In this document: positions 1-49,080 of the stretch, piece by piece
How positions within the stretch are numbered: position 1 is the stretch's first letter
How the letters are laid out: each line of letters starts with the position of its first letter
Assembly (NCBI GenBank): GCA_013214965.1
Contig: JABSRU010000032.1
Coordinates: forward strand, 1-49,080
Direction of reading: 5' to 3'
From: Gammaproteobacteria bacterium
GTDB lineage: Bacteria; Pseudomonadota; Gammaproteobacteria; Enterobacterales; Psychrobiaceae
Length of the DNA stretch: 49,080 bases
Notes under the pieces: generated by a model
Told to the model about the DNA's origin: nothing
Databases searched by the model: none
The model's input: only the letters and a program-made list of their open reading frames with translations
Translations under genes and position numbers: made by a program

Positions 1-211
1 CATCAATTTCCCAGCGATCGCTTGGTACATCGATAATCGCATCAACGCTATCCACGATGTTATCCCAGAACTGGTCTAGGTTTTTAGCGTCGGCAAATAC
101 CGACGCCATGCCGATGATTGCAATAGGTGTTTCCTGCAATCGTGAATTAAACTGTTGATCATCGTTACTTGAAACATCTTTAGCAACGGATGGGGTTTTC
201 TTTCTAGCCAT
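1..211 (-). CDS. pfaA: PfaA, polyunsaturated fatty acid synthase, N-terminal 70 codons (runs off the window)
   Basis: Reading from the ATG at 211 toward base 1 gives 70 codons and then the window ends, so only the start of the protein is present. It opens with a polar leader (MARKKTPSVAK) and passes into the start of a ketosynthase domain at about residue 28, with PIAIIGMASVFADAKNLDQF and then a PSDRW segment. This is very close to what I recall of Moritella PfaA, the multidomain KS-AT-ACP-KR subunit of the anaerobic EPA/DHA synthase. A ribosome-binding site AGGAG (221-225) lies inside the end of pfaR, nine bases before the ATG. Only three bases separate the pfaR stop from this start, so the two genes are very likely cotranscribed. 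Whether the product is DHA or EPA cannot be told from this fragment. Confidence 0.93.
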   Translation of the reverse strand, partial: MARKKTPSVAKDVSSNDDQQFNSRLQETPIAIIGMASVFADAKNLDQFWDNIVDSVDAIIDVPSDRWEID

Positions 212-214
212 TGG

Positions 215-1021
215 TTATTGCTCCTGTGGGGAATCGCTTGCATTTTCGTCATCGATAGCTTGATCGAGTAACCGAAAACGACTTAAAAATTCATGGTAAT
301 TACCCGCCAAAATTCGGCGGATATGAAATGGGGCTTTGGTCAATACATGACTCATGTAGCGGCTGGCAGCTTGTTGCTCGTCGCCCTCATAGATATCGAC
401 ATAGACCCATTTAGAGATTGGATCATTGGCAACCAAAAGTCGGCGTTGGCCGGCCTGATCCTCAAATTTTGGTAATTGGGTGACTCGTACTTGAACCACT
501 TCGTCTTCACTTAACTCATTAGTTAGGTTTAACACTTCACGCATCGCTTGGGGGCATACCTGAGATAAAATCACTTGATGATCTTCAGTATTTTCTATTG
601 CTACTTTAATGGGTTGCTTAGATACGCCATCAGCATCCAGGCTCGAACCACTGTCTTGCATATCGGCTAATCGTGAAATGCCATGACGCTTAAGACAGCG
701 CTGTAACCCTGCTCGTGACACACCACCATGAATAAATTCACGGCACACTACTAACAGCTCATCAAGCGAGAGTAATAAGCGGGTACGTAATTCAACAATG
801 ACATATTCTTGAGCAGGACTAAGGGTAGTATTGAGTTTTTTCGGGGCATGAGAGCCATCAATGACATCATCACGATGACGCCATTTATGTATGGTCGATT
901 CAGAGACTTTCAATAAACGTGACAGCATCGCCGTCGACAAATCCGACTCACGAATAAAGGCACGCATTTCAGGTGTGGTGGTCGCATTAGCATGGACCAC
1001 GTTTGAATCTTTCTTATTCAT
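215..1021 (-). CDS. pfaR: PfaR-type regulator of the PUFA synthase locus, derived from an IS481-family transposase
   Basis: This 268-residue protein sits directly upstream of pfaA, the position of the positive regulator pfaR in Shewanella and Photobacterium EPA clusters. Residues 29-50 form a helix-turn-helix (LLKVSESTIHKW), followed by a second helical region (SLDELLVV...VSRAGLQRCLKRHG, about 85-114). This matches the DNA-binding part of IS481-type transposases. Residues 174-250 keep the outline of an RNase H-fold integrase core: QVRVTQLP (177-184), RRLLVAND, KWVYVDIY, and ILAGNYHEF (237-245). By my alignment the first catalytic Asp is R179 and the second is G240. The protein stops before the expected catalytic Glu. 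It should therefore bind DNA but not cut it. The start is the ATG at 1021. An acidic tail (DDENASDSPQEQ) ends the protein. Confidence 0.85.
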   Translation of the reverse strand: MNKKDSNVVHANATTTPEMRAFIRESDLSTAMLSRLLKVSESTIHKWRHRDDVIDGSHAPKKLNTTLSPAQEYVIVELRTRLLLSLDELLVVCREFIHGGVSRAGLQRCLKRHGISRLADMQDSGSSLDADGVSKQPIKVAIENTEDHQVILSQVCPQAMREVLNLTNELSEDEVVQVRVTQLPKFEDQAGQRRLLVANDPISKWVYVDIYEGDEQQAASRYMSHVLTKAPFHIRRILAGNYHEFLSRFRLLDQAIDDENASDSPQEQ

Positions 1022-1070
1022 TAAACAACTTATTTATCACTTCCTAATTTACTACTATTTGAATTTCAAC

Positions 1071-1082
1071 TTACACGTGTAA
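1071..1082. promoter_or_regulatory. FabR-like palindrome 1 in the pfaR leader region
   Basis: TTACACGTGTAA is a perfect 12-bp palindrome 49 bases upstream of the pfaR start codon. It shares the TACA-NN-TGT core of the FabR operators I remember from E. coli fabA and fabB. FabR is a TetR-family repressor that responds to unsaturated acyl thioesters. A second copy of the core lies 118 bp further upstream. The palindrome is seen directly; the assignment to FabR is inference, and PfaR itself is an alternative ligand. Confidence 0.5.
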
Positions 1083-1188
1083 GCCCAAAAGGCGTGAAAA
1101 GTCTAAAATTTATAAAAATATGACGAATAAAAATTTTAAGTATTTTATCTTTCTATTATATAAATTAAGATAAAAAACAACTTTCAGA

Positions 1189-1200
1189 GTACACGTGTGT
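1189..1200. promoter_or_regulatory. FabR-like palindrome 2 upstream of a candidate pfaR promoter
   Basis: GTACACGTGTGT contains the same ACACGTGT core as the site at 1071-1082, with its centre 118 bp away. On the minus strand it lies just upstream of a candidate promoter (TTGTTT at 1175-1180, 14-bp spacer, TATAAT at 1155-1160). Its centre would be about 46 bp before the start of transcription. The promoter spacer is shorter than optimal, which would suit a regulated promoter, but the promoter call is weak. Confidence 0.45.
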
Positions 1201-1516
1201 TTCTAATGAATCTAAAAAAAACCACCTTCCCATATCCATCCGTTGGTGAGAGGCAGTTTAATACCACTAAAATCAATCTTAGTGACTTATTTAAAATTTA
1301 ATATACACAGGTTTCAAACCCATGACAATCACCCGATACTAGACTTTAGTCTCGCGACATAGCCGTTCAAACATCTGACCAGATGCTATAAACCAGAAAA
1401 ATGAGTGAACGTGAGGATAATTGTGGCTAAAAAACGATATCTTAAGACTTTTAGTACAATATTCATTCAATGAAATAAATTAATATTTACGCTATTGATG
1501 TTTTAGATCTGGTTAA

Positions 1517-1915
1517 TTAACCAAGCATAGCGGCTAATACATCATCAGGAATTGGCTGTAAACGCTTTTCTTTGTCCAAACAGACCATTTCGATATCAGC
1601 AATCACTGCGGGTTTAGTCGCATTAGGACGCCACACCTCTTGGCGCCATAATGTCTTGTATTTACCATCTAAGGTGAAAGAGGTCCGAATATCGCAGATC
1701 TCGGCAAACTTAACGCCATCTTGAAATATCATGTTGGCTTTATAAACGGCAAAACCCAAGCCCCGCTCGTTCCACAAAGTGGCTAAGCGGTCACTATCGA
1801 TGACATGTTCGCGGGCACGTTCGAAATATTTAAGGAAATTAGGATGGTAAACAACGCCTGAATGATCGGTGTCTTCATAATAAATTTGGACAGGATGGTG
1901 AAAAATCTTACTCAT
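1517..1915 (-). CDS. Acyl-CoA thioesterase, 4HBT (hotdog) family, YbgC/Orf6-like
   Basis: This 132-residue single hotdog domain should hydrolyse acyl thioesters. The family motif YYEDTDHSGVVYH is at residues 12-24. It includes the catalytic Asp (D17) in D-x-x-G and the following helix FLKYFERAREH, as in YbgC. Length is normal for the family. It lies upstream of pfaR and pfaA on the same strand. A hotdog thioesterase of this type (Orf6 of Photobacterium profundum) accompanies PUFA synthase genes and can release long polyunsaturated chains. That role is likely here but inferred from context; a general YbgC-type housekeeping role is possible. The 495-bp gap to pfaR suggests a separate transcript. 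Confidence 0.85.
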   Translation of the reverse strand: MSKIFHHPVQIYYEDTDHSGVVYHPNFLKYFERAREHVIDSDRLATLWNERGLGFAVYKANMIFQDGVKFAEICDIRTSFTLDGKYKTLWRQEVWRPNATKPAVIADIEMVCLDKEKRLQPIPDDVLAAMLG

Positions 1916-2002
1916 GGCCGCTATATTCTCTAAGTGAACACTTTAAAAAACGATAGCTTATAGATTAAATCGCTGTTCAACAAGGTCGAACCGGTGACAA
2001 AG

Positions 2003-2621
2003 TCACTGGATCGACCAATAATTTATACCCGATAGTGAGTAATTAACTCGATACTCTAAGGTTGATGCATAGGTCACTTCCTTATTCATTTGCGATACCA
2101 GTGGTTGATAATCTTTATTTAATAAATTATCGACACCCACAGTGAAATGCCCAACATCTGTCAGTAAGAGTAGCCACAGGCATGTCACATAGCATTCTCA
2201 TGTCACCATGGGAATAGCCCTAAGAAAAGTTAATAAATCCTTCGGTGTTTTTTTCAAAATTATAAACAGCACCAAGATTAAACAACAGTTCGTTAGACTT
2301 TAATGCAGTACCCGTTTTTGCCGTTAACACACCTCTTTTATATCTTAGGTAATCAGGCACTTCAATCTCGAAATTCTCATAACGGAAACCAGCTTGTACT
2401 GTTATGTCATTCCGAACCTGATTAGCATATTGGACAAATGGATTTAATTTAGTTTCTGTTAAATAACAAACCGAGCAAATATATTGGGAGTTTACACAGG
2501 TGAGTGTTTTAACATCGCGCATTCTGCCTTGTTCAGTATTGTCATGGCCATATTCAATACCGTAAATTAACTGGCTACGTTGGTCGAACTTGACACGATA
2601 ACCGCTGCAACAGACAAACAT
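2003..2621 (-). pseudogene. Remnant of a TonB-dependent outer-membrane receptor
   Basis: Two pieces of a TonB-dependent receptor barrel remain. The upstream piece (2621-2220) has barrel-like strands such as QLIYGIEYGHDNTEQGRMRD, FVQYANQVRNDITVQAGFRY and NTEGFINFS. It then meets an in-frame TAG, after which the same frame continues GYSHGDMRML before stopping. The second piece (2188-2003), in another frame, carries the C-terminal signature GHFTVGVDNLLNKDYQPL. In an intact receptor these parts would be separated by a long stretch of barrel. The signal peptide, TonB box and plug are all absent. So the gene has lost its N-terminus, has an internal deletion and is frameshifted. It begins two bases after the stop of the beta-propeller gene. 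Confidence 0.8.
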
Positions 2622-2623
2622 AA

Positions 2624-3877
2624 TTACTTAATTATCAAACGTCCAGTTCGAATGCGTTGAGGATGATCGCCAACATCGAAACTAGCGACTTCAATGCCTT
2701 TTTCAAATGAAATAACGGACACTCGATCTTGTTCACTGACCGAAACATAACAGTATTTACCATCGGCACTGGTCGTCGCCCAATAAGGTTTTGCTCCCAA
2801 TGGCTGCTCTGATAATTGAATAATTTTCTTTGATAAGGTAATACGGTCAACAATAGCAACATAGCCAGACATTGTCGCTGCCACACAGAGTTTTGTCCCA
2901 GCACTATTCATGGCGATACCATGATGAGCCGAATTTAATTGATAATCTTGATAACTCATTTGGGCAATTTGTTCGGGAATTGGCAATTCAATTTTTCGGG
3001 TTATTTTTTGTAGTTCCATATCGTATTCAAAAAATCCATGGAAAAATGAAATCTGTAAATAAACAAAACGACCGTCTGGCGCTAGAGCCATTGGCCTAAC
3101 AGCACTGTCTAACCAAGGGAAACCGAATTCTTCCAATTTTTCGGCCATATCAACCCGCTGTAACACCTTGTAGGTTTTAGCATCAACCACTTGAAAATAA
3201 CGATCACCTTTAATCCAATCGAGCCAAGATGCCGTAAATGGTATAAACACTTTACCGATGCTGGCATGAATAATTTTAGTACCGTCGTCGGTATAAGTGC
3301 TTTCGTGGGGCTGGTCACCAGACTCAAACTCACCCACTATTTTTCCGGTCGCAGTATCAATGGCATGAACTTTACGGGCGGTTGATGCCGACACTAAAAA
3401 TATTTTACCGTCGGGAGATAACGCGGCATGATCTGAACGATTGCCTTCGATTTTTGTACGCCAGACAATTTCACCACTGTTGACATCCAATGCAATGACA
3501 TCAGCAAAACTTGGTCGAGAGATATACAAATATTTTCCATCGTTCGACGGGAACATATCGTCAACTAACTGATCATGACCTTCTCCAATGATCTCGCGAA
3601 TAAAAGTCGCCACAATTTGATCATAGAAGCCAGCATTAATTTCTTCGAATCGTTGTTTTTTGTCAGGCACAGCATCGAGTGTCTTGATCCGTTTAAAAGA
3701 AAGAGGATCATAAATAGTGACAGTACCAGACCAATTATTTCCAACAACCACGACATCACGAAGCTCAAAATTTTGATCGATTGGTGTAGCTAAAGCTATT
3801 ACAGGCATCATACTGACAGAGAATAACACCATCGTACTAAACTGTTTTAATGATTTTTTTATTATAATATTAGTCAC
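2624..3877 (-). CDS. Exported YVTN/YncE-like beta-propeller protein
   Basis: This 417-residue protein begins with a signal peptide (about 1-30, cleavage near VIALA) and continues with repeated blades. Examples are [76 protein letters not shown] and [18 protein letters not shown]. This repeat pattern is that of YVTN-type propellers such as YncE, which act in the periplasm. No catalytic motif is visible, so function is not assigned. In E. coli, yncE lies beside the TonB-dependent receptor gene yncD. Here the TonB receptor remnant follows immediately, so the pair may once have worked together. The propeller itself looks intact. Confidence 0.75.
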
Positions 3878-3976
3878 TTAACTTACCCTAAATTCACCTA
3901 AAGTAAGCTTTAATCTAGCCCATGACAGTTCAAAAATCAAACCAACGATTAAATTGAATGTTTATCGATAATAAAT

Positions 3977-4183
3977 TTAGCACCAATCTGTTGACGCTTG
4001 AATATCACATTTGACACAATTTAATAAGTGCCCTAATAAGGCGTTCCTGCCATTTTTAGTCGTTACCCATTCACGGATCATCCAAGGCGGATTATGACGA
4101 ACATGCTGATTGTGACCACAAGCTAAGCGAGCAACCCAATGATTTTCTTCATCTAGATGATAATCGACAATCGCTTGTTTCAT
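3977..4183 (-). CDS. DUF3565 domain protein, small putative metal-binding protein
   Basis: This 68-residue protein matches the DUF3565 pattern: an N-terminal IVDYHLDEENHWVARLACGH, then QHVRHNPPW and a C-terminal C-V-K-C pair. The conserved Cys and His residues (CGH...QHVRH...CVKC) suggest a bound metal, though this is unproven for the family. Its ATG overlaps the TGA of the upstream mtfA gene by four bases (4180-4183), a usual sign of translational coupling. Function is unknown. Confidence 0.85.
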   Translation of the reverse strand: MKQAIVDYHLDEENHWVARLACGHNQHVRHNPPWMIREWVTTKNGRNALLGHLLNCVKCDIQASTDWC

Positions 4184-5004
4184 TCGAACCAGCTAACAGG
4201 ATCAACCTGATAATATTGATACAATGTTTCATAAAGCGCAGGATGTTGCTGCCTCAGCTCAAGCGGTCGCTCGAAAAAAGTCTCAGTAACCACGGCAAAA
4301 AATTCAGCCTCATTCGTCGCACCATAGGCATCAATAACCGACCGTTTTTGAGCACAGACCTTCTTTCTTAGTGTGTTATATTCTTCACTAAATATACCAT
4401 GCCAATGCTTATAGCTATTTTTGTCACTGAGTTTTGGCGTGCCAGTCGCCCCACCATTTTGTTGGTCTAATTGATGAGCAAACTCATGTAAAATGACATT
4501 ATGTCCGTCTTCTTCATTGGCTGACCCCTGTAAACTATCAGACCACGACAACACAATGGTCCCCCAGGGCCAAGACTCTCCTAATCGTATCTGATCAACT
4601 TGTGCAACGGTGCCATGTTGATGGCTAGTTTGCTTCGCGCGATAAGCACTGGGATAGAGCACGATTGATTTAACATTGGTAAAATAGTTACTGTGACGAT
4701 TAAGTAATAGTAAACAAGCATTGGCGGCAATGAGCAAACGCATGTTGTCATTAATGGTTAGTTCGCCACCGGCACTGAACTGTTTTTCAGCCAAAAAGAC
4801 TTGAATATGGCCACAGAGTTGAACTTGGAGTGATTTAGGTAACCGAGAGTACAGCGGCATCGTACGAGATAATACCAATAACTGCTCAGTGGTTAGTGGT
4901 TTAGCTCGAAGCTTATTTCGACTATTTTCGATAAAATAAGCCTTGCCCCATAGAACATAACACCAAACTACAGTAGCAATGATTGAAATAATTATTAAGG
5001 TCAC
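4180..5004 (-). CDS. mtfA: MtfA-like zinc metallopeptidase (Mlc titration factor family)
   Basis: The 274-residue protein has the gluzincin motif HEFAH at 173-177, with a downstream Glu region (NEAEFFAVVTETFFERP, 231-247) that would supply the third zinc ligand. The phrase NVILHEFAHQLDQQNG is typical of the MtfA/YeeI family (E. coli 265 residues). In E. coli, MtfA binds the glucose repressor Mlc and has aminopeptidase activity. Residues 2-20 are strongly hydrophobic, so this version may be membrane-anchored. It shares a four-base overlap with the DUF3565 gene downstream and starts 29 bases after the recombinase stop. Whether Mlc is its partner here is unknown. Confidence 0.85.
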   Translation of the reverse strand: MTLIIISIIATVVWCYVLWGKAYFIENSRNKLRAKPLTTEQLLVLSRTMPLYSRLPKSLQVQLCGHIQVFLAEKQFSAGGELTINDNMRLLIAANACLLLLNRHSNYFTNVKSIVLYPSAYRAKQTSHQHGTVAQVDQIRLGESWPWGTIVLSWSDSLQGSANEEDGHNVILHEFAHQLDQQNGGATGTPKLSDKNSYKHWHGIFSEEYNTLRKKVCAQKRSVIDAYGATNEAEFFAVVTETFFERPLELRQQHPALYETLYQYYQVDPVSWFE

Positions 5005-5033
5005 AGATCTTTCCTTTTAAAAAATAATTGGTG

Positions 5034-6326
5034 CTAAAAAATACCATCAAGATGATTTAACGGTTTGCCAGCGGCACTTTGGTGTCGTTCAGCATGGCTG
5101 GTATGGAGATACTGCGATGTTGTATCAATGCTTTCATGCCCGGCATCGGCTTGAACATGGGACAACGGACGACGATTAATATTAATATCATGGCTAATAC
5201 CAGTATGACGGATATTATGAGCGGTCATGGCCCTCATGTCGATGGCATCTTGATCGAAGCCATCATGATGAGCGGTATCAGCAGATAATTGGATAATACT
5301 GTCGATATCATCACGTAATTGCCTAATACCAAGGTTAGCATTAATAACACCGGTTTCTCGCCCTCGCCCAGCCGCGCGATGTCGAATGAAGATCGGCAGA
5401 GTTTCGCTGCGTTTAGGCAAGTCACTCAACCCCAAAAACTGGCGATATTGAGTTAAACTAGTGAGCAGTAGAGTCGATAGAATAACACTGCGCGGTTTTC
5501 CTCCTTTACTAATCGGAATATAAAAACTCCAAATCCCAGTTTGCTGATTTTGCCTAAACTGTCCCATGACTGGCGAATAGCCAGCACGGGCTGAAATTTC
5601 AGAGATCCTTAAATAACAGCTGTACATTAATTTAATTAAAAATTGATGGCGACAAAAGACATCAGGTTGCTCCTTTGCGAGCTTATCAACACAGGAAATA
5701 ATGTATGACCATTGAAGCTCGGTAAAGGACTTTAAATTATCGTCATCATTAATCAATTTGAATTTTTTTCGGTGTGAAAATCGACTTCTATTTAACCAAG
5801 TTTGGGCAGGGTTACGTTCACAGTAATCTTCAGCCATTAAGAAAATATAAAAAGATGATAAAATGGCTACTTTTGTTTTTAGCGCATTGTCACTCAGAAT
5901 ATAGGGTTGCTCTATACCCAATTTTTTTTTACCGGTAAACGGTCGCCATTTAGGGTTTGGGCCAGTAGAATCAGTATCTTTGTTTTTAATAAACTGCGCG
6001 ACATTAAAGAATCCAATGAGCTCCTTAGGTGGATTAGAACAATAATCAACATAACGGCTAATTTCCTGCCGCGTCAACTGTGCAGGACTCATGATAGCGA
6101 CATCAAAACACCAATGAAGAAAGGTGGTTAATTCACTACGGTAGGCTTTAAAAGAATTTTCAGCATGTTTTTGTTCATATAACATATCTGTCGCATGCTC
6201 AAAAACAACACCAGCGTCCGGTAGCTTGCCCAACGTTAGCTCGGTGATATATTGATTAACAATGGGATTTCCGAGTTTTATATTATCAAGGTTTTCAAAA
6301 AGTGGAATAACAGGAGGGATTATCAT
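5034..6326 (-). CDS. Tyrosine recombinase/integrase
   Basis: This 430-residue protein has an N-terminal SAM-like core-binding region (about 25-180, including ENSFKAYRSELTTFLHWC) and a C-terminal catalytic domain. The expected active site can be read: R240 in LRISE, K274 in ISKGGKPRS, H370-x-x-R373 in HNIRH, H397 in AGHES and Y406 in TSQYLH. All residues are present, so it should be active. The catalytic domain carries a longer than usual segment between K274 and H370. No tRNA, attachment repeat, excisionase or phage gene lies next to it. It sits between a TonB receptor gene and mtfA. Its target is unknown; it could be a stable chromosomal recombinase or the last trace of a mobile island. Confidence 0.85.
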   Translation of the reverse strand: MIIPPVIPLFENLDNIKLGNPIVNQYITELTLGKLPDAGVVFEHATDMLYEQKHAENSFKAYRSELTTFLHWCFDVAIMSPAQLTRQEISRYVDYCSNPPKELIGFFNVAQFIKNKDTDSTGPNPKWRPFTGKKKLGIEQPYILSDNALKTKVAILSSFYIFLMAEDYCERNPAQTWLNRSRFSHRKKFKLINDDDNLKSFTELQWSYIISCVDKLAKEQPDVFCRHQFLIKLMYSCYLRISEISARAGYSPVMGQFRQNQQTGIWSFYIPISKGGKPRSVILSTLLLTSLTQYRQFLGLSDLPKRSETLPIFIRHRAAGRGRETGVINANLGIRQLRDDIDSIIQLSADTAHHDGFDQDAIDMRAMTAHNIRHTGISHDININRRPLSHVQADAGHESIDTTSQYLHTSHAERHQSAAGKPLNHLDGIF

Positions 6327-6372
6327 CGCAGAAATGACGCCTAAATTTTACATTAAGCAAGTATATAATAAA

Positions 6373-6406
6373 AAAGGCCAATGATAACGAAAACTCATTG
6401 GCCTTT
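6373..6406 (-). terminator. Rho-independent terminator of the TonB receptor gene
   Basis: A perfect 12-bp inverted repeat (AAAGGCCAATGA at 6373-6384, TCATTGGCCTTT at 6395-6406) with a 10-base loop lies 18 bases past the receptor stop. On the minus strand it is followed by a T-rich run. It probably also insulates the recombinase gene from read-through. Confidence 0.85.
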
Positions 6407-6423
6407 AATCAAATCAATGACAA

Positions 6424-8868
6424 TTAAAACGTCATGCTAACTCTGGCGTAGTAATAAGCACCATTAAAGCCCATTTGAACTGATTCGTACAAACCACCGG
6501 TTTCGGTTTCATCAGGGTTTTGCTTATTAGGGTAGGCATCAAATATATTACTACCACCAATGGTCATCGTTACATTCTCAGTAACCTGATAGCTGGCACT
6601 AATATCGGTCGAAAATTTAGCATCGTACTGCTGCTTTAAATCACCGGATAATTGTGTTTTAAAGGGTAAACCAGCGGATGACCAAGTACCTAACTCGACT
6701 TCACCAAAGTAAGTCGTACGTAAATTCGCGCTAAACTTAGCTAACTCATAGTCGAATGATAGGGCAAACTTAGTTTTTGGCGCGCCGCCTTCAAGGAAAT
6801 AGCGTTCACGCGCATCGAAATAAATATCTTCTTTGCCTTTTAACAAACCAGCCGTTTTAACTTCAGAATCGATGCTGGTTTTATTGTAGTTAGCCGATAG
6901 GAATGTTTTTAAGCTACCTTCACCAAGATCCATTTCATGACTAACCGTTAAGTCGATACCTTGGGTTTTAGTATCAATCGAGTTAGTGAAAAACTGAGCT
7001 AGGCCAACATTAAGATCATTGAGAATATCACCTACCACATCATTAGCTAATGAGTCATCGGGTCCAAACTGTCCGGTTAATACCACTTTATCTTCAATGT
7101 TAATTTGATAAGCATCGACTGATAAGGTGACATCACCCAGTGTCGCTGTCATCCCTAACGAAATATTGACCGATTTTTCTTCTTTAAGATCAGGGATCCC
7201 TAACGCTTTAGTTAGTTTGCCATCATTCGCTTCATAAACCACGTCAACCGCTTCGCCTTTAACAAAGTTAGTAATAACTTGGTTATAATAACGCTGCTGT
7301 AATGACGGAGCTCGAAAACCGGTACTGGCAGAGCCTCTAAAGACGATATCTTCCACGCCAGAATAAGCAAAGGACACCTTGCCATTAACTGTGGTGCCAA
7401 AATCACTGAAATGCTCACCACGTAGCGCGGTGGTCGCTAAGAAATCATCGGTTAATTGCGCCTCAAAGTCGACATAAGCAGAAATGTTATTACGGCTCCG
7501 GCTTAATTCATTAGACGGTTGAAACCCAGGGAACCCTTGTGAGCCACCAGCCTTATTAAATAAGTCGACTTTGACCATCTTACCCAAATCTTTATCATAG
7601 TATTCCACTAAACCATAATTTTTGTAAGAGCCTTCTTCCCCGGCAAAAATTTGATAACTTTCTTTACGATATTCAAAACCACCGGCGATATTGACACCTT
7701 CGATATTATCAAAATTATCAAAATATTGGCTAAAGTCGATATTCGTGGTATTTTGAGTAAATTGAAAACCACCGGCGTCAAAATTTGTCGGTGAGTTAAC
7801 CCCAAGCGATGCATTAAGGGTGTTGCTAATAAAGTACATCATTTTGTTTGAGCCGAAGGTGTTGCTCATATCAACATCCCACTCACCCAACTTACTGCGC
7901 ATACCCACGGTAAAAGATTTATCGTTAATTTCGCTGGCAATACTAGGCACAAAACCCGTTGGATAAATTTCTGGAACATTTCGGTTATCGTCAGCAGGAC
8001 GGAACCAAGCACCTGCCACACCATTACGGTGATTTAATCCGGCAAAACCATAAAGCACGGTATCGTCATTTAATATCACTTCGGTATTTAACATCAATGA
8101 TGCATTTTCAACATCACTATCGCCGATAGTCCGGCGATCTCCGGCTGGTGCACGGTTAGTTTTATCGCGCGAAGTATATTCACCGGAAATATTGATGAAC
8201 GAACCATCATCCCCAAATTCAACACCATAGTTCGCCGCGATTTGATTACTTTGACCATCACCTTCAGTGTATTGACCGGTTGATAAGATTAAATCGAGTC
8301 CGGCTTTATCTTTTAGGACAATATTAATCACGCCAGCGATGGCATCAGACCCATATTGTGCCGCGGCACCATCACGTAATATTTCAATTCTTTTAATCGC
8401 AATCACTGGAATGGTATTTAAATCAGTACCTACGGTGCCACGGGCTCGTGAACCAAACACGTTAATCAGAGACGAAGTATGACGACGTTTGCCGTTAATC
8501 AAGACCAATACTTGATCTGGACCTAATCCCCGAAGAGAGGCAGCATCAATATGATCACTACCATCAGAACCCGCTTGGCGATTAGAGTTAAATGATGGCG
8601 CAGCGAAATTTAATAGCTGACCGATATCTAATTGTCCTGATTTTCCAGCAATTTTATCCATCGGTAAAATATCAACGGGGACCGGAGTATCAGTATCAAC
8701 ACGTGCTGCGCGACGAGTACCAATCACGCTGATTTGTTCAACATTTTTAACCTCGGCATCAGCTTCTTGAGCAAAGACAACAGGAGCGAGTGATCCAGAA
8801 ACAACAGCGACCAAAGACATCTTTATTATTTTGCTTACTTTTGAACGGCGAAAAAATTTACTCTGCAT
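6424..8868 (-). CDS. TonB-dependent outer-membrane receptor
   Basis: The 814-residue protein has a signal peptide ending near VFAQ (residue 34), a TonB-box-like stretch (VEQISVIG, 43-50) and a plug domain at roughly 60-180. The plug includes ASLRGLGPDQVLVLINGKRRH and IEILRDGAAAQYGSDAIAGVINIVLK. The rest is a 22-strand-type barrel, ending in YYARVSMTF with the terminal aromatic residue typical of BAM substrates. The length is normal. The plug and barrel resemble the broad class of receptors for organic substrates common in Alteromonadales rather than classic siderophore receptors, but the ligand cannot be named. No transporter or enzyme gene adjoins it to suggest one. Confidence 0.93.
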   Translation of the reverse strand: MQSKFFRRSKVSKIIKMSLVAVVSGSLAPVVFAQEADAEVKNVEQISVIGTRRAARVDTDTPVPVDILPMDKIAGKSGQLDIGQLLNFAAPSFNSNRQAGSDGSDHIDAASLRGLGPDQVLVLINGKRRHTSSLINVFGSRARGTVGTDLNTIPVIAIKRIEILRDGAAAQYGSDAIAGVINIVLKDKAGLDLILSTGQYTEGDGQSNQIAANYGVEFGDDGSFINISGEYTSRDKTNRAPAGDRRTIGDSDVENASLMLNTEVILNDDTVLYGFAGLNHRNGVAGAWFRPADDNRNVPEIYPTGFVPSIASEINDKSFTVGMRSKLGEWDVDMSNTFGSNKMMYFISNTLNASLGVNSPTNFDAGGFQFTQNTTNIDFSQYFDNFDNIEGVNIAGGFEYRKESYQIFAGEEGSYKNYGLVEYYDKDLGKMVKVDLFNKAGGSQGFPGFQPSNELSRSRNNISAYVDFEAQLTDDFLATTALRGEHFSDFGTTVNGKVSFAYSGVEDIVFRGSASTGFRAPSLQQRYYNQVITNFVKGEAVDVVYEANDGKLTKALGIPDLKEEKSVNISLGMTATLGDVTLSVDAYQINIEDKVVLTGQFGPDDSLANDVVGDILNDLNVGLAQFFTNSIDTKTQGIDLTVSHEMDLGEGSLKTFLSANYNKTSIDSEVKTAGLLKGKEDIYFDARERYFLEGGAPKTKFALSFDYELAKFSANLRTTYFGEVELGTWSSAGLPFKTQLSGDLKQQYDAKFSTDISASYQVTENVTMTIGGSNIFDAYPNKQNPDETETGGLYESVQMGFNGAYYYARVSMTF

Positions 8869-8915
8869 AACATTTCCTAGATTGCTTATTTTACAATTTG
8901 ATTAATTATGACGCC

Positions 8916-8944
8916 ATTAAGCTAAATTGTTACACTATTGTCAA
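8916..8944 (-). promoter_or_regulatory. Candidate promoter of the TonB receptor gene
   Basis: On the minus strand TTGACA (8939-8944) and CTTAAT (8916-8921) are separated by 17 bases. Transcription would start about 40 bases before the ATG at 8868, which is preceded by an AGGAAA ribosome-binding site. No Fur box was recognised. Confidence 0.45.
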
Positions 8945-9099
8945 ATCTGTTAACAACATAAAATCTCTCAAAGAACAATTAAAACACTATTATCGTTGAA
9001 TTAGTGACAATAAATGAATAAATATGCAAGACAACGGGAATAAATCGCTTGATTAACAAAGTAAAAACTAATAACTAACAGTAACCTAGTAACATTTCA

Positions 9100-9113
9100 T
9101 TGACATATGTCAA
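9100..9113. promoter_or_regulatory. Perfect 14-bp palindrome, possible operator
   Basis: TTGACATATGTCAA is self-complementary over all 14 bases and lies 232 bp upstream of the receptor start. It could be a binding site for a dimeric regulator. On either strand it also contains a consensus -35 (TTGACA), but no good -10 was seen at the right distance. Confidence 0.35.
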
Positions 9114-9237
9114 ATAAATAAAACAAAAATGATTGTTCGGACATTATTTGAGCGAATTGATACAGAAAGAGATGCTGAGCAGGGAGGTGTCCAGCTTGAT
9201 AACAGGATTAGTCATCAAGCTATTCGTTATTAACAAA

Positions 9238-9711
9238 TTAATTAATTGACAGTAATTCGACTTCAAAAATAAGCAGCGAGCCAGCGGGGATTTTACCTAT
9301 TTTTCGATCACCATAGGCAAGTTTACTGGGGATAAAAAGCCGAAATTTATCACCAACAACCATGATTTGTAATCCCTCTCCCCAACCTCGAATGACTTGA
9401 TTAAGGGAGAAATCAATCGGTTTATCACGTTCGACAGAACTATCAAACACTAAACCATCTATTAATGTGCCATGATAATGGACATTTACTTTATCACTCA
9501 TTCTTGGATGAACGGTGCCTTGCCCTTTGCTCAAAATGGTATATTGCAGCCCAGAATCGGTCTCAATAACGTCAACTAACATTTTATTCTTTTTCTGATA
9601 TTCAGTGGCTATTTGACAATTTTCAACAGCGTGAATTTTGTTTTCTTTGCTACGCCTTAACCAAATAAAAATTAGCGCAAAGAGTATTATTAGTATTAGT
9701 ATTTTAGACAC
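9238..9711 (-). CDS. FKBP-type peptidyl-prolyl isomerase, membrane-anchored
   Basis: The 157-residue protein starts with a hydrophobic segment (residues 4-18) followed by positive residues (RRSKENK). That suggests an inner-membrane anchor. The FKBP domain spans about 60-157, with VNVHYHGTLIDGLVFDSS (75-92), VIRGWGEGLQIM (106-117), IPSKLAYG and IPAGSLLIFEVEL. The active-site aromatic and acidic residues (Y79, F89, D90, W110) are present. It should catalyse prolyl isomerisation in folding. The orientation of the domain is not proven. It is monocistronic, with an AT-rich upstream region. Confidence 0.9.
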   Translation of the reverse strand: MSKILILIILFALIFIWLRRSKENKIHAVENCQIATEYQKKNKMLVDVIETDSGLQYTILSKGQGTVHPRMSDKVNVHYHGTLIDGLVFDSSVERDKPIDFSLNQVIRGWGEGLQIMVVGDKFRLFIPSKLAYGDRKIGKIPAGSLLIFEVELLSIN

Positions 9712-10008
9712 AAAAATCTCATATTTTCAACGTAATATATAAGTTATAATAACATACTGCATAACATCACAACTAGATAAATAATATAAATAGGGCAACT
9801 GAAATCATCTCATTTACGCCCTAAGATTCTTTGTGATTTATGCCAATAACAACCTACAATAATCACCCTTAACGTGGACTGACCAGAAGAAAATCATAAC
9901 CAACTGATATTAATCAATATTAATTCAGAGCAACTCAAGATTAATGTAAAACAAGGTACTTTATTACTTGAATTGTAACAATTAGTAAAAAATTCAAGTC
10001 CATTAGCA

Positions 10009-10036
10009 TTGACTCCATGATAAAGCTGTATATAAT
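10009..10036 (+). promoter_or_regulatory. Sigma-70 promoter of the cold-shock gene
   Basis: TTGACT (10009-10014), a 16-base spacer and TATAAT (10031-10036) form a near-consensus promoter. Transcription would start near 10043, giving a leader of about 150 bases before the csp start codon. Confidence 0.8.
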
Positions 10037-10042
10037 TCAAAA

Positions 10043-10192
10043 CAGCTCCAAGTACGACTTATATTTATGCACGTCATTTCGAAGTTCTTTTTTAACAAGT
10101 ACCTCGTCCTGTTTAACATAAGTAATAACAACACTTTCAGCACAAATTGCCTGTAAAGGCGCAAATTACTCTTGAATAATAGGATTTATATT
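10043..10192 (+). promoter_or_regulatory. Long 5' leader of the cold-shock mRNA
   Basis: The inferred leader is about 150 bases, close to the 159 bases of E. coli cspA, whose leader folds differently in the cold to favour translation. A hairpin GCCT-GTAA-AGGC at 10149-10160 sits some 20 bases before the ribosome-binding site (AGGA at 10181-10184). This is similar in place to the GCC-GAAA-GGC hairpin of cspA. A convincing cold-box was not identified. Confidence 0.55.
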
Positions 10193-10399
10193 ATGTCTAC
10201 AACTACTGGTACAGTTAAATGGTTCAACGAATCTAAAGGTTTTGGTTTCATCGAGCAAGAAAGTGGTCCTGACGTTTTCGCTCATTTCAGCGCAATCTCT
10301 GGTAACGGTTTCAAAACTCTTGCTGAAGGCCAAAAAGTTGAGTTTACAGTAACTCAAGGTCAGAAAGGTCCTCAAGCTGAGAACATCGTAGCTCTTTAA
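10193..10399 (+). CDS. CspA-family cold-shock protein
   Basis: The 68-residue protein is a single cold-shock domain, an RNA and single-stranded DNA chaperone. RNP1 (KGFGFI) and RNP2 (VFAHF) are intact, as is the opening [12 protein letters not shown]. The ATG at 10193 is chosen over one seven codons upstream. It gives the normal family start ([11 protein letters not shown]), has AGGA at 10181-10184 at a suitable distance, and matches the usual length. The long leader and strong promoter suggest cold- or growth-regulated expression. Which of the several csp paralogues it is cannot be said. Confidence 0.96.
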
Positions 10400-10417
10400 T
10401 TTTAATTAAAGCTATTG

Positions 10418-10447
10418 AAAAAAAGATGAGTTAACTCATCTTTTTTT
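10418..10447 (+). terminator. Terminator of the cold-shock gene
   Basis: A perfect 30-bp palindrome (GATGAGTT/AACTCATC flanked by seven A and seven T) lies 18 bases after the csp stop. The T-run makes it a strong rho-independent terminator, and by symmetry it can work in both directions. Confidence 0.9.
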
Positions 10448-10453
10448 ATGCCT

Positions 10454-10480
10454 AAAAAAGACGCCTATTGGCGTCTTTTT
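10454..10480 (-). terminator. Terminator of the apt-dnaX-ybaB block
   Basis: Stem GACGCC-TATT-GGCGTC with flanking A and T runs lies 10 bases past the ybaB stop on the minus strand. It marks the end of this transcript here. In E. coli, recR would follow at this point. Confidence 0.88.
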
Positions 10481-10490
10481 GGTTTGAACA

Positions 10491-10820
10491 TTAAAACGGC
10501 ATTTTCATGCCAGGAGGTAACTGCATACCGCCTGTGACCTTAGCCATTTCGTCTTTATTATTTTCTTCGACACGACGTGCCGCATCATTAATCGCTGCAG
10601 CAATAAGATCTTCGAGCATCTCTTTATCATCTGCCATCAACGCTTGATCAATATCGACTCTTTTTACATTATGATTCCCGGTCATTACAATCTTAACAAG
10701 ACCAGCACCTGACTCTCCAGTCACTTCCATTTTTGCAATTTCGGCTTGAGCTTTCGCCATATCATCTTGCATTTTCTGGGCCTGTTTCATTAAGTTACCC
10801 ATACCGCCTTTACCAAACAT
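10491..10820 (-). CDS. ybaB: YbaB/EbfC-family nucleoid-associated protein
   Basis: The 109-residue protein has the family features: a Met/Gly-rich start ([25 protein letters not shown]), a charged helix, the strand region [19 protein letters not shown] and an acidic helical end. YbaB dimers form a tweezer-like DNA-binding shape. The gene follows dnaX with 37 bases between, as in most gammaproteobacteria, and a terminator comes right after. The usual next gene, recR, is about 27 kb away instead. Confidence 0.95.
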
Positions 10821-10857
10821 ATTCTTCTCTCTTAAACCTTTAAAATTAAATAATAAG

Positions 10858-12795
10858 TTACGATGCCGTTTTTAAACTGCGGTATTTAATGGTTTCATTA
10901 ATCACCGTTGCATCGAACCGCTGTGTAAATTCGTTAATAAAACTATCGCTAGCAATACACTGCTGAGCAAGACTCATTCTTTGTTGATGTAAATTTTGGG
11001 CAATTTGGTCTGGGGTTAGTTGTTCGTCCACACCAATTTGAATCTCTAACGATATCTTCTTATTTAGATACTCCGAGATCTTTGCTTCTAATTGTTCAAC
11101 CACTGCGTCAGCCAATAAATGTTGATGTTGTGGCCGTAGTTTTAGATGTACTTTGTTGTCATTCAGGACATAACTCGATTGCATGGCCAATAAACGAAGC
11201 CGCCCGCCAATGGCCATTTCATTGATCATAACGGTCCAAGGATCGTCGCTATTAGGTGCCAATAGCGTGGCGGGATCGGTGATGTTTTGATTACCACTAT
11301 CAGTATTTATTCCCTGCGATGAAACGGTTAGTTCAGGCGTTGATTTGACATCAACAGCCTGAGTAATTTGCTTCACCGCTTTAGGCTTTTTTACTGGGTT
11401 ATCCTGTGCTGCTGGTATTTTCTGCTTTAATGCATTTTTCGCGCTAACAAAATCATTAATTCCTGAGTTAGTTATTGCAGGCTGTTGCTTGACACCAAGA
11501 ACATTGACAGCCGGTGTAACCTCTTGCCGCTCACTTTCTGGAGTCATCGCTGAAGCGATATTTAAACGGTCATATTGTGCTAATTCATTGTTATTTTCAG
11601 TAAGCTGTTGCGCTTGCTCAATAATATTACTTTGCTGATCGTCGAGAGTATCAAGTAATCGCTGATCATCAATCATGGATTCATTAGCTTGTATACTAGA
11701 CTCTTGCATGGCGACCTGAGGGATAAAAGCTAACAATCTCAGCATTATCATTTCAAAACCAGTTTTAGGATCCGGGGCAAACTCAAGTTCTTGACGGCCA
11801 TTAATTAAGAAATGATAAAATAGTTGCAACACCTCAGGTTTAATCGATTTAGCTAACCCAATAATACGCTGAGGATCAGATGATGATTTAACCACTGATT
11901 TAACTAATTGAGCCATCGCAGCAAGATGAGTGTCACTGGCCATCTGCTTGAGTAATTGATCATAATTTGGTGAAAATTCGGTTAAATTTGAAATCTGTTC
12001 AAATAACGCTTCACTATTTCCTGCCGCCGCAAGTTTTAATAGTTCAAGACTATGATTACTATCAATGGTGCCAAGCATCGAACAAACAGTCTGCTGAGAT
12101 AACACCCCATTGCCAAAGGCAATCGCTTGATCAGTTAGGCTCAATGCATCTCGCATACTACCATCAGCAGATTTAGCGATTAAATCAGTAGAGACATCAT
12201 CAAATGTGATTTTTTCGGCATTCAAGATCATTCTTAACTGAACGCTAATATCAGATGCTGTAATGACCTTTAAGTTAAACTGTAAACAGCGAGACAGAAT
12301 AGTAATCGGTAATTTTTGGGCTTCGGTGGTAGCGAACAAAAATTTAACATGCTCAGGCGGTTCTTCTAACGTTTTTAGTAAGGCGTTAAAACTGCTGCGT
12401 GAAAGCATGTGAACTTCATCAATCAAATAAACCTTGTAACGTCCACGCGCCGGTTTATATTGCACATTGTCTAAAATATCTCTGGTATCTTCAACTTTTG
12501 TTTTAGATGCCGCATCCACTTCAATTAAGTCAATAAAATTGCCATTATCGATTTCGACACAGCTTTGACATTGGCCGCAAGGTGTCGATGAAACACCGAC
12601 TTCGCAGTTTAGTGCTTTTGCCAATAACCGAGCAATCGACGTTTTACCAACACCACGGGTGCCAGTAAATAAATAAGCATGGTGCAAGCGATTGTTATCC
12701 AAAGCATTGGTTAACGCTTGCAATACATGCTGTTGACCTACGACCTGCTCAAATGAATTAGGACGCCATTTACGCGCTAAAACTTGGTATGACAT
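10858..12795 (-). CDS. dnaX: DNA polymerase III subunits tau and gamma
   Basis: The 645-residue tau product is the clamp-loader ATPase. Walker A is GTRGVGKTS (45-53), a four-Cys zinc module is at about 64-79 (C64, C73, C76, C79), and Walker B is LIDEVHM (124-130). The SRC motif is at 168-170. After about residue 365 comes a low-complexity linker, then a tau-specific C-terminal domain (from about 515). E. coli tau is 643 residues. A slippery A-AAA-AAG with a -1 frame stop directly after lies at codons 468-470. Frameshifting would give a gamma of 471 residues (E. coli 431). It is the middle gene of apt-dnaX-ybaB. Confidence 0.97.
11381..11405 (-). other. dnaX: Programmed -1 ribosomal frameshift site in dnaX
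   Basis: On the minus strand, zero-frame codons GTA AAA AAG (11394-11386) contain the heptamer A AAA AAG used by E. coli dnaX. After slippage the next -1 codons are GCC and then TAA (11383-11381). So the shifted product ends one residue later, as in E. coli, where GAG TGA follows. An upstream Shine-Dalgarno-like AGGA (11402-11405) lies nine bases before the heptamer, matching the stimulatory element. A downstream stem-loop was not clear to me by eye. Confidence 0.85.
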
Positions 12796-12837
12796 AGTGT
12801 TGTAATCCGTTTAAATAGAAAGAACCGTCATTGACGG

Positions 12838-13383
12838 TTATTCACCTTCAAATTCGACCAGCGTTGTTAATTTTAGTGCCATCGCTTCTAGACGAGCAAC
12901 GCCACCTAGTTCAGGTAATGCGATCACAAAAGCGGCGTCTTCAACCGTCGCGCCAACATGGCGAATCAATTTAGTGGTCGCTTCAACGGTCCCACCGGTT
13001 GCAATAAGATCATCAACAATAAGGACCTTATCATCACTGGTTAATGCATCAATATGCAATTCGAGTGTGTCGGTACCGTATTCTAACTCATAACTTTGCG
13101 CTATCGTTTTACGAGGTAGTTTTCCTGGTTTTCTAACCGGAACAAAGCCGACACCTAATGCTAAAGCTAATGGCGCGCCGAAAATAAACCCTCGAGCTTC
13201 AGTACCTACTATCTTGGTGATGCCACTGTCGCGGTAAGTATCAACAAAAGATTCTATTACTAACGCAAAAGCTGTTGGGTTCTCAAGTAATGAAGTGACA
13301 TCCCTAAACATAATGCCAGGCTTCGGGTAATCTGCAACCGCAATAATACTGTTTTTAATAATATCTAACTGTGTTTTGTCCAT
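12838..13383 (-). CDS. apt: Adenine phosphoribosyltransferase
   Basis: The 181-residue enzyme converts adenine and PRPP to AMP in purine salvage. The PRPP-binding motif [13 protein letters not shown] and the family segments [15 protein letters not shown] and [14 protein letters not shown] are all present. Length fits (E. coli 183). It is the first gene before dnaX with a 42-base gap. A promoter candidate lies upstream: on the minus strand TTGAAC (13428-13433), an 18-base spacer and TAAAAT (13404-13409), overlapped by a hairpin. Confidence 0.97.
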
Positions 13384-13399
13384 CTTGTGATCACTCTAA

Positions 13400-13415
13400 G
13401 GCTATTTTAATAGCC
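13400..13415. repeat. 16-bp hairpin overlapping the candidate apt promoter
   Basis: GGCTATT-TT-AATAGCC is a perfect inverted repeat overlapping the candidate -10 (13404-13409) of apt. It reuses the TAGCC/GGCTA arms seen in the DHH-gene terminator 70-110 bp away. It may be an operator or a second, T-poor terminator. Confidence 0.4.
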
Positions 13416-13483
13416 ACTATAATAAATGTTCAATTATAAGTGAGCTCGATAATAATTAATAGTCACGCTAAACTGTTCGCAAA

Positions 13484-13511
13484 AAAAATAGCCACTAAAC
13501 GGGCTATTTTT
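13484..13511 (-). terminator. Terminator of the DHH phosphoesterase gene
   Basis: Stem AAAAATAGCC (13484-13493) and GGCTATTTTT (13502-13511) with an eight-base loop lies just past the stop at 13543, with a T-run on the minus strand. Confidence 0.85.
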
Positions 13512-13542
13512 ACGTTATCTGAGCTAAGAGTAAAGAATTGAG

Positions 13543-14475
13543 TTAACCATCTTGATTAATTTTAGTGATTAGCTCTTGTTGTACCTGTTGGGCTTTATCG
13601 ACATCAATTTGACAAGTGCCAGCCGCATCATGTCCACCGCCGCTATATTTTAACATTAACTGTCCAATGTCTGTTTTTGAACCGCGATCAAAAATCGACT
13701 TGCCGGTGGCAAAAACGATATTTTGTTTTTGGAAGCCCCACATCACATGAATGGAAATATTACATTGCGGAAATAAGGCATAGATGATGAATCGATTACC
13801 CGCAAAGATCGTCTCTTCTTCTCTCAGATCGAGTACCACTAAATTACCATGTACAGTACTACAACGAACAACTTGCTCTTTGAATTGCTCCTGTTGATCG
13901 AGATAGAGTTCGGTCCGTTCAATAACATCATAGTCTGACAAAATTTCTTCAATACTGGTAGTGCGGCACATATCAATTAGTTCCATCATTAACTGATAAT
14001 TAGAGATTCTGAACTGTTTAAAGCGTCCAAGTCCTGTGCGGGCATCCATGATAAAATTAAGCAAATTCCATTTAGCTGGTACTAGAATGTCAGTCATTTC
14101 AAACTGAGCAGAATCGCTTTTATCAACCGCTTCCATCATTTCATCCCAAGCCATCGGGAACGTTTCATAACCACCATAATGTAACCAAACAACACGGGCT
14201 GCGGAAGGTGCTTTGGGATCAATAATATGATTATCGATATTTCCCGCATTTCGTTCCACTTCTGATTGATGATGATCGAATGCCAGATGAACACCGGCAA
14301 CATAAGGTAAATTAGTCGTTATATCGCTGGCTGTGACTTCAATCTTACCATCCTGCATGTCTTTTGGATGAACGAACTTGATGTCTTCGATTAAATCAAG
14401 ATAACGTAACAGCACAGCACAGACTAAGCCATCAAAATCACTACGAGTAATTAACCTATATTTTTCATCTGCCAT
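13543..14475 (-). CDS. DHH-family phosphoesterase (exopolyphosphatase/nanoRNase-like)
   Basis: The 310-residue protein has the metal-binding motifs of the DHH superfamily: RSDFDG near residues 11-16, FDHHQSE at 66-72 with the DHH triad at 67-69, and a C-terminal DHHA1-type GGGHDAAG. These proteins cleave phosphoester bonds in short oligonucleotides, cyclic dinucleotides or polyphosphate. Which substrate applies here cannot be read from sequence. It has its own terminator and is divergent from the SDR gene, so it is probably monocistronic. Confidence 0.88.
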   Translation of the reverse strand: MADEKYRLITRSDFDGLVCAVLLRYLDLIEDIKFVHPKDMQDGKIEVTASDITTNLPYVAGVHLAFDHHQSEVERNAGNIDNHIIDPKAPSAARVVWLHYGGYETFPMAWDEMMEAVDKSDSAQFEMTDILVPAKWNLLNFIMDARTGLGRFKQFRISNYQLMMELIDMCRTTSIEEILSDYDVIERTELYLDQQEQFKEQVVRCSTVHGNLVVLDLREEETIFAGNRFIIYALFPQCNISIHVMWGFQKQNIVFATGKSIFDRGSKTDIGQLMLKYSGGGHDAAGTCQIDVDKAQQVQQELITKINQDG

Positions 14476-14653
14476 TAAAAATCTCCCTACTTTTTCATTA
14501 AAAGTTGATGAAATTCCATCTCTTCATCTTATAAGTCTATTATTACCCGATCTATTGAGATCTCTCAAGCTTATTAAACATTTTTAATGGCTTAATCATG
14601 TCAACGTTTTCTGTTAGAATTTACTCCTATCCATTAGTCTAAACGATACCTCA

Positions 14654-15397
14654 ATGACCACAAAAGTTGCACTAATTACCGGCGCTGCTCAACGATTAGG
14701 CGCAGCTACCAGCAAAGCCTTACACCAAAAAGGTTATAATATTGCAATTCATTATCACCATTCGGACGTAGCGGCAGAAGAACTATGTCGTGAGTTAAAT
14801 AATCTGAGAGCAAGATCAGCAATAACGATTAAGAGTAACCTTTGTGATAGCACACAAATTTCGACCATCGTAAGCCAAACAATCAACCACTTCTCACGGC
14901 TCGATGTCTTAGTCAATAACGCATCAACTTTTTATCCGACCCCAGTGGGTGAAATAGACATAGTACAAATCAATGATTTATTCAATACCAACATGATAGC
15001 GCCTTTATTACTGTCGCAAGCCTGTGCGCCCTATTTAAAAACCACTAATGGTGTCATTATCAACATGTGTGATATCCATGCCGCTAAACCTTTAGCGAAG
15101 CACACCGTCTATTGTATGGCTAAAGCAGGGCTTAGTATGATGACATTATCGTTAGCGAATGAGTTAGCCCCCGATATTCGGGTTAATGGTATTGCGCCTG
15201 GCGCTATTATTTGGCCAACAACGGGAATATCGTCATCGGATATATCTCAAGTAGTCAATGATATTCCGCTTAAACGCCAAGGAAGTATTACCGATATTAC
15301 TCAAGCCGTGTGCTATTTAATTGATGCCGAATACATGACCGGACAAATTATTGCCATTGACGGCGGACGTTGTATTTCAGCCTCAATAGGTGCATAG
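14654..15397 (+). CDS. folM: Pteridine reductase-like short-chain dehydrogenase (FolM type)
   Basis: The 247-residue SDR has the modified nucleotide motif TGAAQRLG (T-G-x3-R-x-G), which marks pteridine reductases and NADPH preference. It also has NNAS at about 92-95, an Asp in INMCDIHAAKP where ordinary SDRs have Ser, and the YCMAK catalytic Tyr/Lys. This Asp-Tyr-Lys arrangement is that of PTR1 and FolM, which reduce dihydromonapterin or dihydrofolate. The C-terminus (GQIIAIDGGR) is standard. It is followed closely by the CPXCG gene. A general SDR of another specificity is the alternative. Confidence 0.8.
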   Translation: MTTKVALITGAAQRLGAATSKALHQKGYNIAIHYHHSDVAAEELCRELNNLRARSAITIKSNLCDSTQISTIVSQTINHFSRLDVLVNNASTFYPTPVGEIDIVQINDLFNTNMIAPLLLSQACAPYLKTTNGVIINMCDIHAAKPLAKHTVYCMAKAGLSMMTLSLANELAPDIRVNGIAPGAIIWPTTGISSSDISQVVNDIPLKRQGSITDITQAVCYLIDAEYMTGQIIAIDGGRCISASIGA

Positions 15398-15426
15398 TGA
15401 TTAAGTAATCTACAACAGGTGATTTT

Positions 15427-15630
15427 ATGATAAATGTTAAATCAAGAACTGTGATCTGCCCTCACTGTGGCCACCACACCCATTTAGATTTAGATGTCAG
15501 TAATGGTGACCAAGATTATTATGAAGAGTGTACAAATTGTTGCCAAGAAATCCACATTAAAACGCATTTTGATGAGGTTAAACGGGCTATTGACATTGCG
15601 TTCGACGCCGACGATGAGCAATTCTATTAG
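15427..15630 (+). CDS. CPXCG-motif cysteine-rich small protein
   Basis: This 67-residue protein carries two Cys pairs, CPHCG (about 11-15) and CTNC (about 36-39), followed by an acidic end (DADDEQFY). This is the CPXCG family of probable zinc-ribbon proteins with unknown function. The ATG has a good ribosome-binding site (AGGTGA). It follows the SDR gene by 29 bases and probably shares its transcript. Its stop overlaps the convergent riboflavin synthase stop by three bases. Confidence 0.88.
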   Translation: MINVKSRTVICPHCGHHTHLDLDVSNGDQDYYEECTNCCQEIHIKTHFDEVKRAIDIAFDADDEQFY

Positions 15631-16244
15631 CCGTTAATATTCTTAGTGCTTAGGATTCGCTCAACCGTATCAACAATAGTTTGAGTTTGACTGTCTATCT
15701 CTAAATTATACCAAGCACCAATGGCTTTCGAATCCAATGTCGTTAATGTTCGTGTTTCCGGGATTAAATAGACTTCAAACCAATTATCTCCCACTAACCC
15801 GATGGTTAAACTGGCACCGTCAATCGCTACAAAGCCCTTAGCTAATATGTAACACATCCATTTTGAATCACATTCAAAACGAAGTCGGGAGTTTTGCGCT
15901 GTAGATTGATGTTCAATTAACTGAACTGAAGCGTGAACATGACCTGAAAGAATGTGACCGCCAACTTCATCACCGAACTTCATCGCCCGTTCAAGGTTAA
16001 TGATCTCTCCAGGTAGAGCAGTCGATAGATTAGTGACCTTCAGCGTTTCTGCCATCACATCAAAATAAACCGCTTGCTGATCGATGTTAGCCACCGTTAA
16101 ACAAACACCATTGTGTGCGACACTTGCACCATGCTTGAGCTCTTTTCGCATCATTGGATTAAAATCCATACCAAAGCGCCACAGACCAACTTGTTTCTCA
16201 ATCGTTAGCACTTGAGCCTTTGCTTGAATGATTCCGGTAAACAT
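15627..16244 (-). CDS. ribE: Riboflavin synthase, alpha chain
   Basis: The 205-residue enzyme dismutates two lumazines to riboflavin. The start at 16244 gives the canonical MFTGIIQ; an in-frame ATG 25 codons upstream is rejected because the extension is not part of the family. Two homologous lumazine-binding barrels are visible, the first with GVCLTV and the second with GHVH and DGASLTIG, ending in a short helix. E. coli riboflavin synthase has 213 residues. No FMN riboswitch features were recognised upstream and no other rib gene is nearby, so it stands alone. Confidence 0.95.
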   Translation of the reverse strand: MFTGIIQAKAQVLTIEKQVGLWRFGMDFNPMMRKELKHGASVAHNGVCLTVANIDQQAVYFDVMAETLKVTNLSTALPGEIINLERAMKFGDEVGGHILSGHVHASVQLIEHQSTAQNSRLRFECDSKWMCYILAKGFVAIDGASLTIGLVGDNWFEVYLIPETRTLTTLDSKAIGAWYNLEIDSQTQTIVDTVERILSTKNING

Positions 16245-16361
16245 AATTTTCCCAACCCATTTAAATTCATTGGCATTATACCTAACATTGACTGTTACAA
16301 CAGGAAGTATGTGCTTCATTGGTCATACAATGTGCAGTTGAATGATATTTAAAAAAAATCA

Positions 16362-16391
16362 CTTGCCACATCTAATTTCGATAGCTAATAT
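16362..16391 (+). promoter_or_regulatory. Promoter of the tRNA-Val gene
   Basis: CTTGCC (16362-16367), an 18-base spacer and TAATAT (16386-16391) are followed by a GC-rich stretch (AGCGCTCG). This fits the stringently controlled promoters of stable RNA genes. The tRNA starts about 30 bases on. Confidence 0.5.
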
Positions 16392-16421
16392 AGCGCTCGT
16401 TCCTTAAGGAATAATAGAAAT

Positions 16422-16497
16422 GCGCGATTAGCTCAGTTGGTAGAGCGCTAGCTCGACATGCTAGATGTCACAAGTTCAAGTCTTGTATCGCGCACCA
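16422..16497 (+). tRNA. tRNA-Val (anticodon GAC), with C at position 33
   Basis: All parts of the cloverleaf can be read: acceptor GCGCGAT/ATCGCGC (16422-16428, 16487-16493), D stem GCTC/GAGC with an 8-base loop, anticodon stem CTAGC/GCTAG, T stem ACAAG/CTTGT with loop TTCAAGT, discriminator A and an encoded CCA (16495-16497). It is 76 bases long. The anticodon loop is TCGACAT, so the anticodon is GAC (valine, codon GUC/GUU). Base 33 (16454) is C instead of the nearly invariant U. The stem around it is fully paired. Confidence 0.92.
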
Positions 16498-16540
16498 CTC
16501 CCCCCTCTATTCTATATGTATCCACCATAAGGCTAACATT

Positions 16541-16849
16541 GTGAATTTCAAAATTTTGACTATTCAACAATTTCTAGAAAAACAACAACAGCAGACAATC
16601 AATGTGGTCGACACGCGAGATCCACAATCTTTTGCACTGAGTCATATTCCTGATGCCTTTAATCTCAATCAAGGTAACCTAGAGCAGCATTTAAGCGATC
16701 TGGATATGGACCAGCCCTTAGTCGTTTGTTGCTATCATGGGATCAGCAGCAAAGGAGTCGCCCAGTTTTTAACTGAACGAGGTTTCGATGATGTCTATTC
16801 GCTAGAGGGTGGATTTGAAGCGTTTAATGCGGCGGTGCCAACACCATAA
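16541..16849 (+). CDS. glpE: Thiosulfate sulfurtransferase GlpE (single-domain rhodanese)
   Basis: The 102-residue rhodanese domain transfers sulfane sulfur to cyanide or thiols. The active-site loop CCYHGISSKG carries the catalytic Cys in the C-Y-H-G form of GlpE. VDTRDPQSFALSHIPDA and the end SLEGGFEAF also match GlpE (E. coli 108 residues). The start is a GTG at 16541 with AAGG upstream. It begins 43 bases after the tRNA, so it may be partly read from the tRNA promoter. Its 3' end overlaps the convergent thioredoxin-like gene by 26 bases. Confidence 0.93.
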   Translation: MNFKILTIQQFLEKQQQQTINVVDTRDPQSFALSHIPDAFNLNQGNLEQHLSDLDMDQPLVVCCYHGISSKGVAQFLTERGFDDVYSLEGGFEAFNAAVPTP

Positions 16850-17318
16850 TTGTGAGTAAATCTTGAGCTATAGTTGTGGTTGGTCGTTCGATGATACGGC
16901 CAATTTCCTGACCTTGATGATAGACAATAATGGTTGGCGTAAACTTAAGCTGGTAGTCGACTGATTTGTCTGTTGCCGATTTTAATACTTTTTTGTCCAG
17001 CCCTACCCCTTTTAACTTAAGTTTTATGCGCTCATTTTCTATCTGCTCGAATAAATTAACGAGTCTTGGAATTTCTCGCTCGCTGTCATGACACCAAGTA
17101 CCAAACAGTGCAATAACATCAAATTCTTGCTTAATTGCATTTAGCTTTACTATATCCTCCTGATTAACCTGATAATCAGGTAGCTTAGCGCTAAATTCAG
17201 GGTATTGTGCCGCTAATTTTTGTGCAGTGATATTGCCAACATGAAATTCTTTTGCTATTGAAATTGATGACATCACCCAAGATCCGATACAAAAAGTGAT
17301 GACTAATAATTTGTTCAT
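16824..17318 (-). CDS. Exported thioredoxin-fold protein with a single active-site Cys
   Basis: With the start at 17318 the protein has 164 residues and opens with a signal peptide (MNKLLVITFCIGSWVMSS...IAKE). The in-frame ATG 18 codons earlier has no such sense. A thioredoxin-like fold is suggested by VIALFGTWCHDSEREIPRL, where the usual CxxC is CHDS, and by KFTPTIIVYHQGQEIGRI with the cis-Pro position. A lone Cys points to a monothiol or non-redox role. It follows the META-domain gene by 22 bases, so the two are probably one operon. Function unknown. Confidence 0.75.
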   Translation of the reverse strand: MNKLLVITFCIGSWVMSSISIAKEFHVGNITAQKLAAQYPEFSAKLPDYQVNQEDIVKLNAIKQEFDVIALFGTWCHDSEREIPRLVNLFEQIENERIKLKLKGVGLDKKVLKSATDKSVDYQLKFTPTIIVYHQGQEIGRIIERPTTTIAQDLLTIMVLAPPH

Positions 17319-17340
17319 TCGACTCGCTTTCCTTGGTTTG

Positions 17341-18051
17341 TTATTGAGCCGTAAATTGTGCCAACAACTCATTATTGTGGTAAAAGTTTAAAATCGGCCA
17401 ATCAACCGAAAATTTATTAACCTGAGTAAACAATAAACTGACTTGATGTTCAATCTGATTGGCACTTTTTTCTCGACAAGCCATCCTAGTCATCGCCATC
17501 GGACCAAATTTAATCATCGACTGTTGATAATTATTCGCTTCAAAAATATATTCCTGTTTACCAAATATATTGTTACAACCACTAAAACCATTAATCCCTT
17601 GATTAGATAACGAGATATAGGGTTTTTTGGCTAACGTATTTAAAACACCTTTTGGTAACGTGTTTAGTAAGGTCAATTGCCATTGCTGCTTTGCAACCAA
17701 TTTAGTGGCTGATAAAAAATGCTGTGATGTTCTTTCTAACACTTGAACCAACTTAGCGCGACCACTAACAAAGTCATTTAACTGTACTTTATAAAAGTCA
17801 CCGGACTCAAAATTAAAGCCATCAATACTTCGGCGATATGGCAACCATTTATTATTTTTAGTCTCAGAGAGCGTTAAGACATTAAAGCATTGTTGATTGG
17901 TAAAACAATCAACTTTAGTCGGTGCTAGCCAATGACTACTCACGGTTGCGTTAGCCATGTTACTAGCAACAATAGAGCCTATTAAAAATAGCCGAACACA
18001 AAATTTTAGTAATTTTTCTGTCATCTCAATAATCCACGATAAATACAGCAT
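17341..18051 (-). CDS. Exported META-domain (HslJ-like) protein
   Basis: Of 236 residues, the C-terminal half has META/HslJ motifs: ISLSNQGINGFSGCNNIFG and FGPMAMTRMAC. The N-terminal part (after a signal peptide ending near ANA) has paired Cys (DCFTNQQC) and a possible second small domain. The true start may be the Met at 18024, which gives the cleanest signal peptide. HslJ in E. coli is an outer-membrane lipoprotein linked to heat and novobiocin resistance. This one has no lipobox. Its exact role is unknown. It lies just upstream of the thioredoxin-like gene. Confidence 0.72.
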   Translation of the reverse strand: MLYLSWIIEMTEKLLKFCVRLFLIGSIVASNMANATVSSHWLAPTKVDCFTNQQCFNVLTLSETKNNKWLPYRRSIDGFNFESGDFYKVQLNDFVSGRAKLVQVLERTSQHFLSATKLVAKQQWQLTLLNTLPKGVLNTLAKKPYISLSNQGINGFSGCNNIFGKQEYIFEANNYQQSMIKFGPMAMTRMACREKSANQIEHQVSLLFTQVNKFSVDWPILNFYHNNELLAQFTAQ

Positions 18052-18076
18052 TCATCATAAATTATTTTTCTGAAGC

Positions 18077-18595
18077 CTAGCTTAATTTTAACCGATTATT
18101 TGTATCTCGAGATTTTTTTATTAATTGATCTCCCTGCTCTTTTGCGCCTAATTTAGCCAATCGGTCATAAAGCACAACATTAACCGTAGCGGCAAGGTTC
18201 ATACAACCAACGGTCGGAATATAAATAACATGCTGACACCAATTGACGACGGATTTTGTCATCGACTTATCTTCCGGTCCAAAAATATAAAAAGCATGGT
18301 CGGGATGAATAAAGTCAACTAAGGACGTTGCGCCTTCAACGAATTCAATCGCGACTGGAATCGCACCTTGCGGTAACGATTGTTCGAAGGAGAAAATGTG
18401 AGTAAGCGGGATCCGAGAGACGACATTTTTGGTGTCGGTATGAAGAGTTTTAGCCCGTTGTTTTGCACGATTATAGCGCTCGCCAGTGTAACTCACTGAG
18501 TCCGCATTATAACAGCCAGCTGCACGCATCACCGCCCCAACATTTTCTGGATTTTTGGGATCAGTTAATCCAATATGAGCTTGTTGTAATTTCAT
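18077..18595 (-). CDS. SPOUT (TrmH-family) RNA 2'-O-methyltransferase
   Basis: With the start at 18595 the protein has 172 residues. Motifs of the trefoil-knot SpoU class are present: DPKNPENVGAVMRAA (motif 1), FGPEDKSM (motif 2) and YIPTVGCMNLAATVNVVLYD (motif 3). Such enzymes methylate tRNA or rRNA riboses. The target cannot be assigned, and the sequence is not TrmL-like at its N-terminus. The 11-codon upstream extension in frame is not used by the family. It has a short gap after putA's terminator and a separate reading unit. Confidence 0.85.
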   Translation of the reverse strand: MKLQQAHIGLTDPKNPENVGAVMRAAGCYNADSVSYTGERYNRAKQRAKTLHTDTKNVVSRIPLTHIFSFEQSLPQGAIPVAIEFVEGATSLVDFIHPDHAFYIFGPEDKSMTKSVVNWCQHVIYIPTVGCMNLAATVNVVLYDRLAKLGAKEQGDQLIKKSRDTNNRLKLS

Positions 18596-18641
18596 GGTTA
18601 TCTTTAAGCAATTTGAAAGTGTCATCATAAACTAAATCAAA

Positions 18642-18669
18642 AAAAAAGGCGTCAACAGACGCCTTTTTT
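18642..18669 (-). terminator. Terminator of putA
   Basis: Stem AAAAAAGGCGTC (18642-18653) and GACGCCTTTTTT (18658-18669) with loop AACA lies 17 bases past the putA stop, with a T-run on the minus strand. Confidence 0.9.
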
Positions 18670-18685
18670 AGTCATATTTATAAGA

Positions 18686-21600
18686 TTAATCTTCGATTTC
18701 CATTGTCATCAGTGATGCATTACCGCCAGCGGCAGTCGTATCAACACTAATCGTCTTTTCCGTGACTAATCGTTCAAACAACACTTGATCAGATAATGCG
18801 GTGATCAGTGGTAAAATGGCGCCTTGTCTTGCCGCTAGTTGCTGATTCACTAAGTGAAGGATCCCAGATTGGCTATCAACAACCGTTCCCGCTAAGCAAT
18901 GATGTTTATTCACTAGCTCTAGTTGAGCCAGTTTTGTCACTTGATAGATCCCTTGCACTAAGCCAATACTGCTCAGACTGTCCCGAATAGCTTGTGCTTG
19001 TACAACAAACTCTTCGCTAACGGCTGTTATCACGGTATTACCCGTTGCAAGCGCAGAGATCACTGACATAAACCAAAACTTAAACGAAGTATCTTGATCG
19101 CGCACAATAGCGAGACAACCTCGAGACTCAAACTGAATGGTATTTGATTCACCCGTAGGGCCTGGTAATTGGGTGGGTTTAATTAATTTCTTTTCAATGC
19201 TAATCAATTGCGAGCTTGCAGCAGTGATCGCTTGTGCCAAGTCAGCTTGACTTTTAAATTCAGGATGGGCAGCCGTTTTAGCCAGTAATTGTCTAAGAAC
19301 AGAAATTCTTGTATTCAAATCGCTATAAGCCCAATCGGTCCCAACTTGCTTACCCCGTAACATCATGGTGTCTATCACCGTGTGGTTACTTGACTCACTT
19401 TTGAACATCGCAGTTAGTACCTCAAGCGTGTGATCGGTTAGTGCAGGTGTCACCTCGCTATTTGTCTCTTTAACCAAGCGCGTTAAATACATTGGGCCAC
19501 CAGCTTTTGGACCGGTACCAGATAATCCACGTCCGCCAAAGGGCTGCACACCAACCACCGCGCCAATCATATTACGATTAATATAGACATTACCAGCGCG
19601 AGAACGTTGCGCTAAATATTCGCCTTTTTGATCAATCCGCGTATGAATACCCATGGTTAAACCAAAACCAGTTGAGTTAACTTCATCGATGACTTGCTCT
19701 ATATCAGCGCCTTTAAAGCGAATGACATGCACACAAGGACCAAAGACTTCTTGCTTTAATACCGATAAATCACTGATTTCATAAAGACGTGGTGCGAAGA
19801 AATAATGTCCGGTATCGCCCATTTCTGGCAGTTGACAGGTGTAATGTAACTTGGCCTGGCCTGAATTTTCTAAACCGGCTAAGTATTCAACATGATCGGT
19901 TAGTGCTTTGTGTGCCTTACTATCAATAACAGGCCCAACATCAGTGCTAAAGAATTCAGGATTACCAACATGAAGCTCAAGCATCGCCCCTTTTATCATC
20001 GCAATGACTTTGTCAGCGATATCTTCCTGAATAAATAACACCCGTAAAGCACTACAACGTTGACCAGCGGATTGGAAACCCGAAGACACGACATCATCAA
20101 CCACTTGCTCAGGCAAAGCCGTTGAATCGACGATCATACAGTTTTGACCACCGGTTTCAGCAATCAACGGTACTGGATCGCCTTTACGCGCCGCTAACGT
20201 TTGAGCGATCGTGGTGCCAGTTTCAGTAGAACCTGTAAACATTACGCCTTTAATCCGCTCGTCAGGGATAATAATTTGTCCAACTTTACTGCCACGCGCA
20301 ATCACCGCTTGTACCACATCTTGCGGTAAACCGGCTTGTTTCATCAATTCGATAGTGCGCAGCGCAATAAGACTTGTTTGTTCAGCGGGTTTCGCAATCA
20401 CCGTGTTACCGGTCACGATAGCGGCAGCCACTTGGCCTAAAAATATTGCCAGCGGGAAATTCCAAGGACTGATACACAAAATAACGCCACGAGACTCAAG
20501 GTCTGGCTTAGCCATTAACTCAGTACCACGGGCAGCATAGTAACGGCAGAAATCGACCGCTTCACGCACTTCAGAAACACCATCAACCGGAATTTTACCG
20601 GCTTCTTTAATACAAATCGCGATCAGTTCATCTCGATGTTCTTCAAGCAAATCAGCTGTTTTCAATAGCACTTGTGCACGGTCTGCCACGGGAACTTGAG
20701 ACCAAGTGACAAAGGCTTGCTCACTTCGACTAACCATCTGATTCATTTCTTCTTCATCAGCGTGCGTGATATAACCGATTATTTCACTTAAATTCGCAGG
20801 ATTAGTAACCGGTTTACTGCCATTAGGTACTTGATCGGCAGTAATAAGGTTGTCCTTCGCCCATTGATCTAAATTAACTTTCATGACTTCAACTAAATCA
20901 ACATCGGTTAGATCTATTCCTTTTGAATTAGCACGTTCATCACCAAACAAATCAATTGGCATCAGTATTTGGCTATTGTATTTATCCGACCAAGCTTTGA
21001 CGATTTCAACGGGATCTGCCAATAATGATTCAACCGGAATATCTTCATCAACAATGTTGTTAACAAATGAGCTGTTGGCACCATTTTCCAATAAACGACG
21101 AACCAAATAAGCGAGTAAATCTTCATGGGCACCCACGGGAGCATAAACACGACAAGAGATTTTCTCACCTTGCACCACTTGATTATACAATGACTCGCCC
21201 ATACCGTGTAAACGTTGGAATTCGAAACCGCTGCGATTGCCATCTATCATTTCTAAAATAGTTGCTACCGTGTAGGCATTATGGGTCGCAAACTGAGGAT
21301 AAATGCTATCGCGGTATTCAAGTAACTTCTTCGCACAAGCTTGATACGAGACATCAGTTGATGGCTTTCGAGTGAAAACTGGAAAATCGGGTAAACATTC
21401 GACTTGAGAATTTTTAACTTCACTGTCCCAATAAGCCCCTTTAACTAAGCGAACCATCATTTGACGATTAACCCGTGTTGTGATGTCCCGAATCCATTCA
21501 ATAACGAAAATTGCTCGCTTTTGATAAGCTTGTACTGCAATACCAAAACCATTCCAACCGTCAAGGTCACTGTCTAAGAACACGGCTTCAATAACATCCA

Positions 21601-22504
21601 TTGAGATATCTAAACGATCTGCTTCTTCAGCATCAACCGTAAAACCAATGTTCCATTTCTTGGCGGCCATCGCTAAGGTTTTTAATCTTGGTACTAACTC
21701 ATCCATTACGCGATCGCGATGAGAGAATTCATAACGAGGATGGATTGCTGATAACTTAATTGAAATACCAGGGCTTTTCTGTGGACCACGGCCATTAGCC
21801 GCTTTACCGATTGCTTCAATAGCATCGACATAGGCATCAAAATAGCGATCGGCGTCTTGCATCGTCCGAGCGCCTTCACCGAGCATATCGTAAGAATACG
21901 TATAACCATTTGACTCTTGAGCCACGGCACGTTTCACCGCTTCATTAATCGTACGGCCCATCACAAATTGGGTGCCCATAATCTTCATCGCATAACGAAC
22001 CGCTTTACGGATCACGGGTTCGCCTAAACGACCAACGGTACGTTTGAGTAAGTTAAACTGAAATTTCTTTTGTTTGTCGGTGTAATTAACCAATTTACCG
22101 GTCATTAATAGGCCCCAAGAAGAGGCATTAACAAAAATAGACTCACTATTACCTAAATGAGCACTCCAATCACCATTGGCTAATTTATCGCGGATCAAAT
22201 TATCTGCCGTTATTTTATCTGGCACACGCAATAGCGCCTCAGCCAAACACATTAAGACCACACCTTCATCGGTCGATAGAGCAAATTCATTTAATAGCGC
22301 ATCAACGCCACCTTTGCCAATTTGATCTTGACGAATATTAACCACCATCTGTCTCGCATATTCCCATGCTCTGCTTTTAGCATCGACACTTATTTCCGCC
22401 AGAGGAATTAAATGGTTAATGATTTCATTTTCATCACAACGATAATGATCACGGATAGTTTGACGAATAGAATTAGTTGTCTTTAATGTGCCGTTAAATA
22501 ACAT
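18686..22504 (-). CDS. putA: Bifunctional proline dehydrogenase / P5C dehydrogenase PutA, without the DNA-binding domain
   Basis: The 1272-residue enzyme oxidises proline to glutamate. The N-terminal half has the FAD-binding PRODH barrel (GPGISIKLSAIHPRYE, DAEEADRL, RLVKGAYWDSE, LHGMGE, YAPVGAHEDLLAYLVRRLLENGAN). The second half is the aldehyde dehydrogenase, with ETGG and the catalytic Cys in FQSAGQRCSA, and CISPWNFPLAIF. A C-terminal domain follows. Compared with E. coli PutA (1320), the N-terminal ribbon-helix-helix and linker are missing: residue 1 corresponds to about E. coli residue 85. So it cannot repress its own promoter. The divergent Lrp-type gene is the likely regulator. Confidence 0.97.
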   Translation of the reverse strand: MLFNGTLKTTNSIRQTIRDHYRCDENEIINHLIPLAEISVDAKSRAWEYARQMVVNIRQDQIGKGGVDALLNEFALSTDEGVVLMCLAEALLRVPDKITADNLIRDKLANGDWSAHLGNSESIFVNASSWGLLMTGKLVNYTDKQKKFQFNLLKRTVGRLGEPVIRKAVRYAMKIMGTQFVMGRTINEAVKRAVAQESNGYTYSYDMLGEGARTMQDADRYFDAYVDAIEAIGKAANGRGPQKSPGISIKLSAIHPRYEFSHRDRVMDELVPRLKTLAMAAKKWNIGFTVDAEEADRLDISMDVIEAVFLDSDLDGWNGFGIAVQAYQKRAIFVIEWIRDITTRVNRQMMVRLVKGAYWDSEVKNSQVECLPDFPVFTRKPSTDVSYQACAKKLLEYRDSIYPQFATHNAYTVATILEMIDGNRSGFEFQRLHGMGESLYNQVVQGEKISCRVYAPVGAHEDLLAYLVRRLLENGANSSFVNNIVDEDIPVESLLADPVEIVKAWSDKYNSQILMPIDLFGDERANSKGIDLTDVDLVEVMKVNLDQWAKDNLITADQVPNGSKPVTNPANLSEIIGYITHADEEEMNQMVSRSEQAFVTWSQVPVADRAQVLLKTADLLEEHRDELIAICIKEAGKIPVDGVSEVREAVDFCRYYAARGTELMAKPDLESRGVILCISPWNFPLAIFLGQVAAAIVTGNTVIAKPAEQTSLIALRTIELMKQAGLPQDVVQAVIARGSKVGQIIIPDERIKGVMFTGSTETGTTIAQTLAARKGDPVPLIAETGGQNCMIVDSTALPEQVVDDVVSSGFQSAGQRCSALRVLFIQEDIADKVIAMIKGAMLELHVGNPEFFSTDVGPVIDSKAHKALTDHVEYLAGLENSGQAKLHYTCQLPEMGDTGHYFFAPRLYEISDLSVLKQEVFGPCVHVIRFKGADIEQVIDEVNSTGFGLTMGIHTRIDQKGEYLAQRSRAGNVYINRNMIGAVVGVQPFGGRGLSGTGPKAGGPMYLTRLVKETNSEVTPALTDHTLEVLTAMFKSESSNHTVIDTMMLRGKQVGTDWAYSDLNTRISVLRQLLAKTAAHPEFKSQADLAQAITAASSQLISIEKKLIKPTQLPGPTGESNTIQFESRGCLAIVRDQDTSFKFWFMSVISALATGNTVITAVSEEFVVQAQAIRDSLSSIGLVQGIYQVTKLAQLELVNKHHCLAGTVVDSQSGILHLVNQQLAARQGAILPLITALSDQVLFERLVTEKTISVDTTAAGGNASLMTMEIED

Positions 22505-22599
22505 GAGACATCCTCACAGGTTAATATTGTATTAAGTATGGTCGAAATTCTAACGAGCTAACAGCAGAATGTGCTGGCGTTATTTGGCATAATACCGTA

Positions 22600-22622
22600 G
22601 ATTACAATGAAATAATGTAATC
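22600..22622. promoter_or_regulatory. Inverted repeat in the putA-lrp divergent region, probable operator
   Basis: GATTACA (22600-22606), nine bases, then TGTAATC (22616-22622) is a perfect 7+7 inverted repeat in the 139-bp gap between putA and the Lrp-type gene. It is 21 bases before the latter's ATG. The size suits an Lrp/AsnC dimer. A role in autoregulation and putA control is inferred. Confidence 0.6.
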
Positions 22623-22643
22623 CAACCATAGATAATACTGAAA

Positions 22644-23129
22644 ATGCCGAACCCGCCTAAAAATAGAACATTAGACCGTATCGACCTAAATATTTTATCA
22701 ACCTTACAAAGTCATGGACGAATATCTAATGTGCAACTAGCTAATGACGTTGGATTAAGCGCAAGCCCTTGTTTAGACAGAGTAAAACGATTGGAGTCGG
22801 AGGGCTATATTGAACGCTATGGCGCAAAACTTAATGCCTCAAAATTAAAATTCGGAATGTCGGCGTTTGTACAGGTAACACTTGAACGGACAACATCTGA
22901 ATTATTCGAAAGCTTTCAGAACGCCATTCAAAATATCGATCAAGTGGCTGAATGTCATATGGTGGCTGGTGGGTTTGATTATTTAATCAAAATTCGCATT
23001 GCCGATATGGAAGCTTATCGGCAAGTATTAGGGACGATCGTCGATATTCCAGGGGTTGCTAAAAATCATACCTATGTCGTGATTGAACAAGTCAAAGAAG
23101 ATAATGGCTTGGTCCTATTACAGCCATAG
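22644..23129 (+). CDS. Lrp/AsnC-family transcriptional regulator, likely of putA
   Basis: The 161-residue protein has the N-terminal helix-turn-helix (LDRIDLNILSTLQSHGRISNVQLANDVGLSASPCLDRVKRLESEGYI, described by its start and end) and a C-terminal RAM ligand-binding domain. The latter includes VAECHMVAGGFDYLIKIRIADMEAYR and YVVIEQVKE. It resembles E. coli Lrp closely but lies divergently from putA, the position of PutR- and BkdR-type regulators, with a perfect inverted repeat between. Proline or leucine is a likely effector; this is inference. Confidence 0.9.
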   Translation: MPNPPKNRTLDRIDLNILSTLQSHGRISNVQLANDVGLSASPCLDRVKRLESEGYIERYGAKLNASKLKFGMSAFVQVTLERTTSELFESFQNAIQNIDQVAECHMVAGGFDYLIKIRIADMEAYRQVLGTIVDIPGVAKNHTYVVIEQVKEDNGLVLLQP

Positions 23130-23290
23130 CGAGCTAAAATCAAAGGGGGTTTATCACGAAAAACTCATAAACTCATTCTTTTCATCATGTTATTTATCTC
23201 ATCCTAAATATGGATATACCAATGTCTAATGGTCATGATAGGGTTAAAAAATCTAATCTGTCGTTATAATGAATAATAAAAGGAAAGTCT

Positions 23291-25237
23291 ATGAGTACTC
23301 AGGATCTCTATCCAGTACCTTCAACATTCGAGAAAAATGCGCTGGTCAATAACGATAAATATGAAGAAATGTATCATGAATCAATCAATGATCCTGATGC
23401 TTTTTGGGGGCGTCATGGGAAACGAATTGATTGGATCAAGCCTTATACGAAGGTGAAAGAGACCAACTTTTCTGCCCCAAACGTTAGTATTAAATGGTAT
23501 AGCGATGGCACATTAAATGCCTCTGCGAATTGCCTTGATCGTCATTTAGCCAACAATGGCGATGATATCGCGATTATATGGGAAGGTGATGATGCCAAGG
23601 ATCAACGTAAGATCTCCTATCGTCAATTGCATCATGATGTTTGTAAATTTGCCAATGGCCTAAAAGCTAAAGGGGTCAAACGCGGCGATATCGTCTCAAT
23701 CTACATGCCAATGGTCCCAGAAGCTGCTGTTGCGATGCTAGCTTGTGCTCGTATCGGCGCGGTGCATTCTATTATTTTTGGTGGCTTCTCCTCTGAATCA
23801 ATCTCTTCCCGTGTCATCGATGGCCAAGCTAAAGTGATTATTACCGCGGACGAAGGTCCTCGTGGCGGTCGTATGGTGCCACTAAAAGGTAATATTGATG
23901 AAGCGCTAGCTAATCCTAAAGTAACCACGGTTGAAACCGTGATTGTGTTACAACGTACGGGTGGCGATATTGACTGGCATCAAGATCGTGATGTTTGGTG
24001 GCATGATTTAACCGACAGTGTCAGTGATGATTGCCCCGCGGAAGAAATGAGCGCAGAAGACCCATTGTTTATCTTATATACTTCGGGTTCAACCGGTACG
24101 CCTAAAGGTGTGTTACATACCACCGGTGGTTATATGGTCTACGCCTCAATGACCCATGAATATGTGTTCGATTATAAAAAAGGCGATGTTTACTGGTGTA
24201 CGGCCGATGTGGGGTGGATAACAGGTCATAGCTATATGGTGTATGGTCCTTTAGCCAATGGCGCTACAGTCCTGATCCATGAGGGTGTGCCGAATTATCC
24301 TACCCCAAGTCGTTTAGGTGAAATAATTGATCGTCATCTGGTCAATCAACTGTACACCGCACCCACTTTAATTCGTGCATTAATGGCGAAAGGAACGGCG
24401 TTCTTTGATAATTTTGATGGCAGCTCATTACGGGTGCTAGGCAGTGTTGGGGAACCCATCAATCCAGAAGCTTGGCGTTGGTACAATGATATTATTGGTA
24501 AAGGTAATAGCCCGATTGTAGATACGTGGTGGCAAACTGAAACCGGCGGTATTCTGATCACGCCACTGCCCGGAGCAACGGCCGCTAAACCAGGCTCAGC
24601 AACTCGACCTTTTTTTGGGGTGCAACCTGCCATTGTTGATGCCGAAGGTAAAATACTAGAAGGTGAAGCTGCAGGTTCTTTAGTGATCCTTGATAGTTGG
24701 CCAGGACAAATGCGCACGGTATTTGGCGATCATGAGCGATTCCAAATGACCTACTTCCAAACTTTCCATAATATGTATACCACGGGTGATGGCGCAAAAC
24801 GCGATGCCGACGGATATTACTGGATTACTGGACGAGTCGATGATGTTATCAATGTTGCAGGTCACCGTATGGGCACCGCTGAGGTGGAAAGCTCTCTCGT
24901 TAGTCATCCATCGGTAGCTGAAGCTGCCGTTGTTGGTTACCCCCATGACATCAAAGGGCAAGGTATTTATGCCTACGTAACGTTAAACGATGATGTTGAA
25001 GAAACCGAGGAATTACGCAAGGAACTTAAGGTCTGGGTTCGTAAAGACTTAGGCGCTATTGCAGCACCCGATATGGTCCAATGGGCACCGGGTTTACCTA
25101 AGACGCGTTCCGGTAAAATTATGCGCCGCGTGTTGCGTAAAATTGCCGCTAATGAAATAGATGAACTTGGTGACTCATCAACCTTAGCCGATCCTTCGGT
25201 ATTAGATACCTTAATTGGCAATCGTCAAAACGCTTAG
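23291..25237 (+). CDS. acs: Acetyl-CoA synthetase
   Basis: The 648-residue enzyme activates acetate to acetyl-CoA with ATP. Its motifs are [20 protein letters not shown] (A3 motif), [28 protein letters not shown] and the terminal [10 protein letters not shown] with the regulatory acetylatable Lys. E. coli Acs has 652 residues. The start has AGGAAA upstream. A -10 TATAAT lies at 23265-23270 with a poor -35, which would fit a promoter needing an activator such as CRP. It ends in a strong terminator and is probably monocistronic. Confidence 0.97.
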
Positions 25238-25252
25238 TAGAAAATAGGCACA

Positions 25253-25286
25253 AAAAAACACCGTTACCAAAGTAACGGTGTTTTTT
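25253..25286. terminator. Bidirectional terminator between acs and ihfA
   Basis: A 15-bp stem (AAAAAACACCGTTAC at 25253-25267, GTAACGGTGTTTTTT at 25272-25286, loop CAAA) lies between the convergent acs and ihfA genes. A and T runs on both sides let it serve both. Confidence 0.92.
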
Positions 25287-25304
25287 ATTGACCAATGTTT
25301 GATC

Positions 25305-25601
25305 TTATTTTTTAACTTCTAACAGTTCGACCCGAGCTTTAAGCTTTTGACCTGCTCTAAATGTTACGACTCGACGAGCTGAAATTGGAATATCTTCACC
25401 TGTTTTCGGATTTCTCCCAGGACGTTCCGCTTTGTCTCTTAAATCAAAATTTCCGAATCCAGAAAGTTTGATTTGTTCTCCATGTTCCAGGCAATCACGC
25501 AATTCCTCAAAAAACAGTTCAACCATCTCCTTGGCATCTTTTTTGCTAAAATCCAATTTTTCAAATAGGTGTTCTGCCATTTCGGCTTTCGTTAGTGCCA
25601 T
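25305..25601 (-). CDS. ihfA: Integration host factor subunit alpha
   Basis: The 98-residue protein begins [16 protein letters not shown] and carries the DNA-bending arm [21 protein letters not shown], including the conserved Pro at the arm tip, then [16 protein letters not shown]. This is IHF-alpha rather than beta or HU. It dimerises with IHF-beta to bend DNA. It begins five bases after pheT, in the conserved pheS-pheT-ihfA order. Confidence 0.97.
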
Positions 25602-25606
25602 ATAAA

Positions 25607-27994
25607 CTAATCTCTCAATTTTGCGCCAAATGAATCACTCGCTGCGGCAATTGCTTGCTCGACAGTTTGTGAAATTTCTTGTTCTTCTAAAGTTCTATTT
25701 TTATCTTGTAGTGTTAATGCAATGGCTAAACTTTTATAGCCATCATCAACACCGTTACCACGGTAAACATCAAATAAATTAATAGTAACCAATTGGCTTC
25801 CACCAGCTTGTTTAATACATCTAATGACATCATCCGCATTTACTGCCTCTTCAACCACTAAAGCAATATCCCGACGATTTGCTGGAAATTTAGATAATCC
25901 AGCTGATTGCGGTAATTTTCTAGTCAAAATTGAAGATTGAGTTAATTCAAATACTATAGTGCGTCCATTCAGACCCAATGCTTTTTCGTGTTGAGGATGA
26001 ATAGCACCAATAAAGCCGACCGACTGATCATTTAAGAAAATTTCAGCCGATTGTCCAGGATGCAAAGCACTTAATTGGGTTTGTCTAAATTCAAAACTAT
26101 CAATATCGCACGTTAGCTCTAGCAATGCCTCAACATCGCCTTTTAAATCGAAAAAGTCAACACTTCGATTCTCAATATCCCAGTGTTCATCACTAATATT
26201 ACCCGTGATCACACCAGCAATCATTGGTTCCTGACGAACCCCGTGTTCACTGGTCTGATCTGGGTAGAAACGTAGTCCAGTTTCGAATAAACGTAATCGT
26301 GACTGTTGACGTTTTTGATTGTGACTAACCGCTTGCAATAAACCTGTCCAAAGGCTAACCCGCATTACCGACATATCCACAGAGATCGGATGTGGTAACA
26401 CCTTAGCATCAAGTGCTGGGAAAAGAACTTTTTGCGCCTTAGGATCGACGAAACTATAAGTAATTGCCTCATTAAAACCACGACCGACTAATACTTGGCG
26501 TAATTTCATGATAGAAAGTTGTGACTCGTTATGCTTGGTCATCGACAATGTTGCCATTGGCGATTCATTAGGGATATTGTTATATCCGTACACGCGCGCG
26601 AGTTCTTCGATTAAGTCAGCTTCAATGCTGATATCGAAACGATATAATGGTGCAACACAAGACCAACCTTGATCGTTCTCGGTTAATTGCACGCCCAGTA
26701 ACGATAAAATTGCGTTAACATCAGTGTCTGCAATCTTAATCCCTAATACACGTTCAATACGTGAACGTCGTAATTCAATCTTCGCCTGTTGCGGTAGGTT
26801 TTCTTTTGACACCGTCTCAACAATGGGTCCAGCTTGACCGCCGACAATTTCAAGCAGTAACTGAGTTGCTCGTTCCATCGCATCAAATTGTTGCTCGGGA
26901 TCAACACCACGTTCATAACGGTGCGACGCATCGGTATGTAAACCATAACTGCGTGCTTTGCCCGCAATAGCGAGCGGTGCAAAGAAAGCGCTTTCTAAGA
27001 AGATATCTTGAGTATCGTTAGTGACACCACTGTCTTTACCGCCGAATATTCCAGCAATGGCAAGCGCTTTGGTGTCGTCAGCAATTAATAGTGTTGCTGG
27101 TGATAATTTCGCTTCTTTACCGTCTAATAAGGTCAGTGTCTCGTCAGCTTGTGCAAAACGGACATTAATCGCGCCATCAATGTTGGCTAAATCAAACGCA
27201 TGCATTGGATGACCCAGCTCTAATAACACATAATTAGTGATATCGACCACGGGATCAATTGAACGTACGCCACAACGACGAAGTTTTTCAGTCATCCATA
27301 ACGGGCTAGCAACGTTTAGGTTAATCCCTTTGATTACTCGGCCCAAATAACGAGGACATGCCGCAGATTCACTGACATTAATCGTTAAAACGTCATCAAT
27401 GGTTGAGGCTGTTTTATTAATGGTAACGGGTGTTAAATCCATCCGGTTTAATACCGCGACTTCACGCGCCAAGCCTTTAATGCCTAGACAGTCAGCACGG
27501 TTAGCTGTTAAATCAACGTCAATAGAGACATCTTCTAACGATAAATATTGACGTAAATCGGTGCCAATTGGCGCATCGGTTGGTAATTCCATAATGCCAT
27601 CAGATTCATCACTTAAACCCAATTCACTAAAAGAACACAACATCCCAAATGATGGTTGACCGCGTAATTTAGCTTTTTTAATCTTAAAATCGCCAGGTAA
27701 TACAGCACCGACCATCGCTACAGCGACTTTAAGTCCTAAACGACAATTAGGCGCACCACAAACGATATCGATTAACTCATCGCCGCCGACATTAATTTTG
27801 GTGACTTGCAGTTTATCTGCGTCTGGATGACGCCCACATTCAACAACTTCGCCAATAACAACCTTGCTAAACTCGGCAGCAACAGGCGCAATATCATCAA
27901 CTTCAAGGCCAGCCATGGTGATTTGGGCAGCAAGCTCTTCGGTGCTAATCGCAGGATTAACCCACTCGCGCAGCCATGATTCACTAAATTTCAT
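25607..27994 (-). CDS. pheT: Phenylalanine-tRNA ligase beta subunit
   Basis: The 795-residue subunit (E. coli also 795) has the N-terminal tRNA-binding EMAP-like domain (about 39-148, [26 protein letters not shown]), the B3/B4 editing region, the B5 domain and a C-terminal anticodon-binding FDX-ACB domain (about 701-794, [14 protein letters not shown]). It forms an alpha2-beta2 enzyme with PheS. Spacing to pheS is 12 bases and to ihfA five, so the three are an operon. Confidence 0.97.
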
Positions 27995-28006
27995 TTAATT
28001 CTAGCC

Positions 28007-29035
<1,029 letters not shown>

Positions 29036-29081
29036 TTAATTGACAATGGGGCATAATTCTACGCGATAGAAAAATGAATAG

Positions 29082-29099
29082 CTAGGCGGAAAAGCCTAG
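29082..29099 (-). terminator. Weak hairpin downstream of the quinone oxidoreductase gene
   Basis: CTAGGC-GGAAAA-GCCTAG is a six-bp hairpin 55 bases past the stop at 29154. On the minus strand ATTCATTTTTC follows after a few bases, so a weak terminator ahead of pheS is possible. Confidence 0.35.
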
Positions 29100-29153
29100 A
29101 AATAGCCATTTCAATCAATTATTAGTCTTATTGCTGGGATTTTATTCACTGTT

Positions 29154-30155
29154 TCATTCTCGCTCGAAAGAATGAAGGATAAGTTTACCAATATTTAGGT
29201 TTGACGACATTTTCTTAAGCGCGATGTCAACGCTGTCATAATGATAATCACTGTCAACGACGGCGAGTAATTCGCCACGCTCAAAACAAGATAGAAACTG
29301 CTCACTAAATTGTGAGATCAACGCGGCTTTATATTGATAATCACGGTTACGTAGGGTGCTTCCCATAATGGTCAACCGTTTTGATAACACTTTAGCAAAA
29401 TCAAATTTGTCACCAAATCGACCACCGAGCATCGCTAGATTGACTAAAGCCCCATCCACCGCTAAGGCATCAATATTCGCCTTTAAATAATCACCACCAA
29501 TAAAATCAACAATCACATCAATACCCTCACCTTGCGTGATGGTTGCTATTTGTTGGCAAAAATCTTGGCTTTTATAATTAATCACATGATCGGCCCCTAG
29601 TGCTGATAATGCATTCAATTTGAGGTCTGTGCTAGCCGTCGTAAAAACCTCAGCACCTGCTTTTTTAGCTAACTGAATTGCAGCACTGCCGACACCACTG
29701 GCCCCTGCATGGATTAACACTCGGGCTTTCTTACAGGACAGTTTTTCCGATAGTTTAGCCAATTCGAATAGCGCTTGATACGCCGTAATAAAGGCTTCGG
29801 GTAGAGCAGCGGCGGCAATAAAGCTAAGGCTAGCTGGCATTTTCATCACACAGCCAACATCCACACAAACCTGTGATGCCCAACCGCCACCGCACAGTAG
29901 CGCCATCACCTTATCACCTGGTTGAAATGGTGAGGTCGCTGGCGCACGAATAACCACGCCAGAGACTTCAAGTCCGACAATCGTGCTTTCCCCAGCGGGC
30001 GGCGGGTAATGACCGGCCAGTTGTAATAAATCAGCCCGATTAATGCCACTGGCTTTCACGGCGATATGAACCTGGTTTGATTGTGGGATCAAATCATCCA
30101 TTTCAGTAATGGTTAACGTTTGATTCTTGTCATGACCGAGCAAATATTTCATCAC
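29154..30155 (-). CDS. NAD(P)H quinone oxidoreductase, PIG3 family
   Basis: The 333-residue MDR-family protein lacks zinc ligands and resembles PIG3/QOR. It has SGINRADLLQLAGHYPPPAG at about 37-56, GLEVSG, the Rossmann segment ARVLIHAGASGVGSAAIQLAKKAG and VIVDFIGGDYL. It should reduce quinones or similar compounds with NADPH. The two leading Met residues leave the start uncertain by one codon. It is divergent from rlmI. Confidence 0.88.
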   Translation of the reverse strand: MMKYLLGHDKNQTLTITEMDDLIPQSNQVHIAVKASGINRADLLQLAGHYPPPAGESTIVGLEVSGVVIRAPATSPFQPGDKVMALLCGGGWASQVCVDVGCVMKMPASLSFIAAAALPEAFITAYQALFELAKLSEKLSCKKARVLIHAGASGVGSAAIQLAKKAGAEVFTTASTDLKLNALSALGADHVINYKSQDFCQQIATITQGEGIDVIVDFIGGDYLKANIDALAVDGALVNLAMLGGRFGDKFDFAKVLSKRLTIMGSTLRNRDYQYKAALISQFSEQFLSCFERGELLAVVDSDYHYDSVDIALKKMSSNLNIGKLILHSFERE

Positions 30156-30295
30156 ATTGAATTCCTTTAAATCATTAATGACTCAATGCTACGATATAAT
30201 TGAATCAAAGACACGGTTACGCAATAATTAAGTTGCCTATCACCCGACACCCCCGTAAAATCTGGCCTTTATTTTTAGTCCCTTTGAGAAACACT

Positions 30296-31486
30296 ATGCA
30301 AGCAACTATTATTTTGAAACCTGGCCGTGAAAAGGCATTAAAACGTCGTCATCCTTGGATATTTTCAATGGCGATAAACAAAATTAAAGGTCAAGTTGAA
30401 CATGGTGCAACCGTTGATGTTGTCGATGATAAGGGGAACTGGTTAGCCAAAGGCGCTTACTCACCTGATTCACAAATTAGAGTTAGAATTTGGAGCTTCG
30501 ACCAATCACAAACCATTGATCAACAATTTTTCTTTGAGCGATTACAGCAAGCCTATCAAGCGCGCAAAGCCTTAATTGCTGAGCAAGGTTTAACGGGGTT
30601 CCGATTAGTTGCCGCCGAATCGGATTATTTACCCGGTATTACTATCGATCACTTCAATGACAGCTTAGTGTGTCAATTATTAAGTGCTGGTGCCGAATAT
30701 CACCGCAATAATATTATCAGCGCCTTGGAACAGCTATTTCCAGAGCATAAAATTTATGACCGCTCTGATGTCGAAGTTCGTAAAAAAGAAGGTCTATTAC
30801 CAACCACCAGTGCCATTAAAGGTGATTTCACTGAACGCTTAACGATAATCAAAGAAAACGGTCATCAGATTTTAGTCGACATTAAAAAAGGTCATAAAAC
30901 AGGTTTCTACCTTGACCAACGTGATAATCGAGCGATTGCCGGTAAATATTGTCGTGATAAAACGGTACTAAATTGTTTTAGTTATACGGGGACTTTCGGT
31001 ATATATGCATTAGCCAATGGCGCAAAGCACTTTACCAATGTCGACTTGTCGCAAGATGCACTAGATATTGCGAAACAAAATATCGAATTAAACGAGTTAG
31101 ACTTAGCAAAAGTTGATTTTGTTAAAGCGGATGTCTTTAAATTATTGCGTCGTTACCGTGATGAAGGTAAAACATTCGATGTTATTATTTTAGATCCACC
31201 AAAGTTTGCAGATAATAAAGCGCAATTAAATGGCGCCTGTCGTGGTTATAAAGACATTAATATGGTGGCGATGCAATTGCTAAATCCCGGTGGCACGTTA
31301 CTGACTTATTCATGTTCAGGCTTAATGCCTGCGGATTTATTTCAAAAGGTGGTCGCTGACGCCGCATTAGATGCCCAACGTGATGCCCAAATTATTGCCC
31401 GTTTATCTCAAGCATCAGATCACCCAATAGCCAGCACCTTTCCTGAAGGGTTTTATCTAAAAGGTCTCGCTTTAACAGTAAGATAA
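30296..31486 (+). CDS. rlmI: 23S rRNA m5C1962 methyltransferase RlmI
   Basis: With the start at 30296 the protein has 396 residues, as does E. coli RlmI. An upstream in-frame ATG (30200) adds 32 residues that do not fit. The N-terminal PUA domain (about 1-75, [20 protein letters not shown]) is followed by a class I SAM domain with [20 protein letters not shown] and DPPKFADNK, and a terminal CSGLM segment with the catalytic Cys region (SCSG). Confidence 0.93.
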
Positions 31487-31497
31487 TATATATTACT

Positions 31498-31519
31498 AAT
31501 CCCAGTATAAGCTGGGATT
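31498..31519 (+). terminator. Hairpin after rlmI, possible terminator
   Basis: AATCCCAG (31498-31505) and CTGGGATT (31512-31519) form an 8-bp stem, followed by TATTTAG. The T-run is short, so read-through into the Lon-like gene is possible. Confidence 0.55.
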
Positions 31520-31543
31520 TATTTAGCCACAGGAAAAACCCAT

Positions 31544-33553
31544 TTGAAAACAACCAAACACTCAACCGACCTTCGCTTAAGCGTAAACCAACTCGGGTTG
31601 GATGTCACACAGATAAAAAATCTGTTGACCGACGTGTCATGGCACGATGCCCCGGGCCTTTCGACCGGTCAGCCACGTGCAACAAATGCTTTTGAGTTGT
31701 TTTCAAAACCCCAATGTAATGGTCAAAATTTATTTTTAAGCAGCTATCCGACAATCGATACCAAGGGCTTAATCAAGGAGCTTCTGACCTCGAATCCCCA
31801 TGGGGTTAGTGACGTTTTCGATACTGTCTATGTTGAAGATCTAGCTAACCCTCGTCGCCCTATATGTTTACAACTACCACGCGGGCAAGCGACCAAATTT
31901 ACGCGATTAGTCAACTCATGGCTTAAACATGAAATTAAAGAGCCACCATTAAAAGATCATTACGTCGCCACTTTAGATTCCTTACTTAAATCATTTAAAC
32001 GTTTGCCTAAAGTGATTAATTATTTAACTGATTTGGCCAAACGCCTTGATCGAGGCTCAAAATTAAGTCATCCCGTACTGGTTAACAACTTTGTATCTCA
32101 TCAAGATAGCCAACCGTTTCCTATTGTTCATTGTGACAATCCTTCGGTTACTAAATTGTTTGGTGACATCGCGATGTTAACAGATCAGGGCTCTACCGTT
32201 GCCAATCACCATTTATTACAACCAGGGCTGCTGCATTATGCCAATGGCGGTGTGATGATTTTGCCCGCGGAGCGATTACTTGATGATCCTAATCTATGGT
32301 TTGAGCTAAAATCCTCTTTATTGGATCAAGAAATCAAATGGACCTGTGCCAATAGTTGGTTAGACCCAAAGCCAATTGAGCTGAAGCTGCAAATTGTCCT
32401 CGTTGGCGATCCAATGTCCTATAAAGACTTTATTGAACTGGATCCTGATTTTATTCAATTATTTCCATTGGTTGCAGAGATAAATCATCAAGTCGATTTA
32501 ATCACTGACCAAGATGTCATTACTTATGCCGGTTATTTACAAAATTTAGCGCGACGTCATGATTATGCCGATTTAAGTGTCGGTGCTATTGCTCGGTTAA
32601 TGAACCTCTCATCAAACTTAGTGGAGCACCAAAAAAAGCTCTCGCTGGATAGCGTTACTTTTTCGCATTTAATCGCACAAGCGCAAAGTTACTGTGTTGA
32701 TGCAGAAACCATTGGCGAACAAGATATTATTAAAGCCATTAATGATGCACAATTTCGAAAAAACCGCATTGCCCATTATAGCTTTGAAGCCATCGAGCAA
32801 AAACAATTGATTATTACCACTCTGGGTAAAAAAATTGGTCAAATTAATGGTCTATCTGTGTTAGAGACTGACCTTGATTCTTTTGGGGAGCCTTCAAGAA
32901 TCACCGCCGCTGTTTATTATGGTAATGGTGAAGTCGATGATGTTGAACGTAAAGTTGACCTTGCTGGTAATATTCATGCCAAAGGCGTAGCAATTTTAAC
33001 CTCATACCTCCATCAAAAATTTGCTTTGGAAGATGAAATTCCATTAAGCGCGAACTTAGTCTTTGAACAATCTTATCAAGGGATTGATGGTGATAGTGCG
33101 GCGATGGCGAGTTTAATTTGTTTGTTATCAGCTTTCTCTAAGCAACCACTAAATCAAGGGGTAGCGATTACCGGTGCCCTCGATCAATTCGGAAATGTGT
33201 TAGCGGTTGGTGGCATTAATGAGAAAATTGAAGGGTATTTCAAAACTTGCCAGCTTAATCCAAACCCTGCTTTTCAGGGGGTGATTATGCCCGCGAGCAA
33301 TCAACTCAATTTAAATTTATCACCCGATGTTATCGCAGCCGTTGCGAAAGGTGACTTTGTTATTTATGCCATCGATCATATCGATCAAGCCATTGAAATT
33401 TGTTTTGAACTCAGTGCTGGCACTGCTGATGACGATGGGCACTATGGCGATGACACTTTATATGGCATGATTGCACAGCGCATTGAGTTGATTCATAATC
33501 CTCAACTGCATAGCGAATCGTTATTTGAGCGATTAATTGCTCGTTTCAAGTAA
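31544..33553 (+). CDS. Lon-related S16 protease (YcbZ/LonB-like) without a visible Walker A
   Basis: The 669-residue protein starts at a TTG with AGGA nine bases earlier. The C-terminal S16 protease domain has the Ser-Lys dyad: S518 in GDSAAMASL and K561 in NEKIEG. Their spacing of 43 is the same as in classic Lon. Upstream is an AAA-like region with a Walker B-like GGVMILPAERLL. But I see no G-x4-GK-[ST] anywhere, so ATP binding is doubtful. E. coli YcbZ is 586 residues; this one is longer. It precedes fabA, as ycbZ does in E. coli. Substrates are unknown. Confidence 0.88.
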   Translation: MKTTKHSTDLRLSVNQLGLDVTQIKNLLTDVSWHDAPGLSTGQPRATNAFELFSKPQCNGQNLFLSSYPTIDTKGLIKELLTSNPHGVSDVFDTVYVEDLANPRRPICLQLPRGQATKFTRLVNSWLKHEIKEPPLKDHYVATLDSLLKSFKRLPKVINYLTDLAKRLDRGSKLSHPVLVNNFVSHQDSQPFPIVHCDNPSVTKLFGDIAMLTDQGSTVANHHLLQPGLLHYANGGVMILPAERLLDDPNLWFELKSSLLDQEIKWTCANSWLDPKPIELKLQIVLVGDPMSYKDFIELDPDFIQLFPLVAEINHQVDLITDQDVITYAGYLQNLARRHDYADLSVGAIARLMNLSSNLVEHQKKLSLDSVTFSHLIAQAQSYCVDAETIGEQDIIKAINDAQFRKNRIAHYSFEAIEQKQLIITTLGKKIGQINGLSVLETDLDSFGEPSRITAAVYYGNGEVDDVERKVDLAGNIHAKGVAILTSYLHQKFALEDEIPLSANLVFEQSYQGIDGDSAAMASLICLLSAFSKQPLNQGVAITGALDQFGNVLAVGGINEKIEGYFKTCQLNPNPAFQGVIMPASNQLNLNLSPDVIAAVAKGDFVIYAIDHIDQAIEICFELSAGTADDDGHYGDDTLYGMIAQRIELIHNPQLHSESLFERLIARFK

Positions 33554-33578
33554 CGGATTCGCCTCATCGGAGTTGTTT

Positions 33579-33596
33579 AGCTTACAGCTGTTCGCT
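33579..33596. promoter_or_regulatory. FabR-like operator upstream of fabA
   Basis: AGCTTACAGCTGTTCGCT at 33579-33596 closely resembles the E. coli FabR operator pattern as I recall it (AGCGTACA-NN-TGTTCGCT), with about one mismatch. It lies 35 bases before the fabA ATG, over the -35 region of a possible promoter with TATAAG at 33613-33618. That is the expected repression geometry. Confidence 0.7.
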
Positions 33597-33630
33597 AATC
33601 TATTAGAAATTTTATAAGTTGGTTTAAATA

Positions 33631-34146
33631 ATGTCTAAACAAGCAAGTTTTACAAGAGAAGATTTACTCGCAAGCAGCCGTGGCGAACTTTTTGGCCCAG
33701 GTAACCCGCAGTTACCAGCACCGAATATGTTAATGATGGACCGTATTACAAACATGACCGATGACGGTGGTGAGTTTGGTAAAGGCGAAGTAACGGCTGA
33801 ACTTGATATCACGCCAGACCTTTGGTTCTTTGATTGTCACTTCCCTGGTGACCCAGTCATGCCTGGCTGTCTAGGCCTTGATGCTATGTGGCAATTAGTT
33901 GGTTTTTATCTCGGTTGGGTTGGCGGCAAAGGTCGTGGTAGAGCGCTAGGTGTGGGTGAGGTTAAATTCACCGGTCAAGTTTTACCAACCGCAAAAAAAG
34001 TCACCTATAAGATTACATTAAAACGCGTGATTAACCGTAGATTAGTAATGGGTGTTGCAGATGCAGTGATGCTAGTTGATGGGCGTGAAATTTATAGTGC
34101 AAAAGATTTAAAAGTCGGTTTATTTACTGACACGGGTGCGTTCTAA
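33631..34146 (+). CDS. fabA: 3-hydroxydecanoyl-ACP dehydratase/isomerase FabA
   Basis: The 171-residue enzyme makes the cis double bond of anaerobic unsaturated fatty acid synthesis. The catalytic residues H70 ([11 protein letters not shown]) and D84 (GLDAMWQL) are at the same positions as in E. coli FabA (172 residues). The start [22 protein letters not shown] is canonical in its first part. The upstream FabR-like operator suggests control by unsaturated acyl thioesters. Confidence 0.98.
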
Positions 34147-34176
34147 AAACGCCTTAGTTAGCGTAGGCTGTGGTAT

Positions 34177-34908
34177 TCACACTGGATGCTGCAGTCTTTT
34201 TTCCCAAATATCAGCCATCTCACCACTCTCTTTCATCTCTTGTAATTGTTGAGTGATTAACGGAATTAAATGTGAATATTTTTTATTTAAGAAATGGTAA
34301 AGATAAAATTCGCTAATCATTGGCTTCACCTCAATAAAATGACTGTCCTTAAATTTATTTCTCATCAGTTTTAATGCAGAGGAACGCGTCACCAACGCAT
34401 AATCCACTCGATTCATTTTCAATAGCCTCAGTTGCTTCTCGGTCGAACTGGTGCGTGAATACTGACCATTAAACCCTTCAATAAATTTTTCTTGCCAATA
34501 AATGCCGTTATAGATCGCAAGACGATATTTCAATAAATGATTAATATCATCAAATTGTGTTTGATGATAAGTTGTTATCGCAATACCGCTCATACAGTAA
34601 AGCTGTACCGGTACTTTATAGAGATTTAAATAATGTTTATCAATATCTGAGACCCTGAGCACCTCACCATCTAAGACACCGTGATCGCTTTGATATAAAC
34701 CACGTTTAGAGGGAAGACCGACAAAGTTCAACTTTATCCCTAATCGCTGATAAGCCGTGGTCAGAATTTTTGCTGACGTTAATTGAAGTTCACTATTTGA
34801 AACATAGGAAAAGGATAGGACACTTGGGATTTCTGCACTTGAAGTGACGAAAGCCACCATGCTCAAGAAAAAAAATTTAATGGCTAACATTACCCAATCC
34901 CAAATCAT
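34177..34908 (-). CDS. Periplasmic solute-binding-like protein (SBP family 3 fold)
   Basis: The 243-residue protein has a signal peptide (MLAIKFFFLSMVAFVTSSA, start possibly at 34890). It then shows a pattern like the bacterial extracellular solute-binding family 3: ILTTAYQRLGIKLNFVGLPSKRGL, then NHLLKYRLAIYNG, and a second-lobe region LKMNRVDYALVTRSSALKLM. The usual ABC-transporter partners are absent. Many such orphan proteins in this order act as sensors or have no known role. Ligand unknown. It is convergent with fabA. Confidence 0.75.
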   Translation of the reverse strand: MIWDWVMLAIKFFFLSMVAFVTSSAEIPSVLSFSYVSNSELQLTSAKILTTAYQRLGIKLNFVGLPSKRGLYQSDHGVLDGEVLRVSDIDKHYLNLYKVPVQLYCMSGIAITTYHQTQFDDINHLLKYRLAIYNGIYWQEKFIEGFNGQYSRTSSTEKQLRLLKMNRVDYALVTRSSALKLMRNKFKDSHFIEVKPMISEFYLYHFLNKKYSHLIPLITQQLQEMKESGEMADIWEKRLQHPV

Positions 34909-34982
34909 TACTTTTTATTAACCATTAATCCTTATTAATTAGGCCGGGTATTCTACTGGCTCCAGATAGAAATTCAAGACAA

Positions 34983-35009
34983 AAAAAAGAGCACTATGTG
35001 CTCTTTTTT
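34983..35009 (-). terminator. Terminator of htpG
   Basis: Stem GAGCAC-TAT-GTGCTC (34989-35003) with A and T runs lies 24 bases past the htpG stop; the T-run is on the minus strand. Confidence 0.9.
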
Positions 35010-35032
35010 AATCAAAGATGAAATTTCATTAA

Positions 35033-36949
35033 CTAAGCTTTTGCTAAATCCAGCATTAAATCATTCATCTTGTTAACAAAACCAGCGGGATCTTCAAGTG
35101 AACCTCGCTCGCTCAACAGGGCTTGCTGATACAATACATCGACCCATTGTTCAAAACGTTGCTCATCTTGCTCATCATTAATATGCTTAACTAATGTGTG
35201 CTCTGGATTAAACTCAAAAATGAATTTAGTGGCCGGAACGCTTTGTCCTGCCGATTCCATTAACTTCATCATTTGGCTGGTCATATCATTGCCATCAGAG
35301 ACGATACAACTGGCGGTGTTGGTTAAGCGATGAGAGACACGAACATCCTTCACCTTATCGCCTAATGAGGCTTTGACACGCTCTACCAAGCTTGCAAACT
35401 CTTTATCAACGGTTTTCTGTTGCTCTTTAGCTTCATCATCAACATCACCAAGATCAAGATCGGCTTTAACCACTGACACAAGCTTTTTGCCATCGAACTC
35501 TTCGAAGTGACTCATTAACCATTCATCAACGCGATCAGACATTAGCAAGACTTCAAAGCCTCTTTTGCGTAGTTGTTCTAAATGTGGGCTGTTTTTCGCT
35601 GCCGCAAAAGAATCAGCAGAGATAAAGTAGATACTCTCTTGACCTTCTTTCATCCGCTCGATGTATTGCGGTAAAGACGCTGACTGCTCATCGGTATCAA
35701 GATGCGTTGAAGCAAAGCGTAATAACTTACCAATGGCTTCTTTGTTGGCTGCATCTTCAGCGGGACCTTCCTTAAGCAGTTGACCAAACTCTTGCCAGAA
35801 TTTTTGGTATTTTTCAGGATCTTTTTTACCTAAGCGATCTAGCATTTGTAAAACGCGTTTAGTACAACCATTGCGCATTTGCTGGGTCACTTTGTTTTCT
35901 TGTAAAATTTCACGAGAAACATTCAGTGGTAAATCATTAGAATCAACTAACCCCTTAACGAAGCGCAAGTAAGTTGGCATAAACTGTTGGGCATCGTCCA
36001 TAATAAAGACACGTTGCACATATAGCTTAAGACCAGAAGTCGTTTCACGGTTCCACATGTCCCAAGGGGCGCGTGCAGGGATATACAACAAGCTGGTGTA
36101 TTCAAGCTTACCTTCAACTTTATTGTGGGCCCAAGTTAGTGGATCTTCAAAGTCATGGGCAACGTGCTTATAAAACTCGTTATATTCTTCGTCTTTAATT
36201 TCTGATTTGCTTAATGTCCATAATGCAGTCGCTTTATTAACCGGTTCCCACTGACCCGGTACAGCAGGGGTATTATCACCCTCTTCATTTTCAACTTCAG
36301 CCACTTCAGGCGTATACATTTCAACAGAAATAGAAATATGATCAGAATATTTACTGACTAATTGCTTAATTTTATAATCATTTAAGAATTCATCGGCATC
36401 ATCTTTTAAATGCAAAATAACTTCAGTACCACGAGACTCTTTAGTAATGGTAGTTAAATCGTAACTGCCCTCACCTTTTGATTCCCAACGAACCGCTTGA
36501 TCACTAGCAGCGCCAGCGGCACGAGTGTTAACGACCACATTATCTGCAACAATAAATGAAGAATAAAAACCAACACCAAACTGACCAATCAACTGACTGT
36601 CTTTCGCCTGATCGCCTGATAAGTTTGAGAAAAATTCGGCAGTACCAGATTTAGCAATGGTACCTAAATGTTCGACCACATCATCACGGCTCATACCGAT
36701 GCCATTATCACTAATGGTCAGTGTTTTTGCTTCACTATCAACACTGATTCTAACACGTAGTTCACCATCATTTTCGTATAACGCATTATCAGATAATGCT
36801 TTAAAACGTAATTTGTCCGCAGCATCGGCGGCATTTGACACTAGTTCACGTAAGAAAATCTCTTTGTTTGAATAAAGAGAGTGGATCATTAGTTTTAATA
36901 ATTGGGTGACTTCCGTTTGAAAACCATGTGTTTGAGTAGTTTCAGACAT
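35033..36949 (-). CDS. htpG: Chaperone HtpG (Hsp90)
   Basis: The 638-residue ATP-dependent chaperone has the GHKL ATP site: [21 protein letters not shown] with the catalytic Glu, DNGIGM, and GQFGVGFYS. The middle and C-terminal dimerisation domains are present (E. coli 624 residues). A textbook sigma-32 promoter lies 58-85 bases upstream, so heat-shock control is expected. A recR terminator separates it from recR, making it monocistronic. Confidence 0.98.
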
Positions 36950-37006
36950 GCGCTAAACTCCGTAGACTATTATAATAAATATGATGTTTCATCATTGATA
37001 GTAAAG

Positions 37007-37034
37007 AGATGGGGCAATTGCGAAACTTTTCAAG
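37007..37034 (-). promoter_or_regulatory. Sigma-32 heat-shock promoter of htpG
   Basis: On the minus strand CTTGAAA (37028-37034), 13 bases, and CCCCATCT (37007-37014) match the sigma-32 (RpoH) consensus CTTGAAA-N13-CCCCATNT in every fixed base. It lies just after the recR terminator. Confidence 0.93.
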
Positions 37035-37045
37035 CGCCAGCAAAA

Positions 37046-37071
37046 AAAAAAGCACCAATTGGTGCTTTTTT
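37046..37071 (-). terminator. Terminator of recR
   Basis: Stem GCACC-AATT-GGTGC with A and T runs lies 18-43 bases past the recR stop (37089); the T-run is on the minus strand. Confidence 0.85.
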
Positions 37072-37088
37072 AGACTTTTTTAATTGGT

Positions 37089-37694
37089 TTATCGCGTTAT
37101 TCTGGTCCGGCCATTAAGAGAGTGGCTAAGTGTGGTGCCATCAACATACTCAAGTTCACTACCAACCGGTACGCCATGGGCTATTCGACTGGCTTTTACT
37201 TCATAATCACTGCATATATCCGCAATGTAATGGGCAGTTGCTTCACCTTCCACCGTTGGGTTAGTCGCTAAAATTACTTCACTAAATTGATGAGTAGCTA
37301 ATAACGTTTCTAATTTATCCAGACCAATATCTTGAGGACCAATACCATCAAGTGGTGACAAGTGCCCCATTAACACAAAATAGCGACCATAAAAATGACC
37401 CGTTTGTTCAAAGGCAATGACATCGCCTGGTGATTCAACCACACAGAGTTCACCACAAACACTGCGTTTGGGATTGACACAGATTTCACATAACTCATTT
37501 TCAGTAAAGGTGCGGCAGCTTTTACAATGGCCAACATGCTCCATTGTTTGCGCTAAAGCATGGGATAATTGATGACCACCTTGGCGGTTACGTTCTAATA
37601 AATAAAAGGCCATTCGCTGCGCAGATTTTGGCCCAACGCCAGGTAAACAAGTAAATGCGGTGATTAGATCGGTAATATAAGGGCTAAATTTCAT
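37089..37694 (-). CDS. recR: Recombination mediator RecR
   Basis: The 201-residue protein helps load RecA in the RecFOR pathway. It has the N-terminal helix-hairpin-helix ([17 protein letters not shown]), a four-Cys zinc finger (C57, C60, C69, C72), and a Toprim domain ([31 protein letters not shown]). Length equals E. coli RecR (201). In E. coli it follows ybaB directly; here ybaB is about 27 kb away and the gene upstream is a large lipoprotein. Confidence 0.97.
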
Positions 37695-37735
37695 TTCAAT
37701 AGGCAGTTAATTATTTTGAAGGAGTGTAACACAGG

Positions 37736-37767
37736 TAAATAGCCCTAAAAAGATTTAAGGCTATTTA
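37736..37767 (-). terminator. Hairpin after the large lipoprotein gene
   Basis: TAAATAGCC (37736-37744) and GGCTATTTA (37759-37767) form a 9-bp stem 25 bases past the lipoprotein stop. An inner TAAA/TTTA pairing would extend it. The T-run is short, so it is a moderate terminator candidate. Confidence 0.5.
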
Positions 37768-37791
37768 CGCTTTCATGCCCATTTGTAGAAA

Positions 37792-40785
37792 CTAGTCAAC
37801 TAAGTAAGTTAGTGGGTGACTAACCGTTCGAGTCCCCTGACCAGCAGATGTCCATGGGAATAAGCCATGATTACTCAGTGTTATTACTTGGTCGAAACCC
37901 GTCATCGTTTTAATATCAAGCAGTGCTAATGTCGAGTTAAATGACTCCTCTTCATTAATCACAGTCATCAGCGCCTGAGGCAACATCGGCATCACATAGC
38001 TACCGGCTGAATTAGCCATCAAAACATTCCAATTGAACCGACGATTAGTCTTAACAATACTAATCGTATCAACAGCCTGACCACCAATTAGCTGCCAACT
38101 GTATTTATTGATAACGGTATCATAAGAAAAATTAGTTGCCGAAAACTCAGGGATATTAAAGGTTATGTTCGCTGGCATACTATTTTGAGTCCAAGACTCA
38201 CCATAATAGACACTACTGTTAGCAGAGACTTGATTCTCAAGTGAGTAATACAGTAAATCATCACCGGTATCAATATCATAAACACTGACCACATTCGTTG
38301 ACTGTTGCTCTTCAATGGCAACTAAGGGCAAAAAGTAATCAGCAAGATCAAAAGCGGTAAATTCAACTGACATTGCGGTGTTATTAACATATGGGATATC
38401 AATTGGTGACTTTGACATATCAAACACTAAAGCCTCAGTCGATAATTGAGCTAATACGGCTTGAGAATGAGCAATCAACGCTGACCCCGAGGCACTTTCA
38501 TCACCAGAGAAGGTCATTCCCTTGGCCACAATATTGAATTTTTCATCATTGATGTAATTAACACAAAAACGTAAATCAACCTCTTCGCCCTCAATTGGGG
38601 TAATTTGTCCGTTATAATTATTCTCAATGGTAATCATATCAACCGCATCTGGTATATTGATAAACTTTGCCTTAACGGTAATTAGCTCATCAGCGTCACA
38701 AAAATACCGAGTAGCCAAAGCTGATGAAAAATCAACAGTATATGTCATCGCCTGTTGTTTGACATTGACCTGTGTGGTTAAATTTAGATATTTTTGATTA
38801 AGTAACATGATTGTTTCGGCAATAGTAACAGTGACACGCTCACGATCTATCAATCCGAAGTTAGCGATACCGTTATTGTCAGTTTCAATGACGCGTTCAA
38901 TCGAGCGTCCATCAACACCATGTAAAATAATAGTGATGCCATCGACTTTTCCGCTAGTTACAAAACTAGATAACACCGCCTTAACGATAAAATCACTCGG
39001 CGTTCCTCCCGAGCTCCAGCTAAAGCTTCTAGTTTTAGTGACTTTGTTGCCCATTTGGTCACTCACAATAACTGTTACTTCAGCTGAGCCATTAGCTTGC
39101 GATGGCATAACCCATGATGGCGTTGCACTTGTTTGATTTAATATCGTACCGGCATCAACGCTCCATAAATAACTTAGTGTATCATTTTCAGGATCGCTGA
39201 CATTAACCGATAATGCAATGGTGCTCCCTGAAGAGTAATCACTGTCGCTAGGTGCACTAATCTCGCTAACCGTAGGGGCGTGATTGACTAAGTTGATGTT
39301 TAATTCAAGCGTTGGTTGCTCTTTTGTTAAACTAAATGATTGGCTATAAGTCTCTACAATGACATAAAAGCTAGTCGATAGCGGGACATCAAAACTAAAT
39401 TGACCTAAATTATCAGTCATAACGAAACCACTAATAGAGTTATAGACTGCTGTGTTAACCATGATAATACCGCTTGTGTTTTTTAATACACCAGTAACCT
39501 TTCCCGCGAACGTTAACTTCAGTGGGTGTTCAAGCTCAATACATTGTCCTGAATTGCTATTACCTGAATTGCTATTAATAGTGCTTCCTTGAGTGGTTGG
39601 ACTGGTTAATAGCGTCGTATCGACTGTTCCTTCTCTTTCTGAGGAAACTTGATAAAAGATTTTGCTATTGCCTTTACGAGCAAATAATTTAAATTGTTCA
39701 GGGGCATTACTGTCTAATGTTCTTTTTACCGTTATCGAAGCGTAGCCTTGTTCGTCGGTCAATCCACTTAATGTAGACTGATAAGTGAATCCTTGTGCCA
39801 TCACTTCTAGTCCGGATACCGGAAGATCATTGCTATCGAGTAATTGCACAGTAATACAGGCATGTTCAGTAATTGGTTGATCAACATTCCACCAGCTAAA
39901 ATGAGTCACTTGAGCATTGGCAAATAGCATTCCATTAACTGAAGTAATGAGTGCATCATCGAGTTCTGATGTGCTGGCAATAGCATCCTCACGTAACCAA
40001 GTGCCCTCTTGCTCATTATATGACCACCACGCAATCGTATCACCTGCTTTAAAGCGGTCACTCTGACTACCACCCGGCTGATAAATCGCCGGTAAACGTA
40101 ATGAGACATCAGCTGGCGCTGTTAACGTCGTTAAATCGTTACCCTCGCTATCGATGACTGATATATCCATAAAACCAATGCTTTCTAATAAAATAGAGGG
40201 AGTTTTATCAATATCGTTGGTGGCTGAAAAATCACCGGGGAATATCGCTAATCCGCGATCAGAACTTGGGTCCCCGTAGGTCAAACTCACTGACGATTTT
40301 TTACCGCCACCACTAATTGCATTAGCAGCAATCTTAATGGTTAATTGATCTTGGTTTAGGGTGATGGTTTGTGCTTGAGTTAAATCGACCAGTCTGATGA
40401 TATCAGGCTTGGTTAATATAATATCAACTAAATATTTCTGCTGATCACTGGCTAAATTAACAATTTTTTGGGTTGCAATATAACCTTCTTTTGAAATAGT
40501 CACTAACCAACGTTTATCATCACTAATGGCGAGGCCTTTTAATTCAAACAAGCCATTGCTGTCGGTCATTACGCTACTACCATTAACGCTAATTTTAGCG
40601 CCAACTAAACCCTGTTCAATGTGCACACGACCAGACAGTACTCCGGTCGGGGCAGGAGGAGGTGGCGGTTCAATGACCGCTTTATCATCGCTAGCACTGG
40701 AACCACAGCCAGCGATTAGAGTTAACAATACGGAGGCCAAAGCCACCGCACGAAATTTTTTTGATATCGAGGTGTAAATAACCAT
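37792..40785 (-). CDS. Large outer-membrane-type lipoprotein with regulatory-like and PKD/Ig-like domains
   Basis: The 997-residue protein has a lipobox (LTLIAGC, C27) with Gly at +2, which suits outer-membrane sorting. A Pro-rich stretch (EPPPPPAP) follows. A carboxypeptidase-regulatory-like fold is at about 47-118 (GVLSGRVHIEQGLVGAKISVNG, SVMTDSNGLFELKGL). Next is a region resembling the FAM171-like fold (about 130-310). Two further Ig-like repeats follow, then a PKD/cadherin-like domain (NHAPTVSEISAPSDSDY, DPENDTLSYLWSVDAG, about 503-595). The last 400 residues are not recognised. Function is unknown; a surface adhesin or scaffold is plausible. Confidence 0.8.
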   Translation of the reverse strand: MVIYTSISKKFRAVALASVLLTLIAGCGSSASDDKAVIEPPPPPAPTGVLSGRVHIEQGLVGAKISVNGSSVMTDSNGLFELKGLAISDDKRWLVTISKEGYIATQKIVNLASDQQKYLVDIILTKPDIIRLVDLTQAQTITLNQDQLTIKIAANAISGGGKKSSVSLTYGDPSSDRGLAIFPGDFSATNDIDKTPSILLESIGFMDISVIDSEGNDLTTLTAPADVSLRLPAIYQPGGSQSDRFKAGDTIAWWSYNEQEGTWLREDAIASTSELDDALITSVNGMLFANAQVTHFSWWNVDQPITEHACITVQLLDSNDLPVSGLEVMAQGFTYQSTLSGLTDEQGYASITVKRTLDSNAPEQFKLFARKGNSKIFYQVSSEREGTVDTTLLTSPTTQGSTINSNSGNSNSGQCIELEHPLKLTFAGKVTGVLKNTSGIIMVNTAVYNSISGFVMTDNLGQFSFDVPLSTSFYVIVETYSQSFSLTKEQPTLELNINLVNHAPTVSEISAPSDSDYSSGSTIALSVNVSDPENDTLSYLWSVDAGTILNQTSATPSWVMPSQANGSAEVTVIVSDQMGNKVTKTRSFSWSSGGTPSDFIVKAVLSSFVTSGKVDGITIILHGVDGRSIERVIETDNNGIANFGLIDRERVTVTIAETIMLLNQKYLNLTTQVNVKQQAMTYTVDFSSALATRYFCDADELITVKAKFINIPDAVDMITIENNYNGQITPIEGEEVDLRFCVNYINDEKFNIVAKGMTFSGDESASGSALIAHSQAVLAQLSTEALVFDMSKSPIDIPYVNNTAMSVEFTAFDLADYFLPLVAIEEQQSTNVVSVYDIDTGDDLLYYSLENQVSANSSVYYGESWTQNSMPANITFNIPEFSATNFSYDTVINKYSWQLIGGQAVDTISIVKTNRRFNWNVLMANSAGSYVMPMLPQALMTVINEEESFNSTLALLDIKTMTGFDQVITLSNHGLFPWTSAGQGTRTVSHPLTYLVD

Positions 40786-40960
40786 TGTCTATCCTTTTAC
40801 TGCTTTTAATAGAGTGAAACATGCTACAAAAGCCTAGACCAGTGATTAAGATATTGCCAATCGTTCAATTAATTAAAACTTAGGTATTTACTTGATCCCT
40901 CATACAGAAAAACGCTGATTTTGTGTTAACATCTCACGCTTTTAATCATCACTGTTAATC

Positions 40961-41467
40961 ATGAAACTTCAGACTATTGATAAAGCGCGTTATCGCCAAC
41001 ACCTCAACCGACTTCTAGCAGCTTGTGCGGGCTCACTTTTATGTGGCTCATTGGCTATTTCAACGTTGTTAATTTTTGTATTTAGCAGCAGCGACGGGGA
41101 CAATTTTTATCTTAATCTCGGTGGAGTTGTTATCTCAGGCTTTAGCATTGTGGCATTACTTAGCCATTTCAAACATCACCCTTTGATGCTAGAAGTGTTC
41201 TATGTATGGCAGTTAAAGCAGCAACTTAATAAGATAAATCGTAAAATTATGATCTTAGATAAGGCAGCCGCTCAAGATAATATCGATGCGTTAATCATTT
41301 TAAACTATAGCTATCAAGGTTCAATGCAATTGTGGCAACTCGATGACAATACCATCACCCTCGATGTGTTGAATCTAAAAATGGTTAAACTCAATCAACA
41401 AATCACTGATCTAAATTTAACCATTTCCAGTGACGACTACAACCAATCACTATTACAGAAATTTTAG
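40961..41467 (+). CDS. DUF3087 family inner-membrane protein
   Basis: The 168-residue protein has two hydrophobic segments (about 17-42, LLAACAGSLLCGSLAISTLLIF, and 51-67) and a soluble helical end rich in Gln and Asn. MKLQTIDKARYRQHLNRLL at the start and the overall layout match what I remember of DUF3087. It is an unstudied family. It lies divergently from the large lipoprotein gene. Confidence 0.7.
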   Translation: MKLQTIDKARYRQHLNRLLAACAGSLLCGSLAISTLLIFVFSSSDGDNFYLNLGGVVISGFSIVALLSHFKHHPLMLEVFYVWQLKQQLNKINRKIMILDKAAAQDNIDALIILNYSYQGSMQLWQLDDNTITLDVLNLKMVKLNQQITDLNLTISSDDYNQSLLQKF

Positions 41468-41497
41468 TTATTGCCTTATGTTTAACCTGACCCTACT

Positions 41498-42136
41498 TTA
41501 GTTTGAGTAACCCCAAGGGGCTGCTGGAGGAGTGATGGGTTTGGTTAAATCGAAATCGACTCTAAATTCACGACCTTGACGAATTAAACGGTAGGTGAAT
41601 TTTTCTGGGTATATATACATTTGCCACGTATTACCCACTGACTGGGGAATGCCGGTTTTGATAAATAATTCCTTAGAATATTGATCCGCAGGAAACGACT
41701 GCATCGTTGCCCAACCAGCATCAACCGTATGACCGCCATACATGGTCGACACATCGTAACTGCCATTAGACTGGCGATGGTCATGTTTTAGAGAAAGACC
41801 CGATCCAGTTTTGGTTAAGATCCAAGTACGAGAGGCATCATCGCCGACATGAAAAGGAATCTGCAACTCGGTATTACTACACTTTCTAACGTGCATCACC
41901 AATGTTTTATTAGCAAAACTGTCACTGCTGGCGTTATCGACCGTGACATGACCTTGATACGCTTTACCACAAAGCTTTTTTAAGCTGGCAAAATAACGGT
42001 CATGAGTCGCAATAGACACTAACGGTGCTTGTGCTATCACAGTTTCGCCACTGATGTTTTTACTATCGCCAGCAAAGGACGATGTAGTGATGATTACTGT
42101 GCTTAACATAAATATTGACTTGTTATTTTTCATCAA
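41498..42136 (-). CDS. Exported protein of unknown function
   Basis: The 212-residue protein has a signal peptide cleaved near SSFA (residue 22) and no domain that I recognise. It contains a His/Asp-containing stretch (LKHDHRQSNGSYD), WATMQSFPADQYSKELFIKTG and a conserved-looking end (QMYIYPEKFTYRLIRQGREFRVDFDLT). Two Cys may form a disulfide. It lies 16 bases downstream of hrpA on the same strand and may be translated from that transcript. No function can be given. Confidence 0.7.
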   Translation of the reverse strand: MMKNNKSIFMLSTVIITTSSFAGDSKNISGETVIAQAPLVSIATHDRYFASLKKLCGKAYQGHVTVDNASSDSFANKTLVMHVRKCSNTELQIPFHVGDDASRTWILTKTGSGLSLKHDHRQSNGSYDVSTMYGGHTVDAGWATMQSFPADQYSKELFIKTGIPQSVGNTWQMYIYPEKFTYRLIRQGREFRVDFDLTKPITPPAAPWGYSN

Positions 42137-42152
42137 TGAAACCCTACTTTAT

Positions 42153-45100
42153 TTAGTTATTGGCTTGATAGCCTGTAATACTCTGCTTAATCCGTTTCTC
42201 AGAAATCGCAAATTTAGTGCCAAGCGTTTGGGCAAAGAGCGAGACACGAAGTTCTTCTATCATCCATCTAATGGCCATTAGCTCAGCAGGGATAATGACT
42301 GCGGGAGCGAGTTTTTCAACCAACTGCCGATAAGGTTTTTGAACATTTTCGATGCTAATTTGTGCCAATCGGTCGCGATTCGGGTCAATGGGTAACTTCT
42401 CCAGTCGGCGTTCAATCGCTTTCAAGTAGCGACTGATATCATCAAGCTTATCACTGCCATTAGCACTCACGAACCCTTTAAAGATCAGCGCAGAAATTTG
42501 TGATTTAATGTCGCCATGGGCCATCACAAGTTCCAATGATACCCGCCCTTTGAGCTTTTTATTTATCCCATTAACCAAACTTAAACACTGTTCTACTTTC
42601 GCCGCAACCTCGACCACGGTATCCGCTAATTCACTGCGCACAATATCGCGCAGCTTATCAAATTCTTGCTGCTCAAAAACGTCAGTAGCATGGCTATCAA
42701 TAATTTGGTCGACAGCGGCTGCAATAATGTCATCAATTAAGGCGGTTACTTGACCGAAGCTATGATAATAAAGCCCTAGCTTTGCTTTATTTGGTAGAGT
42801 GCGCTGCATATGGGCTACTGGCGATGGCACATTGAGTAAAATAAGCTGACGTAATCCGATGGCATTATTGGTTTTTGCGATTTGTGGGTTATCAAATAGC
42901 TTAATCTCAACACTGTCTTTAGCCGCAACTAACGCCGGATAAGCTTTGACTTCGAACTGACCACGTTTACTGGTGTAACTCTGTGGTAATTTACCAAAGT
43001 CCCATTGGGTTAATCCTTGTTTCTCAATCCCCGATGCAGCTACTTTCACTAACGACTGCTGCACTTTACCGCTCAGTTTGATTTGCAAGACATTTAGATC
43101 TCGCCCTTGTTCGATCAATTTGTAGCGGTGACGAGATTCAGCCTGTTCAATCTTAAAGTTAATCAATAGATGAGGGGCTAGTTGATTTAAGTCCCAACTT
43201 TGCGGTTCAATTCGCAAGCCTGACACTCGCAATAACTGTTTACTCATCGCTTCAATGAGCGAACTTTGCATCACAGGCATTGAATCAAGACAGACATCGG
43301 CGTAATTTGGCGCAGGTACAAAATTACGACGAATTGATTTCGGTAATGACTTAATTAGTGCAATCACTTTCTCTCGGCGTAAACCATTGACCACCCAATC
43401 AAAATCATCACTAGTGACTTGATTAAGTAATTCGATTGGAATATGGACACTGATGCCATCATCAATATCACCGGGTTCAAAATGATAAGTCAATTTAAAC
43501 GTGAGATCCCCTTGATTCCAGCGATCAGGGAAATCGTTATCGGAGACGGTATTAGCGCCATCTCTAGTTAATTGTTCAAGATCAAACTCCAATAATTTGG
43601 GCTGATTTTTGACTTCTTTGCGCCACCAACTGGTTAAGTGTTTTTCATTACAGATATGCGCAGGTAATTCATGATCATAAAAATCAAACAAGGTTTGCTC
43701 GTCGACCAAAATATTACGACGCCGCGATTTATGTTCTAACGCTTCAATTTGATCGATTAACTGGAGATTTTTACGATAAAAAGCTTCTTTTATCGCCAGT
43801 TGACCTTCAACCAAGCCTTGCCTAATAAATATTTCACGGGCTTCAATGGCGTTGATATTCTCGTAACTGACCTTGCGCTTTGCCACAATGACCAAGCCAA
43901 ACAAGGCAACTTGTTCATAACCAACCACTCGTCCTTGCTTTTTCTCAAAATGAGGTTCGCTATAGCTACGTTTAACAAGATCACCGGCCAATGGTTCGAT
44001 CCATTCAGGATCAATCTTGGCGGCAACCCGACCAAACAGTCGAGATGTTTCCACTAACTCCGACACCATCAGCCATTTAGGGGATTTTTTAGCTAAAGCC
44101 GAGCCGGGGAAAACGAAAAACTTCGATTGCCGCGCCCCGCTAAATTCATTATTTTGATCCTTAAAACCAATATGACTGAGTAAGCCCGCTAAAATAGAGC
44201 GATGAACACTGTCCCAGTCACTATCGGTCTGTTTTACTTCAATGCCACGTTCGGTCAATACCTGTTCAAGCTGGGCATATAAATCTTGCCATTCCCGTAC
44301 CCGCATATAAGACAGGAACTCATCGCGACAGAGTTTTCTAAAGCGACTATTGGACAAGGCTTGTTGTTGCTCAGCCAAATAATTCCATAAATTAACATAG
44401 GCAACAAAATCTGAATCTTTATCAACAAAGCGTTGGTGGCATTGATCAGCCTTTTGTTGTTTATCAGATGGCCGCTCCCGTGGATCTTGAATACTCAGAG
44501 CCGCAGTAATAATCAATAATTGTGATAATGAACCATTTGATTTAGCTTCAATTACCATCCGAGCTAATCGGGGATCAATCGGCAACGCCGCAATCTCTAA
44601 CCCGATTTTTGACAAACTTAATTCACGGCTGTTATGAGCTTTCCCTTGGGGCTTATTTTCCTTCGAGAGCGCGCCAATTTCTTCTAGTAAACTAATGCCA
44701 TCTTTAATGTTTCGACTGTCTGGTGGTTGCACAAAAGGGAACGCTTCAATCTCGCCTAACCCTAACGAGACCATGCGTAAAATCACCGAGGCTAAGTTGG
44801 TGCGTAAAATTTCAGGATCAGTAAACTGCGGTCGATTGTTAAAGTCTTCTTCGCTATAAAGACGAATACAAATCCCTTCAGCCACACGACCACAACGGCC
44901 TTTTCGCTGGTTGGCACTCGCTTGAGAAACCGCTTCAATCGGCAAACGCTGCACTTTAGTCCGGTAACTATAACGACTAATCCGCGCGGTACCTGGGTCA
45001 ATCACATAACGAATGCCTGGTACCGTTAATGAGGTTTCGGCCACATTAGTCGCGAGAATAATACGACGACCGCGACCAATTTTAAATATTTTTGATTGTT

Positions 45101-46115
45101 CGGCATAACTCAATCGAGCATATAAGGGTAAAATAGCGGTATCACGCAGGTTACGTTTACTTAATGCGTCACTGGTATCACGAATTTCCCGTTCACCGTT
45201 CATGAAAATGAGGATATCGCCGGAGCCTTCGGCACACAGTTCATCCACAGCATCGAAAATAGCTTGCAGTTGATCCTTATCTTGGTTGTGTTCGTCAAGG
45301 TGGTAACGTAATTCAACCGGGAAAGTTCGGCCGGTAACCTCAATTACTGGCGCATCATTAAAATGCTGTGAAAAACGATCGGTATCAATGGTCGCTGAGG
45401 TAATAATAACTTTAAGATCTGGGCGTTTCGGTAATAAGCGCTTTAAATATCCCAACAAAAAATCAATGTTTAAACTACGCTCATGGGCCTCATCAATAAT
45501 AATAGTGTCGTAGCGGTTTAAGAAAGGATCATGGGCAATCTCAGCTAGCAAAATACCATCGGTCATTAATTTAATGTAGGTATTATCGTTTAACTTATCG
45601 GCAAATCGTACTCTAAAACCAACCGCTTGACCAAGCTCACTATTCATCTCTGACGCAATTCGTTCTGCGACACTACGCGCTGCTAAACGCCTTGGCTGAG
45701 TATGACCGATTAACCCCTTCAGCCCTCGCCCAATTTCCAAACAGATCTTAGGTAACTGGGTTGTTTTACCCGATCCGGTTTCGCCAGCCAAAATGACCAC
45801 TTGATTAGACTCAATCGCGCGCGCTATTTTATCTTTAAGCTGACTGACCGGCAGTTGTTCGGGATAATTAAGCGTTGGTACGTTAGCCACCCGTTGTTGA
45901 TAACGAGCAACACCACGATCAACATCTCCGGAAATTTTACTAAAGGTCACCGCTTGCCGTTCAACTTGCTTAATTTTAGCGAGTCCACGGAGCCGAGCAC
46001 GCAATTTAATGCCATCGAGTAACATGCATTGATGACTTAATTTAACGAGGCTATTTATTTGTTCTTTCGAAATAGCAGCTGATTTTTGTATTGTCGGAGT
46101 GTTTGAAGTGGTCAA
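42153..46115 (-). CDS. hrpA: ATP-dependent RNA helicase HrpA
   Basis: The 1320-residue DEAH-box helicase (E. coli 1300) has Walker A GETGSGKTT (111-119), DEAH at 209-212, SAT in motif III (ITSATID), and motif VI QRKGRCGRV. The HA2/OB-fold region and a long C-terminal DUF3418-type domain follow. In E. coli it rescues stalled ribosomes. It starts at 46115, followed 16 bases later by the unknown exported gene. Confidence 0.97.
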   Translation of the reverse strand: MTTSNTPTIQKSAAISKEQINSLVKLSHQCMLLDGIKLRARLRGLAKIKQVERQAVTFSKISGDVDRGVARYQQRVANVPTLNYPEQLPVSQLKDKIARAIESNQVVILAGETGSGKTTQLPKICLEIGRGLKGLIGHTQPRRLAARSVAERIASEMNSELGQAVGFRVRFADKLNDNTYIKLMTDGILLAEIAHDPFLNRYDTIIIDEAHERSLNIDFLLGYLKRLLPKRPDLKVIITSATIDTDRFSQHFNDAPVIEVTGRTFPVELRYHLDEHNQDKDQLQAIFDAVDELCAEGSGDILIFMNGEREIRDTSDALSKRNLRDTAILPLYARLSYAEQSKIFKIGRGRRIILATNVAETSLTVPGIRYVIDPGTARISRYSYRTKVQRLPIEAVSQASANQRKGRCGRVAEGICIRLYSEEDFNNRPQFTDPEILRTNLASVILRMVSLGLGEIEAFPFVQPPDSRNIKDGISLLEEIGALSKENKPQGKAHNSRELSLSKIGLEIAALPIDPRLARMVIEAKSNGSLSQLLIITAALSIQDPRERPSDKQQKADQCHQRFVDKDSDFVAYVNLWNYLAEQQQALSNSRFRKLCRDEFLSYMRVREWQDLYAQLEQVLTERGIEVKQTDSDWDSVHRSILAGLLSHIGFKDQNNEFSGARQSKFFVFPGSALAKKSPKWLMVSELVETSRLFGRVAAKIDPEWIEPLAGDLVKRSYSEPHFEKKQGRVVGYEQVALFGLVIVAKRKVSYENINAIEAREIFIRQGLVEGQLAIKEAFYRKNLQLIDQIEALEHKSRRRNILVDEQTLFDFYDHELPAHICNEKHLTSWWRKEVKNQPKLLEFDLEQLTRDGANTVSDNDFPDRWNQGDLTFKLTYHFEPGDIDDGISVHIPIELLNQVTSDDFDWVVNGLRREKVIALIKSLPKSIRRNFVPAPNYADVCLDSMPVMQSSLIEAMSKQLLRVSGLRIEPQSWDLNQLAPHLLINFKIEQAESRHRYKLIEQGRDLNVLQIKLSGKVQQSLVKVAASGIEKQGLTQWDFGKLPQSYTSKRGQFEVKAYPALVAAKDSVEIKLFDNPQIAKTNNAIGLRQLILLNVPSPVAHMQRTLPNKAKLGLYYHSFGQVTALIDDIIAAAVDQIIDSHATDVFEQQEFDKLRDIVRSELADTVVEVAAKVEQCLSLVNGINKKLKGRVSLELVMAHGDIKSQISALIFKGFVSANGSDKLDDISRYLKAIERRLEKLPIDPNRDRLAQISIENVQKPYRQLVEKLAPAVIIPAELMAIRWMIEELRVSLFAQTLGTKFAISEKRIKQSITGYQANN

Positions 46116-46322
46116 GGTGTATTAATCATCGAAAATAAAGCATCAATAATAGCAAACTAAAGCGGAAAAATTAAGTGTGGTTTCAATAGATTTAATTAAC
46201 GCCACATGTCATTTACTACACAGGGCTAAATCACTTCGCTTCTTTTGTACTATAGTTAATCAGGCTCGGGATTATATTTGCAATCTTAATTATAATGTCA
46301 ATTATACTTAAAGGAATAAATA

Positions 46323-46727
46323 ATGAATAACAAAATAGTGCTAGCATTTTTACTCAGTTCAGCGGTGTTAGTAGGATGTAATTCGACCCCTAATATTCGT
46401 ACAGCCATAGACAAGACCGTTGCTATATCTGGTCAAAGTTTAATTTTGGGCGGATCATACAATGAAGACAGCGAAGAATTAACCCTGACCATTAATGGTG
46501 ACCCGTTGATACGCTCACAATTTCCACCGTTTACCCCGAAGTTAACCTTAAAGACTAAATATAAAGGGTTGGATATCATCAGCCAATGTTACTTTGGATC
46601 GGTGTTAAGCAGTGAAGGTGGCATGTTTGGTAAAATTGCCGGAGCGATCCAAGCCTCTAAAGCAAGTTCTGGTGATAAATGTGAAATGCTGATTAACAAC
46701 AAATCGGTAGAAACCCTGTATTTTTAA
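46323..46727 (+). CDS. Small putative lipoprotein of unknown function
   Basis: The 134-residue protein has a lipobox (LVGC, C19) after MNNKIVLAFLLSSAVLVG and an N-S after the Cys, suggesting outer-membrane placement. The rest reads as one beta-rich domain (LILGGSYNEDSEELTLTING, with two further Cys). AAGGA precedes the ATG well. It is not recognised. Confidence 0.75.
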   Translation: MNNKIVLAFLLSSAVLVGCNSTPNIRTAIDKTVAISGQSLILGGSYNEDSEELTLTINGDPLIRSQFPPFTPKLTLKTKYKGLDIISQCYFGSVLSSEGGMFGKIAGAIQASKASSGDKCEMLINNKSVETLYF

Positions 46728-46733
46728 CTATTA

Positions 46734-46759
46734 TGCGTAATACAGTCCAGTATTACGCA
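46734..46759. repeat. Perfect hairpin between two convergent genes
   Basis: TGCGTAATAC (46734-46743) and GTATTACGCA (46750-46759) with a six-base loop form a 10-bp stem without a T-run. It lies between the small lipoprotein gene and the peptidase gene, so it may be a bidirectional transcript-end structure. Confidence 0.55.
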
Positions 46760-46782
46760 ATAGAGTTCGCTTAAGCCCAATA

Positions 46783-47820
46783 TTACTCTTTGAACATAGC
46801 AACGTGAGTTTTTTCACCTTCAACTCGCCACCCTCGGTACATTCCCGACGTATTAAAGGTTAATGCTATATTGCCTTTGGGATCAACAACAATCACCCCG
46901 CCGGTGCCACCCGCTTGTTTCATTGAGCCAAAAATAACATCTTGGCTTGCTTGCTTAATAGTTTTTCCTTGATATTGTACTTGGGCGCAGATATCGGCCG
47001 CGACATGATAGCGAATGAAATATTCACCATGACCGGTAGCAGAGACCGCGCAAGATTGATTATCAGCCCAAGTGCCGGCACCAATAATAGGTGAATCGCC
47101 AATCCGACCAAAACGTTTGGCGGTCATGCCACCGGTTGAAGTACCTGCAGCAACATTGCCAGCGCGATCAACAGCGACAGCGCCAACGGTTCCAAATTTA
47201 TAATCGAGTTTAATCTGGCGGTAATTGGCTTGGTATTCAGCGTTATTTTTCGATTTAGCATCTAGTGCTTTTAATTTTTGTTTTGCTTTAAGCAGCGACT
47301 GATAACGTTTATCGGTATCAAAATAATCATTTTTAACCCATGGCATACCGTGTTTAAGGGCAAATTGTTCTGCGCCCTCACCCGATAACATCACATGCAC
47401 TGATTCGGTCATCACTAAACGGGCTAAGTCGATCGGGTTAGCGATATGGCTGACTCCTGCCACTGCACCAGCCTGCTTTGTTTTTCCATCCATAATCGAA
47501 GCATCTAATTGATGGCTGCCATCAAAGGTGTAAACAGCGCCTAATCCAGCATTAAATAATGGCGAGTTTTCTAATAAATTTATCGCTGCATTAATTGCAT
47601 CTAAACTGCTGCCACCCTGATTTAAAATTTTGTAGCCAGCATCAACGGCCTCGGTCAATTTTTCTTGATATTGCTGTTGCTGCTTTGTCGTGAGATTTTT
47701 AGCTAAGATAGTCCCTGCACCACCGTGAATCGCAATCGCAATTTTTGATGGCGGTAATGATTGTGCTAAACAAGTACTGGTTAGTGCCGCAATAAGCGAT
47801 GCAATAATAAATTTTTTCAT
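46783..47820 (-). CDS. Exported isoaspartyl peptidase/L-asparaginase (IaaA type)
   Basis: The 345-residue Ntn hydrolase has a signal peptide (MKKFIIASLIAALTSTCLAQ), IHGGAG (31-36), and the autocleavage site FG-T211-VGAVAVD. The chain must be cut before T211 to free the nucleophile. DASIMDG, GTSTGGMTAKRFGRIGDSPIIGAGTWAD and GTGG also match IaaA. It cleaves beta-aspartyl peptides and asparagine. The export signal suggests a periplasmic role, unlike the cytoplasmic E. coli IaaA. Confidence 0.92.
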   Translation of the reverse strand: MKKFIIASLIAALTSTCLAQSLPPSKIAIAIHGGAGTILAKNLTTKQQQQYQEKLTEAVDAGYKILNQGGSSLDAINAAINLLENSPLFNAGLGAVYTFDGSHQLDASIMDGKTKQAGAVAGVSHIANPIDLARLVMTESVHVMLSGEGAEQFALKHGMPWVKNDYFDTDKRYQSLLKAKQKLKALDAKSKNNAEYQANYRQIKLDYKFGTVGAVAVDRAGNVAAGTSTGGMTAKRFGRIGDSPIIGAGTWADNQSCAVSATGHGEYFIRYHVAADICAQVQYQGKTIKQASQDVIFGSMKQAGGTGGVIVVDPKGNIALTFNTSGMYRGWRVEGEKTHVAMFKE

Positions 47821-47883
47821 TTTTAGTCCCTAAACACAGCGAAATTATAATTTATTTGTTAAAATATTTTTTTTAATTATATT

Positions 47884-48738
47884 GTGGCTATCATGACAAC
47901 AATTACCCAACTTTCAAACCAAAAACTCTTTAATGGTCAACATATTCAGTTTGAACACCAGTCTGCTGTCAATAATTGTTTAATGACTTTTTCAGTCTAT
48001 CTGCCTCCGCAAGCCAGTGAAGCGAACAAAGTCCCAGCGTTATATTTTTTATCAGGATTAACCTGTACTGACGAGAATTTTTCGGTCAAAGCCGGTGCAC
48101 AACGTTTTGCCGCGGAGCATGGCATCGCGTTGATTATGCCGGACACCAGCCCCCGTGGCGAAGCAGTGCCTGATGATTTAGATGATGACTATGCCTTTGG
48201 CCAGGGTGCTGGTTTTTACGTTAATGCCACACAAAAACCGTGGAACAAAAATTTTAACATGTATGATTATGTGGTCAGTGAGTTGCCTAAGCTAATTGAA
48301 GAAAATTTACCCGTAAATGATATTAAGTCGATCTTTGGTCATTCAATGGGCGGTCATGGCGCGTTAGTGATAGCGTTACGTAATGCCACTACTTATCGTA
48401 GTGTTTCGGCATTTAGTCCGGTCACCAATCCAATTGACTCTCCTTGGGGGCAAAAAGCATTTTTAAATTATTTGGGCGACCATTTAGCCTCATGGCAGCA
48501 ATATGACAGTTGTGAATTAGTGAACATCGCTACAAAGCACGTGCCAATGTTAATCGACCAAGGGCTTGATGATCAGTTTCTTGAAGAGGAATTACAGCTT
48601 GAGAACTTTATTGCGGCAACCAATCGCGTTAATTATCCCTGTCAAATAAGACAGCATGCCGGTTACAATCACAGTTATTTCTTTATCAATAGCTTTATTG
48701 AAGAACATTTGGCATTTCACGCTAAATTCTTAAAATAA
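47884..48738 (+). CDS. fghA: S-formylglutathione hydrolase
   Basis: The alpha/beta-hydrolase releases formate from S-formylglutathione in formaldehyde detoxification. The nucleophile is S154 in GHSMGGHG, with Asp in DQGLDDQFL and His in HAGYNHSYFF. The segments YFLSGLTCTDENFSVKAGAQ and MPDTSPRG are typical. The start is either GTG 47884 (284 residues) or ATG 47893 (281). Neither has a clear ribosome-binding site. The usual partner, an S-(hydroxymethyl)glutathione dehydrogenase, is not in the window. Confidence 0.93.
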   Translation: MAIMTTITQLSNQKLFNGQHIQFEHQSAVNNCLMTFSVYLPPQASEANKVPALYFLSGLTCTDENFSVKAGAQRFAAEHGIALIMPDTSPRGEAVPDDLDDDYAFGQGAGFYVNATQKPWNKNFNMYDYVVSELPKLIEENLPVNDIKSIFGHSMGGHGALVIALRNATTYRSVSAFSPVTNPIDSPWGQKAFLNYLGDHLASWQQYDSCELVNIATKHVPMLIDQGLDDQFLEEELQLENFIAATNRVNYPCQIRQHAGYNHSYFFINSFIEEHLAFHAKFLK

Positions 48739-48756
48739 ATTATTAAAGCAAGATCT

Positions 48757-48787
48757 AAAAAGCACTGTTAAATAACAGTGCTTTTTT
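48757..48787 (+). terminator. Terminator of fghA
   Basis: Stem GCACTGTTA (48762-48770) and TAACAGTGC (48773-48781) with flanking A and T runs, 19 bases past the stop. It may also serve the convergent rmf gene. Confidence 0.88.
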
Positions 48788-48808
48788 AATTAAAGTGATG
48801 GTTTAAAG

Positions 48809-48985
48809 CTATCTAACGATAAAACCAGCATTTTTCTCTTCGCAAGCTTCTCGCCAACCACCTAACCATTGATGTCGCTGTTCAGCTGTGTTGTAGGGAC
48901 AACAGTCCTTGCTTTGACCGTGGGTCCCGGCATTATGTCCTTTTGAAAATGCTCTTTCATTGCGATCTCTTTTCTGTCTGTTCAT
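48809..48985 (-). CDS. rmf: Ribosome modulation factor
   Basis: The 58-residue protein pairs 70S ribosomes into inactive 100S dimers in stationary phase. It has the family features: MNRQKRDRNERAF, GHNAGTHGQSKDCCPY and QWLGGWREA, against MKRQKRDRLERAH...CPYQTLNQRSQWLGGWREA in E. coli (55 residues). The ATG at 48985 has a strong site (AGAGGAAA). A 30-codon in-frame extension upstream lacks family sequence and is rejected. Confidence 0.93.
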   Translation of the reverse strand: MNRQKRDRNERAFSKGHNAGTHGQSKDCCPYNTAEQRHQWLGGWREACEEKNAGFIVR

Positions 48986-49080
48986 CAAGATTTCCTCTTT
49001 AATTAACATAAGTCGCTCCTGACAATATATCAACAACGACCTATTATTTTTAAAGGATCTTGCGCCAATGATCAAGTGTA

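Follow-up and report, generated by a model that had tools for sequence, protein, structure and literature searches.

It is highly likely that PfaR, whose gene lies directly before the polyunsaturated fatty acid (PUFA) synthase genes, derives from one IS481 transposase that lost catalysis and is now the dedicated regulator of the neighbouring operon. In other words, a crippled transposase very probably serves as the switch of omega-3 fatty acid synthase genes. The gene was analyzed in a 49,080-nucleotide stretch of DNA (the window; contig JABSRU010000032.1 of GenBank assembly GCA_013214965.1, from a member of the Psychrobiaceae). There, pfaR occupies positions 215 to 1021 of the minus strand and encodes 268 residues from an ATG start; its open reading frame, profile match and alignment mark it as a domesticated IS481-type transposase. 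The start of pfaA, truncated at the contig end, lies at positions 2 to 211 of the same strand and begins 3 nt past the pfaR stop codon.

The core idea, an inactive transposase as regulator, is already known, since it was printed in 2016. In the excerpts of Wan et al. (PMC4744452) at hand, PfaR is called an inactive transposase-like transcriptional regulator of the pfa genes, and the protein of Colwellia psychrerythraea 34H, which has the same gene name and place (PfaRABCD) as the PfaR of the window, is modelled on MuA (4FCY) with the DDE residues unconserved, the modelling being marked unpublished. PfaR is also reported there to be absent from Moritella marina. The account in those excerpts differs from ours in that IS481 is unnamed and mobile sisters, an analysis of origin and a binding site are not given. 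IS481 parentage or a transposon-end operator for PfaR was not found in the open-licence PMC literature; in the portions available, PMC4882568 mentions regulators in connections other than the pfa genes and leaves transposase, integrase and promoter unmentioned, and PMC9138089 mentions neither transposase nor IS481. A promoter site that resembles the terminal inverted repeats of IS481 relatives is apparently new.

Relationship of PfaR to IS481 transposases

A reading of the window from sequence alone had claimed an N-terminal helix-turn-helix and a likeness to IS481 transposases, and the profile search bore this out: the NCBIfam model of IS481 transposases (NF033577) matches PfaR residues 23 to 255 at an E value of 9.6e-26, the alignment spanning profile positions 9 to 210 of 284. 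The score, 90.9 bits, is under the curated cut-off of 224, below what is expected of a mobile enzyme. The HMM comparison proposed with that reading also named Pfam rve, and here it failed, as rve has no match in PfaR; Pfam gave weak helix-turn-helix matches alone, every one under its cut-off. Matches to PHROGs were weak (best E of 0.009), phmmer found nothing among solved structures, and a profile search against solved structures returned two matches, at E values of 0.35 and 0.45. With homology running across both the DNA-binding and the catalytic parts, PfaR belongs to the IS481 superfamily by descent.

The retained DNA-binding half (residues 10 to 118; positions 668 to 994, minus strand) comprises two helix-turn-helix units; across 112 residues it shares 45 to 54% identity with every one of 12 IS481 transposases. 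Its mean identity between PfaR and transposases is 48.5%, against 53.5% among the transposases. The catalytic half (residues 173 to 252; positions 266 to 505, minus strand) is degenerate: across 76 residues its identity to the individual members of the same set of 12 is 27 to 36%, and here the mean is 27% between PfaR and transposases versus 61% among transposases. Indirect support for retention of PfaR for DNA binding comes from the conservation of its DNA-binding half, which almost reaches the level of working transposases, and from the site in the pfaR promoter (see below), which fits the ends of its mobile relatives.

Loss of the active site

Alignment with L014, a transposase of a sister element, pairs its HVDVKYLP with QVRVTQLP of PfaR, its YLFVAIDRATRWVY with LLVANDPISKWVY and its VLTDNGKEF with ILAGNYHEF. 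This pairing confirms the motif correspondence read earlier and puts R179 (codon at 485 to 487, minus strand) and G240 (codon at 302 to 304, minus strand) at the places of the first and second catalytic Asp, respectively. Neither place holds Asp in any of the 80 PfaR proteins aligned. The residues at the first are V (31), K (20), E (8), S (5), A (5), R (4), Y (3), N (2) and M (2), and those at the second R (41), G (24), A (5), E (4), S (3) and K (3). The catalytic Glu is likewise found in 0 of 80, its column being filled by some tail residue in 60 of the rows. All 12 related IS481 transposases compared have an intact D, D, E. Homologues with an intact triad, which the sequence-only reading had named as the finding that would tell against it, were looked for, and this candidate was rejected with none among the 80 aligned PfaR proteins. 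It had also been claimed that the protein ends ahead of the Glu; indeed, 28 residues lie beyond G240 in the PfaR of the window, against a spacing of 49 from the second Asp to the Glu in the sisters L014 and L099. Tails of at least 49 residues occur in 4 of the 80, without Glu in the column. By alignment, PfaR lacks the D, D, E triad of a mobile IS481 enzyme.

An AlphaFold model of PfaR (mean pLDDT 80, pTM 0.64) has helices at residues 17-25, 30-37, 41-48, 69-82, 86-97 and 103-112 in the DNA-binding half. Its C-terminal elements include strands 177-182, 193-200 and 205-212 and helix 215-229, and the strand expected to carry the second Asp falls within a long helix, 232-261. When the model was searched with Foldseek, all four matches at E ≤ 0.001 were the IS21 transposase IstA, with low TM-scores (0.13 to 0.19); among weaker rows retroviral integrases are frequent, with unrelated folds intermixed. 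Modelled alone (pLDDT 72), the C-terminal half gave nothing at E ≤ 0.001 in Foldseek; its top rows are a mixture, and integrase cores ranked lower align over 53 to 62 columns at about 3 Å. PfaR thus retains at most part of the RNase H core. Of the DDE core once read into this half, the order of the motifs stands; the complete RNase H fold does not.

Mobile sisters of PfaR

A first search covered 58 relatives and hit 11 genomes, with PfaR in ten and a transposase in one (G023). G023 has two copies of the full transposase. Its protein L014 scores 242.4 bits, which exceeds the IS481 cut-off, and carries rve and rve_3; the element copy has the target duplication GTTACT. Wider searches covered 369 genomes of the class, 86 of them matching at E ≤ 0.001, and 398 of the phylum, 151 of them matching. 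One genome, G317, gave six equal matches, and the five copies fetched are identical over the whole element and have five different 6-bp duplications (CGTAAC, CGTAGT, CATAGG, GATATG and GGTAGT). Among the annotated relatives on plasmids are ISGlo3- and ISRme14-type elements, whose duplications read TCTAAC and CGTAGG. In the G317 copies (L129 to L133), the transposase frame reads through the right end of the element, and a stop codon (TAA or TAG) lies inside the 6-bp target duplication in four of the five copies fetched, so that the stop codon is supplied by the insertion site.

The ends of these elements (the relatives of ISGlo3 and ISRme14 and unnamed ones in G023, G317, G129, G621, G430 and G775) match the pfaR promoter site, and the unnamed elements share with PfaR a DNA-binding half that is about 50% identical. 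Unlike PfaR, the 12 elements compared have the triad, and the elements have two ends and 6-bp duplications, with several copies in some genomes. Among the genomes listed there is one PfaR each, rather than multiple copies in variable positions.

Single origin, selection and linkage to pfaA

In a tree of 60 proteins (37 PfaR and 23 transposases), PfaR forms one side of a branch with support of 99/100, and in a second tree of 41 rows, 15 of them PfaR, it again forms one side, with support of 100/100. The comparison with active transposases that had been suggested thus yields a single origin for PfaR, and, together with the IS481 profile match, it upholds the claimed descent from a transposase. 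The ratio dN/dS is 0.019 to 0.132 across 10 close PfaR pairs. For the window against L005, with dS near saturation, it is 0.082, and 0.055 in the catalytic half.

In the loci of the best 80 among 353 relatives, a pfaA motif lies within 600 bp downstream of pfaR in 78; of the two loci without a call, L040 stops at the contig end and L053 has no motif. In a sample of 394 genomes of the order, pfaA was found at E ≤ 1e-150 in 78 and the PfaR profile matched at E ≤ 1e-20 in 68. We counted 58 of the 68 as PfaR, omitting G023 and nine genomes that match the N-terminal part only. PfaR is present in 56 of the 78 pfaA genomes of this sample and absent in 22. None of the 58 PfaR genomes was found to be without pfaA; in the two off the pfaA list (G000 and G036), a pfaA start stands directly after pfaR. 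The open frame was found in families f1, f4, f6, f7, f12 and f13 of the order. Fixation next to the PUFA synthase genes, as first read from the window, is therefore what these counts show. With a single origin, a conserved place, purifying selection and lost catalytic residues, PfaR is a domesticated transposase.

A site resembling a transposon end upstream of pfaR

The proposed PfaR operator, GTATCGGGTGATTGT (positions 1325 to 1339, minus strand), is similar to the inner portion of the left-hand terminal inverted repeat in related IS481 elements. In the near clade, transposon ends have the approximate common sequence TGTnnnGTCCCnnnyGATT, and variants including GTCTC, ATCCC and GACTC occur. 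We took the 500 bp before 82 pfaR genes (those of the window, L005, L007 and 79 of L019 to L098; L050 came without its 5' part) and scored them with a matrix of positions 7 to 20 of 12 transposon ends, with dinucleotide shuffles as background. Of these regions, which share descent and of which 45 are mutually dissimilar, 76 score above the 95% shuffle level and 72 above the 99% level, all 72 on the same strand and in left-end orientation. With a matrix of 22 ends, the best scores average 14.2, versus 3.8 (sd 0.7, maximum 6.3) for 200 matrices with permuted columns. The outcome was less favorable under a stricter control: 465 tiles of 500 bp, taken from the pfaR open frame and beyond, have a 99% quantile of 16.5, which 28 of the 82 upstream scores exceed. 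Across 79 loci (445 kb), 75 matches scoring at least 11 fall within 600 bp upstream, each of them on the plus strand, and 22 fall elsewhere; eight of the 79 have no upstream score of at least 11. A loose pattern, composed after the sites had been inspected, occurs forward in 82 of 82 regions and in reverse in one (L007), and 30 shuffle rounds gave a forward mean of 2.5 and a maximum of 7.

The resemblance also holds in reverse. We scored 19 transposon loci with a matrix of 16 distinct pfaR site cores, and the top match coincided with a transposon end for 12 of the 16 near-clade elements and for none of the three distant-clade ones (the misses are L182, L185, L160 and L138, of which L160 and L185 share the same ends; the ends of L181, L183 and L184 were checked for this test).

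The outer TGT of the transposon end is retained in 1 of 82 sites. At pfaR there is one left-end-like site, upstream, rather than two repeats with a target duplication. Indeed, the pfaR-site matrix (threshold 10) has a single match in the 49-kb window and gave no second one there or in the stretches searched around the clusters of G013 (37 kb) and G004 (40 kb). We considered whether the pfa cluster had moved as a unit between two transposon ends and rejected this on the same search of G013 and G004. The transposon-end matrix gives three further, weaker matches in the window, three in G013 and five in G004, without a common place; those in G013 and G004 score 10 to 16, and each genome has one of 13.0 on the minus strand beyond pfaD, at differing distances.

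In ten PfaR genomes the pattern GTNYCNNNTGATTGT occurs 35 times, barely above the reversed control. The form CGGGTGATTGT occurs seven times: five before pfaR, one within an unrelated gene of G003, and one in G011, where it faces a neighbouring gene taken from its sequence as the phosphopantetheinyl transferase pfaE. L007 has two PfaR-type sites, at 2373 to 2387 (minus strand) and 2558 to 2572 (plus strand), facing apart between pfaR and a phosphopantetheinyl-transferase-like gene; the arrangement suggests that pfaE may also be controlled in that genome.

The pfaR promoter and leader

The predicted pfaR promoter (positions 1300 to 1328, minus strand), drawn from a consensus match and a recurring layout, has a -35 hexamer TTGTCA at 1323 to 1328, which overlaps the operator, a 17-bp spacer and a -10 hexamer TATATT at 1300 to 1305. 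In the window this arrangement scores 10 of 12. Two such matches occur in the 551 bases scanned, versus a shuffle average of 3.0, so that the match in the window is by itself no evidence. Among the 82 regions upstream of pfaR, 78 share this layout: TTG closes the best-scoring place in 79 of 82, and the hexamer 17 bp on starts with TA in 79 of 79 and has T as its last base in 78 of them. The one that differs, L053, is a look-alike whose loose-pattern site sits elsewhere. Most of the -35 hexamers are weak, with TTGTAT in 48 of 79. A second GTCCC....GATT site stands closer to the start codon in 38 of the 45 loci L054 to L098.

Other features of the region are recorded here. The sequence ATCTGGTCAGATGTTTG at positions 1368 to 1384 (minus strand) resembles a FadR site, matching 10 of 15 positions of the FadR consensus. 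With this consensus, scores of at least 11 of 15 occur in 19 of 82 pfaR upstream regions, versus 2.2% of mononucleotide shuffles. CTGGTC-type matches recur ahead of the PfaR site, at a distance of 51 bp in many Colwellia and of 25 bp in many Shewanella. The long leader that separates the promoter from the pfaR start holds two palindromes with a ACACGTGT core, TTACACGTGTAA and TACACGTGTGT, at 1071 to 1082 and 1190 to 1200. At 2003 to 2621 (minus strand), two short open reading frames resemble, by their translations, the remains of a TonB-type receptor gene.

pfaA loci without pfaR

The 22 pfaA genomes without PfaR belong to families f2 (11), f21 (10) and f12 (one, G986). We examined 14 of them from the three families (seven of f2, six of f21, and G986). 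The loose site is present in 0 of these 14 loci in the 900 bp before pfaA on either strand, and tblastn (E ≤ 1) found no pfaR remnant in the stretches fetched for the 14. The string TGTGTATATT of the -10 region is kept in five of the seven f2 loci (G009, G034, G055, G834 and G872); when G009, G034 and G055 were aligned by eye, the GTNYC...TGA part was missing. Family f21 may never have had pfaR. In G009, G034 and G055, the 461 N-terminal residues of PfaA are 94 to 95% identical to those of G004, of the window's genus, despite the different family and the lack of pfaR, and horizontal acquisition of this pfa cluster is possible on the sequences compared.

A model for PfaR action

In the model that we propose, an IS481-family transposase would have lost catalysis and taken on regulation of the adjoining PUFA synthase operon. 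Its two retained helix-turn-helix units would grip the site halves GTNYC and GATTG, 4 bp apart, much as the ancestor would have gripped its transposon end. Given that the upstream part of the -35 box lies within the site, recruitment of RNA polymerase by PfaR at the pfaR promoter seems the most likely action, and the leftover catalytic half probably serves dimerisation or polymerase contact. We lean toward a PfaR that would activate the pfaR-pfaABCD transcription unit, and with it itself.

As to origin, we marginally favor a captured element whose left end survives in the operator as a literal fossil, and whose right end, cleavage tip and catalytic Glu would have been lost. An IS481 copy would have landed before pfaA, and its transposase and end would have been kept together as a ready-made pair of regulator and operator. 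Alternatively, the site may have evolved towards the old specificity. Descent from the left end is preferred because the orientation and the place are the same; the loss of the outer TGT is neutral in this respect, because cleavage is no longer needed.

The most serious competitor to activation is a PfaR that represses its own promoter at the transposon-end-like site and activates nothing. Some transposases limit their own expression, the operator does overlap the -35 box, and the second site of L054 to L098 lies downstream of the -10 hexamer, a repressor-like place. We nonetheless think this rather unlikely, as the prevailing weak -35 hexamers suit a promoter that is helped, although the TTGTCA of the window is a good one. 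The -10 hexamer kept in G009, G034 and G055 without pfaR is compatible with either direction of control.

It is improbable that the site belongs to another regulator, with an incidental likeness to transposon ends, and that PfaR binds elsewhere. The FadR-like half site that lies nearby in some loci fits such a reading, and other factors may for that reason act on the pfaR promoter. Against it, the matrix was built solely from transposon ends, the site is missing in all 14 pfaA loci examined without pfaR, and CGGGTGATTGT in ten genomes mostly precedes pfaR. Finally, a decaying pseudogene hitch-hiking beside pfaA, as the lost triad and C-terminus and the 22 PfaR-less pfaA genomes of the order sample might suggest, was rejected as very improbable on the low dN/dS, which extends to the catalytic half, and the frame stays open in six families.

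Comparison with other domesticated transposon proteins

Transposase-derived transcription factors are known mainly from eukaryotes. SETMAR is mariner-type, and TldR is derived from TnpB. According to the excerpts available, human SETMAR (PMC9062482), derived from Hsmar1, resembles PfaR in its transposase origin and keeps binding the ancestral terminal repeat; it differs in being eukaryotic, fused to a methyltransferase and faced with many genomic copies rather than one operon. TldR proteins (PMC13418256, seen in excerpt) are likewise bacterial regulators derived from transposon proteins, but they are RNA-guided, of unrelated fold and not DDE transposases. In the case of PfaR, a DDE transposase of bacteria seems to have been captured along with its target DNA and to control a biotechnologically important operon. 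The analysis yields a predicted 15-bp operator for PfaR, and pfaA loci with and without pfaR form a natural control set; living sister elements are at hand for comparison, which makes the path from transposon end to operator directly testable. If the operator is literally a left end, half of a transposon end pair would determine how much omega-3 fatty acid is made in several marine bacterial families, and living IS481 elements of the same clade could cross-bind the pfa promoter, and PfaR their ends.

Other short IS481-like proteins were also seen. Six proteins of 272 to 280 residues (L200 to L205, from G598, G674, G910, G965, G830 and G738) have a PfaR-like DNA-binding half and a degenerate IS481 catalytic half, and are possibly further domesticated transposases. 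In an alignment read by eye, the second Asp and the Glu are absent in all six and the first Asp is kept in G598 and G965. Five of the six group apart from PfaR, and that of G830 is unplaced. The best sites upstream of their own genes, on the gene strand, score at most 9.6, which suggests that capture of the site, as judged from sequence, is seen for PfaR only.
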